Both the position numbers and the translations under genes were made by a program. A stretch of DNA of 64,000 nucleotides. Origin: Verpa conica (taxonomy: Eukaryota > Ascomycota > Pezizomycetes > Pezizales > Morchellaceae). Shown here in pieces: positions 1 to 64,000 of the stretch (positions are counted from its first letter, which is position 1; each line of letters starts with the position of its first letter). The notes under the pieces were generated by a model, which was not told the origin of the DNA, did no database searches, and saw nothing but the letters and a program-made list of their open reading frames with translations. The stretch lies in assembly GCA_033030425.1 (NCBI GenBank), contig JAUFSD010000023.1:1-64000 (forward strand), read 5' to 3'.

Positions 1-1290
1 CGCGCGCGAACCACAAAAAACACGCGGGTCCACGGGGTGACGGGGTGACAGGGGGGTTTCCACCTAGAAGTTCACCCCTGCGCTGGGCCTACGCCAGAGA
101 GAGGCAAGGTCCCGGAGAAGGTGCGCGGAGAAAAAGGGCCGAGTGATAGCCCGTGACGCAAGCGAGAGAAGTACCAAGACAGCCAGAGGAGGGTCCCAGA
201 GGCGCCCAGGAAGTCACTGCACACACAGAGTGTTGTCAGGGGGCGAGCCCAGAGAAAAAAACCTGCACTTCAGTACTCAAAAAAAGTACCCGGAAGAAAA
301 ACCGAGTGATTTTCCATGACTCGTGCCAAAGCGCCTACGGACAAAAGGCAAGCGGCGCCACAGCAAGCCTGACAAGCAAGCAGGTAGGTAGGGGGTGCTA
401 GGGCAGACGTGGGGTCTCTGGCGCAGGGGGGGTGGGGGTGGGGTAGGGCGCAGGCGCAGGTTGCTGGCAGTCAGCGAACGCCTGCGCGAGAACCGCACCG
501 TGGCAAGGGCCGAGGTCCGGGTGCCGAGAGAGAAGTACCTGGACAGGCAAAGTTGAAAAAGACAAGTCACAGGACATCAACTTTACTGTCAGCCAGGCCC
601 CACAAAGAAAAAAGACTGCACCACCTCACTCAAAATTAGAAACCGCGACAAAAACCGAGTGATTTTCCATGACTCGCGCGGTCGCCCCCCCCCACCAAGC
701 GCAGCAAGCAAGCAGCCAAGCAAGCAGCGCCACAGCGACTGCAGGCAGGCAGGGTGTGCTAGGAGAGACGTGGGGTGTCTAGGCAGGGGGGTGGGGGGGG
801 TAGGGCGCAGGCGCAGGTTGCTGGCGCTGGCAGTCAGCGAACGCCGTAGCGTGGACCGTACCGTGGCGAGAGTCGAGGTCCAGGTGCCGAGACAGAAGTA
901 CCTGAACAAGAGGAAGTGCATGGAAAAGATCTCAAGACATCTTCTCTACTGCCAGTCAGTCCCCAGAGTGAAAAAAGACTGCACCCCCCCCCACTTAAAA
1001 ATCGAAATCGCGACATGGACCGAGTGATATTTCGTGACTTGTGCGACTACGCAAGCAGGCAGGCAATAAGCAAGCAGGTAGGCAACCAAGCAGCGCCACA
1101 GAGACGTCAGAGAGAGACCTCCAGGAGGCTAGGCAGGCTGCAAGGCGTCGTGCAGGTCAATATGCAACCTCCTGCATTGCGCACCGTGGTCAAGAGCTCG
1201 TCGAGAGTTATCGAAAGCGACTTGCAGCCGCGCGCAGGCAAAAAAAAGCGAAGCGGCGAAGTACCCGATCATGTCTAGGTACATAGAGAG
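1..1290. repeat. GC-rich degenerate tandem repeat array, unit about 355-365 bp
   Basis: The block CCGAGTGAT followed by a YCRTGACT-like stretch recurs at 139, 302, 655 and 1020. A second anchor, TAGGGCGCAGGCGCAGG, occurs at 444 and 801, and AGAAGTACC recurs near 168, 532 and 893. The last three units are therefore spaced 353-365 bp apart, while the first spacing is only 163 bp. Runs of CAAGCAAGCAGG and G-rich or C-rich tracts lie inside the units. Several open frames cross the region on both strands, but they share the repeat structure and are not convincing genes. It looks like a satellite or the degenerate edge of a repeat cluster. Confidence 0.7.
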
Positions 1291-1488
1291 AGAGCTTGTG
1301 ACTGCTAAGACACTGTCTGATTGTCCCTCTTTAGAAATAAAGATACACAAGGCACTACAAAAGTCGCCAAAATCTCGCTCCCAGCGGAAAACCACGGCTG
1401 CGCAGAAGCAACGCCACAGCAGCGTCTGCAGCAGGCACCCAGGCAGGTGGGGGGTAGGGCTGCAGCGTAGAGGGAGTCTGTATAGGGT

Positions 1489-1628
1489 ACTCCCACCCGG
1501 GAGTGGGCAGAGCAGTAGCAGAGGACTCCCGTCCGGGAGTAGCCTAACAGTAAAAAGTATAAAAGACTACTTGGGTGGGTCCTATGCTCCCGACCGGGAG
1601 CCACACCGTGTTACTCCCGGCCGGGAGT
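1489..1628. repeat. Four copies of a 16-bp palindrome, ACTCCCNNCCGGGAGT type
   Basis: Near-identical inverted repeats lie at 1489-1504, 1525-1540, 1586-1601 and 1613-1628. The arms are ACTCCC/GGGAGT in three copies and GCTCCC/GGGAGC in one, with a CCGG-containing centre. Start-to-start spacings are 36, 61 and 27 bp. They sit about 340-480 bp upstream of the start of the small gene at 1968. They could be binding sites for a dimeric zinc-cluster regulator or structural repeats; nothing visible decides this. Confidence 0.6.
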
Positions 1629-1843
1629 CGACCACTCTATAGCGGAAGTCAGAGGACTGCTTTAAGTAAAAAAAGTGAGTTTCTAGCCATAGCCCTAAGG
1701 CTTGACACGCCTTTTCGCCCTATAATGTTCACGCTCGGTTAACAATAGTAAGGCGACTGGTCCCTACAAGAATTCAGTTAGTTATATTATTCAATTGAGC
1801 TCATCAGGTAAATTCCATGGTCACCCTAGACCTGCTCCCTTCC

Positions 1844-1851
1844 TATAAAAA
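1844..1851 (+). promoter_or_regulatory. TATA-like box of the 1968 gene
   Basis: TATAAAAA lies 117-124 bp upstream of the ATG at 1968 and is followed by a C/A-rich leader, a layout common for fungal promoters. Inferred from position only. Confidence 0.45.
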
Positions 1852-1967
1852 CTGCTTTTATGGCCGAATCCTCTTCCACTATACCATACTACCTACTTCA
1901 ACTAAACCACCACCACACGGAATAATCAATCATACTCAAATCTACCTCACACAACTACTTGACTATC

Positions 1968-2372
1968 ATGAGTGAACCCACCGCCACTACCGCTCCTAAC
2001 TCACGTATTTGCAAAGTGGACATACATTACCTCGCAAAGTACATGGAGGATACAGAGAAAATTGTTGCGGAGAATAAAGGCGAGGAATACATAAACCCAC
2101 CCGATCCTGTTTTGCTATTTGTCGAGAAAGCTATAGAGCTCACTTCTATGATCGAAGATGTTTGGAAGGCTGCATCTATGCCTAGTAAAGTAGCGGAGGT
2201 GGAAGCAGATGGTTCTAAGTTTACGAGTATACTTCTGTCCACGTCCACCAGACTTGTTTGGCTCAGACATGGTCTTACGGTACCACTGGAATATGATGAA
2301 TGGCCGAAAAGTGATGCGTTGAACATTCATCTATATCCGAAAGTTAGTGTGTGGTTGGAACAAACTTGGTGA
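1968..2372 (+). CDS. Small orphan protein, 134 aa, no recognised domain
   Basis: I do not recognise this protein. It is a single open frame of 134 residues starting at the first ATG of the frame (MSEPTATT...); an upstream in-frame TTG at 1959 is not a credible start. A TATA-like box lies about 120 bp upstream. The protein has no signal peptide or transmembrane segment. Residues about 15-80 look helical and acidic, the middle is amphipathic, and the C-terminus is Trp-rich (several W in the last 40 residues). It is flanked at 1728 and 2878 by two diverged copies of a roughly 40-bp sequence. The intact frame, promoter-like upstream and clean start suggest a real gene, but homology and function are unknown. 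Confidence 0.55.
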   Translation: MSEPTATTAPNSRICKVDIHYLAKYMEDTEKIVAENKGEEYINPPDPVLLFVEKAIELTSMIEDVWKAASMPSKVAEVEADGSKFTSILLSTSTRLVWLRHGLTVPLEYDEWPKSDALNIHLYPKVSVWLEQTW

Positions 2373-3278
2373 GCCCGGGATAGTTCTTGCATTTGTGTGT
2401 TATGTTCTACTTTGATCGTCCGCCTGATTTCTATAGTCCGTGTTTTTCCCGTGTGGGACCTATACTGCCTCTGCACTATGTTCGATTAGTCTTTTACTGA
2501 ATGAGATGCTGTTCTCTGCTCTGTGTATACTTGATAAACCGAACTTACTATCATTCGTTTATGCTAGCAGTCAGAAACACGGTTCCTATACGTTTAAATG
2601 AATTTTACTTAAACGTGATTTCTCGTAAATGTGTAGACCTAAATCCTAAACCTGATGTAGGGGGTGACCGTTCTAGACTTTATTCCAACCTGGTGATTCC
2701 CTGGAATGGCCAGTCCCTGCATACTCGGTGGGCCACTGGGTATTGATTAATAAACAGCCTGATCTTAAAATGGGGTTACACGTGTATATGGTACCAATCT
2801 TTTAACGTTGCCTCTAGTTATTACAGTAGTATTATTACTACAGTCAGTAAACTTATATCAGACCACCATATAGAATATTCACACCCGGTTAACAACAGTA
2901 AGTAGACTGTTACATACACTCCGGGGGAAGTAAGCCTCTCCCCCGGTCAGTCACAGAGAAATCGCCTCGAATTATGTAGCACCAATCCCAATCTGGATCT
3001 TATACACTACAGTGAATTCTAAATTTGGTATATCAAAACCCACAAAATTCACCGTCATGCGACTAAAAGAAGCAAAATCTAAACAATCAACAGAAAGAAT
3101 GCAGAATACCGGTTCCTTGCACGAAAGAAAGCTCTCTAAACATATCAAACTCAAAGCTTCCATAGAACAATATGCACATAACCAACGGCTTATCACGGAA
3201 GACCCATCCACGCTACGATAAGAGATACAAGAGGAAACAAATAATATCCACCCCCAACGCACTACAAGAGTAACACAT
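2373..3278. other. Intergenic, about 900 bp, no gene seen
   Basis: Only short, unconvincing frames occur. The stretch holds the second copy of a diverged direct repeat (2878-2918; the first copy is at 1728-1768) and the 3' flank of the downstream minus-strand gene. Confidence 0.5.
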
Positions 3279-5700
3279 CTACAACATATCTTGTACCCCA
3301 CTCACCAATATACTCCTAACTTTGCTCTGCTCCGGTGCATCCGTGAAATGCAAGCCTAACATCGCAGTAGTCACCATCTCCGCCCCCTTCCCCGTCGAAT
3401 GTTCCACACTCCCACCAAGACCCAATAATCCTATCTGCTTCGCATCCGAGCTCTTTATCCACTCATGAGTCGGCGCCATAGAGGCATCTCCACCCGGGTA
3501 AATCATGTTCGACACTGCGCGACCGGTAGCGGTTTGGTTTAGGAGCTGCCGAAGGGCCGGTAATGTAACCCGAGCAGATACCCAGAGTCCGAACGCTACC
3601 AGACACAGTGTTGCCCATAGTGCTAACAGTAGAAACACCGGGATAGCGTACCGGTAGTCATACACAATTACTGGTTTCATCACATATGGGGACTCGTCCA
3701 TTGCTGCGGCGTTAGCTCTTGACCGTGTACCTAGAACTGTGTTGGCTATCATATCGGTCCAGATTAAGTTCGGTATAGAAGATGTATTGTTCGCTGAGGT
3801 TGATAGTTGTTTCCACATGCTAAACATCGCATAGTCGGATTTACCAGAGTAGTCGGGTCCCGAAGCACCACCTTGGTATGCTTCCGCTAAGGCGTTCTGA
3901 TACCATGACCCAGCTAGTGTGTCTATGATCCCATCTGCCGGAACACCTGCCGCAGGAAGGTAGAGTGAACTATTCTGCTTAGTCCATAAACTCTCGTGTT
4001 TCTCGTAATCTTTACTAACGATACCCCACAATGGCCTTGCATCAGATATGGCCATCCCCGTCTTCTCAACCGCCCAGATTGGTAATGTGTCATTCTCATA
4101 ATACATCTCGTCGATCGAAAGGACTTCGAGGCTCATTAAATCAAGGTATGGGTCTGTGGTACCGTTGACGTAGAAGAAGGCTTGCTTGAGTGAGGATTTA
4201 ACACCAGTTGCGCAGGTGTATATAGGGTGTGACCATGTAGAGCCGACCTCGGACATGAAGCTGCGGTCGGCTGCGTGAGAGTCTGTTCTCCGGGCGGCTC
4301 CGACTATCATTCCGCACTCGACTGCTATATTCGTAATGTTGGCGTCGTCCGTTTCTAGGAATCCCCTACATAAATCACCTTTTAAAACTATTAGCCAGTA
4401 TTCCACCCGGAGTTGCTAGTCTTTGGGGTTATACCTATGCTTGTCTGGTTCTCCAAATCATTAATCAGTAAATCCCCGAGAGGACTTATATACAGCTGAA
4501 ACGGCTTAACAGAATCTCTCAGAGTCGTAAGCCCCGCTATATCCCAATCCGACGCATCATACGATGTCCCATGCTCCTTGGTCACATTATCCGCCGACAA
4601 ACTGAGTAATTGAGCATACCGCAGATTCCCATAAAACGCCCCTCTATACGCCCTCTCCCGAAGCCCCGGCTCCACCTGAGAGATCTCACTATTCACCTGC
4701 GGCGGACCATGCTGTTCCGCAGCAAGTACATCCATAATACCACCATTATCCGTCAACCGGATATCCGAAGGCCCACCATACCCAAACTCATAATCGATCG
4801 TGATGTTATTATCCACACAGACCGTCTCCGGCTCCATCCACAACAAAGTCTCAGACCAATAAACCTCATGTGATATACCAGTAGGAACCGAATGATTCCT
4901 AAACCCTATCCCCCCATTAACAGCATCCACAACTAGTCCTTCAACAACCTCATACTGTCCATCCATAGCAAGACTAGCCAAAAACCGCATTTTGCCAACC
5001 GATCTAGGCTGCCCATTATCTATCCTATCCATCGAATCATTCGTAATAGAGATCTCAAAATTCCTAAACTGTATCTCAAATACATTCGCCACAGTAGACC
5101 CATACACTCCATCGGCGCTCATGAAAACCTTAGTCACATTCTGCGGGATCTTAGAGTCAATCCACCCAGTACCATTAACACCCGTATCGGTACCATACAA
5201 TGTATCATTCGTTGGTGGTGTGAACCCATTAGTGTTAGTCTGGCCAGGACAGATCTTATACCCCCAGAACCCACACAATCTACCGAGTTTGTATTCGCTA
5301 CGTGGTGCGGTACCTAAGCCGAACGAACTAATGTCGGGGATGTATGTGAATTGGGGGTTGTTTAGGTTGATCCATTCGGTGGATTCGGATAGTCCTAGTG
5401 GGGTGACGGTGGATGCGGCGAGGAGTAGTATCATCCCTAAGAGGGAGACTTTGGATAGTATCATGACGCGAGTTTGGACTCCGCGGGTTGCGGCGGCGTC
5501 GGAGCGGAGCAGGACGGGCCATAGTGAGCGTTGAAGCATTCGGTCGACGACGGACCTGCTGGTGGGTTAGCGTGGGGTAAGGTGGGGGGCACGGCGGAGG
5601 TGAAATACCATGTTACTGGGTTGTTTTTGTTCTTTAAGACCCCGGCAAGTATAAGGACTATTGCTAGCGGGAGTGTGTTCTGGACTATTTGGTGGATCAT
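3279..5700 (-). CDS. Multi-pass membrane glycoprotein of unknown function, about 770 aa
   Basis: Three exons, reading down the minus strand: 5700-5609, 5555-4435 and 4378-3279. Intron 1 (53 bp, GTATTT...CAG) joins an N-terminal hydrophobic helix (residues about 8-20) to a second membrane helix near residues 58-80. Intron 2 is best read as 4434-4379 (GTATAA donor, CTAAT branch); an alternative is 4406-4366. The long middle part is extracellular in style, with many N-X-S/T sites and scattered cysteines. A third hydrophobic segment (starting YAIPVFLLLALW) lies in the last quarter, followed by a short tail. The block LLRSDAAATRGV after intron 1 and the TM-PLGL motif recall a widespread family of large uncharacterised ascomycete membrane proteins. 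The biochemical function is unknown. I am confident of the gene, less so of intron 2. Confidence 0.8.
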
Positions 5701-8700
5701 TTAATTGGTTAATAAAGGTTTGATATGTTAAGGCTCTATGAAGATTACCTATAACGAGACCAGCATTGATGACCGAAGATATCCGGCCAACCTAGTTAAG
5801 TCAGTATACGAAGTAAACATCAAATATGAACACCAAACATACTGTTAAATACTCCATCTGAACGGTATTATAACACTCTATTACTACAGCAACGTTTATG
5901 GAAGCACCTCAGCAAGAGACCTCCGGTTCAATACGGGGGTGAAATTCCTGTAAAGACTGTGGATAACCTTCCGAAGAAAAGCTAATAGATAAAGCAGACA
6001 AACCAAACCACTGGTACCTAAACGTGTTTATATACAATTCCCCCCCCCCTGTTCCGACTAACGACTCCCTCGGTCCAATTATTACCGTGAATCAGGGACG
6101 CACAACAAGAAGCTTTAAGACCTTGATCTAGAATATCTCATATCCACAATAATCCCGTCTGTATCTCGATCGAGCTAGAGTCCTACACTTGTTCAGCCCA
6201 AGGGGTGCGTTGAGAGATGCCATAAACGCCACAATCCCAGCACGGTAAGTCGATAAAACAAGACTTTAATATCCTATTGGTTACACATCCTTACACGTCA
6301 ACAGAGCTTTTCTGAACTAATCGAGTGGCTGACACTCGCGCCTCCTCTTGTATGTTAGTAAACGGTTTTATCCAGCCGAGGAACTGGGAATGGCCTAAGT
6401 GATGAAGTTGAATTAGGGTGGAATAGGAATGTTGTTCCTGTCGGTTATCTAATCTAATCTCGCTACTGAAAACCCTAACCTTATCTTGTCTCCCCCTGAA
6501 TTACCTACACAATTCTCCCCCACTGGTACCTCTGCAAATTTTATAAATGGCTCTGTATCTCGGTATTGAACTAGAGGACCCAAGTGTTGGTATAAAACAT
6601 TAAAACCCGCCTACCGAAACCCTAGCTTTGGTACCGAGAGGTTACCCACATACGGGGGAGTTGTGGAAATAGCTTAAGTTAGACTAAGCCCTGGCCACAT
6701 AGAGAGATTGTGAGACCCGTTCCATCTTCACCCCCCTATCCCTAGTATATGGTGTATGGCGCCGAATTATGTGGCTGCGTGCCTGATCGCCTCGGTTGCC
6801 GACCTAGACTGTACGGCGGGCTTGGACAGAATCCCCCCCCCCACAAAAATCTTTTAGAATGAGTGAGTCAATCAGTAAGTACACATTCAGTCTCATATCT
6901 ATAGAGTCCCAGTAGGCGAGGTTTTTTTTCTGTAACTCCACTGTGCATTTTGTCAGTTCCTCAACTAATTATATATAATCCTCCAGACGAGTGCAGAATC
7001 TATAGTAATAAGCACTAAACACAAACCCCGGTCTATATAGATCGAGGACTTAACTTGGTGCAATTGTTTAGATATGTCAAATTAAAAGACTACTTGCTCA
7101 AAAAGAAGCCATATATAACATTACACTGGATCGTAAATTCTCCGATAGATTTAAGACTATAAGGGAATAAAATATATATATATAAAAAATAAAAACCCTT
7201 CAGGTAGGCTACGTAATACGTGTATAAAGCCACGAAATCTCGGTAATCTCGGGTATCGTAAAACACTTAGTAATATAGAAAAATGTAGTGCCGGATAAAT
7301 AATCTTCCCCGCTATAGTGAGTAGTAGAGAATGTAGCTATAGATATAATCCTTGAGAGTGCCTATAGACTCATATAGGGAGTTGTATTCTCTCCGGAAAT
7401 ACACAAAAAATACATTCTTTCACTGAGGTTAGCGTAAGATCATACAGTGTCACTCAGTACCCTAAGAAGCAATTATGTAGTGATAGGGAGAGAACGAGAG
7501 TAGATTCTTGCTTAGGAGCTCTTACTCTAGCGAGTGCTCTTACTCTCCTATATATATGCCCCCCTGGAGGCAAGCCTCTTACATCATAGACCTATTCCGT
7601 GTCTCACCTATTCAATACTACAACAAATCGTGGAGAGAAAAGGCTTACATCACTGGACTAAAGGTCTTAGAGAAAAGTGGGATACTCTAGGTGCCTCAGC
7701 AGCTGGATACTCAAACATAGAGAGGCCTGTAATACCACGTGATATACCACCTAATGACGGTATAGGGTTAAATTACAACAAATCGTGTTGAAGTATCTTG
7801 TAAAACGTTGGACATAGGTACGTACAAGTAGATGCTGGGTCTATGATGTGGGGCACTTTGCTTGTATGTATATTGAGTGAGAGCTCTTAAGCAAAAGTCT
7901 ACTCGTCTTTCTATCTACATTTTAATACTATGAGTAAAAAATAGTATTCTAATCTTATTATTAAGACGCTGTGTGAGCCGGGAAAATTGAAGCTAGTGCT
8001 AGGAATAAGAAATTACATGTAGGCAGGTAGGATGACTACGGAAGGATGAATATACCAATGGTCAGAAATATACTGACACTTCCTAGGCTGTACGCATCTT
8101 GGACACGGAATAGGTGGTGGCTTAATAAGGGAATAATTGTAAATATCTAATAGGAGTCTCTTTAAATACTGAAGGTAAGTAGGTTGTAGGTTTAAAGGAT
8201 CACATATTATTACTCGCATACTAATAATATTAAAAAGGGGTAAAGGACGATGGATTATTTAGATAGTGGATTTAATTTCCATAATTACTCTACCGTTTCT
8301 AGATACTAAGTAGATAGGCTCTACTTAACGTATCTTTCATTTCATCATAGACGCTACAGAGTGTCTATTCCTTTTCCATAACGTAAGGAGGCTATGTGGT
8401 CATAAGTTTTTCAATTGTTACCTTGGTTTAATAATATAGTCTGGTATTAAGAACAGTGTATTTGATAGTTATTAAAGCTACCTGGAGTGTTTCTAGGGTG
8501 TTACGAAGGATACCAAGCTATATAGAACACTAGTGGTGTATTTATGATTAATTCATTCATTCATTCATTGGCACTAGTGGTAACCCTAACCCTGACGGAT
8601 TTGATGAGACGGGTTTGGATATCGTCGGACATGTAATTAATGTACATTGTACATAATATAAACAAGGTATTGATACTATAAACCCAAAGTATCTTTATGG

Positions 8701-8722
8701 CCCGGTCATAACTCTTCATCAG
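5701..8722. other. AT-rich intergenic DNA, about 3 kb, no gene seen
   Basis: Open frames here are short, low-complexity and lack splice partners. Poly-C/poly-G runs occur near 6042 and 6833, with TA-rich tracts near 7170-7190. The only clear element is a tiny insertion at 8538-8571, described separately. Confidence 0.5.
8538..8571 (+). mobile_element. 34-bp LINE-tail insertion with (ATTC)n end and 10-bp target duplication
   Basis: The sequence starts GTATTTATGATTAA and ends in four ATTC units. It is bounded by perfect copies of CACTAGTGGT at 8528-8537 and 8572-8581. A target duplication of this length plus a simple-repeat 3' end is what target-primed reverse transcription leaves after extreme 5' truncation. 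Related copies are at 27933, 53948 and, without clear duplications, 62508. Confidence 0.6.
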
Positions 8723-10391
8723 TCACTGATCCCTCTCCTCCCACCACTTTGTACCAGCTAGCTCTCTCCCAAGTCTATCTTCACACATCTGCCACATATC
8801 ATTCATCCGCCTATTCAAGTCCCTCTGTACAACGCTTACAAAACGCGGTTTTTCTAGGATGTAGCTTCCCAAACACTGGTCATCGTTCACCTGGCGAGCA
8901 TTGGTATCTGCCGGGGATACACAGTCTAGGAATTCAGGTGCTTGGATACCCACAGAATGGTAATCCTTTCGTAAATCACAGCCCGAGCAGCTCTCCGTAG
9001 AAACAGGGGATATGGGGGGTGGAATATATGACCCATGGGACGCAGACTCGCCACTACGATACTTGCCAGGGGCGTCGCTTTGTAGGGACTCTGACCCTTG
9101 CTCATCCTGTTGAGATACTGATCCAATTTCCAATGACTCCCCATCATGCTGGCTAGGGAAGTTTTGGAGTACCGGAAAACCAGCAGCAGCCTTCATGGCG
9201 ATAATCCGTGAACATATCACATGTAGTTGAAATAATAGCGGATGCGGTAAAGAGAGCTTAGTAGGATCGGGAGTCTTAAGAACCACTTTATCTCCAGGCT
9301 GGAGATAACGTACATGCTGGGGAACGGAGTTTACGAACTCGGTCACAGCTAGCACAACCTGGCCACGGCCAAACGGAAACTCGACAGTGGCATTGTACTT
9401 GGAATAGCATTAGCGACGAAAATAGAGGCAACGGAGTAGAGGGACACACCTCAGTAACTGTCTCCAGAGTGAATGGATACTGACTGTCGGTTAACTCGGG
9501 GATAATTGCAATCATACCTTTACCGAACCAGTGGTGAGCCGCGTGTGACAGCCACCATACATTCCGTATTGAGTCTGTCTGCCCGCCAGTGTCCCCTAGC
9601 GCAATGACCTTGAGCCTTTCCGTCTCTTCTTCACCACGGAATATGGCAATGAATCTCCAGAAATCGGCCTCTTTCCCGCCGCGCATGCTAAACGGAAGAA
9701 TATGCGCGACCACACCGGCTTCAGGGATGCCGGTGAGTTTGCAAGTATTGTTATCACGTACCCCACAACGGTTACGCACCTTCTGAGAGCGTGCAGAAGT
9801 GCCCGATCTCGAGGATCTGGACGCAGAGGACTGCACTATGGGCACTGATTGGGATGATGATTCTGCAGAGCGTCCACCTCGGGCCATAAATGCAGCAAGT
9901 CCAGCATCTATAGTTGTTGCAAACTCTGCGAGTTTAATATCGGGGGTCTCGGGGGAGGCGATGAGACGAATGAAAGGGTGTATCGAAGTGTCAGGAGGTG
10001 ACAGATGAAGGTGGATTGTGGATAGAAGCGATATTAGAGTAACGGACATAGAAGGTGTGAGGTATGAGGAAAGGTTTGAGACGCGGGAAATAGCAACATC
10101 ATAGAGTGATGGTGGTGGTAGCGGTGGCTCTGTTGCTAGTAAGAAAGGGGGGGTTAGGGTTGTATTTGGTTGGTTTTCTGGGGTGATGTTAGATGTGAGA
10201 TCAGGGGGCTCTTGGGCGGTAGGGAGGGATAGCGACCAGAAGATAGACTGTGGAGCAGCTAATAGATGGGGGGCAGTAGAATTCCGACGACGGCGTTTGC
10301 GGGGTACTGAGGTCATTCCCTCCATCTTTAATAGTGATGCTGAATGCAGAGCTGAGATAATGATAGAGGTGGCAGCCTCATATCTAAGCAT
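8723..10391 (-). CDS. HNH-endonuclease-domain protein (HNH_2 type), 525 aa
   Basis: Two exons, 10391-9450 and 9358-8723, separated by a 91-bp intron (GTGTGT donor, GCTAATG branch, CCAG acceptor); the join is in phase. The N-terminal 200 residues are Pro/Ser-rich and basic near residue 30 (RKRRRR, a possible nuclear signal). Residues about 211-300 form an HNH-like module: RDNNTCKLTG, then AHILPFS, a WRF helix, and NVWWLSHAAHHWFGKG ahead of a beta strand (AIIPE). This matches the HNH_2 domain common in fungal proteins of unknown role. The C-terminal exon is acidic, Ser/Cys-containing and unrecognised. Fungi carry many such genes, often variable between strains; the substrate is unknown. The start could also be a downstream ATG (residues 23 or 26). 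Confidence 0.8.
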
Positions 10392-11053
10392 AATAAGCGT
10401 GGATCAGCACCCCTAACCCACCCGCATCAGGGTTAGGGATGTGCGCCTTTACGCTGTATAATACCAAACAAACAGGGTATAATGCACACATATGGGTGTA
10501 AAATTGTTAAACCATAAAGAGTAAGATATTAGAGAGGGGACTCTGGGTATCTCTAATGTAGCTGCTTACGGCATATATTCTGATGGGCGTAATGAATTCC
10601 CCACTTTCTCTGCTGTTGTCGTGTTCTCCCTGAGCTGTTAAGCGAGAAGTCAGCTGGAACAACAAAGAATGGAGGAGCTGAAACGAGCGATAAAATAATT
10701 TGACATAAGCTGAATTGAGTAACCTAAAAGGAAACTAATGCGAGATAGGACTTGTATAGCGAGAAGGTTGCTCAAAACATCAAGACTCGTATCTGGCGGA
10801 TCACTTTGTACTCTAGACGTGTAACCAGAAATCAGCTGAGAGGTAAACCAACCAAAGTAAAGTAATAGCAAGACGATAGTTTTTTAAATGGTGCTAAGCG
10901 GACAGCCTATATAAACATGCTACCTACTACCTAAAAAATACCCTCCCCCCCAACCACACTCGTAGATTTCTCCTTTCCGAATTCAACCCAAAGATACAGC
11001 TCCATTACAGAGTCCAACCTAGACCCCCCAAGCCCAAAATCACCATATCCTCC
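10392..11053. promoter_or_regulatory. Intergenic region with TATA box of the aegerolysin-like gene
   Basis: TATATAAA at 10908-10915 lies 139 bp upstream of the ATG at 11054 and is followed by a C-rich leader with CCCCCC at about 10945, typical of fungal 5' regions. The part next to the HNH gene holds inverted CCCTAACCC/GGGTTAGGG blocks near 10410-10440. No gene is seen in it. Confidence 0.45.
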
Positions 11054-11533
11054 ATGCCTCCTAAAGAAAACCTGTACCATAGATACTGGGTCTCGGTCAA
11101 CATCTCCAACATGATCCAGGAACCCCTCACCATAAAAAACGTACAGCTCACCTCCGGGTTATTCTATAAAGGTGACGACAAAACACACGAGATACCCACC
11201 ACCGAGATCGAAGGGAGGACCATCAGTAGCATGCAAACCTTTAAGGTCAATAGCGTCGCGCGAGATAACAGCCAACTAGGCATCGCGGGTAGTTTTGAAG
11301 TCTACCGTGGAGCTCTACTGCTTAGAAAGATTTCTTGGCATCTCGCGTGGTTTGAACCTAAAAATAAGTTCTTTAAGTTAGATGGAGTCGATCCGCAAGA
11401 TATGGTGGTTCACTACCCGGGAGACCTTAATGAAGGGATTCAGACTTTTGGAAATGTTAACGTGGATTTTACAAAGAAGCCTCCAGGTAAGTACTACTAT
11501 CACCGTGTTAAATGTTTCCGGGGGTATAATTAA
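11054..11533 (+). CDS. Aegerolysin-like lipid-binding protein, 159 aa
   Basis: Single-exon acidic-to-neutral beta-rich protein starting at ATG 11054 behind a TATA box. The order of short motifs matches the aegerolysin family: an N-terminal aromatic strand (YWVSVNISN), a second strand with TIKN, a Gly-containing turn after LTSG, the EIEG..I segment, a GxxGSFEVY strand, an SWHLAWF block where family members have a Trp-rich loop, then HYPGDLNEG...NVNVDF. Family members are small, secretion-signal-free beta-sandwich proteins that bind sphingolipids such as ceramide phosphoethanolamine, and some act with a MACPF-domain partner to form pores. No MACPF gene is visible in this window. The size (159 aa) is a little above the usual 130-145, with a C-terminal extension of about 15 residues. 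The family call rests on motif order, not on a search. Confidence 0.7.
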   Translation: MPPKENLYHRYWVSVNISNMIQEPLTIKNVQLTSGLFYKGDDKTHEIPTTEIEGRTISSMQTFKVNSVARDNSQLGIAGSFEVYRGALLLRKISWHLAWFEPKNKFFKLDGVDPQDMVVHYPGDLNEGIQTFGNVNVDFTKKPPGKYYYHRVKCFRGYN

Positions 11534-14213
11534 AGCTAATGGTTTGTAGCCGACACATGGTAACGGGGAGTACCTATCTTTCAGTCCTACTGTAGGTGTT
11601 GTTGATTTTATTAGTACGGAACTACTTACACAGTAGGTTTAACAAGGGGTCATGCGTTGTAGATCTATGTATGTTAGTAACTGGATTATAGATAGTGGTT
11701 ACTGGTTCTCCTAACACATAAATATTACCCTTTAAGTGATTGAAATCAAGTGTCAATGATACAGTATCCCAAATTGTGCATCTAGCTAAGGTCTTTAAGC
11801 TATTGAACTTTGTAAGACAAGTTACTTACATTACCAACCAGAAACGAACATTTTCACCTATAATATCGGCTAATTTATATAGTAAATACCAGCATTGTCT
11901 CATGGTACTTCTCTAGTAGTATTAGATGTAATAACTGACATTATTGGCAGTATAGTGGCTATTATATAGTATAATATATTTTGTAAAAATAAGGAAAATA
12001 CGCGTATCTAGGTATAGGTACATATTTACTTTAGGGAACACCTCTCGGCATACCTGAGATCATCCTTTGAGCCGTATAACCCCACCATCGTCATCTCGCT
12101 TGCTTAATAAGAAGAGAGAACGCTTTCTCATAACCATAAAGGGCATATGTGTGATGGTTAAATAATTGGTTAGCTCTAAACCGCCGCTCAACCGGCCTAA
12201 ATCACAAGTTACATATATTCCTTGCGCACCATACACAGATTGCTAAAGTGCTCTATGTATTCAATATATCGAGTGGTCGAGTGTGATACATCTACTTGTG
12301 AGGTGAGCCCAGTGGTGAGTAATAAGTATTGGGTGAAAAGCTCAAGTATTAGAGGTACCCTTACTTAATGCACAGCCACTCGCATATAGCAAATAGTTAG
12401 AGTTAAGGGAAAATCTTATGACACCTGGCTATGGTGGCGCAGGTTTTTCCTAAGAAATAGTCAATAGTTTCGCGTGGGCAATGGTCCCACTACTGACACT
12501 GTCATCAGAATTTCTCTTATCCCCGTAGCACATACATAGAAAGGATTCTGGCCCGGATGAGAGTCCCCCGATGAGAGCCTCAAAGGTAGGTAGCCGGGTA
12601 GAGTACTGAAACTTCTCGATGCTCTCTTGGAGCATCGAGCTAAATGTAGGCCGTGGCTGCAGAGACCTTGCAGATACGAGCTGTGGCTGGACGTAGCCGG
12701 ACGTGCAGATCGGCTCGGCTATTCTTTAAGCTTCTTTTGACTTTGGGGTTAGTTACCGGAACATATTTGGTCTTGGCGAGCAAGGGTTCAGATTGTGTCT
12801 CTTCCAAAAGCCTTCACGTGAGTGTGAAATATGTTTTGAGACCCCTCCAACTTGTTTGTAGAGACATGCGAACTCTCAAGCTCGGGGGGCATGGTCTAAG
12901 CAAGAGGTGACAAAACGGTATTAAAATCTCTCGTAAACCAGTCGAAGGAACTCTTTTGGCTGAAAAAATCACAAGTAACATGTTTCTAGACCCAGCGGCA
13001 TCTGCCAAACCTATTATCACCTAGGACTCGTAGGATCTAAATAAATTAGCTAATAAGGGCAATTATTATGTCCTCCTCACACTGCGATACTGTTTAAGTG
13101 AAGCCCATAGTCCCTCTAGGCTATACCTTATTAACCCTAGATCTATTTCGAGCCACAGACTGAACTACCTACACGCACCCCATAGGGTAATAGCCAGCCA
13201 ACCAACACCCAGAGAAGGGACTATAAAACAGTGGCTTGAGCGGGGTAAACCTGATGATATCCCCATATCTTGATAATAAACTAACGTCTATGTCTAGGTG
13301 GGTATGTTTCAGGGGATAGACACATCTCATTGAGTATCTATTTATAAGAATAAATGTACGAAGATATGTTGGCATCGTATACAGTACATTCATCAAGCGG
13401 CAGTGATGTAGAGAAAAACGTTAAATACTACTTGACTCTCCAGCCTACACTCCACCAACTCTTCAGTCATATTTTGTAAGACAGCCACTTCCCACCCAAC
13501 CTCCGTAACCATTACTGATTCTCCACCACTAGGTATATGTACAGTCATAGGCAATAAGTCATCGGACGCGGTTTCAGTGAATCTTGGCGTGTTTTAGCCC
13601 ATTTATCCATAGCTTTCAAGCAGGAGACTGCCATAGATGTAAAAAAAATCGAGCCCCAGAGCCAATGGGACCAGGGTTTCTTTATATGGGTAACTTTAAT
13701 CTTATACAGTAATTGAGGCCTATATCTACTCCATTCATTTACAAGGTACACTTGTTCTTCTTACTTCTTTTTAGGTATGTATAGTTAGATAAGGGATAAA
13801 ATGATAAAAAAGACTTTACTAGGGGTTATAGACCCTAGACCCTATATTCTAAGAGTCTATAGATGCAGTTAGCACACCAATATCTTTCATTATTTGCCAT
13901 TCTAAAAAAACCATCTTTTACATTGTACAAATTGCCAAATTTAGCCCCAAAAGCGGTGGTATCTTATGGCCTGAATAGGGGGGTTAGGGGGGGGTTTCTC
14001 CCACCCTAAATACATATAGACACTACTACTAGAACATAAAAAAAGCCCACTAGATAAAGACTTACTCTCTATAAGTAACAGTCTGCCCAAGTATCATGAA
14101 ATAATAAGAGCGCCAAGCCCCAATAACACCACCTAAAACAGGTCTTACCATGGCTCAGGCCGTCCGATGACTTATTGCCTATGACTGTACTGTCCTAGTT
14201 ATCAGTAACTATC
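11534..14213. other. AT-rich intergenic DNA, about 2.7 kb, no supported gene
   Basis: Several 60-85 codon frames (12450-12635 -, 12653-12910 + from a GTG, 12814-13020 -, 13545-13751 -) have no ATG-plus-promoter context, splice partner or recognisable motif, and I treat them as noise. No repeat with clear ends was found. Confidence 0.4.
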
Positions 14214-14653
14214 ATGCGTTTCTTCAGCAATTTCATGTTCATCGCGGCGTTGATTCTTACTGCCGACTATGTCTCAGCAGCGCTTCAGCACCCGGAAGAT
14301 GCTCTTGAGGCGCGCAACCCCACCCCAACTCTAGTTTTACGCGATGGGACCCCAACGAGGGTCCTAGAAAAGCGTGCATGTGTTACAAATGGGTGTAAAT
14401 GCGTACCGGGTACAAAGCAGGGTCAATATTGCTGGTCTTGCCCTCAGGTTACATATTCCGGCGACAATAGAGGCGGTAAAGGTAGTTTCCAGGACTGGGT
14501 TTTTGAGTGTGGTAAGAAATCTCATATACTTTTATTTTTATTTACCTCACTGATTATATGCAATCGACAGGTCAACAACGTGGGAAAGACGTTTGCTGTA
14601 GCTATGGGATACGGGAAAGCTGCAAGAACAATGGGAAAAGCCCTTGTGGTTAG
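14214..14653 (+). CDS. Secreted Kex2-processed cysteine-rich peptide precursor, 126 aa
   Basis: Exon 1 is 14214-14511 and exon 2 is 14571-14653. The 59-bp intron has a GTAAGA donor and a GACAG acceptor. Splicing shifts frame relative to simple read-through and restores a cysteine pattern, which supports it. Residues 1-23 form a signal peptide (hydrophobic core FMFIAALILTA). Residues about 24-54 are a propeptide ending in EKR, a Kex2 site. The mature part (from A55, 72 aa) carries ten cysteines: C-x4-C-x-C, then CWSC, one C before the splice, CC, and two near the C-terminus. This is the architecture of fungal effectors, antimicrobial or toxin-like peptides, but I do not recognise the family. 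If the intron is retained, a different 160-residue protein without the last cysteines would result. Confidence 0.75.
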
Positions 14654-16580
14654 CGGTGAGGCTGGTTGTCGGTTGTTTTATCAGTTGCTCCATTGAGATG
14701 TTGGTCTCGTTTTTTCTCCAAGTCTCCCTATGTACTTAGGTCATCAGAAATAGTTATACGTATGGCGCGCGCAGACTTAAATGTGCTAGCCGAGTTCGGG
14801 TGCGGAACAGCAACCCACACCAAATCTTAGCCAAACTTCAATAATCTGGGCATGCAAAAAATAAAAAAAAATCCTACAAGCTCAAGTGTATGCTCAACAG
14901 AAAACAAACACTACCAATATATGATCCCAGTGGAGTTTTTCCTCTAGTATACCCCTTCTTACTTGTTAGGCTATATGTAGCATCCATCATGTCTAAGTAT
15001 TTCTAGGAATGGTTCCATTTGGCACTTTCTACAGCCAAAAATGAAGTTTTATTCCACAACAACTACACATGCCAAAGCTTAACAAAAAGATATGGAGCTT
15101 TATTGATGCTATACAAGGCCACATATCTTTTTGTTAGTCTTTTGGCTGGCTGTGAGGGCCGGAATATCGGCTGAAATTTTGCGTCACATTTAAGACTGCG
15201 CGCGCCATACCTTGTTTAGGGGGATGGCACATATGTGGCTTATCAGGTTGATAAATACTGATTTTATTCGAACACGGAGAAATTTTGCTAGGCATTATAG
15301 GGGCCATAAGTATATAGCATAGTAACACATGCTAGTTTTACCCTTAAAATCCTAATCTACTAATTCTCTATTCATAGCCTACCAGCGCAGCCGAAATATT
15401 AATACACCACTTGAAATATGTCGGGGTATTTACTGGTAAATTCAGTAAAACTCCATTACCCCTAAGTGGAAAGAGTCTATTATAACATTAGTATTTTTGG
15501 CGACGTGGCCTACAATTACTAGTATAAAGCGAGATAGCAACCATAGGATTATAATTTTGTCGTTCCGCATTCCGCTAGGGTTTATAATTAACTTTGGTTG
15601 CTATAGTACTCTACTATTTCCATAAAGGAATGCTTGCGTTGCCACAAACCAGACTACTGTTTCAGGGCTTCCTAGGCCACGGCTAATACAGTACCTTATT
15701 ATCTAGATTTATCCGACCCGCTACAGCAGGATTTAGCACGCACTATAATAGTTGGAACCATTGAATTGAAGACACTAGAGCAAGAAAAGTCTATATTGTT
15801 AGTTACCACAGCGACCCGGAATCTCGCGGAGGTGACAACGTAATAACCTGAGAAATCAACAGACATTATAGGTATAAATTTATCATTCAAAATTTCAACT
15901 TCATCTGAGATGGAACTAGAGACATAAGGCACTTTGAGTTATTTCAAATCAAGTTGCGTGGGCGTTCAACCAATGTGGGTACGCCGGGGATTTCGGATTG
16001 CTGTGGCAACTAACAGTACTAGTGCTGGAGTAATGCAGAGGAAACCTGTTGCATATTTATGAATTGCGCAAGTAACTTCCGGCCGCAGCGGGTCGAGTAA
16101 ATCCAGATTATACGGTATAGCTCCCAATATTCAAGAGCAAAGCATTTAGTGAGTTAAAAAAGTTGAAATAATATAATACCATTATCCACAATCAAGCCTA
16201 ACCCTTTCAGTTATATTCCCTGTGGATAAGAGAAAGATTCTGTTATCTTTCTCTACCTACCGAAAAGAATATAATACGTCGAATGGGGACTGTTAAGTTA
16301 CCACCGTAGAGGCGCCGGAATTGTCAATATAGACCCTTTCTAAAGTGCTCAGGGGTTAATAAAGTCCTTAGTCGGTAGGATTTCAATGTACCGTTCTCTT
16401 GGAAAATATAGCCTAGCTCTAGCCTCAAACACAAACTGTAGCTAAAGAATCGAATTGTCCTAGTCATGCCATAAGTTCACTCTTTCTATTCAGCCTACTA
16501 AATTCTATGAGATTATGTCGGAGTTTGGCCTGAGAGTTAGTTTGATATAGATTAGTATTGTAAACTAGCCTGAGTACGGT
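14654..16580. other. Intergenic DNA, about 1.9 kb, no gene seen
   Basis: Short frames only (15134-15328 -, 15699-15932 -), with no recognisable motifs. The sequence is AT-rich with no obvious tandem or inverted repeats. Confidence 0.4.
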
Positions 16581-17496
16581 ATGACGCGTATTGAGCACTA
16601 CCCCGCATCCCCTTACCACCATATATCTTACCCATTACCTCCCTACACCGTGGCCTACAAGGACATGTCTGGCGAGGGAATTCAGAGGGCTCCAAGCCCA
16701 GCCTATAGCCAAGGTGAGTTTGCAGGCAACCCTATTCAACCGTGCGATAGCCCCGCGACGCAAGCTGATATCTGTAGGTGACATTGTTTCTGGAGGTACA
16801 ATTACACTTCCTCATGAAACGTTCGCAGCGATGACAACGACAATCGCACAACTTACCGCCCAGAATATGCAACTACAGGCGGGACTGATGCGCCGAACTA
16901 CTACCGAACCCCCTACGGACAAAAAAACGGATACAGAGATTACGAGATTGAGTGAGGAGATTTCGCGCCTAGCAACTATCCCAACACCGATAAGCTCGAG
17001 CCGAGTTTCACATGGTGGGGAAAACGTTGAGACAACCGGTGACGGTAGTGGCGCAGGGTCCCTCGAGAACTTTCAAGCAGTTACTAAACGGAATTGGCAT
17101 GGTAAACTTGGTCGGGCTCACATGGCGGATGTCGATAGAATGCCGGATACGGCAAAAAAGGAGTTAGACTGTTTTCTACGGCGGACAATCCACGTAATGG
17201 TCCCAGTTGGCGGGAGCTATAGTGAGATCCAAGTAGACATAGTATTTGCGACCTTATCAACATTTGGTTTACGGCTCGAAGATAGGGGATCATTCGCGGA
17301 TGTCACTATATTTACCGATGCTGAACGACAGGAGGCCCCTACAATTACCCGTTTATTTAATTTTTCCGCCTACTTTTACGCACACGACAACAAATTCGAG
17401 AGATACTGGAGAGCTTCTGCTATAGAGACAATACTTGAGCTGGCTCGGTATCGTGGATTATTTGACACAGGGGGTTTTATGAAACAGGTCGATTAA
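16581..17496 (+). CDS. Orphan protein with coiled-coil segment, 283 aa
   Basis: Exon 1 is 16581-16713 and exon 2 is 16778-17496. The 64-bp intron (GTGAGT...CTGTAG, branch-like GCTGAT) joins in phase and replaces an alternative frame that would open at 16591. The N-terminus is rich in Tyr and Pro (PASPYHH, PLPPYTV). Residues about 45-120 (AAMTTTIAQLTAQNMQLQ, then TEITRLSEEISRL) have a heptad character suggesting a short coiled coil. The C-terminal 140 residues are mixed alpha/beta, with no signal peptide or membrane helix. I do not recognise a family. The Tyr/Pro leader plus coiled coil plus globular domain resembles the neighbouring lectin gene in layout only. Confidence 0.65.
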
Positions 17497-17979
17497 TCTA
17501 TAATCATTTTGCCAGTGTAAACTCTAGCTGAGGGGGGGTTGGTTTATTCTAGTAGCGATATCATTTGGTATCTGTGTAGTATCGTAGATCCTAGATAAAT
17601 TGACGGCTCTACTCGTTCCTTTGAACTCTCAAGTAGTCCTCTAATCTTATAGTCTACTGCTTGTGTTTGTCTCTTCGTCTTAAAGCTTATCAGCTGTACC
17701 TAAGATTTGATACTTGACTGCTCGTCAAAAGGTTAGAAAGTCAGGTTTCAGGGGCTCCATGTGGTTTGGAATCCAAGCCTGCTACCCCGCCTTCCTTGTT
17801 AACGGGAGGTCACATGATAGGTATCCCGGTGCTAATCAGTCCAACCATTAGGTCCAGCATCCCAATTTGGGCAATTAACTCGGTAACTACAGCCAAGGTA
17901 ACATAAGTTATATAGGGGCCTAATTGGAAGATCTAGATAACTTCTCTAGAAACTAGAAAAGCCTTCCAAGCACACATCT
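17497..17979. other. Short intergenic region, about 480 bp
   Basis: Separates the orphan coiled-coil gene from the lectin gene. Apart from a T/C-rich stretch near 17600-17700, nothing is recognised in it. Confidence 0.4.
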
Positions 17980-19301
17980 ATGAATACCGAAGCTCTACCC
18001 CCACCATATACTCCGGCTCCATATCTCGCCCAAGGTTCTTTTCTGACTAGCTCGCAGCTTGTCTACTACTTTCAAGGCTTGTATTCCCCTGGCTGTGCTG
18101 ACTTACGCGGCCGCTAAATATCTGTCTCACTCTGCTTCAGACTTCTACGCCAGCCTCAAGTATATCCCGAGTGCGCCCGAGCATGTGTTTGAACGACTGG
18201 TTGGAAATGTGAGTAGTTATGTAGCCCATGCTCAGGTCTCATGCTCATCCTAAGGGAGTATGTTTTGGCACAGCCATTAATAACTCAGGCTGGCATCAGC
18301 TGAGCCATGCCTTCACAGGGATACTGGAGCAAGAGCGTTTCCGGGACGATAATCGGTATCCAAACATTCTTCGAGAGATAAAAGAACTGGAGTTGTCCAA
18401 AAGCCGCCTTCGAGCAGAAATAGCGGAACTGAAAGTAACGATATCGACAACCCTCGGTAATTGTCCCACCGTCGGGAGTTTCCATACCAGCGAGATAAGA
18501 TCCCGTGACCAACCACAAAAAGAGCACTCGAAAGTAGTTCAATTCACAAGACCATATTCTAAACCTCCTGGCATAATGATAGGCTTCACTTCCTTTGATT
18601 TGTCAGGAGGGATCACTCTGGTCTCGACCCCGAGCCTAATTAAGAATGACAAGTTCCAAATAAGGATTGGCTCCTGGTCCAATACAGTAATGCATAGCGC
18701 TAGCTGTATGTGGTTTGAAGTAGATACTGACGATCCAGACTTCCAATACGGAGAATTCCTCATCGATCAAGACCACCCCTGGAACGAACCCAAACTCAAG
18801 ACAACACGCCAGATCACTTTTCTCCGCCCATACTCCGCTCCTCCGCAGATAGTAGTGTGGATACACAAACTTGCTTTTCATTGCAATACCGATTGACGTT
18901 TACATGTATATGCAACAGACATAAAAATAACAGGATTCAAACTTCACGTTGACACCTGGGGTGACTCGGCACTACACCATGCTGGTGCATCATGGGTCGC
19001 CTGTACGGCGAATAAGCCGAACGTCTTCACCGGTAGTTTCAGCACATCCGATCTCCGCTCTGGCGAATTTCCTCACCTCAAGAATAGTGGGTATGTCAGG
19101 TTTGGTAACGGTGTCACTCAGTTCACTACTCCTCCCCGCATTATAGCGGCGATAAACAGGATTGACATAAGTTCGAAATACGACATGCGACTCTCCCTAA
19201 AGACTTCGGACATTACAGCCACTGGCATGACCTGGAATCTTGATGGCTGGTCTGATACAATTCTATATTCCGCAGGAGCGTCGTTTATTGCGCTTGGTTA
19301 A
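17980..19301 (+). pseudogene. H-type lectin gene (three lectin domains) with in-frame TGA
   Basis: Exons 17980-18034, 18141-18208 and 18255-19301. Intron 1 is 106 bp (GTTCTT...TTCAG, branch-like CTAAA) and intron 2 is 46 bp (GTGAGT...CTAAG). The start gives MNTEALPPPYTPAP. A short coiled coil (about residues 75-105, REIKELELSKSRLRAEIAEL) precedes three H-type lectin repeats, each running from a PP-I/V strand, through an aromatic-R/K beta hairpin, to W-(S/G/D)-(N/D)-(T/S)-x-x-x-x-(S/A) and an A/S-rich end strand. A TGA at 18894-18896 (codon 255) interrupts domain 2 exactly where the aligned third domain has an aromatic residue (IDISSKYDMRL). The frame stays open for 135 more codons to TAA 19299-19301. 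Either the gene is broken by one nonsense change (for example TGG to TGA) giving a 254-aa product, or it uses read-through. H-type lectins bind GalNAc-type sugars in animals; the fungal role is unknown. Confidence 0.7.
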
Positions 19302-21799
19302 ATTGCTTTGGCTTTTGGGTGTTCAAGGATGTATGCATACCTGGCTGTAGCTTGGTGGTTAAAATTTCTTGTAACTGAAAAGAGATGGAGTACTATGTGT
19401 ACTGGAAAGATGCACGGTGACGAGGTATCGATTTATGTCATTGATTGAGAGTATTACAACCCAATAAAACGTTGTGTTGGAAGGCTACCGACAATTCTCA
19501 CAAAATAAATTAAATATGAATTGTTGCAGATATTAAGATCAGGCGTGCCGGGTAATTAATTTCATTTGAAAGCTTCGGTAAAGGTTCTAGAAGACACACT
19601 GAGATATCAAGTACCGGTGTACACTACACCTATCACACATATATGGAGATATATCCCAAAGGAACATAGGTTATAAAAACAATTTCTGCCTAGTGAAAAC
19701 AGCTATTGGTAGATATCACTCGTATATTACAACTGACAAGAGGAAATGTGCCCTATATAACAGATAGAAACGGGGTAGAAACTAGTCCGGAATAGTGGAT
19801 ATCCCTATCCAGCTACTCTAGTTTAACATTCCTTCTACCTGAAAATATCAACCAAAGTGTTTATTGATGGAGGGGCTACTCGATAACCCGGTGAAAAATG
19901 CTATTCCCTAAAGCGGTGGTGGCTCAACGCACAGTACTAGCTCAGCCAATTACTATGAGACCAATAAACGTGAGTCAAAAAACCAGCCACCACTTAGAGG
20001 TGGGTTTGCCGGTATCTGGGGTAGGGAAAAATGAGATCCTTCAAGCCAGACTCATTGGCTAGAAGAGAATAGAAAGCCACTGAAAGGGCACCTCCTACTC
20101 GCCGCAGAATCCCTCTCGTTTTTCCAAACTTCTTCCCTGACCCGAGTATATGGATAAAGTTATTTTAAATATATGAGTTGATTTGCCTTGCCTTCTTTAT
20201 CGGTACCCTGACTCCGCGATCGGTACACCGTTATATGCCAAGCTAACCAAACCCGTGAACCCACCTCCCCTACGTTGTTGATAAAAAATACTGATTACCT
20301 CCTAGTCCATTGGTGGAACGCCGCATATCCAGGAACATTTTTCAATGGACTGGTCTACAAGCAAGCGGTTTATTATATCAGAAGAACCACCATTGTTTTG
20401 GATATTAAGCAGCTAATGGGGACCACTCTAGAATACCAGTAACAGGGCACAAGCTTGAAGTTCTCAAATCACAACTTTTTCATAAGCGAATACTTGCTCT
20501 GGAAACTTCAAATAAAGATATAAGCTCTGAGAGCTATTAGGAGCGTAATCAGTACGAATCGTATTTACAGTCTATTGAAAGAATGACTGAATTAATAACT
20601 CTAGAGAGCTCTTATTGTAAAAAGTTAGGGTTAGAGGATATCCTAGAAGGTGTTTCCTGATCTATTTGCCGGTCATTGAAGAAAATCTTGGACATATACT
20701 GCCACAAACCAGAGCCCGTAGGTATTAGGGAGGCGGTGATTCTAAGGAAGGCGTTGGGCTTAACTAGTGTGGCCGGTGGTTAGGCCTTCTAATGGGCCGA
20801 CCAATATTTTGGCTTGCCCGGGCCGTACTTGGGCCAGACTGGACCGGGAGAATATTTTTGCTAGTTGGGCTGAGCTGTAGGAAATATTTTCCCAGGCCAA
20901 ATACTTAATTGGGCTCACCATAGTAATTATTAGAAGGGGCTTGTCTCTAAGGTAGCACCAGAGGGTACGGGTGTTGGAGACTTCACTGTTTGCAACCGTC
21001 CGGGGCCCTACAGCCACCCTAGGACCGGACGGACTATGAGTTGTGGTCCGTCCGGGGTTAGTAGCTCTCCGGACTATGAGGCTTATAGGGCCTGACAGGC
21101 CTCCACAAAGGAGAAATTTAGTATTTCTCGGCAAGTCACATAATGAAATATCAAATATAACTCCGCAGATGAACACCTAAAATGAGTTCTTGATGAGTTG
21201 AGACATTTAAATCAACCCTAGCCCACCAGACCTTGGCGCCCTGCCGGCGACTATAATCCACTCAGTCCGTCCAGTCCTCGATCTCCACGCCCTAGGGTAA
21301 GTATAGTACCCGGATAAGAGAGACTATGGGGTGTAGAGCGTACAGTCCTAGTACCAAGGACGGACGGACTGCCCTGTTGCCTTCACTGGTGAGCCCAGAA
21401 CTCGAATAAATGAATGAATTAATTAGCCCTAAGTAGATGGAGTAAAAAGGAGCCCATAGAACTTCTACAACATGCAGTAAATATAAAATACAATTCGGAT
21501 ATAGAGGTTCTAATAGGTCGTAAATTTGACACGAGACAACGGTCAAAACACACGTAGTGCAATATTTCTGGTATGTAGAGAGTACGATAATTGTCTGAGT
21601 ATATGTTTCATTTTCCAAACGACTACCTGAAATTCCAAGTGGATTCTCAGCTTCTGTTCCAGATTTATAATAAACTTTTAAACCTATAAAGGCGCTCTTA
21701 TTTTCCTGTCGAGTCTTATTTCATCATATCACGAGCATATCTGCCTAGTGTTATGCACAATTGTTGTTAATTGTTACAGAGACCGAGCCACAACGGCTG
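19302..21799. other. Non-coding region, about 2.5 kb
   Basis: No gene is supported. A GC-rich patch at about 20760-21080 with many GGCC/CCGG words interrupts AT-rich DNA and may be an old repeat. At 21405-21425 a reverse-oriented (TGAA)n-like stretch resembles the LINE-tail insertions but lacks clear target duplications. Confidence 0.4.
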
Positions 21800-21807
21800 T
21801 TATACGT

Positions 21808-21937
21808 CAGAGGTTTAAATGGGCCGGCCCGGGCTCAAAACTAGGGTGGCCCGGCCTGGCCCAATAATTGATTTAGTATAGTGATTGCTGGCCCGGGCCA
21901 CATGAAAAGTGGCTGGGCCGGCCCATTTAAACCTCTG
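21808..21937. mobile_element. 130-bp MITE of hAT type
   Basis: The element starts CAGAGGTTTAAATGGGCCGG and ends with the exact reverse complement, giving a 23-bp perfect terminal inverted repeat. Both sides carry the same 8-bp target duplication, TTATACGT (21800-21807 and 21938-21945). An 8-bp duplication and termini beginning CAG-G are the hallmarks of hAT superfamily elements. The interior is GC-rich with GGCCCGGG words and has no coding capacity. The perfect repeats and duplication suggest recent mobility, with a transposase supplied from elsewhere in the genome. Confidence 0.85.
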
Positions 21938-22035
21938 TTATACGTTCCCCTACGCTAGTCCATATATGACCCGTGTCCACACGTGACCTTTCACTAGTGA
22001 CTATACCAACTGTACCAGCTATACACTAACCCTAT

Positions 22036-22225
22036 TGTTGACGGAATTTGTTACTGTTTCTTTTGTAATTTTATATTTTGCTATTTTTGCGATATTTGTT
22101 TTAGGCGGACCAGGTTTATTTTTAGGAAGGGGAAGGGTAATTTTTAGGTCATAGTGTCATACTGCATACCAGATTTTGTACCCAGAATAATAAAATCACT
22201 TGATATAAAAAAAAAAAAAAAAAAA
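22036..22225 (+). mobile_element. 190-bp poly-A retroposon with 16-bp target duplication
   Basis: A 190-bp insert ending in an uninterrupted run of 19 A (22207-22225) is flanked by perfect 16-bp direct repeats, TATACACTAACCCTAT, at 22020-22035 and 22226-22241. This is the signature of target-primed reverse transcription by LINE machinery. The body is T-rich with no recognised tRNA-like head, so it could be a 5'-truncated LINE, a SINE, or a retrocopied host transcript. It is non-coding. Confidence 0.85.
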
Positions 22226-22241
22226 TATACACTAACCCTAT

Positions 22242-24915
22242 GAGGTACGCTATGTACGGTACTCGCTTGGTCTAGCGACTAGCTGCTAGCGCCCATAGAA
22301 ATGTCTTGACCCTCTACAAGTAGTCATGACCTTTAGTGAAAAACCAAGAGATGGCACGCCCTACTCTTATACGAATATCATGTCCCGATGCTATCGACCA
22401 GTGTTCCCAACGGGGTAGTCCGCCTATCATAGGGTTAAGTCCGGACGCTGGATAGGATTTTGGTCTGTCCTGTCTTGTGCTTAAAACTCCCTAGAGCTGA
22501 AGGCAAAACGACCAGGGATTGCATGGGACCCTACAGGGCGCCAAGATAGCAGGGTTAGGGATTTTGTTTTACAACAAACATTATGCTCCATTCATGCTTT
22601 AGCTTTTCATAGAGGATAAAAATAACCTATTTCTGTTTTCAGAAGTGTAACCTAAATGTTTTGGCAACGGTTTGTAGGGCTCTATGGTCCCTTTAGTCCG
22701 GGACAATCTCGCCCGGACCCTGAGCCGCAGCTCTTCCTATCCTGATGTCGCGGCGGGGCCCCAGACGGTTGGAAACACTGCTAGTTAGGACTGTGCTCAA
22801 ATATTTAAGGGAAATTGGTTATTTGTGTTATTCAAGTTAGCTATTCAAAGCAGATCGTCAGCTCACAACTCAATAGATAAAAATATAGTTAATGAGAATG
22901 CCTTTTAGCTATATCCAATCCAATCAAATATATACCGGGAATCTCTCTCACCGATCCAGTGAGGGGGTTAGCTAAGAAAAAAACCCCTACATAATACATA
23001 CAGCTACTCTCGTAGCCACATCACACGACCATCATACATGAATTTGCTACTGATACAGGCAGTTCCCAGTGACTTAGTGTTACGGGGATAACATGGAAGT
23101 GTGAATTTGCTTGTAGACACGACATCTAAGTATCCGTAATGAAAACCGTGTGGGATCTTAGAACATAACGTTAGTGCCCAGGGCACATAAAGTATATTTA
23201 TTCGATCCTCCATCAGTTAAGTTTTGATCATTTACGCGACCATGAGAGTTGGTATATCTGATCGGCTGGGGGAATTGACTTAATGGCTAAACGATGAATA
23301 TGTTGTTGCTCCACATAAATAATAGAAATTGGCTGGGATGCACTAGTGACTTGCAGTGGGAACACTATGCTCTCAAGGATAAATTTCAAGTATATCCGGG
23401 AGGGTTCCATTGAAGAAAGCGATCCTTCACCAGCGGCTAAAATACCAAAAAGTTCAGAGCACGACAGATGGTGTAGGAGACTCATCTCTCATATGCACCA
23501 GCAACCCTGTCATAAGAAATTCCCAGTTAAACGGAGGGTAATACCTCTAGTTACCCAATACCTCCAAGGCCGACTACGCCCAGATACTACTATTTGTAAA
23601 GGTACTGTTTGCGTTACTCACGGCACAATAAATCTTATTTAGCTCACGGCAGATTTCAGGAGGGCTTTCGGCGACTCCGTAGTAATGTTGTTTAACGCTT
23701 TTGTAACTTCATCGAAATTCAAGAGGTCATTTGTTGAGACGTGTCCAATATCATCAGCCCACAATTCAGTTGCCATCCTATCGAGAATAGTAATCCTGAG
23801 CCATGCTAAGAAGTCAAAGGTCACACGACTTCCTTAACTCTATAGTCACTGCTAAATCACTGAATAGCTAGCAATCTATGAACTAGAGATATCTAGAGGC
23901 TAGGCCGACCTGGCCCTTCCTAAACCGCTGACTGCCACAAGAGGCTTACAACCAACTGTCCCAGGACTATAAGATGCTCTTGGGCTAACTATCCCTAGAA
24001 GTAACATTAAGTGATCAGCTCGATCTATTCACTTCTTGGTTGTTCTGATACAGCCCAGCCACACCTTTTGGGCTAGTGTGACAATACTGAATGCTAGTAC
24101 CAGCTACTAACCCAATCTTCACAAGTCCCATAGTTTAGCCAGTTTCCGGTGCCGGTACTATACTATCTTGGCGTGAATTACAGGTTATTTGTTACACGGT
24201 CTCGCTTCGGCCTGTCCTTGATCAAGAGCTGTGCAGGGTTGGCATGTCAAGGTAATACTCGGGATTACACGCCGTGCGACACAAGATAATCGGGAGCCGA
24301 GAACCGGCAGGGGCTGGGGTGCTGAAAGGTATTCTTATCAAATTCAGCTTAGACAGCACAACAACCAGCCTTATTCACAAGACTATAATCAATCTACTCT
24401 AAGTGGTATCACTTGGAATTCATTTTTCGCTATAGTCTAATACTTTATCGAGTCCATATTTCTTACAGACTACACAATGCACATCTTGACGTATAACATT
24501 TCAAGCTTCCTTAAGGTAGGTTTTGAGTTGTCCAGTGTACTCGCTTGAAGAAACCAGGGTAGTTGATTTATTCCCCAGCTTCGGTTAGAAAACGTGTAGA
24601 TAAGTAGAATTTTAAAGTAAGGTTTGTTTTCTAAAGCAATCTATAATTCATTTTTTACTTGTTTTCATGGGTTGTATTATCAAGTCTCAATAATTCAATT
24701 GAATAAATCAAAACCAAAAAGTTAGGGTCACAGACTAGCTAGGGCGTCAAGGCTCGGCATATAATATAATATTGCTATACCACCGTGGGAAATTTACTGC
24801 AATACACAAGATGAAGACAGATTTATAAAGCTCTCATTTGCTAACTAGGCTTCAACCAGTAACCCCCCTCCCTCACCCTTCTCTGGGGCGTCCGGTGCTC
24901 GTTGTGAGTTTGCTA
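22242..24915. other. Non-coding region, about 2.7 kb
   Basis: No convincing gene. Frames at 23346-23642 (+) and 23639-23824 (-) abut each other but have no motif, good start or splice partner; the minus one could be a decayed gene fragment. Otherwise AT-rich DNA without clear repeats. Confidence 0.35.
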
Positions 24916-25306
24916 TTAACTAGTATAGTAGGTTCCAGCAGGATACCCGAGAGAGGTACAACAGCAAAGGAATGCGTTAATGTCGATTTGAGTAGTAATG
25001 TTCATACACTATTTTGCTCAGTATTATATTCAATAACTACTAAAGCGCTATGGGAGTGCAAATCACCTCAAGGTTAGGGCCAGGAAAGTAGTGCTTGGGG
25101 CTGGTGTCAGTGTTGACCTTAGCACAGCATGCTCTCGTGGCTTCTGGATTGGGTGTGCCCTTCTCATCGTTGCAGAAGGCGTTAAACCCGGCTAGAGCGC
25201 TGCTCATTGTTAGTATAATATTGTATATTATGGGGATGGCGAATGATTTACCTGGTAACGAGAAAGACAGGCACAAGAAGAGCAGTAAAAGAGACCATTT
25301 TTGCAA
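24916..25306 (-). CDS. Small secreted cysteine protein, 90 aa, three exons
   Basis: Reading down the minus strand: 25306-25252, 25191-25067 and 25008-24916. Intron 1 is 60 bp (GTAAAT donor, perfect TACTAAC branch, TCTAG acceptor) and intron 2 is 58 bp (GTGATT...AATAG). Splicing gives a signal peptide (MQKWSLLLLFLCLSFSLPA) and a mature part with the pattern C, CC, C, CCC: FCNDE, then RACCAKV, LECMN and FLCCCTS. Both introns keep phase, and the third exon supplies cysteines absent from simple read-through. C-CC-C-CC patterns like this occur in fungal small secreted proteins. A TATATATA stretch lies about 105 bp upstream of the ATG. The function is unknown (effector-like or structural cell-wall protein). 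Confidence 0.65.
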
Positions 25307-28300
25307 ATATTGATAATCTGATTTTTTTAAGTGGATTCTTTAGCTTCTATCGTTGGACTAATATCAGCTGTAGGATGGTATTGACAAATGATGGGGAGTA
25401 AGAGGCAGCTATATATACGAAATCCGTATGGAGGAAATAGGACTAGTTTCTGGATTCCACCGACTCACACACCATGCTCGTGACAGCTCTGTATCCCCGT
25501 ATTCTCGTTAAAAAATCACTTTACCCCCTATAGTTTGGTGGATGTCATTCATATGCTCCCGTTGTCCCATACACATCCATAGGATCCTCGCCAAGGCCAG
25601 GATGATAAGTATACTCGTCGTACACAACTTTTGTCGGTGAAAATGCAGACGCTGTGAAACCGCAACAGCACCACCAATGATGCCCGAAGGCCCGATTTGC
25701 CGAACTTGCGGGATACAGCGCATTACCCAGCTAATGTCAAAGCACAAGTATTCGTGCCAAGCCCTCGGCCCCGATACATATACCGGGCCATCCTATAGCA
25801 CACTCGGCATAGTTGTTAGTATGCATAGTAGGCCGGCCGGAATATAATAGTGCGTCTCACAGTACCAAGCAGATCTGACCCTTGGTAAAATTTGTTTAGT
25901 GGCTTACACATACCAAGCATGTCCTACAGTGTCCCTCCCTGACAGCCAAAACTGGAGTCACAGCATTCTCAACCCCTCACTGATCGCTTCATTATACCTC
26001 TTTTAACTAGTCTATCAATATATCTCACGGTTAACAAACCCGAACTACCGTCCTTCCATATTCCTACCTTTCTCCAGTGACTTTCTGCATTTCCTGCCCT
26101 TTAATCATTGCCCAAATATACCATCACTATTTTCCTGCGTTTCTTAATATTGCTGATTGATGCTTTTCCACACTTCCACATAGTCCCTACTTATATGATA
26201 ATGTTATTATGGTATCGTCCTAGGTACGGTCATCCATATCTTATGTGTTCTGAGATTTTCAAATATTCTAAATTACCGCTAAGGCAGCATCCAGAGTCGT
26301 CAATTATTTATTTTTGACACCCCTACTCAGAGTAGAATTTCCAGCATCGCCTAATATTTTACATGGGGATTTACCCACCTATATTCTGCACTACCACGTC
26401 TACATCCCGAGAAGTTTATATCGACAGCTGGAAAGACCACACTCCATAATACAAAGACCGCTGATGACGACCCTAGATTACTGGTGCTTGCCCCTGCTAC
26501 GACGAACCACTAGGAAAGTAATCTAGACATTTCTAGATATTAGCAATATCCCCTCGAAGTGTCATTAATTAAGTTAAATGTCACGGAGTTATGACAGTGA
26601 TCTTACATTATCTTTCGTAGGAAATGTTACATAGAGAATAAGGGAACCTTGAGAGGGATTGTTAATAAACCCGATCACTCCCTAGGATGGCAACCTATTC
26701 TATGTAGCATCCTCGTGATGGTGGCGGGGAGTGCAGCTATGTGAGTTGGCTTGATGGAGACCTGGGAGAGAGCTATATCAATGAGTTGAAGACGGGATTT
26801 CTCATTAAGTGGGACAAAAATGAATCTGGGACATTGCGGATGGACTAGGTAATCAAAGACGAGTTGTCGACGGGGGAAGATAGAACATTAGGCAGCTTAC
26901 TCCCTACTATCATATTGCTGACTCAGCGGCTTTCTTGGCATGATTCACTCCTTTTGTTTCATCATTAATAAATACTTGCATAATCCTATTAGTGACAAAT
27001 CGCGCTCGAATGACCCCACCGCTTTGAGAAAACCTTTGCACTAGATTTATCTTTTTTCTAAATGCTAGGAATATTCATGAGTAAGAGAATGAACAAACCT
27101 CCGGGTATTTAGTATGACACTCCCGAAAACTACACTTGCGTCGCCGGAATTTTATTAAAAAAATACTAGTACTATTGCATTTTATAAACTTCACTGTCTA
27201 GCACAGCTCTTATATACCGGGAGATCCGTTATGGGCTTGACTCCCCAGCTGTGACCACTCGAACTTCTCCTTTGCTTCTAGTTCTACTAATGAGAGCTAA
27301 TTAACCAACTTTGTCTATAGACTACAATTCAGGTGTCATTTAAAGCTTGAGTCTTCCCTGGGTAATGCCACATAGATCGTAAAACTTTAGTTATAACTTG
27401 AGCCAACGTCTAATTAAATTTGGCTTATATTGATCTGCCAAGACTAAGTGATATTGCCCCAACTGAAGCTCATAGTGTGGTAAACCAGCCCCTGCTAAAA
27501 TAAAAAGCCTCCGTAAATCTATATAGAGGTAGCTAACTACACGGGATGAACTTTAGCATCTTAGTAGCATACATAATTGACAATATCAAAAATTCACGTG
27601 ATCAAGTTCTACCCCTCTGCAATAACCAAGCCCAGAAACCCATCACTTGCTAGGATATTACCAAGGCTAGCGGATCCTATAAACGAAAGCTGCACCGACT
27701 CCGGAGGTGAACTAGCAAATACAAACACTATTAGAAGTTGTCTTTATTGTCCCTAGGTTGCAAGAAACTCGTGCCGTTAGGTCTCTCTACCGCCGAGGCC
27801 TATGAGTACTAGAAGAACACATCCTCTTGGAATATTCATTACTTTTTAGCGACTGTAGTTATTAGTCAAATGTGCCTGGAACACGTTAATAATATATACC
27901 ACTACCTAGATGACAAAGTATATACCGGAACATGCATGTACTAATGATAAATTCATTCATTCATTCATTCATTCATATATACCGGAACAACCCGATGCCA
28001 AGCAAAGCACAGCCCATAACAGGTAACATTTGACGTTGTTATTGGAGTAGTGAGGTAGCCGACTTAACCAAGCCATATGAACGAACCTATAGCAGCATGC
28101 CGGGGATCTTGTCTCCCCGTAACATGGAGAGGTTTGTTTTGTGGACTCTAGGTTTATCTATTCTGCCTATTCACCTGTGTAAGTAGATAGTAGGTCGAGG
28201 GAGAAAAATGAGCGATCCTAGCTAGTAGAAAAATATGCTCTTCTCTTTAGCTATAATAATAAAGTATAAATCTAGCGGTTAAGGAGGTGTAGATGTTGGT

Positions 28301-29100
28301 GCCGGGGCTTTGGTATTCGGAACCGTATTTGACACATCGGGTGTGGTATCACTAACGGAGTCGGAGGTAGGGTCAAACATGAATCATATATATCAGCTGA
28401 TAGTGGAGGATAGGTTTAGTATTAACCAGTCAATCTGATAAAAGCAGGAGTAGAGGCATGGAGTATTTCAATATCTTAGCAGTCTAGGAGAGCCTAGAGA
28501 AGCAACCCCACAACCCCTATATATATATCTGAACCAATCTCACGATACCCTGAACCAAAAGAGAAAAACCCTAAAAGAAACCCTATCCCAAGCCTACCAT
28601 AGGCTGGCTAACACGAGAGACGTCACCACAGGAATACCTGGTGAGTACCCACACTATACCTAATTAGGTAGCTATCCCTAACACAATCAGGAGCCAACTC
28701 ACCGAGTGATACCTGATGATGAAGAATTCATATACACTCTCAAAGCCTTGTACAAAACGCATTTATAGTAGGAGTAATAGCTGGTATTCTTTGAGAGAGT
28801 ATGCTACGTGAGAATGAGACTCTTCAGTTGAGCACACATTCATATTCCGAGTTGCACTGTTAACTAGGAGCATTTCGGGCGAAATTCCTTAGAAAAGCAA
28901 TGGAAATAAAGTTATTATATTGATCTCCGCGCTATTTATTCTCGCCATGCTTTCAACAACGCCCTAGAGAAAGTTACTATAATCTACCCTCCCTCTCCGA
29001 TCTTCCCTCAGTACTCCCCTTCACCCAAGCGCACACTTCCCTTCCAAGGCTATATACCTCGCTACACACTTTTCCAACACCATCAGCATACTTGAAGGTT
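25307..29100. other. Non-coding region upstream of the transposon block, about 3.8 kb
   Basis: No gene is supported; frames at 25508-25747 (-), 26108-26317 (+) and 26314-26526 (+) are motif-free. It holds one LINE-tail insertion (27933-27975). From about 29.1 kb the sequence takes on the AGCTCT-type words that mark the large transposon. Confidence 0.4.
27933..27975 (+). mobile_element. 43-bp LINE-tail insertion with (ATTC)n end and 14-bp target duplication
   Basis: The insert runs TGCATGTACTAATGATAAA and then six ATTC units. Perfect 14-bp repeats, TATATACCGGAACA, flank it at 27919-27932 and 27976-27989. The body resembles the ATGATTAATTCATT end of the copy at 8538. Confidence 0.65.
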
Positions 29101-29726
29101 TCTCTCTGACGCATCTGATGCCTCTGATTCTCAGGATACAGTTGGCGGAATTTGACGATCAGGAGACGGGATGTGTCTCAGAGACGCTTGGTTAGCTATC
29201 AGAGCTCTCAGGAGAGCTCAGGAGGCTTTAACCACAATATCTGGAGCTATCGGGACACGTTCTGATATACCCTACGCTAAACCCTGATATCTCCAAAGCC
29301 CTTCTGACTTTGCAAGTCTAACTCAGGGACTATCATGAGCTCTCTTGAAACTTCATATACCCCCTCCCGAGTCCTCTTCATACCTCATACTCTCCACATG
29401 CATGTCAGGATTTGCTGAAAGCTCTCCTGATGGCTCTGGCAGCTTTCACAATTATGTGGTATGGTAAGATATTATATTAAATACTATCGATAAGAAGCCT
29501 AACTCCCTAATTTTCCTAGCTCTACATAATCCCCAAAGCAATCACCAAAGCTCTACTAGCTATCCCCACAGCCCCTTTTTTTTACCATAGTTTACCTACT
29601 TCCCACCACGTCCTAGCTGCTACCACCAATATCGCTTTCCTCCACCCCTACCAGCTGCGCTTGAATGACCTCGTCGGAGTCATCGGGAGTTACTACACCC
29701 TGTCCATGTCGAGTAAGCGTCATACT

Positions 29727-30001
29727 TGAAGAAAGAATGCGCTGATAAAGAACTAAATTAAAGAACTTAAAATACAGGTTAAACCCCAAACCTTATATAG
29801 CCAAAGAAAATTTGTAAATAGCAGTTACCCGGTTAGCCAACCGGCACAATAAACTATCCGATACCAGTCCGGGTAATCGGAGCATATTCATCCGTCGGTC
29901 AAATAGTTGCACCATAAGTCCGTTGTTCTCAGTTACCCAAATAGGCAAGTGAGGCCGGTATCATAGTGACAACCACTTGGCGAGTGACAAAAATTTCAAC
30001 A
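29727..30001 (-). repeat. Copia 3' LTR, 275 bp
   Basis: On the + strand it begins TGAAGAAAGAATGCG and ends TTTCAACA, so in element orientation it starts TGTTGAAA. Preceded by ATACT (target duplication). It differs from the other LTR by one base. Confidence 0.95.
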
Positions 30002-30008
30002 CTTTCCC

Positions 30009-33000
30009 TCAGGAGTCACAGTGTAATAAAGAACAAAAGAAAAAATGCTTAGTCTTATCCAAAGACTTCGTAAAAATATCTGCCACATTATCCCCAGTCT
30101 TAACATATTCCAAAGAAAAAATCTTATCTGCTAACCTTTCCCTGACATAATGAAATTGAACATCAATGTGCTTAGACCTCTTGTGATGAACCGGATTTTT
30201 TGAAAGTAAAAGAGACCCATTGTTATCCCCCAAAAGAACATAAGAAAGATTCAAACCAATTCCTTCACAGGCTCGTCTTAGCCATACCATTTGTCTTGCA
30301 GCATGAGATAGTGCCATGTATTCCGCTTCGGTCGTTGACAGGGCGACTGTGGTTTGCTTTCGAGAACTCCAGGAGATTAGACTCTTTCCCAAGAAGAAAC
30401 AGTTTCCAGTGACAGATCTTCTGGTGTCAGGGCAGCAGGCGTAACTTGAGTCCGAAAATCCTTTGAGGGTATCTGCCTTTCCTTTCTCATAGTATAAGGC
30501 CATGGTTCGAGTTTCTTTCAGGTAACGAAGTGTTCTTTTGGCGGCATTCATGTGAGATTTGTTGGGTGCTGATGAGAATTGGGACAGTGTAGTAACGGCG
30601 TAAGCTAGATCTGGTCTGGTTCCTATAGCAGCGTACATGAGAGATCCAACAATTGACTGATAGAGGGTTTGGTCCTCTATTTCTTCTTCCGTTCCCTTTT
30701 GGAGGGAAATATTGGTGTCAAAGGGTGTCGATACAGGTCGACAGTCTGTCATGTTAAAGCGTTCCAGAACCTTGTCAATATATGCCGTTTGATCCAGTTT
30801 TAACTTGTCTCCATCATAGCTTATGGCTATCCCCAGAATCCAGCTTGCCTTTCCCAGATCCGTCATCTTAAACTCACTCTTAAGTAAATCTTTTACCCTC
30901 TCAGTGGCCTTTCCCTGCCTGGCAAACATGGTGATGTCGTCAACATAAACGTCCAAAATCATGTCTGTTGCTATGAACACACAGGGATCGAAATCTGATA
31001 CTAAAAAACCATTACTGGCCAAAAAATCGGAGAGTCGAAGGTACCATTCTCTGGAGGCTTGCTTGAGTCCGTAAATGCACTTCTTGAGCTTACAGACCTT
31101 TCCAGGAGCGTTCAGGCCGGGGGGCAGTGCCATGTAAATTTCTTCTTTGAGATTTCCATTTAAAAAGGCACTTTTGACGTCCATCTGACTGATTTCCCAG
31201 CCGGCAGAGTGAGCAGTGGCGAGAAGTAGGCGAAGTGATTCGTATCTGGAGACAGGTGCAAAGGTGTCATCGTAGTCCTGTCCTGGTACCTGGGAGAATC
31301 CTTTGGCTACCAGCCTAGCTTTATGCTTGATCAATTCTCCTTTGGCTCCGAGTTTCGTTTTATATACCCACTTGCAGGCCACTATCTTTCGATTTACCGG
31401 CTTGTCCACTAGTTCCCAGGTCCCATTTTCTTGGATTGAAGTCATTTCTTCCTTCATGGCTTGACGCCATTCTTCCGCTTTCTCTGAGTTCATGGCTTCA
31501 GTGTAGCTGACGGGGTCTTGACTCACTTCTGCCATTAGAGCAGCATGGGAGGAGTACCAGTCCGGTTTCTTTCTTTCTCTTGTGGAGCTTCTGGGAGTAA
31601 TCAAAGGAAGAGGTATAGGTGAGTTCGATCTGGTCGGTGGTTGACTGGAAAAAGGAGATAAATCTGGAAGTGCGGTATCTTTTTCTAGTACTTCCTTGTC
31701 TGAAACTGAGCTGCTTAACTGGGAAGAGGTGGACATGGATTCGTCGGTAAGAACTGAAGGGGACTTGGGTGCTCCGGACGATGTAGTCGGAGTAGGTGTA
31801 GGTTCTTTGTCACTTGTACCTATTATTATGTCTTCTGGAGTTTGTGGTTCCGGAAAGCGTACATTTCTGTATGCAGATACCTTCTTTTCAGATGGTATGT
31901 AAATCCGGTAAATGTTGTTGGTTCCAGTGTATCCGACGAAAATTCCTTCCTTAGCTCTGGGTGCCAGTTTCGAGTCCGTTCCTCTTGTTTCCACGTCTAT
32001 GTGTACAAAGCACTTCTGACCAAAGATTTTTAGGTGTCCAATCTTGGGTTTCTCACCAAAGAAGACTTCGAAGGGAGTCTTTTTGATGGTCCTGTGTGGT
32101 ATGCGGTTCTTTGTGTAACACATGGCTGCTATAGCTTCAGCCCAGAGGAACTTTCCCTTGTCTAATACCACAGTTCTGGCCATGGTTGCAATAGTTCTGT
32201 TGTACCGTTCGGCGACACCGTTTGAGGAGTGGGCGTATGCGGCAGTGGTTTCATGAATGATTCCCTTTTCAGAGAGGAAGGTAGAGGTGGACTTGTTAAT
32301 ATACTCTCCTCCATTGTCGGTTCTAAGTTTCTTGACCTTTTTCCCTGTCTGGTTTTCGATCATGGTAACAAATACTCTGAGAGCTTCGTAGGCATCTGAC
32401 TTGTTTTTGAGAAAGTAAACGAAGGACATGCGAGAAAAATCGTCAATGAAGGTGATGTAATAGTGCATGCCGCCGAGTGATGCCTGGGAGAACTTTCCAG
32501 AGAGGTCTGAGTGTACCAGTTCCAGTGTCCCTTTTGTCTGGGAGGTGGAGGAGTGATAAGGAAGGGCGGTTGATTTCCCTAGTTGACAACTCACACATGT
32601 TTCGAGATCGCCAGATTTGGGTAGAGATTCAGGATCTGCTACTGATTGTTTGAGTAGGGGAAGAGAGGAAGAAGGTAAATGTCCTAGCCTTTGATGCCAT
32701 TGCCGAAAAGAAATTGCTGCTGCTGCTACCGTATGTTGCTGAACCAAAATAAAATTCCCAATTGTGTCCTGCTGTGCCCACGCAAAGACCTTTCCATCCT
32801 TTTGTATCCTTATATCCTTATTAGACCCTGACATAGAAAAACCTTTTGCTGAAATCCGTTTCCAAGAGAGAAGATTAAAATGAGAACCCGAAACATAAAG
32901 AACATTTTCCAAAGATAACTGAGAGAGAGACCCATCCGGTAGCTTGGCTACTATTTTCACTGTACCTGTGCCCAAAATTGGCAGACTACTTCCACCAGCG

Positions 33001-34202
33001 GTTGTAACGTTTCCTGAAAGAGGGCGAATCGAGGTGAACAGTGATCTGTTTCCAGATATATGATCAGTCGCACCTGTGTCAAAGATCCACTTGGTTTCGG
33101 TGGAGGAAGGTTCAGTCGTAGAAATGAGAGCGGTGGTTGGTGTAGTTTTATATTCTGGGTAGGGTACAACGCTTTGGTCATTGATCTTGAGTATGGGGTC
33201 CAGATAGGACATGTAAAAGCATGTAGCTTGAACGATGTTTGCTTCTTTGTTGTCCTTTTCGGCCTTCTTTTTCTTTTGCCTTGCTTCCAACTTGAAGCAT
33301 TTTCTGGTGTTGTGGGAGGTAACTGGAACGTTATTGTTCCTTTTGGTGCAGAAGGTGCACAACATGTCGGATTTCTTCGAGGGTTGTTGTCCAGTTTTGG
33401 CGACGTAGGCAGTTTTATCTACCTTGCTGGAGTTTTGTTTGGTAGCTATGTTCATCAGGTGCTCGTATACATCTTGATAGGATAGTGTGACTTTGGTCTG
33501 GAGATTATCCACGATACCGTCATAAGACGAAGGTAGGGACATCATTAGATACTGGGCTTTTAGAGCATGTGAAGATGCCATTGCACCATAGATTTCCGCC
33601 AACTTGTCTCCAACCAGAATTACACTCGTCCTTTCTGACAACTGCATCCATAGATTCTCAAAGTTTTGTATGTGAGCTTTCAGGGAGGAGGAGTCGTCGT
33701 ACTCTAGTCTGTTTACTGTCTTGACTAGATTTAGGAGAGTGGTAGGAGATCTTCGGTCGTAGGTGTCGATGATAGCTTTCCACATATCGAAAAGGTTGTC
33801 ATAGGAGGATATGATGGGGATGACTTCTGGTTCCACATTGTGGAAAAGGTAGCTACACCCCCACTGATTTCGTTCGGTCCATGTTTCTATTTCTGTTTCT
33901 GCCTCCGCAGCCAGCCTAGCTTCTTGCTCATCATGGTCCTCCTTCGTTATTTCCTCTGTGATTTCTTGAATTCGAGTCAGATTTGATGTGTCTTCGGCAG
34001 TTTCGGCTTTCTCTTTTTCTTTCTTTATGGTAAATTCGGACTTGGTATGCGTGAGGGGTTGTTTCTCTTGACCGGTAGCGATTGAGAGGACTTTGAACAA
34101 CTTGAAGTCGGACTTAACAATGGCGCTCCAGGAGGAGAAATTATCTTGTCCTGAGAGCTGAATTTTGAGAGTGGGAATACGATCATATCTGATGGTAGTC
34201 AT
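30009..34202 (-). CDS. Copia gag-pol polyprotein, 1397 aa
   Basis: A single frame from ATG 34202 to TGA 30009, ending 7 bp before the 3' LTR. In order: Gag (UBN2/Ty1 type, residues about 1-270), a zinc-knuckle-like C-x2-C...H-x4-C near 280-310, aspartic protease (WIFDTGATDHISG, near 375), GAG-pre-integrase H/C motif (HQRLGH...CVSC, about 500-535), integrase DDE core (FIDDFSRM, LRTDNGGEY, E in NGVAERYN), a Ser/Pro-rich spacer, reverse transcriptase with YVDDI (near 1080), and RNase H (GFSDSSYA, TTEAEYMAL). All catalytic motifs are present and there is no stop or frameshift, so it is probably functional. It makes new copies of the element in virus-like particles. No separate gag frame or programmed frameshift is needed. 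Confidence 0.95.
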   Translation of the reverse strand: MTTIRYDRIPTLKIQLSGQDNFSSWSAIVKSDFKLFKVLSIATGQEKQPLTHTKSEFTIKKEKEKAETAEDTSNLTRIQEITEEITKEDHDEQEARLAAEAETEIETWTERNQWGCSYLFHNVEPEVIPIISSYDNLFDMWKAIIDTYDRRSPTTLLNLVKTVNRLEYDDSSSLKAHIQNFENLWMQLSERTSVILVGDKLAEIYGAMASSHALKAQYLMMSLPSSYDGIVDNLQTKVTLSYQDVYEHLMNIATKQNSSKVDKTAYVAKTGQQPSKKSDMLCTFCTKRNNNVPVTSHNTRKCFKLEARQKKKKAEKDNKEANIVQATCFYMSYLDPILKINDQSVVPYPEYKTTPTTALISTTEPSSTETKWIFDTGATDHISGNRSLFTSIRPLSGNVTTAGGSSLPILGTGTVKIVAKLPDGSLSQLSLENVLYVSGSHFNLLSWKRISAKGFSMSGSNKDIRIQKDGKVFAWAQQDTIGNFILVQQHTVAAAAISFRQWHQRLGHLPSSSLPLLKQSVADPESLPKSGDLETCVSCQLGKSTALPYHSSTSQTKGTLELVHSDLSGKFSQASLGGMHYYITFIDDFSRMSFVYFLKNKSDAYEALRVFVTMIENQTGKKVKKLRTDNGGEYINKSTSTFLSEKGIIHETTAAYAHSSNGVAERYNRTIATMARTVVLDKGKFLWAEAIAAMCYTKNRIPHRTIKKTPFEVFFGEKPKIGHLKIFGQKCFVHIDVETRGTDSKLAPRAKEGIFVGYTGTNNIYRIYIPSEKKVSAYRNVRFPEPQTPEDIIIGTSDKEPTPTPTTSSGAPKSPSVLTDESMSTSSQLSSSVSDKEVLEKDTALPDLSPFSSQPPTRSNSPIPLPLITPRSSTRERKKPDWYSSHAALMAEVSQDPVSYTEAMNSEKAEEWRQAMKEEMTSIQENGTWELVDKPVNRKIVACKWVYKTKLGAKGELIKHKARLVAKGFSQVPGQDYDDTFAPVSRYESLRLLLATAHSAGWEISQMDVKSAFLNGNLKEEIYMALPPGLNAPGKVCKLKKCIYGLKQASREWYLRLSDFLASNGFLVSDFDPCVFIATDMILDVYVDDITMFARQGKATERVKDLLKSEFKMTDLGKASWILGIAISYDGDKLKLDQTAYIDKVLERFNMTDCRPVSTPFDTNISLQKGTEEEIEDQTLYQSIVGSLMYAAIGTRPDLAYAVTTLSQFSSAPNKSHMNAAKRTLRYLKETRTMALYYEKGKADTLKGFSDSSYACCPDTRRSVTGNCFFLGKSLISWSSRKQTTVALSTTEAEYMALSHAARQMVWLRRACEGIGLNLSYVLLGDNNGSLLLSKNPVHHKRSKHIDVQFHYVRERLADKIFSLEYVKTGDNVADIFTKSLDKTKHFFFCSLLHCDS

Positions 34203-34281
34203 CGTGAAGATAGTTGTTTATCGGTGAGGAGGAATATAAAGATATTGCTTGGCTCAAAAAGAATTCCCCGGGCTCATAACC

Positions 34282-34556
34282 TGAAGAAAGAATGCGCTGA
34301 TAAAGAACTAAATTGAAGAACTTAAAATACAGGTTAAACCCCAAACCTTATATAGCCAAAGAAAATTTGTAAATAGCAGTTACCCGGTTAGCCAACCGGC
34401 ACAATAAACTATCCGATACCAGTCCGGGTAATCGGAGCATATTCATCCGTCGGTCAAATAGTTGCACCATAAGTCCGTTGTTCTCAGTTACCCAAATAGG
34501 CAAGTGAGGCCGGTATCATAGTGACAACCACTTGGCGAGTGACAAAAATTTCAACA
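34282..34556 (-). repeat. Copia 5' LTR, 275 bp
   Basis: Near-identical to 29727-30001 and followed by the ATACT target duplication at 34557-34561. Transcription would start here and run on the minus strand. Confidence 0.95.
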
Positions 34557-34704
34557 ATACTCCCACGAGCTCTGGTGATATCACGTAGAGCTATTGCCAG
34601 AGCTATGTCATCTTCGGTCATTGCCTCTGTTGGTATAGACTCGGAAGTGCCTTTTCTCGCATCAATCTACTGAATGATTAGCGCTGGGTCTACTCTAGGG
34701 ATTA

Positions 34705-36281
34705 CTAACATACTGCTATTTGAACTCTATACTTGATTTCCGCCAGTATACCCTGTTGATTTGTTAAGCTAGGGTTTTTCCAAGTATTTTTCATTCTCGT
34801 GAAGGTCCCTAGAGCCATGGTGAAATCAGCTGGAGTCATCACAGTAGTAAAAGAAGTCTTACGAGTTATACCCTGATTTCCGGTATTGAAATCCGCTGGT
34901 TTGAGATAGACTCCGGTACGCCAGGCGCGTAAGCAGTGCCATATCCCCGTTGCTACAAAGCACACCAATACCGGAGTGATCCTATTAAGGAACTCGGGAT
35001 CTCTAGACCCAATCATTTTTGACCCTTCAAAATATTTGCTGTAAATGGCATCAGAAATCTCAGGTGCAAGGAACCTGCAAGAACCACTCTGAAAGCCGTT
35101 AGGATATTCATCAAAGCTCTCAAAGCTACCGTGGAAACCGTTACCTGATAATTCTCCGGATTGCTCAAGAATCGGTCTTTTTCTAGTAGATACTCGACCT
35201 TTGTTGCCTTCTCTCCTGGGGTTTTGCAACGGTGGAGCCCATACATATCCCCAGTAGATATTCTTACTTTGATTAGGTATATCAAGTGAGACCTAGTGCG
35301 GGAATGAACACCTTTTAACTATTACGTATTAGCAATAGCTCTGAAAGCTTTCATGAAAGCTTTGGGGGCTGTTACGTGAAGTTTGCTAATACTGCATAAA
35401 TTAGCTTTTATGTTTGCTTTATTGCTGGCTCTTTCCCAGAGCTCTGCAATAAGGGCCACAAGGCGTGCTGGAGAAGGCAAAGGCTCTTCAAGCAAAGTAT
35501 GTTCTCTCATTAGCTCTGCGCAATGAATTAAAACATTTCTTGCTGAACCACTAAGGTGTACGAAACTTCGACTATCATGGAGAGAGTTGTTGGAGCTTTC
35601 ATCATTGCCATCGGAATCATCTGATGATTGAGAGGGTCTGGGAGGTTCAGAGTTCCTAAAATTTGGAGAAGAAGGAGGTGCCGGTAGTTGAGGTGGGCTT
35701 GTTGCTCCTGAAGCCTCCACTAAAGCTGCAGGGGCTTTCAGCCTGATCCTTTTAGCCTGTGGGACTGCTCTTTTACCGTGCTTTAATTTGTCAGCAAACC
35801 CTAACAAGAATATTTAAAAAGGATCCTTTACCTGCATGATATTCAGCTGAATTGACGAGGCAGCAATTGCTTCTCCTGCCTTTCGCTTCCTCGTAGCCTC
35901 GACGGCTTCTGCAGCCTTAGTGGAAGTCCACATAGCTCTCTTTGGCACTTTCCCTATTTTTTTGAAAACACGCGGTTGTTTAGGGTGTGTAGGAGAAAGT
36001 TGGGATACTGCTCCATTTCCATCAGCCCGATAGCCATCGTCACCAGAGTTCAAACGTTTTGAATTAGACTCCTTGCATCGGTTAAAGCTTTCAGCGCCAT
36101 CATCAAAGTTCTCAGAGCTTTCACTGTCATGTTCGGGATGATTCACATAGTCATCTTCTTCGGTCGATAGCTCTATATATTCAGCTTCGGGAGCGGGAGG
36201 AGGAGGAGGAGGGGGTTCGCGTCGAGACCTCCTTGTGGAGACTTTGCTATACGTGATCATAGGGCGTTTTCTAGTTGCCAT
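34705..36281 (-). CDS. Transposon-carried DUF6532-like protein, 460 aa
   Basis: Four exons that stay in phase: 36281-35832, 35756-35326, 35262-35145 and 35088-34705. Donors are GTAAAG, GTAATA and GTAACG, with CTAAT/CTAAC branch motifs; the first intron could alternatively end at 35781. The N-terminal half is charged and low complexity (poly-Pro, acidic Ser runs, basic KRKAGE), as expected for a disordered DNA-associated region. The C-terminal part, with FLAPEISDAIYSKYFEG and VATGIWHCLRAWRTGVY, resembles the DUF6532 domain often found in genes next to fungal Plavaka/KDZ transposases. The start is ATG 36281; a TTG at 36299 is unlikely. Its role in transposition is unknown. Confidence 0.6.
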
Positions 36282-37391
36282 TACAAAGGAAATAATCAAG
36301 GAGTGTCAGTACAATATAAAAGGAAGCAAAAGAGCGATAAAAACTGTATATGGCGGTAAAGACTGTAGATAGATTGCTAGAGGCAATGAAGAAGGTTGAT
36401 GGAGTTTTAGCGAGGGCTCCAGGGGCCTCCCCCCCTTTATTGCTTGCCAGCGCTTTGACACCGCACCAAAAGCTCGTTAGACCAATAGAATCAATTTCCA
36501 ATGCCTAATACATATGCAAATATTTAGGTATGTAAAAATATGCTCCGCCACAAAAGAAACTATATTGCTAGTCTTCATGATAGCTCCTAAAGTCATTCCC
36601 ATAGCTCCCAGAGCCATAATCAAAATAAACCAATAATAGATATCGCACAAAGGAAATAATCGACAGATAACAAAAAATATATAAAAATATAAAATCAATA
36701 TCAAAATCCCCTATAAAGGTTTCTTTGACCTTTGCCAAAACACCTAAAACTCTCGCAATAGCTCCTAGAACTACGATCATAAAAATACATTAATAATAGA
36801 CAGTATATAAACGAAATAGAACCCAATAACCAAAAAATATAAGGCAAAAAACTTAATCAAAACTCCCAGGGGTCTCTTCACTGCTTCCAAAGCCTTTTAT
36901 GCTACCACACCATCACCCGCGTCGTCAGCGCCTGGGCCTGGAGGGGGTGGAGGAAGTGGAGGAGGTGGAGGGGCATCACCACCATCGTCACCACCATCAT
37001 CACCGCCGGGGGGTGGAGGGGGTGGAGGGGCATCACCACCATCGTCACCACCACCATCACCACCGGGAGGTGGAGGCACAGGAGGACTGTCAAGAACGCC
37101 CATTCCCTAGTCTGCCTTGTCTATCTCATTGTTTCATGTATCGTTTCATATCTCGTAGGATTCCTGTTATCATTGGTCATGTAAGAAGAAACGCCTCGCA
37201 GGACGAGACGTCTATAGTTTCATGTAGAAGGAGGTCGCTCCTTCAGTTTCATATTGTCTCATTGTTGATCTCAGCGTCCCTCCAGAAAGGGTATAAAAGG
37301 GACGCATCTCTGTCAGTTAGTTAGTTCTTCACGCAACAACTTGCATTCAATACCTTACCTACCTTGTCCCTGAGTTCCTAGTCTCTCGATA
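36282..37391. other. Transposon spacer with Pro/Gly-Asp minisatellite and LTR-like segment
   Basis: At about 36930-37085 a minisatellite built of GGAGGTGG and CACCACCATCGTCACC words repeats about every 65-70 bp; on the minus strand it would encode runs of PPPP and GGDDGGDAPPP. It could be an exon of a decayed formin-like low-complexity gene or a pure repeat. 37112-37390 has a TATAAAAGGG box (37288) and T/C-rich leader like an LTR or promoter, without defined ends. Confidence 0.45.
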
Positions 37392-38063
37392 CTAGTCTTG
37401 CCTCGTGATTATCGCCTGCTGTTCCCCAATAGGTGATCGGTTTTTACAAGGACCCACCAGAGCCACAGGAACCATGAGCAAAGCTATTCTGGCTTCCTCA
37501 ATAACTGCAGCCCTGTCTGCTAGCTCTTGATCGGTCCATATATGCTCTGGGTCATAATCGCCATCTCCAGGAACAACAGCATCAGGGAACTTAGCCTTAT
37601 ATGCATCGCTGACATGGGTAATTCTATCCTCAATACGCCCTTGCCTAACGGTGAGCTTCTTGAGGAGTATCTGGAAGGTCCTGCGAGTCCTCGGCATAGC
37701 TACCTTCTGACCTTTACTGCTGATTCGCTGATTCTCATCATAGTCGGAGTCCTCCGCAGGAAGATCGACTGTTTCAAAGTCTTGCTCAAGGATATGAACG
37801 TAGCCAGATGGAGGGGAGGTCTGGGCACTCCTGAGGACTCTGTGGAGAACCACGAGGGCTCTCAAGGGCTTAGCGCTGCTGCTGCTCACCCAAGCTTCGA
37901 CTTCCTCGGTATCCGTGAGGTGGGCATAGCTCGGGTTGCCGAAGGAAACGTCAGGAGTCGAGCCCGGAGGTGGTGGAGGAGGGTTTTCCATAGCTCCGTA
38001 GAAAGCCCTGGGAGCTCTCCCGGGGGGCATATGCTTCATTGAAAGGTTATAAAGCTCATTCAT
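37392..38063 (-). CDS. Transposon-associated protein of unknown function, 223 aa
   Basis: Open frame from ATG 38063 (an upstream GTG at 38093 is less likely) to a stop at 37392. The N-terminal part is Pro-rich (PPPPPPGSTPD), the middle acidic (DFETVDLPAEDSDYDEN) and the C-terminal third helical with many charged residues. The codon style and AGCTCT-type words match the neighbouring transposon genes. I do not recognise a domain. It may be the third gene of the Plavaka element or the decayed product of another insertion. Splicing to further exons cannot be excluded. Confidence 0.4.
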   Translation of the reverse strand: MNELYNLSMKHMPPGRAPRAFYGAMENPPPPPPGSTPDVSFGNPSYAHLTDTEEVEAWVSSSSAKPLRALVVLHRVLRSAQTSPPSGYVHILEQDFETVDLPAEDSDYDENQRISSKGQKVAMPRTRRTFQILLKKLTVRQGRIEDRITHVSDAYKAKFPDAVVPGDGDYDPEHIWTDQELADRAAVIEEARIALLMVPVALVGPCKNRSPIGEQQAIITRQD

Positions 38064-39520
38064 GTTCACCGCTGCAAGGTGTAACGGGGGCACTCCCAGG
38101 GGAGTACTGCCGTACCAAAAAAAACCAACAACCTCCCTTTCTGACGAGAAGCTTCAGCAGCGAGGCTTAGAACCGCTCGTCAACACGGAAGGTCGACAGT
38201 CCCTAGGCAAAACAGGAATAAGGATTTAATGGATAGATAACTAAAGACTTTAAAAGGCTCTGCTTCCCAGGGGAAGACAAACGTCTTTAGCAAAGAGTAT
38301 GAGGGTCTCTGAACAACGGTTGTTCGTTGACTAGCAAGAATGATTGTCCTTGGGGGAAGGACGGGTTTAAGCTATGATTTTGATTGCGAGCAGGCTGCCA
38401 AGAAGCGGGGGAACAATTCCTCCATGCTTGGAAATCAACTGAGTCTAGAGCGCCCCTAAGAACTAGCGGGGTCAATAGACTAGCGACTAAAAAGCGTTGG
38501 TTACTAAAAGCTCTGTAACTATTGCTAAAATGGTTCGATTTCAAATCCGATTGCACCTATGGATTCGCAGCACTGTCCCCCATATACCCTCCGAGTTTGG
38601 TTTGGTTGGACAAATTTTCCTGACGGTTTTGGGGTTATTTTTGGGGTCCAAAACTTGTCTTTTTGTTAGGGAATCAGCAACTCAGGGGGGGCCCCCTCTG
38701 CAAACGGCGGGTGGCACAGTGGGGCGCCTCGGGGGTGTTAGAAAACACAGAGCCCCCTAGGTAGGGTAACCCACTGGTGATTCCTGCCGTTGCTTAGATT
38801 CCTTTCCCACATTCCTAGTCCAACCTGGGGACGTGGCGGAGAGGTAATCTTGATCCATAAGGACCTTAGGGCGAAGCACAAGGCATAGCCCCGTATGGTT
38901 TGATTCGTGACGCCGCCAGGTTAATTATTAATTTTGCTGGCGGCCCTAACTACTAAGCATAGCTTTGCTCTCGTCTCATGGCTCTAGGCCTCCCATGGGA
39001 TTGGCCGTCTGCGAAGCCGTTGTTATTCCTCCTAGAGGAACAGGAGCTTAACTCTGTTCATGGAGGCAACTGCTTCAGTCTCATTGCACTAGTATCTCCC
39101 GTAGCTATGAGCTACAGACGCATTACTCTGGTCTCTGTCGCATACCGACGACGGTGAGCTTCGCTCCGTCCTAGGAGCTCGCCAGCTCGCTTAGGAATCG
39201 GGCTATCATAGTAACGACTTTCCTTAGTTTCTATTGACCGGAACAGGGTAGCTAGTCCTATCCCTCAAGGGAGATCCTTAGGTGTCTCTATGGAGAGATA
39301 CTTGAGACTAGTTACGACGATGGTTAGATCGTCACACAAGGACGCCTATATAGGATGGGCCATTGGTGCTGCCATACCACGGATAGTCTTCTGCGCGAGG
39401 AGGGGGGCCAACATTATCAGGATCGATGATATGAATCTGCACAACAGGCTGAGCAGGTACAACGGGGGCTCCAGAGACTCCCCCCACAGTCCCCGTAACT
39501 CTCCTCCGCTTTCGACTCAA
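38064..39520. other. Transposon spacer, about 1.5 kb, no supported gene
   Basis: Frames on both strands are short and motif-free. The stretch around 38760-39250 is GC-richer and unlike its surroundings, possibly the relic of another insertion. Confidence 0.35.
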
Positions 39521-40487
39521 TTTCATGGAGTGATTGGGGGAACAGGGATGAGTCTCGTTGTGACTCATGCGAGGAAGGAGACAGGGTAACAGGTGTTGAA
39601 ATAGGGAACAAAGGTATTATGCGACGAGGGAATTTTGGTATAAATAGGGAGCATTGCTCCCTCTCTGTAATAGTTTTTCTCCTTCTTTCTTTACGCAACG
39701 TCTCTTCAGTTAGATTCAATACAAACTCTTTCTTCGCTGCCTCTCTGCTGCTCCATCGCTTCGCGATCGCTGAAACCACTTCTTACTTCACAAACCTTTG
39801 GTATTTTGCTTGTAACGGATAGTTACCTTGCCATCGAGTTAGTTGTATCCTGTGGTCACGCTGCCCTTACGCTGTCCCCCTTGAAACTCAAAGCGCTCAG
39901 TGGGCCGGGCCGTTCGATCTCGAGGTCTTCTACATCATTATCATCATCATTCTCTGCTTCTCTGAAGTGCCGGTCACCAGCACCAGCAGCCTTCTTCTCC
40001 TTGGCCCCTACGTCTGCGATGAGAGTCTTCAAAGCCTCCTGGATACCCCTGGAGACTTCCGTATCTTGATCATGCCAGGAGGAGTAAAGCCCCCTGAGAT
40101 ATTTATGCTTCATAAGCCATTTTTCAAGGAGGCAGCGTGAGGACAGCGTAACCACAGGATACAACTAACTCAATGGCACGGTAACTATCCGTTACAAGCA
40201 AAATACCAAGGGTTTGTGGAGTAAGAAGTGGGTTCAGCGATCGCAAGGCGATGTGACAGCAGAGAGGCAGCGGAGAAAGAAGTTTGTATTGGTTCTAACT
40301 GAAGAAATGTTGCGTAAAGAAAAGAGAAAGAAAACTATTACAGAGAGGGAGCAACGCTCCCTATTTATACAAAAAATCCTGCTTATACAATGCCCTTGTT
40401 CTCAACCTCCGACACCTGTTACCCTACTTCCCTCCTTGTATGAATCACAACCTGGCTCACCCTAGCGTCCCGATCACTCCGTGAAAC
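39521..40487. repeat. Long imperfect inverted repeat, arms about 358 bp, loop about 250 bp
   Basis: The left arm, about 39521-39879, is the reverse complement, at a level I judge by eye near 85-90 percent, of the right arm, about 40131-40487. Shared anchors are AACGGATAGTTACC with its complement, TATAAATAGGGAGC, and CTGTGGT-ACGCTG. Each arm has a TATAAATAGG box pointing inwards and a pyrimidine-rich leader, so the arms look like LTRs or promoters in opposite orientation. The loop encodes an acidic frame on the minus strand (39856-40164) with no known motif. The structure could be a foldback element or two inverted copies of one repeat. Confidence 0.7.
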
Positions 40488-40648
40488 CATTCAGAGAGGG
40501 CGTTGTAGGCATCTAGCCCCGATGCGGTCTTGTTGATCCACCCTACAGCAGCCATTCGGTGGGCGAGGGCTTTGCGCAGGGCAAAGTAAGCGGCGTTCTT
40601 TCCAGTGAGCTGGAGCTTGGCTTTGACTTGGACAATAGTGAGAGGCAT
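40457..40648 (-). CDS. Possible small ORF fragment, 63 aa
   Basis: A frame starting at ATG 40648 and running into the right arm of the inverted repeat. Its last residues (WFHGVIG) have a degraded counterpart in the left arm (QFHGVIG), so the repeat duplicated part of this coding sequence or the reverse. No family is recognised; it may be a fragment of a mobile-element gene. Confidence 0.25.
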   Translation of the reverse strand: MPLTIVQVKAKLQLTGKNAAYFALRKALAHRMAAVGWINKTASGLDAYNALSEWFHGVIGTLG

Positions 40649-41735
40649 TTGCGATAGTTGTTGACGGAACGGTAGTAGCGGTGGTGATAGCTGTAGGAGC
40701 TTTTATAAGAGTCTTATAGAGTATTATATATACTGTATGACTTAGTTGCCAGCAAGTAAGTATGGTATCGTGATGTTTATGGAGATTCAGAGACAGCTTA
40801 CCACCAGCGCTTTATAGAGATACTGTAGACGTAGGAAAGGCGAAACGTAGAGCACTTGAAAACGTGAAACGGGGGGCCAAACAAAGAGTGAAACAAATAA
40901 ATAAAAAATCTTGAAACAGTGGAGACTAGGCGCAAATTCATACGTTAGCGAAGGCTATCAAGGCTACTGCTAGGGCTTTGTGGGCCCTAGCAGTATTAAT
41001 TAAAACCTACTGTGATATATTAAAGACGTGAATCGTAGCTAGGTGGGTGGTGGAGGTTAGGAGAGAAAGAAGGGAGAGAGAGCTCGTGGAGCACAAAGCA
41101 GGGCAGCAGGGGCCTTTTATAGGCCCAGTTTCCTAGGCTCTAAAGTTTGCTATTCTATCAGCTGTTTGTTGGTGTCTCAAGACGTCATGGAGTCATATAT
41201 TACCGTTTATCATTGCTTCATATATCATCACTCGCACGGAAATTATGAAAAGCTGCAAAGAGAGCTCTCAAAGCCATGGGGAAAACCCAAAGAGATATGG
41301 AAATCGAGACCTAAACTCTAGTAGTTAGCTTTGACTCAATTGCTAGATTGATTTAGGGATTGACTGGCGGGGATAATATAAGAATAGCTACTTATATGGC
41401 AATATAGTGTTTGCCTATCGAGTTATAAAGTCGGCAACTAAAGTTGTCTGAAAAGCTGTCAAAGACTTCGTCAAGTCTCCAGGGACTCTCCCTATCAATA
41501 TCGTAGCTCGGGAGCATCATCATGGGTATTTTCCTGGTGGGGTCGTGGTGATGATTGTAAGCGGGGTCGATGTGAGGTTGCAGGTTTGCCTTTTAACGCA
41601 CAGACCTTGGCGCCAAGAGAGCCAGTTAGGTTAATCTATGCGAAGCACATGTTGTGATTTGGATGAGAGCTCCTGAAGCTACCACCATAGCACTCTCAAC
41701 TTTGGCCGTCCCTTTCATTTATCTAAGCCTACATT

Positions 41736-44700
41736 ATGCCTTCAAAATGCCCATATTGCAAAAAAGGGTATAGTTACTCTAGTTCTTTCGAAAAGCACCT
41801 AATAGCGAAGCACGCCCTAATTGCATCGTCATATCTTGATCCACCAACGGTTGAAAACACAATAAGCTCTGGCAGCTCTGGCAGCTTTGACGAAGGCTTT
41901 GAAAACAATCACGACAACCTTTTTGGCAATAGTGACAATGAACTTGACCAGAATGAGGATTCAAATGATTCTGACCGAGAATCTGAATCTGATTTTAATT
42001 TGGCTGCTGACATGGCCATGGATATAGACACCGGTACTGTTGCTAGTGGAGAAGCTAAAATAAAGCTGTATGAAGGTGCTGGGAGACGTGGTGAAAGCTT
42101 CTTAGGGTACGATGAGGAGGAGCAAAGCCTTTTGGGGAACCCATGGGCGCCTTTCAAATCGGTGGAGGAGTTCAAGCTTGCTCGGTGGTTTATTCGGTCA
42201 AAAACCTCTCAGGGAGCTATTGATGATTACTTTCAAAGCTCGCTGGGCCTTCGTGACTGCTCTTTCAACTCTGGCAGGAGCTTTGCTAGCAAGGTGGAGG
42301 AAATGCATACAACATTAGGACGTTCTAGCTGGCACCACTCGGAGGTCGATCTAGGGGGGAGGAAAACCTCCTATTTTTATCGAAACCCCATGGTTTGCGT
42401 ACGCTATCTCCTTAGGCAAAGGGCGTTTAGAAACGATATGGTATATGCTCCCACGGTGGAGTATAATAGCTTAGGAGAACGGATGTATGGGGAAATGCAT
42501 ACAGGTGATTGGTGGTGGGAGATGCAGGTTAGTACAGCTCTCGCAAGAGCTTTAGAGGCTTTTATCATAATACTAATAGCTCTGTAGAATACATTACCCG
42601 AAGGATCTACAGTTGTACCTATTATCTGCGCCTCCGACGGAACTCATTTGACTAGCTTCAGTGGGGATAAAAAAGCCTGGCCTATATATCTCACGATTGG
42701 CAACATTAAGTCTGCAACTCGCAATAAGCCAACTAGCCTAGCAAATATCCTCCTTGCACTTTTACCAGTACCCCCGAAGCTTGCAAAGGAGTCGGCTATT
42801 TCAAAAGTTCAGCGCCGGCAAAGCCGCATGGCTTTTCATAAGGTTCTTGAGGAGATTCTCGAAGGCTTACAGAGCCCTGGCGAGAGCGGAGTAGTTTTAG
42901 ACTGCGCGGATGGCTATCAACGACTTTGCTTCCCCATACTCGTCGCCTGGATAGCCGATCAAGAAGAGCATGCCTCTCTCCATAATATCCAAAGTCAGGC
43001 TTGCGCTAAATGCGAGGTTGGCTTTGATGATCTTGGAAGCCTTGATGAATTCCCTGAGCGCAATCATACAGTCTATCAAGACAAAGTGAGAGACTATAAT
43101 CTCCAACCAGCCAATATTGCTCCGGTAGAGTTTTTGATCTCCAAGTCTCTGAAAGCCCTCTATAATGCTCTATGGACTCTCCCGAGAGTTTTGGTACATG
43201 ACCTGCATAAGCCCGATTTACTTCATAATATCTATCTAGGGATATTGAAGCATATGATGGAATGGATCCAGTCTTTTTTAAAGAAACACAATCGATTGGA
43301 GCAATTTGATGATGCCTGGAGATCAATTGGGCCCTACCCTGGGCTGTCAGTACCGAGAAAGGCATATAGGGAGGTTACTCAGTGGCAGGGTAAGGAAATG
43401 CGTCATCTTGGGAGGATAGTCCTAGGAGCTTTTGCGGTGGCTTTGAGGAAGCCTCCGAAAGCGCTGAAAAAGACTTTTGAAAAGGCCTTGAAATGCGTTC
43501 GCTCGATGGTCGACTTTCACCTGATGGCTCAATATATAAGCCATACTCCAGCAATGCTCCAGTATATGGAGGGCTATCTTGAAGAGTTCCACAGCTATAA
43601 GGATATCTTTTTAGAGTTTCGGGTATATAAAAAAACAAAGAAAGCAGCAAGCGATCGAACAAAGGCCCTTGAAGAAACAACACTATCAAAGGCATCTGCT
43701 CCTGCCAAAAAACAAAGCAACAATCATAGCTCCCAAAGCCATCACCATAGCTTACAGGGACTCGACGAAGCACCACCAATATCCCACTTCAATTTTATTA
43801 AAATGCATCTCCTAACGCACTTCCGCCAGCACGTCGAGCGATATGGCAACATACCTATGTTTTCAACTGATATAAGCGAGCTTGCTCATAAGGAGCAAAT
43901 TAAGGAGAGCTATCGTGCTAGCAATAAGGTTGATACAGCCCTCCAGATTTTGGATATCTATGGGCGGCGACAAGCCTTTGGGATACGCCTGCTGAACTTG
44001 AAGGCAGTTTATCAAAGCTTTGAGAGCACTCACGAAAGCAGTGAAGATGACAGCGATAACCTCCACAAGCTTCGAGACCTTTTTAAACATGATATCAAAA
44101 GAGGACCAGGTATACAGTCAGTTCAGGAAAGCAAAGCGCCATACCGAACGCTAAAGGGTTGATACGGAGACAGGGGGTATGTTCTTGAGGATATTGCAGA
44201 AGAAATTGATATGGATAAAGGGAGCTTTGGACGCTGCGTTGTTGACTATGGAAAGTGTCAGGAAGGCTCTAGAAGCATTCACGCTGACTCGCAAACTATT
44301 TTACAGTTCCCAGCAGAAAGGTTTACCCGTCTTCAGGTTCCAGTTGCTGTATTTCAAGAAGCGGACCAATATCAGCTTCACAACCTACGCTGCACAGGGA
44401 AAAAATCTTTTCGTGGTAGGGCAGCTCGCAACGACTGGGTCTGGGTTCAGGTGGATACGGTGATAGCTCTAGGAGCTCTGAGAGGGCGACTACCGTGCCG
44501 TCTAAAAGCATTGTTTAAGCTCCGCGACCCGTTTACTGGCTATACTCACCGACTTTGTTTGGTAGAGGTTCTCCAGTCAAAAGATAAGGGCATTCCGGAT
44601 AGCTCTCACGGCCTTCTTCAAGTTTGTCAGCGTCTTCACCGAAAGTTTTGGATTGTGAATATCAAGAGCATATTAGGAATGGCACATCTCATACCCTTGG

Positions 44701-44762
44701 GCGAAGGAAGTTGGTTGGTGAATACTAGAGTAGATCTTAGAACGTGGAATGATTTTTATTAG
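41736..44762 (+). CDS. Plavaka-family transposase, interrupted or spliced near its C-terminus
   Basis: Exon 1 (41736-42527) begins with a C2H2 zinc finger (CPYC...HLIAKH, residues 4-25), followed by an acidic linker. A 60-bp intron (42528-42587, GTTAGT donor, TACTAATAG branch, TGTAG acceptor) joins in phase to the transposase core: CASDGTHLTSFSGDKKAWP, a C-x2-C zinc pair (ACAKCE), then DLHKPDLLHNIYLGILKHM, typical of Plavaka elements. An in-frame TGA lies at 44160-44162, and the same frame then stays open to 44762 with typical C-terminal motifs (LHNLRCTGKK, MAHLIPLGEGSW). Either the TGA is a nonsense mutation, or it is removed in a 90-bp intron, 44110-44199 (GTATAC...TGCAG), which also keeps phase. 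The enzyme cuts and pastes the surrounding element. Confidence 0.75.
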
Positions 44763-45233
44763 AGTGATAATTAATTGAAGTAATTACAAATTATGAAGCT
44801 CGTGGAGCCATGAGGAATGCTGCTAGAGCTATCGTCATAATTTATATAGTGGTCTAGTATATAGCTCTGAAGCCTCAGATTCTAATATGATAAAGTATGA
44901 TATAACTGATAAAGACTATAACTTCTCTGGAGTCACTGGAGACGTCAGGAGGCGATAGCTTCTAGAGCTCTCGTCAGGACGCTCAGGATATACCAGATAT
45001 ACTATATTTTGCCCGTGCGCCCTGACACATTGCGTATCTCTCAGGAGACAAATTTATATATGCTGATGACTACAATATTCCCATCGACTATAGATACTCA
45101 TCACAAACCCTAAATTTGAATCCCTACGACTCGATTCCTTAGAACGCAGTCGTCTCTACACATGCCACACTCCAACTCTGAGGGCTTGTAAAACATCGAT
45201 ATAGCTGATTTCGTAGACGGATATGTCGGTGAT

Positions 45234-45558
45234 TTTTAAACAATAGGCTAGAAGTATGATCGAGAACAGATATAACTAAAGAACAAACTTGATTGATACC
45301 TAAAGAAAGACGCAGGAGAAGCCTGCTTATATAGTTACAAATCTGCTAACATAGAAAACATTCCGTAATCCCAATATAAAGTAAAAGTCAATCCGTTACC
45401 ATACAATTCTTCCGATGCTCGGATAGAATTTCCTTCTGTCGGTTATACTATTCCCCCGCCTGGTTACCCTGCCGGACCATCCGGGATTCTATTCCTCCGG
45501 TGTTGCCACACCCCGTATTCGCCACACTTAACTTCACAGAGTATCACTCATTCCAACA
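45234..45558 (-). repeat. Candidate solo LTR, 325 bp, copia-like
   Basis: In minus orientation it starts TGTTGGAATGAG, like the copia LTR start, contains a CTATATAAGC box, and ends near TTGTTTAAAA. Matching 5-bp repeats, GTGAT, flank it (45229-45233 and 45559-45563). No coding region is linked to it. The non-canonical 3' end (no CA) lowers confidence in the exact boundary. Confidence 0.5.
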
Positions 45559-46296
45559 GTGATTGTGGTAAGAGAGAGGGGAGGTGCCAATAAACCTCAA
45601 CTAGCGAGGTAGATGGTTACTAATTTGGCGATGTATAACATGTAACCAAAACCAGAGCAGGCAAAGCAGTCAGTAAGTGAACGTAGAAATACATTTTTTT
45701 CAGGTTTATTTTTCCTGTCTCATGAACTTATTGGCTACTCCCCTACAAACGGTTGTTGTGCACATGAGACCCGAGATAGGATCGACCACTAAGAATGTTC
45801 CTGCATATGAGGCTCAGCGGAATGTTCCGTGTGTCCTGCGCCCGCATGACACATGCGTATCGACGACAACGATAAGAGCTTACTACCCTATCGGGTCGAC
45901 TCATTAATCAGTCATTTGCCCGTACTTGTAGCTCCTTTGGTACGAGATAGAACTATAAGCACGCGTGAGTGAGTATTAACTGACTAAATTCAATAAATTG
46001 AATTCCCCAAGCGCCTAATCACTGTTGGTGGTGATCTTTGAGAAGGGCACCAGCTATAGCCTTGTATTAACATACTATTACGATGGGCGGTATTTAGGGA
46101 ACACTCGCACAACCACACACAACCACATCCGCGTAAAACGGAAAAACACATAGACCTCCATATAAATAAAATGATAACGAGACTACATTGAGGTGACATA
46201 CTGTGAATAAAAAAGGACTCCATATATGTATGTGAAAATAAAGAGAACGGAAATAAATCAACAAATAGCATAAATATAAAAATCATGGGATCTCTC

Positions 46297-49200
46297 TCAA
46301 GCACCAATATGAATATAAGATGCCCACATGATAGGTTGCCTCCAATACGTATCCCGTAGCTTTTTAACAGCGGAATGGAATGAAGCACTAACTTTCCGGT
46401 GACCACTCTCAGTCTTACATGGTTGACCATCAAAAAGCAAACGATAGAACTCCCCAGAAACCTTCAGGCACGCATCATCCTTTGATACCCACTGTGTTGC
46501 AAGCACATGGCTGAATCCCGCAAGCTGGAATCCACTGGCAATATAGATCGACTCTTCCGCTAAGACCTCTGAGGCATTTTCTGCGGTGCAGCAAGCAGAG
46601 AGATATGCTATCTGTGCGCGTTGAATATTTGTTTTCGATATTGTTTCGACTGTCAGTCTGTCTGGCTCATCTGACCCATCTTCGGGTTGAAGGAGCAACG
46701 CGCTATTTGAAGGACTGTCGGGGTTGGATACGCCGTGACAGGCAAAATGAATGGTATCGTGTGATGGAAGCTCCTTAAGCACTTGGGCTACGCTCGGATA
46801 GGCCAGGGAGTTTGTGCCAGCTTTGCCATTGACAAGACTCACAATTGTCTTAGATTCCTCTGCCGCTTTGGAGAGATCGCCCCACTTTTTTCCAGGGGTA
46901 CTAGGCATGGTAACGATAAGGATACGGGAATCTTGTTTTCCAAGGAGCTCGAGCTTCTTCTCACGGGCGTATGAAAGGGCCTTAATTGTTGGGATATATG
47001 ATGAAATAGCTCGACACATTGTATTGTTCTCCGTTTTAGGATCCCCTGCAGCATGGAAGGGTGCCATAGCTAGAGGCCCTGCACCAATCCACCAAACTCG
47101 AGGTAGGTCTGCACTATTGGCCACCGGGAGTAGTTTCAAAACCTCACACACTGGCCCTACAGCTACATCCCATAACCACTGCAGTAACTCCCGCATCCTG
47201 TTGTTCCGAGCTGCGTATGTCGACCGCGGGCCGGTAGTAAGCTTACCCATCTCGCTCATCCATTCCCGTGCTTCTCCCCACAACTCCTTCCGGAGTCGTA
47301 GCGATCTAATACCTGAATTTGTAACAATAATAGCATCGCTTCGAAGCTCTACGCTATTGAAAGTTACTATTGGACCGTCGTTCGCCATTGACATGAGGTA
47401 GTCAGCATGGGGTGGAAGTTGGAATCCTTCAAAACCAGGTAACTCCCTGATGGAAGCCAATGTCTCGTCAAGCTGATTAGCCACCAGCTGTCGTCGATCC
47501 CGGACCTGTTCATATGTGGGTTGATAAGTGCCCGAAGTTGTATCTAACTTTATACTAGCTAATGGAGAATCAATCTCAAGTCGGAGACTGTGAAGCCTCT
47601 CGAATATTTCTGGATGCTCCCCTTGCAGCTCTGAGAGGTCGCTCCTGCAATCAATCGCAAATCCCATGATGATTCCTCGACCTAGCTCAAATAACCGAAG
47701 ACTGTATGATGCATCTTCGCCAGCCTGCAAAGCATGGGCCACAGAGAGCAATGTCGTGTGAGTCATGCCAGAACTAGACAATCCATACTCTTGATCGCTT
47801 CTTCCTGTTGACCTCAGGACTACCTTTGGAAGCAGTTTGACAGCATCCGCAAGGATCGAACTAGACTCCTGCCACATTTTCTTCAAGGAAAGAAGTACAG
47901 AAACTGTCCGAGCTACTCTAATCCGAGAACGTGGTGGTGATGTGAGGCAATGCCAAGCCGAGTAAAGAATATTAAGGCTGTGATGAAAATCCCGAGAAGA
48001 ACTCGTTCGTATGTATCTTGAGACCAGGTGATATCCTAAACTCCCCAGTATAACGTCTTGGGAGGTATCTCCAGGGGGCGCTGTTGCATGCGCCTCCTCT
48101 CCATACTTGATGCACTGCTCCAGATCCTCTAATGCTCTTGACTTCTCATACCTGTCATGCAAGCGGTTACTCAGATTGTTCAACCATGATGGTCTAGCAG
48201 GGTGATCCAAGGGTGTCAATGCAAGGGCTTCATCCTCTAGTATTATAGCCCGATCAAGGTCCTCTACTGCTCCGGATCGCTTATATTTGAAGGACAACAA
48301 GATACTCAGATTGTTTAACATCGTCGGTCTACCGATATGGCCAGGTGGTGTTTCCGCAAGCGCTTCTTCGCCCCAGTGGATAGCCTGTACGAGGTCCTCT
48401 ATTCTCTTAGATCTCTCATATCTGGTTGACAGATGATCACTCAAGCTATGCAACCTCCATGCCCTTCCAGTATTTCCGGCGGGTGTTGCTGCAACTGCTC
48501 CCTCCGCACAACTGATAGCCTGCTCAAGGTCTGCTGTAGCCCCAGATCTCTGATAAATATCAGACAGCAAGCTACCCAGGCTACTCAACATCGTCGCTCT
48601 ATCTGCATGCTCAGGAGGTATCTCTACAAGTGCTTCCGCCGTCCCTTTGATAGCTTGCTCCAGGTCCTCCGGAGCCCCTAATACCCGGTATCTACCGCGG
48701 AGACGGTTACTCAAGTTATGCAACCGACCTGCTCTGGCTGTATGTCCAGGCACCGTCGCTACAAGTGCCTCCTCTCCTAGCTTGATAGCCTTCTCAATAT
48801 CCCCAACTACCCCGGACTTGATATATCTGTCTGACAACAAACCGCTCAGACTATTCAGCACCGTTGCTTTGTAGGCGTGTTCAGGAGGTATTGCTGCAAG
48901 CGCCTCCTCGGCCCCCTCAATAGCCTTCTCAAGGTCTTCTACTGCCCCAGATATCTCATATCTTATAGACAACATGTTGCTCAGGTTATTCAACATTGCT
49001 CCTCTGTAGATCTGTTCAGGTGGTGTTGCCGCAAGTGCTTCTTCTGTTCGCCTGATAGCCTTCTCAAGGTCTTCGACTACTCCTAATCTCTCATATCTGG
49101 TGCACAGAAAGTTACCAAGATTGCTCAACATCACTGCTCTTTCGCTGTCATCAGGTGGTGTTGCAAGTGCTTCCTCCACCCGATTGATAGCCTGCTCAAG

Positions 49201-50559
49201 ATCCTCTATTGCCCCAGATCTCTCATACCTGGCAGACAATTGACTACTCAAGCTATTCAATACCGTTGCTCTATATTCTTCTTTAAGAGGTACTGCTACC
49301 AATGCTTCCTCACATAGCTTGATAGCCTGCTGAAGGTCCTCTACGACTCCGAGCCCTTCATATCTGCTGGACATTAAATTACCCAGGTTATTCAATACCA
49401 CTGCTCTATAGGAATGTTCGGGAGGTATTTCTGAAAGTGCTTCCTCCGTCCGCTTGATAGCTTGCTCAAGATCCTCCGATGCTCCGAATCGGTCATACCT
49501 GGTACTAAGGATGCTCCCCAGATGGTCTAAATTGAATGCTCGATTTGTTTGTTCGGACCTTTCTGAAACTGCGGCTTCGAACCAGTTGATTGCTCTCCCA
49601 GTCCGCTCGAGGCTTCCACCCTGGTTAGCACTAGCATGAACTATATCGACAATCATTTTGACATAATATTGGTCCATCTCCGTTGCTCGGGTTGATTCAA
49701 TTAGCCTCTCGGCTAGCTGAATAGTATTCTCGAGATATTTAATCTCCCCAGTATCTGCATACTGCTCATAGCAGGATTCCAGGAGCTTCGCTATCTGTAG
49801 ATTTGACATTGAGGGTGCGCTTGAATTTCCCCTATACATTCCAGTCCAGAGGTTAGTTCTCATAACCTTTGTATTTTGGTAGGAACTTTTGAGTACATTT
49901 GTGCATCAAGTTCCAATACTGGGTTTAGGGTTCTCCGGGTTTTCAATAAACGATTCAAGGGCTTTTCGTTCCTGGTATCCAATAAGGCCAGACGTTCAGC
50001 TAGTCCGATCGCACTTTCCAGACAATTCAATTCGCCTGTCGTCTCGAATTGCTGAGTGAAACTACGAATGAGTTCTACACTCTCTTGTTGTGCCGGCGGG
50101 ACCGACCACTTGAGCTCTCCGGATTCTGAACTGCTGCAGCTTTCTGCATCCGATATCGACTCGTCCCTAGGGATTGCCATTGAGAGGTCAGCTCCCAGTT
50201 CTTTCACGCCAGCCCCTGCAATTCAATTCTTACTCTGTCAGACCCTCAGTGTCCTCCCCCAAGGCATTCCGGATATCCAACAGACGGTCCAGGGCCCCCT
50301 GGTTACGATTGTCATAAGCAACAAGTTCTTCAACTAGCCCGATGGCGCTGTCGAGCTTGGTGCTGTCATGCGTTTCTTCGTAGCTCCTAAAGAATCCTCT
50401 GACCAGTTCTATAGTGCCCTGCTCCGCCGGGCCCGCGTGTAACTCGAGGAAACCTGGCTGCTGGTCGTCTCCACCTGGAATATTGGTTCCATCCGCCCTT
50501 TAATCATTAACCACGAAAGGTCATTACTTATTCCGACTGTTTAAATCGTCTACTTACAT
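46297..50559 (-). CDS. TPR-CHAT caspase-related protease, about 1356 aa
   Basis: Exons down the minus strand: 50559-50558 (only AT of the start codon), 50497-50234, 50166-49897 and 49831-46297. Introns of 60, 67 and 65 bp have GTAAGT, GTAAGA and GTACTC donors and CTGAC/ACTAAC branches, and all keep phase; the split start codon is inference. The N-terminus has three related helical units, one per exon. Next come about twelve TPR-like units of 45 residues (pattern EDLEQAI...EEAL...P...RA..LNNLS..L..RY). The C-terminal third is a CHAT domain with HFACHG (catalytic His about 1211) and LSACCTAEN (Cys about 1259). CHAT proteases are caspase relatives. There is no NB-ARC or NACHT motif. It lies head to head with the gasdermin-like gene, whose product it may cleave when the TPR array senses a partner. 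The CHAT and TPR calls are secure; the substrate is inferred. Confidence 0.85.
48001..49605 (-). repeat. Twelve tandem TPR-like coding repeats, unit 135 bp (45 aa)
   Basis: Successive units share the frame EDLEQAI-x4-EEAL-x3-P-x-E/D-x3-R-A-x2-L-x-N/S-L-S/G-x2-L-x-x-R-Y-x-x-S/L-G. The first unit is 41 residues, one is 44 and the rest are 45. Units differ at many positions, so they are diverged rather than freshly amplified. On the + strand they appear as recurrent CTTGATAGCC and CAAGGTCCTC words. Confidence 0.8.
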
Positions 50560-51127
50560 TATTATTCACAGCCGACACTTTTTTATATGTATAACAATTC
50601 TTACTGTTCTATCGCCCTGGGAGTTGTGGTCAAGCTGCTGGGGTTTGAACGGTCGGGGTAGAAGAATAGCATTTACAATGTCAGGTGGGTACATATGACA
50701 CGTTACGGTATGTGCAGCCACACCACAAGGCAGCCATGGCCCTTGCTGCTGGTTGCCTGTAAAGTAAGACTCCGCGGAATGCATAAAATACTGAGGCTCA
50801 AGAGGCTGAGCATGTCTGCAGTGTCTGGACCTTTTACTCCTGTCATTCGGGATGTATTCCCTATAGAATAATTGTTGCCCGCATTCGCCAAGGGAGCCGC
50901 AATATGCAAACCACGTCGCATCTCCCAGTAAAGCATGCTGCTATATATGTGAGGAAGCTTTGCGACAGCGTAATATCACCGGTTCCTATATCCCAATACT
51001 CCTCGCGTGATATTAGCTTCCCAAATACTCCACAAACCCGAGATCCGTCAACGGCTTTTACTCCCAAAAGAAGTCCTCATACCAACCCCCAACAGTATTA
51101 TATCTCCCAACGCCTGTAACCGCCACG
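50560..51127. promoter_or_regulatory. Shared divergent promoter between TPR-CHAT and gasdermin-like genes
   Basis: About 570 bp separate the proposed start codons of the two divergent genes. A TATATATG stretch near 50943 could serve the rightward gene. Frames crossing this region on both strands lack motifs. The short shared region suggests co-regulation. Confidence 0.45.
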
Positions 51128-52030
51128 ATGGCTATGCTACATTTACTAGAGGATACCCTCCCGATTAATTCCATCAAGATTGGACGTCTCCTTCTCAACC
51201 CCAAACAACCTCAACAACAGTTCATCGACCCTCTCGACCTTCGCCCGACCGGTACGGAGATCAACCACAATGACCAACAGACATTGACACTTCCTAAAAA
51301 CCACAAGATACCACCGTACCTCACCACCATAGCTTCCATTTCTATTTCTCATTCCGAATCCCTCCCGTTGACCGCAACCTTAACCATCCCGGGAGCCACT
51401 TCCTATACCCTCAAGAATCCCGCAGCTTGGTTCAGAACTGCGTGCTGTCGGCCACCTACACGAGAGTTCCTCGAAGAGGCGTTCGAAAACCAAGACGACG
51501 TGTACCTTATCGTCGGCTTCCGCATAATCAAGGACCCTGGCACCACTGGGACCAAAATGCAGGGAACTACGGTTACACCATCTAACCCTATGAGTAGTAG
51601 CGCCGGGCCGGGGGTGGGACACCCGTTGGAGTTCCCATATAAGGAGCCCGGAGAGCATATATTTACAGTGCTGTACCACAAAGTTCAGTTCCAATGCCTC
51701 TCGAGCCTCTACGTCAATACCGCTACCCTCGAGGAAGACAACCGTTGGGTTTCAACTTGGTGTTGGCGTGGACCGGTCCAGCAGTATGAGCTAGCTGAGG
51801 AAGACAATGTGATTGAAGCAATACTTATGGGTTTAGATGATACAAATTTACTGGACGAGAAGGACGGCTCAACTAGAGATCTCATGGAGTGGGCCCCAGA
51901 CATTTTGTGTATAGTGCCAAGGATTCCGGATATCCCAAAGCGTAAGGAGGATAATATGAAACGGACACTAGAGAAGAGTGCAGACGACGAACCCTCGAAG
52001 CGATTGAGATCTAGTTCCATCATAGTTTAA
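51128..52030 (+). CDS. Gasdermin-like pore-forming protein candidate (HET-Q1/RCD-1 type), 300 aa
   Basis: A single exon from ATG 51128 to TAA 52030; no signal peptide and no classic membrane helix. The N-terminal region, LPINSIKIGRLLLNPKQP, and the later DDVYLIVGFRII strand (about residues 124-133) resemble the fungal gasdermin family, which kills cells in allorecognition. The first 215 residues are beta-rich. Residues about 225-300 form a charged tail (acidic stretch, then KRKEDNMKR and KRLRSSS). In HET-Q1 a C-terminal piece of about 5 kDa is removed by a neighbouring protease to release toxicity, and a tail of similar scale is present here. The divergent neighbour is a CHAT protease, matching the known gasdermin-protease gene pairing. 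The family assignment rests on remembered motifs and context, not on a search. Confidence 0.6.
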   Translation: MAMLHLLEDTLPINSIKIGRLLLNPKQPQQQFIDPLDLRPTGTEINHNDQQTLTLPKNHKIPPYLTTIASISISHSESLPLTATLTIPGATSYTLKNPAAWFRTACCRPPTREFLEEAFENQDDVYLIVGFRIIKDPGTTGTKMQGTTVTPSNPMSSSAGPGVGHPLEFPYKEPGEHIFTVLYHKVQFQCLSSLYVNTATLEEDNRWVSTWCWRGPVQQYELAEEDNVIEAILMGLDDTNLLDEKDGSTRDLMEWAPDILCIVPRIPDIPKRKEDNMKRTLEKSADDEPSKRLRSSSIIV

Positions 52031-54563
52031 TTATGATATTCTATTTTTTTAGAGAGCCCCCACAGCCACTCGCCGGCTACGTATTTTGGGCTGTGTCCAT
52101 TAGGCGGATGAGAGATAAAATACTGATAGCTCAATTCTTAGCGGTAGAGTGATAATGATCTCGTCTCCTCTCGCTACAGTCTATATACAGCGAGATCACC
52201 CTATAATGAGATGGATTAGAGTAGTACTATATCCTAATAGAAAAGGCTCATAGCATGCAAAGGAATCTCTGTCTAGTCGGGAGGGTGTACCTTTACAAGG
52301 GATCATCCTTATAAACCGATTCCTTATAGGTCGATTGTACTGTAGTGCTTAGTTCGTTTTGCTGAGTCATTAGACCTCTACCTCCAGTATCGGCAGTCTG
52401 GTACCACTAGTACTCCGATACGGATCATTTTTTGGCATAGCCCACATTGCTAGCTCCTGAGTAAGCTACTCTAGTCTGTAATGGGCCATCAATATCTATC
52501 CAAGAAGGTTTCTCTCTTACTTCTTCTATGCACTACTTGCATCAACTTCTCACGAGAATGGAACCGATCTATAGCGGTCCAACTATATTCATGGTGGAGG
52601 GCGTTATTCTAGGCCCTAACCCCCAATACCCCGATAATGACTACCCAAATGAAAACTTACAACCACCTAGAAAAGACATTTGCTAATCGTATTAGTGATA
52701 TATTTTATCCTTAAAAGGTTGCTAGAGCTGACTTAAAATGTCAAATAACGCTGCTTTAGATCCCCCACTTCCATCTTGAGCCGGTTGGGGCATTCCACAC
52801 CCGCTAGGTTAAAGCCCTGCAAGCATCTCTAATAGAGTAAAAGTACCATAACCTGCGGGCTCCATATACAATAATAAATCAACTCATTCACCAATCCAGT
52901 TGATAGTTACAGTTAGTAAGTAGAAATGTTCATGATGGGACTGGTCCCAGGTGGTGCAAAAAACTCACAGGGTCATGTTTATCAAAGTTCAAAAAACATT
53001 CTAAAAGGATAATTAGCTAGTTTAAACTATGTTTGATTCTTTAAAATTCCATCTACCTGAAATATCAATTATAGCATTTAGTACCTAGTGCCTGCTTTTC
53101 ATTGTTTTTTAAGCTAAGGCAATATTGCCGGGCTTTTTACTAAGACAAGTTTCGCCATTTGAGGCCTGTCTCATCACGAACATTTTTACATACTGACTTT
53201 AAGTTACTTCCCCGGCTAAACGTGACGGTTGATGCATAATAAAATCTCCAGGATTACGGTTCTAGCTAAAGAGTAGTGTTATAGTAACATTATGTTCGTA
53301 AACGTTGCTTGTACTCAGGTTATGGGTGTCGGTTATTTTTGTCCCCCGACAATACCGAAAGAACAGTCATCATTGAAGTAGAGGCTGTAACTACTGGAAA
53401 ACAGCCACTGGGCACCCGGACGCGGACAACTGCTCTATTACCTGAGATATTTAGGGTGAGTGATGGTTGGATGAAAACCTCAGTGTGGCCTGGAACTGCA
53501 GCCTATTAGGCTTTCTGCGGGTGAGCCCCTCAACCACCTACAATCGTACATACATGTATCCTATATAGTAACGGAAATCCCACTCTAAGGCACGAAGATA
53601 GCCATGCTACAATACAGGTTTAATTACTCCATTCAGATACAAGTGCATTTCAGCACACATTCATCAGCTTGATTATATTTCTTCCCATTATAATAGACTC
53701 CACGGAAGATAAGCTATACATCCCCCTTAAATTGCACCTGAAAGCTAGTGTATGGGAGAATAAGACCTCGATAGAAGCTCCCAGAAGCATGCTAGTATAT
53801 AGATATAGGTAGAAAATACTATAGAGTGTGCAGATAGAGAAGAAAACAAATAAGAGTATCGGAGGTCACCAGGGCAGGGCATATAAAGTAGGTACAAACA
53901 GCCCATTCTCCTAGCTATATAGTAAACCAAGCGTTCTCTCCTCCAATCAATCATGTATTCATGATTAATTTATTTATTTATTCTCCTCCAATTCAAAAGT
54001 CGAGTGATAATGCATGATCCCCACATAAGCCTACCATTACCGGAAGTTGATAAAGATTATAAGCTTTAGAGTAACCTCTCACTGCAATCCACTCAAGCTT
54101 AAAAGTCGCTTATAAACGCTAAATAGCATAGCATGATCGAGCGGGCTCCAGTGTAGAGGCCCTAGATAGGATATGAATCCTCTATTCCCAGGACCCAGCC
54201 CCACAGATACCCCCTATTTATCGAAACCTCCTTCTATTTATTCTTGAATCGAGGTATTTACTAACGGGCATCTTTTACTCTATGTAGTGAAGATCAGTGA
54301 CTATTTTTTATTTAACAAGCTGAGATAATATTCCCCAAGTATTAACTACCTAAACCGACCCTATGAAATGAATTCTGCTCTGCAGTAAGACCCTGTAAGA
54401 AGACGAGACTGAATTTAGAGCCAATCTAGCTAACTTGAAAATAACACCCAGAGGCTAAAAGCATTACCTGATGTAGTAGAATTACATCCTGATAACTGCT
54501 AATTGCGAATCTAACTTAGAAAGCCCCCAATGTTTCCTCCTCTAAACTACCCTCCTGCCAGAC
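52031..54563. other. AT-rich intergenic DNA, about 2.5 kb
   Basis: No supported gene; a 66-codon frame at 53309-53509 (+) has no recognised motif. One LINE-tail insertion lies at 53948-53981. Confidence 0.4.
53948..53981 (+). mobile_element. 34-bp LINE-tail insertion with (ATTT)n end and 11-bp target duplication
   Basis: The insert contains CATGTATTCATGATTAATTT and ends in TTATTTATT. The flanks TCTCCTCCAAT (53937-53947 and 53982-53992) are identical. It shares the ATGATTAATT core with the copies at 8538 and 62508. Confidence 0.6.
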
Positions 54564-55571
54564 CTAACCCTTTTCATAAACTGGCGGTGGAATATAAGGA
54601 TTTGCTGGGGCCTCGACAGGTCTTGGCGGCATTGTCATGGAGCCCATCAATTCCGACACGGGTCTTACCGGCGGGTTTTGGGGATAGTCTGTAGGGGGTG
54701 TCTGTTGGATGTTGGGTTGTGGCGCTGACTTCTTCCTTCTCCAGAAAAAGATAAGAGCGCCAATAATGATCGTACCAGCCAGACCCCCGATAGATGCGCC
54801 TACTATTGCCCCTGTTGAGACCGAACTTCCTCCCGACGAAGCCGGCTCCCCCGTAGCTGAAGAGGTAGCAGAGGTTGTCCCGGTACTCTGAGAAGTAGCG
54901 GTGGTACTAGTAAGGGTAGCAGCGGTGGTGGTAGTGTCCGTTGATGTTAGGTTGTACAAGCACTCGCCAGCATACCAAGAGTCGTAAGCTGCCAGATCCG
55001 TTGCATTGCAAGTTGATGCTGACCCAGTGCAGCTTGGCTTTCCGTTCGAGCAAACGCAGTTCTTTGTGTATTCGGTGCAGAGGTTTGTCTTTGTGTTTTC
55101 AAAGCACTGGACAGCACATGTGGGGATGCTCGCAACGTCGATAGGTTTTACGGATGGGCACTGGGTTGCATACCAGTCCTCTGTCCGATTCCAGCAACCC
55201 TCATCCACGTCCAGGTCGTTTCTTAAAGCAAGTGTTAACAATGAACAGTATCCGCGAAAGATCACATTAGATTACTAACTTCCACGCGCACGCTAGAGGG
55301 TTGGGCTTTCCGCAATAACAGTCCTTCGATATGGTAGTTCCGCATCCTAAGGTTCTATAACGTCTAGAAGGAGTTCAGCAAACGGTGATACAAGATGGGG
55401 GGGGGGCTCGGGCTCTACATACGTAAGGCATGTGCTGGCGCACGCTGGAAAGTTTGTGAAATCGATATCTCCACTGGTTTGTCGGGGGAATAGTTGGATC
55501 GACCCTGACGCAAAGCAAGAGATGAAGCTGATGAAGAAAAGGAAGGAGATTGGGTGCAAAGAGAGATCCAT
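54564..55571 (-). CDS. CFEM-like cysteine-rich transmembrane protein, 293 aa
   Basis: Exons 55571-55423, 55354-55280 and 55221-54564, with introns of 68 bp (GTATGT...TATAG) and 58 bp (GTTAGT...TTAAG), both in phase. A signal peptide ends near residue 23 (SFLFFISFISCFASG). Two cysteine-rich units follow: PACASTC, CGTTISKDCYCG and LACAW, then PTCAVQCFEN, CTEYTKNCVCSNGK and GECLYNL. Spacing is close to the eight-cysteine CFEM fold of fungal surface and haem-binding proteins, though not a perfect match. A Ser/Thr-rich stalk of about 60 residues leads to one membrane helix (IGGLAGTIIIGALIFFW) and a basic stop-transfer RRKK, with a Pro-rich cytoplasmic tail. This type I layout suggests a cell-wall sensor or adhesion protein; the ligand is unknown. 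Confidence 0.75.
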
Positions 55572-56895
55572 CGTGGTCCCCCAAGCGTTACAGTGAGGAT
55601 ATCAAGTTGAAGAAAGGGAGTCTCAGAACAGACTGGAATTCCAGGCCATGGAATGTGGAAGGGAGTTAAACAGTTAACCCCGGTTATGGATGCCAAGGAG
55701 GGTTAACATGTGCCAAGGCAGGTTGATGGCTACGCCCGGGGGGGTAACGACCCTACTGCAATCTCCCTCCCCCTTTGGCTGGCAGAGTTTGCTTTGGGAT
55801 GGTGGCTACGAGAATCACATCTGATCGATTTAATAATGAACCCAGGCAGACCCCCAAGGCGCAAACTCGTCAGTTGATTCCCGATTCAACTAAAATATCC
55901 CTGGAAAAGAACTTTATCCTATTTATGGTTGATTACTCGAGATTTGGCTTGTAGCAAGTACTCCCACACCTCCCGGAGCCTGCATAGATGCCTCCGGTTG
56001 GTCTGGCTGGGTCGACTGAAGGGTGTTGCTCCCCCCCCTGTAGCCCTCTCTCGTATTTAATAAATCACCCAGACCAGGACCTACCTTGCACACACACACA
56101 CGTTATAACCCCTCTGCTTGATATCAGGGTACCGAAATAGAATTTTGTCAATTGTTATGAAAACGGCACCACGAATATGCACTGCCTTAGGGTAAGACAC
56201 GTCCAAAAGCGTGGCTGGAGGAGCTCTAAAACATGCATCGAAGCGGACTCTTCCACTGATTCACAAACAGACTGGACGAATGAGAGCTGTTACCAATAAA
56301 AGGGGGGATTCCTTTCAAAGGCTTACCAAATATTGTGATGTTTGTTGGCGTCCAGACACACGCCACGAGACCAATTTGTGTTGGGCACCGCAGGCTGTGT
56401 GTTCCCACCCGGCCGCTTCTGTCACCTCTGTGCCACCCAGACGGTCCCATAGGCAAAATCGATGTCACCGTTGTCACCCCCGCGACAAGAAAGGAATGGC
56501 AACACCCGGCACGCTGACAAATTGACAATTGACCCAATGATTCTCGTCGCCTTGTCGCACAAAGAGCCTCCTTCGCGTAGTACAAACCCACGAGAACACA
56601 GCCTGACTTCCCCCCCCTACTCATGCGTCTCGGTTCCAGTTGAACAAATGAAAGGAAACGTGAATTATGTCTTGGGCTATATTGTAGCCACAATTATAGC
56701 CTCCTACAGTACCAATAGAAATCTATCATGGACATCATATGCACATACAAGAATTAACAACACGACCATGTCTTGTACCAGCAGTAATTTTTAGTAGAGC
56801 AAAGAAATTTAATAAACACTAATAAAATATCTGTGCAAATATAGAATAAAAGAAGTAAACACGAAATCCCACACAGAAAAATATATCCCCTAAAA
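55572..56895. other. Intergenic region, about 1.3 kb, no gene seen
   Basis: Frames between 56211 and 56794 overlap on both strands and have no motif or splice partner. A short (CA)n tract lies near 56090. It contains the promoter of the CFEM-like gene and the 3' flank of the kelch gene. Confidence 0.4.
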
Positions 56896-58927
56896 TTATG
56901 ACTTGGCCGAGTGTCCCGGAAGCTCATATGCTTGATTCACTACATGCCCGTCAGACCCCCCAATTTCCTCGATTCCGCCCGGGTACGCTGGTGTCGTATA
57001 TGTAGGGGCTGGAGACGTAGGGGCTGTATAAGCGGGCGAAGGATAGCCAGCCGACGTATATGTCGAAGCCGGGTAAGTATTTGTAGGATACTGATCTTTT
57101 GGATCCGTGGCTGTAGGGTATGTTGGGGCATATGATTCTGTGGGATACGTAGGATCGGTAGAAGCCATTGGTGCAGCAACAGTGTTTTCTGGCTGGTTGC
57201 GAGCCCTCCTCCGCCTCCAAAATAGAATTCCACACAGAGCAAGTACACCGACTGCTACACCGCCGACTGTCCCACCGACAATAGCTCCTATAGGTGTCTT
57301 TTTCTTGGAATCGGGTGTTGGGGTTGGGCCCGGGACAGGAGTTTCTGTACTAGGTGCATAGATATATGTTTCGGGCCATGCTTTGTCGAGACCAGTCACA
57401 AATCCATCAACAGGTGTTTTAGACCTATAAAATAGTAAGATTAGTAAAGTTAGTAACTATAGTAGGATATTTATAAATACCCTGAATCAATATCAGCTAC
57501 CACAAAATCCGGGACTACGTATGGTGAAGTGTCTGCAGAGTCAAAGCTAGTCGTAATGTTCCCCGTGTTGATATCCACAATTTGGAGCAATGGCACACAA
57601 GTTGCGTCTACATATCCTGCAGCAATAACCATACGATGATTTCCAAGTAAGTTACAGCTAGGGGAGCTGCGCGGTATAGGTAGGATTGGGCCTTTAGTCC
57701 AGACAAACTGCGGAACAGAAAGAATATAGTAATTGTCAATGAGTGGATTGAAATTAGTATCCTCCGGTCTCACACCGCCGTATACATGAATCTATACAGG
57801 GTCGATTGTTAGAATGCTTGCTTGTAGTGTAGCTGTATCCTCTGGCTTACCTGGTGACTTGAGCCATCACTGGCCGATGCGACTACTGCGCAGTTGTTCA
57901 TTCTCGACGATGGTGCTTTCCCGGTGGTGGGTTGAAGGTACCAGGTATCGGTGGCAATATCATAGACGTGAATTTGGTCCATGGGGATCTGAATAATCAG
58001 ATTGGATAACAGAGATTTTAGCATCTTGGGTTCTAGATACTTACCGGAGTTGTAAAATCCGCGCGCTCAGTTCCACCCACCATAACCAACATTCCTTTGG
58101 CCCCAGCAGGAATGAAACTAGCAGAAGACCATGACTTGCTCGGGGCTGCATGCCTCGACATACTTCCATCGGAATAATTGTAGGCGAAAAGCTCGTTGGG
58201 AAAGGCCTGATCAGTCGTTGGCTCCGGACCCGAATAGTAAGTCATCTTCAATTCAGGGACATTCACATTGGCCAGAGCGTATTTTGGAAGTGAGTTCTCG
58301 GTGATGACAGCCGGCCATTCAATTGTATCCAGCTGCCAATTTGAGGGGTTGAATGTTATGAGCGATGAGCCTATGGTTGGGACATTGAGTTTGGTGCGGT
58401 GCTGCCCAGCAAATACGCTACAAATTCGCAGCCAAGTTAGTTGATGAACCTGCAACCCCCCCCATACTCCTCTACGGTAGGTAAAAACTTACATACGCGA
58501 CCCATCACCGGAAAGGAAATAAGCATCAGTAGTATAGTTGGGTGAAGTCCTCCACTCGATCTCGTACTGATCAATAGTAAAGGCTTTGGCCAAGTCGATT
58601 GAGCCGATCAGCACTGCGATTTCAAATTCAATCTCGCTTCTGTTTGTAATATCATTGACGTTTGCAAAGAGAAGCATTTTATCATCCGTGATGATACCTG
58701 AAAAGACGTGTTAGCCCGCATAATCGCCATGCTCACCAAACCGGAGGGGCTTGTTTACTCGATGCAGAAAAATTTAGCTGGAGATCCGCGCAACCTTTAG
58801 AATCTCTCCATATCCCATTTTTGTAAATCTCAGCAGTGACCGGCTCAGCCACAACACACTGGAGCAACGAATAGAGAACAGCAAAAATGATAAGCATCGT
58901 GGATGAAGAAGAATATAGAAGATTCAT
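56896..58927 (-). CDS. Kelch-repeat type I membrane protein, 574 aa
   Basis: Six exons, all in phase: 58927-58759, 58697-58493, 58417-58045, 57988-57851, 57791-57481 and 57424-56896. The five introns are 56-75 bp with GTAA-type or GTATTT donors and CTAAC branches. A signal peptide (LIIFAVLYSLLQCVVA) is followed by an extracellular kelch-like beta-propeller. Its blade motifs include IPMDQIHVYDIATDTWY, SSRMNNCAVVAS and IHVYGGVRPED. One membrane helix (GGVAVGVLALCGILFW) follows a Pro-rich linker, and RRRRAR stops transfer. The cytoplasmic tail is Tyr/Pro/Thr-rich with repeated YPT/YPA words. It is the divergent partner of the GPI-type kelch gene at 59980. Surface sensing, adhesion or wall binding is likely; the ligand is unknown. 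Confidence 0.85.
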
Positions 58928-59979
58928 CCTGATCTCTTTGGTTGACGTTGGAGGGGGGGGGAGATGGATGAGGCCCCGTTCCAGGTGTGTAGTAGTGTAG
59001 TGTAGTCTAAATAGGCACGAAGCGTGATTTACAGTGTGGAGCTAGCCAGCAATCATAAATACGAAGCGAGGGTGCCGTCACAAACAAATGTTCATTTGGT
59101 GGGCAGTGCTATGCACGTACAAACTAGGAAGGGAGGGTGGGGTTCAGTGGGCAGTGGGTGGACAGAAGAGTGGACGGCTTGGGGTGGACGGCTTCAATGT
59201 ATCCGGGGGTCAGTGAATAACTAAACAGAGCCCCCCCGTTCTGGTCCATCCCTTTGTTTGTCTTGCCTGGTACTTCCTGGCAGAGGGCGAGACGAGATTA
59301 GGTATCGACAGTCAGGACTATACAAACCTGTTTATATTGGCCATGCTATTTATCCCATGCAACGAGTCAGTTGACGGACCAGCCCAGTACTCTACATGTA
59401 TCGTTGAAGCCAGGTGTAACCGTGGGGAGTATCGGTGGAGTCAAGTAACCACTTGGCATGCCGGGGCTGAATTTCTTGCGGGAACAAAGAAACGGGAGGG
59501 GATATCTGCTTGGCCCGTTCTGGTACTCGCCCAGCCGCAGCCTGTCCATTTCTCGTGTAGTGTGTTCTGCTCTGGTTTGCAAGACAAAGCCTGTATAGAG
59601 GATAAACAGATATTTAACACTTAAAGTTGTGCACTAGACCTGTTATGGTAGGGCAGGGGGGGGCGCAGGTGAAGTGTCTCTCACTTTAAATGACTTGTGT
59701 GCATGTGGTGTTGTACAGGCAGGGGATAGTCCCCACCCCCTCTCTTTCTTCTTGTTTAACCTTTCCACTTTCGCTTAATCGCATAACCTGATATTTATTC
59801 GGTTATCATATAACCTATTCACGCCTATATTGACTATGTAGTCAGGTCACTTAGGTTTCTAGCCCCCCCTTCTATCAGGTGCCTGTCCCCCATCTATCGT
59901 CACCACTCCAATCCTTCAAGATAGTCTCATCCGCTGTAATCACAGGCTCCATCCTCTGTGAGTTCAAGTCAATTCTGCC
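58928..59979. promoter_or_regulatory. Shared upstream region of the two divergent kelch genes, about 1.05 kb
   Basis: Both kelch genes start at the edges of this segment. G- and C-runs occur near 58955, 59655 and 59860, and a T/C-rich leader precedes ATG 59980. Frames inside (59024-59224, 59337-59624) have no motif and are probably chance. Confidence 0.4.
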
Positions 59980-61811
59980 ATGGTTAAGTCATCTTTACTC
60001 TATTGGGGCTTGCTCCTTGGGACGTCCTCGGCAACTTCACTAGGAAGCTCTTTGATCAAACGTCAAGATGTCGTGGTCACTGGCGGTGATATTTGTCGGT
60101 TCTGGGATCATAAAAGTTTGCATCCTCCCCCCCTTCAGTGCCATGATTTATTGCTAACCGTGGCTAGGTGTACTGATTGATAACTGGATTTATGTTGACT
60201 TTGGTTTTGCAACCTGGGTCACCTCGGTCAAGCAAGGGTGGATGACCCGAAGTATTTCTCACCACCGGCCTCTTTCAGAGTTAAACATCTCTCCTAACTT
60301 TACGTAGTCGAACCCTTCGGTCTCGACCTCAGTAAACCATTCGTACCAGCCAATCTCGGCTCGCAATCGGAGTCTTTTCTCACAGTCAACATTACCACAG
60401 AGGTACCCCCAACAACGAAAGGTGCGATCTGGGTGGACAAGGATAACACCATCTACAAGTAAGAGTTAGTCTTGTTCAGCAAATCTCTTCCGGCTGACCC
60501 ATATAGGTACGGGGGTGTTTACCCATCAAAATCATTCTGGGGTTCGAATTCTTCGTATCTCGATGTTCGCCCTTCTGCAGTTTGGGCGCTCGAAACGAAA
60601 ACTTTCACCTGGAGTAAACTGCCCCAGCAGGCAGGGGATACGGTAGATGGCGCTAGAAATGGTGGAGGTGCCTACGTTCCGGAGCTGGGACTAGGCTTTT
60701 TCGCTGGTGGGCACTTGAGTAACCAAACGGACTCCAAGTTTTCCGGCTGGGTTAACGGGGAAATTGAAATCTTGAACACAATGGCAACATACAATATGCA
60801 AAATAACACTTGGAAAAATGCGTCTTCACCGTTGGATCCTTTCACCCTCAGCTCTCTTGTCTACGTGCCAGTAGGTAAGCAGGGAATACTTGTTTCTCTA
60901 GGTGGTATGACGGTCACTACAGGCATGTTCAACTCGACAACCGATGAGCTGTTACCAGTAGGTTATCCCTCAATTATAGCTTGAAGAGATGCATCTAATT
61001 ACCCTATAGAGAGCCATGGACTCAATCATCATTTACGACATTGAAAGGCAAACCTGGGTTACCCAAAGGGCGACTGGAGCTATACCGCGCGATAGATATT
61101 CATTCTGCGCTGTTGCCGCAGTTTCTGAGGATAAATCGTCGTATAGCATTATTCTCCATGGTGGTCACAGCTTCAATGATGTAGAGGCCTTTGGAGACAC
61201 ATATGTCCTCTCTATGCCGTCATTTCAATTCGTTAAAGTCAATGACGGCACTACCGGTGGGGGACGTACTGATCACACCTGTCACTTGGCGAAAAACAAG
61301 CTCATAGTTGTGGGTGGGCGGGGTACTGACCAACCGAATCCGGGCGTCACCACACAAGCTAATGGTGACTGTGACCCGACTGGTGTTATCAATATCCTTG
61401 ATGTGAATACTTTTGAATGGGACACGTCCTACGACCCGGAAGCTGGAGTAGACTACCAAGTCCAAGAGGCCATCTCTAACGTTATCGGCGGAGAGTAAGT
61501 TCTAGTCCCAAACCCTAAATTATCGCGGTATCTCTAACTCTGAGAACTATAGTGAGAGAGGATGCGCAACTTCACTTTCTCCAGAAGCAGGCTGGGGTTC
61601 TGCGAGGTTACGAGAACTATTTGGCACATTTACTCCTGCATCAGACTGCGCTTCACGACAGCCTACGAAGACGTCTAGGTCTTCATCTTCTACTGCCTCT
61701 AGCACGTCAACAGCTACGGGGGAGCCAAATATATCCAGCATGAACCGTGTGGAAAACTCGGTACTGTATCTCGGGCTTCTTTCACTAGCTATTATTATAC
61801 CCTTCTTGTAA
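59980..61811 (+). CDS. Secreted kelch-repeat protein with GPI-type tail, 521 aa
   Basis: Six exons in phase: 59980-60115, 60168-60251, 60308-60458, 60507-60957, 61010-61494 and 61553-61811. Introns of 48-58 bp have CTAAC/CTAAT branches; the intron 2 donor could instead lie upstream, near 60211. A signal peptide ends before a Kex2-like KRQ (residues about 27-29). CRFWDHK...NWIYVDFG begins the propeller; later blades show MATYNMQNNTWKN, GILVSLGGMTV, MDSIIIYDIERQTWV, RDRYSFCAVAA and KLIVVGGRG. The final exon gives a Ser/Thr stalk (SRSSSSTASSTST) and a C-terminal hydrophobic segment (VLYLGLLSLAIIIPFL) directly before the stop with no basic tail, the layout of a GPI-anchor signal. It shares the fold but not the anchoring of its divergent neighbour. 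Confidence 0.85.
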
Positions 61812-63056
61812 CTGCACCACCTCCCTAATTAATATGGATCTTTATATCTTTCCTTTTTCCTGTTAATAATGTACAAGGCTTGAAATACTGTTATTCAGTT
61901 ATAATTACTTGAAAAAATACACAACTTTGAGTCTATATATCTCTAAAATCGCATTTGAAAGTGCTTGTTTTGAGCCCTTTAAACAAAGTTTCTATAGCCC
62001 ACTTATTTTCAGCCTTTCTCCTGTTTGATGAATCACTTAAGGCATAAATGAATCGAAGGCACAATATTATTTATATAGGAGACCTCCGGTGAAATAACTT
62101 TGATATACACATTATTATTGGTACCTACAACAAAGGCGAGTGCTGGCTCATGAACAAAGCTATAGGCCACCGGTGTGCTCAGGTGAGCAGAAACGACTTC
62201 TAGCCATTGACCATGTAATAGCGGTCTTCTAGACTCGGATAAACGTCAAACTCACTTAGGGCTAGTTCGAACGCTGCGATCCGGGTTTATAAATTCGCCG
62301 GGACGAGCTGATCTACACGTTGTACGACAACTCCCCTGAAAGCCTTAAAGCCCCTCTGGAACCCTTTGCCTATAGTCTACGTCTAGAAAGAGATAATTGT
62401 ATCCCACTTGGCTGCAGCTTAACCCTAACCCAGTAATGATAAGATTGTCACCTTATCAGATTCTCCATACTGAGTGACTTTTTGTGACGGTAAGTAAGCC
62501 CACCACCAAATGAATGAATAAATGAATTAATCATAAATACAGGGAGCCCTAGGGAACTCATCAGCAGAGTTCGTCTTCTATCAAAGGGGCCTCAATAAAT
62601 GAAGCCTTTCCTCATGGATAAAGAAAATAACTTTCTCCATATCAAAGCATGTTCCCATTATTTGCTATGGAGTATTGCAGCATGGATGACGTCATACACT
62701 TCGTACTAAACTTATCTACAGCTCGAGCACTTTGGGAAGTACAAAAGGCTCTACCTATAGAGTAGCTCTTATCCCTAATCCTACTTACACTAAGCCCACG
62801 GAATACATAACGCTACTGCAGAATGCATATAATCTTGTAGCACGATCTCAGTATATGCAATCATGACGCTGGCTCTAGATCCCGCGGGAGAGCAGCCTCA
62901 ACTGGTAGGTCTTTAATCCAAGTGGTTTGAGACACTTTGCACGGACCCATTGGTGAGCTTTCAGCTTTCCCCTCTCTTCTCCCTTCATCCCTTTTACTAA
63001 CTCTCACCACCGTGTAGCCAAACTCCCCTTTATCCATCTATACCACCTTTCAAAAA
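61812..63056. other. Intergenic region, about 1.2 kb
   Basis: No gene seen. 62508-62540 is a reverse-oriented copy of the LINE-tail sequence (complement GTATTTATGATTAATTCA, then ATTC-like units); I could not define a target duplication for it. Confidence 0.4.
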
Positions 63057-63736
63057 ATGCCGAAAGCCCAGAAACGCAAATCTAGTGATGACTCAAGCCG
63101 TTCGCGAAAGCCGATTGCACACTCGGCTTCTGGATCAAGCTCAACAAAGCCCCGTAATCCAGTTTTCGATGATCTATGTGTAAAGTACCCAACAGCCGAG
63201 GGACTAGAGAAGCATCTAAAGTCCCTGGCAAGACCTGCGCTTGAGGCATTGATTATTTCCGGGGCATTTCCCCAGGTATGCAACTAAACGAGAACTACGT
63301 CCCATTCGTAGGGTAGATTAATACTGATCTTATCTAGGCTGCTTCGGAGCTTCGGCACTGTGTCTATTGTCATAAGACATTCCACACATCTGCCAATACC
63401 GGGGGAAAGTGCTCCGTCAAGCATTTCATTGATGACCCTAAGGAAATCGGTGATGCCTATGACCAAATGGAGTTCCGTTGTTGTGGTGTTCGCTATTCTG
63501 ATGTCGACAATGATTTTGAAGAGAGTGCGGCAGATTCGTTTCCTCATTGCTATGAGGGAAAGCACTGGGAGCGTGAAATCACGACTGATGATGAGGAGGA
63601 GGTCGAGGAGGAGAATAAGGCGGATGAAATGGTGTTTCCAAGCGAGCCGAGGAAGGGTGAGCGACCAGTGTGGTGGAGAATGTGGAGGGAGCATGGGCCG
63701 ACATGTGAGAGACGAAATTGTAGAGAGGTTCGGTGA
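63057..63736 (+). CDS. Cysteine/histidine-rich protein of unknown function, 205 aa
   Basis: Exon 1 is 63057-63275 and exon 2 is 63338-63736. The 62-bp intron (GTATGC...ATCTAG) is in phase 0. The N-terminus is basic and Ser-rich (KAQKRKSSDDSSRSRK), suggesting nuclear location. Residues about 30-75 are helical. Exon 2 carries a likely zinc-binding arrangement: HCVYCHKTFH, GGKCSVKHF, FRCCGV and HCYEGKHWE, then an acidic stretch (DDEEEVEEENK) and a Trp/Arg tail. I believe similar C-x2-C...C-x3-H...CC...C-x4-H proteins are widespread among fungi but uncharacterised. Two codons after the splice start the cysteine block, which supports the intron. Confidence 0.65.
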
Positions 63737-64000
63737 GATCTTTGGCTAGGTAGTAAGCATAGCCCCGTCTGATTGGGTTTGAAGTTCTCTTTAGTTTGGA
63801 TCAGGATCGTTTTTATACGTGTATGCTTTTAATTACTATCGAACCCGTGGAGGATCGGAATATCTGTTGTATGTTGTTGCCTTTGTTACTAATTTCTACC
63901 TTATTTATTTAATAAATATGATGCCGTAGTTGAGAGCCTTTGCAGTATATTTACATTAGAACTCATCTTCCCATTGGTACTATGTCAATTAATCTTGTAG
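63737..64000. other. 3' flank, no gene seen
   Basis: AT-rich DNA downstream of the last gene. ATTTATTTAATAAATA near 63902 could contain a polyadenylation signal. Confidence 0.35.

What the first reader, a model, noticed from the sequence alone, without database searches (positions are those of the whole stretch)
46297..52030. Divergent TPR-CHAT protease and gasdermin-like gene pair: candidate cell-death module
Seen: a large protein with TPR-like array and CHAT catalytic motifs (HFACHG, LSAC) is encoded about 570 bp away from, and divergent to, a 300-residue protein with fungal gasdermin-like N-terminal and VYLIVG motifs. Known: fungal gasdermins (RCD-1, HET-Q1) cause allorecognition cell death, and their genes usually sit beside subtilisin-like or caspase-related protease genes; HET-Q2 cleaves HET-Q1. 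Inferred: the CHAT protein senses a cue and cleaves the gasdermin-like protein to open pores. A sensor with TPR repeats and no nucleotide-binding domain would be an unusual version, analogous to bacterial TPR-CHAT proteases.
Basis: partly seen in the sequence, partly recalled or inferred. Interest (0 to 1): 0.93.

Follow-up and report, generated by a model that had tools for sequence, protein, structure and literature searches.

The report
Fungal gasdermin with TPR-CHAT protease partner
A fungal genome carries a gene for a probable cell-killing pore protein next to a gene for the protease that probably switches it on; this is a known type of fungal cell-death gene pair, repeated about ten times in this genome, and the copy in this window has an oddly shortened pore-forming part.

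Summary
A TPR-CHAT protease gene (46297 to about 50559, minus strand; about 12 TPR units, CHAT domain over its cut-off, His and Cys motifs intact) lies about 570 bp from, and divergent to, a 300-residue ORF (51128-52030). No Pfam family and no significant PDB sequence match names that ORF a gasdermin, but its predicted structure and that of a relative match gasdermins above everything else (top 16 and top 21 entries; Neurospora RCD-1 first). Of 17 matches to the ORF in this genome, 11 lie within 10 kb of a CHAT locus (0.16 expected), 10 of these 11 divergently; partners in 10 intact pairs diverged together. So this is a real two-gene unit: a fungal gasdermin/protease cluster. That kind is known. 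Reviews report that over 80% of fungal gasdermin genes sit beside protease genes, 17-19% of them CHAT, and that a Podospora TPR-CHAT protease activates its gasdermin, so TPR without a nucleotide-binding domain is not unusual. Less ordinary: the second pore hairpin of the window's gasdermin is the second shortest and most proline-rich of 47 sequences scored, so simple pore formation by this copy is not assured.

The parts
46297..49831 (-). Main exon of the TPR-CHAT gene (ATG-bounded ORF 46297-49863; 49832-49863 probably lies in an intron)
46300..47190 (-). CHAT (caspase/separase-like) protease domain
   Evidence: PF12770, 118 bits against cut-off 24; 122.2 bits in the genome search
46735..46737 (-). 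Putative catalytic His of HFACHG (which residue is catalytic is recalled)
   Evidence: motif; coordinates computed from ORF position, codon checked
46591..46593 (-). Putative catalytic Cys of LSAC
   Evidence: motif; coordinates computed from ORF position, codon checked
47992..49473 (-). TPR array, about 11-12 units of 45 aa (135 bp)
   Evidence: PF13374 8 stretches; unit listing; 135-bp tandem repeats at 69-72% match
49897..50559 (-). Inferred 5' exons (50558-50559, 50234-50497, 49897-50166) separated by 60- and 67-nt introns; the 65-nt intron 49832-49896 precedes the main exon
   Evidence: in-frame GT..AG joins giving 1356 aa; reading frames; no RNA evidence
50560..51127 (.). 568-bp head-to-head intergenic region, presumed shared promoter
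51128..52030 (+). Gasdermin-like gene, 300 aa, single exon
51128..51832 (+). Gasdermin-fold N domain (aa 1-235)
   Evidence: alignments; model and fold search
51518..51649 (+). Region of the second pore hairpin: 44 aa, 7 prolines; second shortest of 47 sequences scored
51833..52027 (+). Divergent C-terminal tail, acidic then basic (bipartite-NLS-like), without the acidic-hydrophobic C-terminus seen in many relatives

Best explanation
The two genes are a fungal gasdermin/TPR-CHAT cell-death unit. Shown by sequence or prediction: the 51128 protein belongs to a fungal family with a gasdermin N-domain fold and a short C-terminal tail; its neighbour is a TPR-CHAT protein with intact catalytic motifs; the two kinds of gene recur side by side, mostly head to head, and have diverged together. 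Inferred: the TPR array senses a cue or an intruding protein, the CHAT domain then cuts the gasdermin between N domain and tail, and the freed N domains assemble on a membrane and kill the cell, for defence or allorecognition. The last step is the least certain for this copy because its second pore hairpin is degenerate.
Confidence: 0.74

Rival explanations
1. Same unit, but this copy is a regulatory or pore-poor gasdermin (a decoy, dominant-negative or helper subunit) that modulates other gasdermins of the genome when cut by its CHAT partner.
For: Hairpin-2 segment of 44 aa with 7 prolines and 18% V/I/L/M/F/W/Y/A in its core, the lowest of 47 by that measure; only P0001 (42 aa, 49% identical, intact ORF) is shorter, one other has 49, and the remaining 44 span 55-67 aa. 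RCD-1-1 has about 53 by my count from the alignment. The basic 'SKSSKLR' stretch common in the family is weakened.
Against: AlphaFold confidence is low just there. RCD-1-1 works with a hairpin only about 9 residues longer. With G and C counted as well the window is not the least hydrophobic (0.36; P0018 has 0.35). Pore-forming strand lengths were not modelled in a membrane.
Confidence: 0.2
2. The 51128 family shares the gasdermin/MACPF/CDC superfamily fold but is not a gasdermin by descent and does something else, such as lipid binding or scaffolding for the CHAT protein.
For: No significant sequence link to any solved gasdermin. CDC and MACPF entries follow gasdermins in the fold list.
Against: Gasdermins fill ranks 1-21 and fungal RCD-1 is first in all four fold searches. 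The weak profile hit to RCD-1-1 falls in the same register. Genomic pairing with CHAT is as reported for fungal gasdermins.
Confidence: 0.12
3. The proximity is a by-product of segmental duplication with no functional link.
For: Partners diverged together, as block duplication alone would also produce.
Against: Linkage is kept at deep divergence (gasdermin identities down to 23-25%) and in a head-to-head layout in 10 of 11 pairs; unconstrained neighbours would be expected to separate.
Confidence: 0.05

Closest known systems
Fungal gasdermin / CHAT two-gene clusters (Q2-like proteases; P. anserina TPR-CHAT with its gasdermin, Clave et al. 2022, known to me here only through reviews PMC12881547, PMC10197012, PMC10989679)
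   Same: Short-tailed gasdermin-fold protein, adjacent multidomain protease, TPR repeats with a CHAT domain, no nucleotide-binding domain found
   Different: Many head-to-head copies in one genome with no S8-linked member found; the window copy has a degenerate hairpin 2 and a basic tail
RCD-1-1 / RCD-1-2 of Neurospora crassa
   Same: Closest solved fold
   Different: RCD-1 acts when both variants are co-expressed, with no proteolytic activation step observed, and lacks an inhibitory C-terminal domain (PMC11760362, passages)
HET-Q1 / HET-Q2 of Podospora anserina
   Same: Fungal gasdermin of similar size (278 aa) with a short C-terminal fragment removed by a protease (PMC10989679, passage)
   Different: The protease is a 388-aa S8 subtilase; here it is a TPR-CHAT protein
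Bacterial gasdermins with protease genes
   Same: Same fold (7n50, 8sl0, 9a84), short C-terminal peptide, protease neighbour (reviews)
   Different: Fungal family here; RCD-1 scores higher in fold comparison

Membership tests
Fungal gasdermins (fGSDM) | Gasdermin N-domain fold | tested here: met
   Top 16 and top 21 entries are gasdermins, RCD-1 first; caveat: window model pLDDT 49.5, family model 67.8
Fungal gasdermins (fGSDM) | Significant sequence similarity to a characterised gasdermin | tested here: inconclusive
   phmmer and profiles against PDB: none at E 0.001 or better; RCD-1-1 at E 1.6 with the deepest profile. HET-Q1 was not compared
Fungal gasdermins (fGSDM) | Short C-terminal inhibitory fragment after the N domain | tested here: inconclusive
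   A tail of about 65 residues is present; inhibition not testable; the common acidic-hydrophobic terminus is missing in the window copy
Fungal gasdermins (fGSDM) | Membrane pore formation and cell death | not testable with these tools
   Needs expression; hairpin 2 is degenerate
Fungal gasdermin-protease two-gene cluster | Protease gene within 10 kb | tested here: met
   CHAT match 3.9 kb away; 11 of 17 matches likewise within 10 kb
Fungal gasdermin-protease two-gene cluster | Protease cleaves the gasdermin | not testable with these tools
   No structure of the complex or assay
CHAT protease | CHAT domain with His and Cys motifs | tested here: met
   PF12770 118 bits against 24; HFACHG and LSAC
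Gasdermin-controlling NLR | NACHT or NB-ARC domain | tested here: not met
   None among the 11 Pfam families listed at E up to 1 for the 1188-aa ORF; the inferred 5' exons were not scanned

The most novel reading that the evidence does not exclude
The window pair is a gasdermin unit whose 'pore' protein has lost a normal second membrane hairpin but been kept intact with its TPR-CHAT partner: a fungal pseudo-gasdermin that regulates, or is held away from, the pore-forming siblings encoded elsewhere in the same genome. Its tail, basic and bipartite-NLS-like here and a predicted transmembrane anchor in four or five paralogs, would control location instead of, or as well as, inhibiting the fold.
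Probability: 0.15. Interest if true: 0.65.

Novelty: new member of a known kind. Interest (0 to 1): 0.4.

Why it matters
It adds a divergent, multi-copy branch to fungal pyroptosis-like systems that the Pfam models did not name. About ten intact pairs in one genome give a natural set in which to ask which TPR-CHAT cuts which gasdermin, and whether partners are specific or cross-talk. The short-hairpin copy and the predicted membrane-anchored copies would test how much of the gasdermin mechanism can be changed while the protease pairing is kept.

Tried and rejected
Tried without result: Pfam on the 51128 protein (best E 0.12, below cut-off) and phmmer or profile searches against PDB. P0040 as a bridge to solved gasdermins gave two hits at E 0.16-0.17, neither a gasdermin. 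A telomere-repeat search for a subtelomeric position gave four scattered one-mismatch hits (0.42 expected, 1 of 100 shuffles reached four) and no array. Literature searches were in one open-access library: 'fungal gasdermin' with 'tail-anchor' and 'gasdermin-like' with 'Pezizomycetes' found none; 'gasdermin' with 'Morchella' found 12 papers, none on fungal gasdermins by title and start of abstract.

Rejected: a subtilase (S8) link. The genome search listed 15 S8 matches; 12 merged loci were used in the distance count, and the nearest to any of the 17 is 82 kb away. Chance proximity is rejected. A strong claim that the window gasdermin cannot form pores is rejected because RCD-1-1 has a hairpin only about 9 residues longer (my count from the alignment). 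The bipartite-NLS pattern in the tail is post hoc (found in 3.7% of shuffles for the window tail and 0.4% for P0001, which is a homolog and not independent) and is kept only as a lead.

Full report
What is there. The window is contig 23, bases 1-64000, of an unnamed 45.8-Mb genome in 25 contigs. One relative of the finding from Morchella importuna (P0002) is 75% identical to a copy in this genome, so the organism is probably a morel relative (inference). On the minus strand the ORF 46297-49863 encodes TPR repeats (PF13374, 1.2e-36) and a C-terminal CHAT domain (PF12770, 118 bits against a cut-off of 24). The repeats are about 11-12 units of 45 residues; the DNA repeat arrays that were reported match at only 69-72%, so they are not freshly homogenised. 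HFACHG and LSAC are intact. Upstream, two further stretches of reading frame join to the ORF through three GT..AG introns of 60, 67 and 65 nt, giving 1356 residues and a start at 50559 with 568 bp left before 51128. The start codon is split by the first inferred intron, so the exact start is tentative. No nucleotide-binding domain appears in the Pfam matches of the ORF. On the plus strand 51128-52030 encodes 300 residues in one exon.

The pair is a unit. The whole-genome searches listed 22 CHAT matches (21 loci after merging two pieces on contig 9) and 17 matches to the 51128 protein (the last, on contig 19, is at E 0.09 there but 4.4e-12 with the family profile and sits behind a TPR-like array). 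Thirteen of the 17 have an ORF covering the whole domain, three are fragments and one is the contig 19 fusion. Eleven of 17 lie within 10 kb of a CHAT locus; 0.16 are expected (binomial P 4.5e-19). Ten of the 11 are divergent; the exception (contig 20, about 1.23 Mb) is on one strand. One pair (contig 9) looks broken or split by introns: the CHAT match has an in-frame stop and only the C-terminal part of the gasdermin was found. Six of 17 are unpaired: contig 6 (fused to TPRs), two on contig 20, two fragments on contig 4, and contig 19. Ten of 21 CHAT loci are unpaired; for six of these I read 9.4-9.9 kb and the family profile found no gasdermin; for the other four I relied on the whole-genome searches. 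None of the S8 matches found is near any of the 17.

Co-divergence. For the 10 intact pairs (of 11), distances among gasdermins and among the last 330 residues of the CHAT proteins correlate (Mantel r 0.62, P 5e-5, the floor of the test). Without the most divergent pair r is 0.67, and with one of each close pair also dropped (7 pairs left) r is 0.52, P 0.008. Nearest neighbours agree in 8 of 10; the window pair is one of the two that disagree (gasdermin nearest contig 25, CHAT nearest contig 7, a near tie: 0.59 against 0.58). This fits units that duplicate and diverge together. It does not by itself prove contact.

How it most likely works. By precedent a multidomain protease senses a cue and cuts the neighbouring gasdermin, whose N domain then forms pores. 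Reviews state that more than 80% of fungal gasdermin genes are clustered with protease genes, 17-19% of them CHAT or cysteine proteases; that TPR, ANK or WD40 repeats are common in these proteases while NLRs are a small subset; and that a TPR-bearing CHAT protease activates its gasdermin in P. anserina (PMC12881547 and PMC10197012, passages; PMC10989679, passages). I did not see the primary paper (Clave et al. 2022; not held). A CHAT protein is also encoded by one allele of the hetB incompatibility locus of Aspergillus fumigatus (PMC11138114, passages). Sensing, cleavage and pores are all inferred for the window pair.

What is odd about the window copy. Between VYLIVG and PGEH, where I place the second pore hairpin, it has 44 residues with 7 prolines. 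Of 47 sequences scored (itself included; 53 were tried and 6 dropped because my pattern did not find the motifs, four of which measured 48-65 with the earlier pattern) only P0001 is shorter (42), one has 49 and the other 44 span 55-67; none has more prolines; and its core has the lowest share of V/I/L/M/F/W/Y/A (0.18, next 0.24), although with G and C counted P0018 is marginally lower (0.35 against 0.36). P0001 is 49% identical with an intact ORF, so the short state is shared by two sequences and is not simply decay of this one. By my count, RCD-1-1 has about 53 residues there, so pore loss is a possibility and not a conclusion. The tail also differs. Many relatives end in an acidic-hydrophobic motif such as DEEILYI or EEFLF, which resembles in kind the short inhibitory peptide of bacterial gasdermins described. 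The window copy ends in a basic stretch with a bipartite-NLS-like pattern.

Novelty. The gene pair is a new member of a known kind. The short-hairpin copy, the predicted C-terminal membrane anchors in four or five of 13 own-genome copies and the many head-to-head pairs are the parts worth follow-up.

Noticed in passing
L010:1288-2301, L011:1501-2664, L016:1108-2265, L020:904-1920 (and weaker L015:1414-2340): Gasdermin-like paralogs whose ORF ends in or near a hydrophobic stretch (19-residue mean Kyte-Doolittle 1.71 to 2.69), as if membrane-anchored by the C-terminus; none of the 37 database relatives with a value exceeded 0.6 (3 more had tails too short to score). Three of the four strong ones are paired with CHAT genes.
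   Followed up: partly
L012:1495-3189 (contig 6) and L025:1396-3321 (contig 19): Gasdermin-like domain fused in one ORF to TPR repeats after it (L012, Pfam) or to a TPR-like array before it (L025, by eye, no Pfam match), neither near a CHAT match.
   Followed up: partly
C-termini of many family members, e.g. P0002, P0005, P0018, P0022: Recurrent extreme C-terminus (acidic residues then hydrophobic and aromatic ones), a candidate autoinhibitory peptide of this gasdermin branch.
   Followed up: partly
L042:2-424 (minus): ORF resembling the start of a caspase-like protein (motif WAVLIGINCY recalled) about 3.7 kb upstream of, and divergent to, an unpaired CHAT gene on contig 14; no Pfam match for the cut fragment.
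   Followed up: partly
contig 4: 2151610-2157935: Two CHAT genes in tandem on one strand next to one gasdermin-like gene (2162676).
   Followed up: no
window 30009-34202: 1397-aa Copia-type retrotransposon polyprotein ORF (by eye) about 12 kb from the pair.
   Followed up: no
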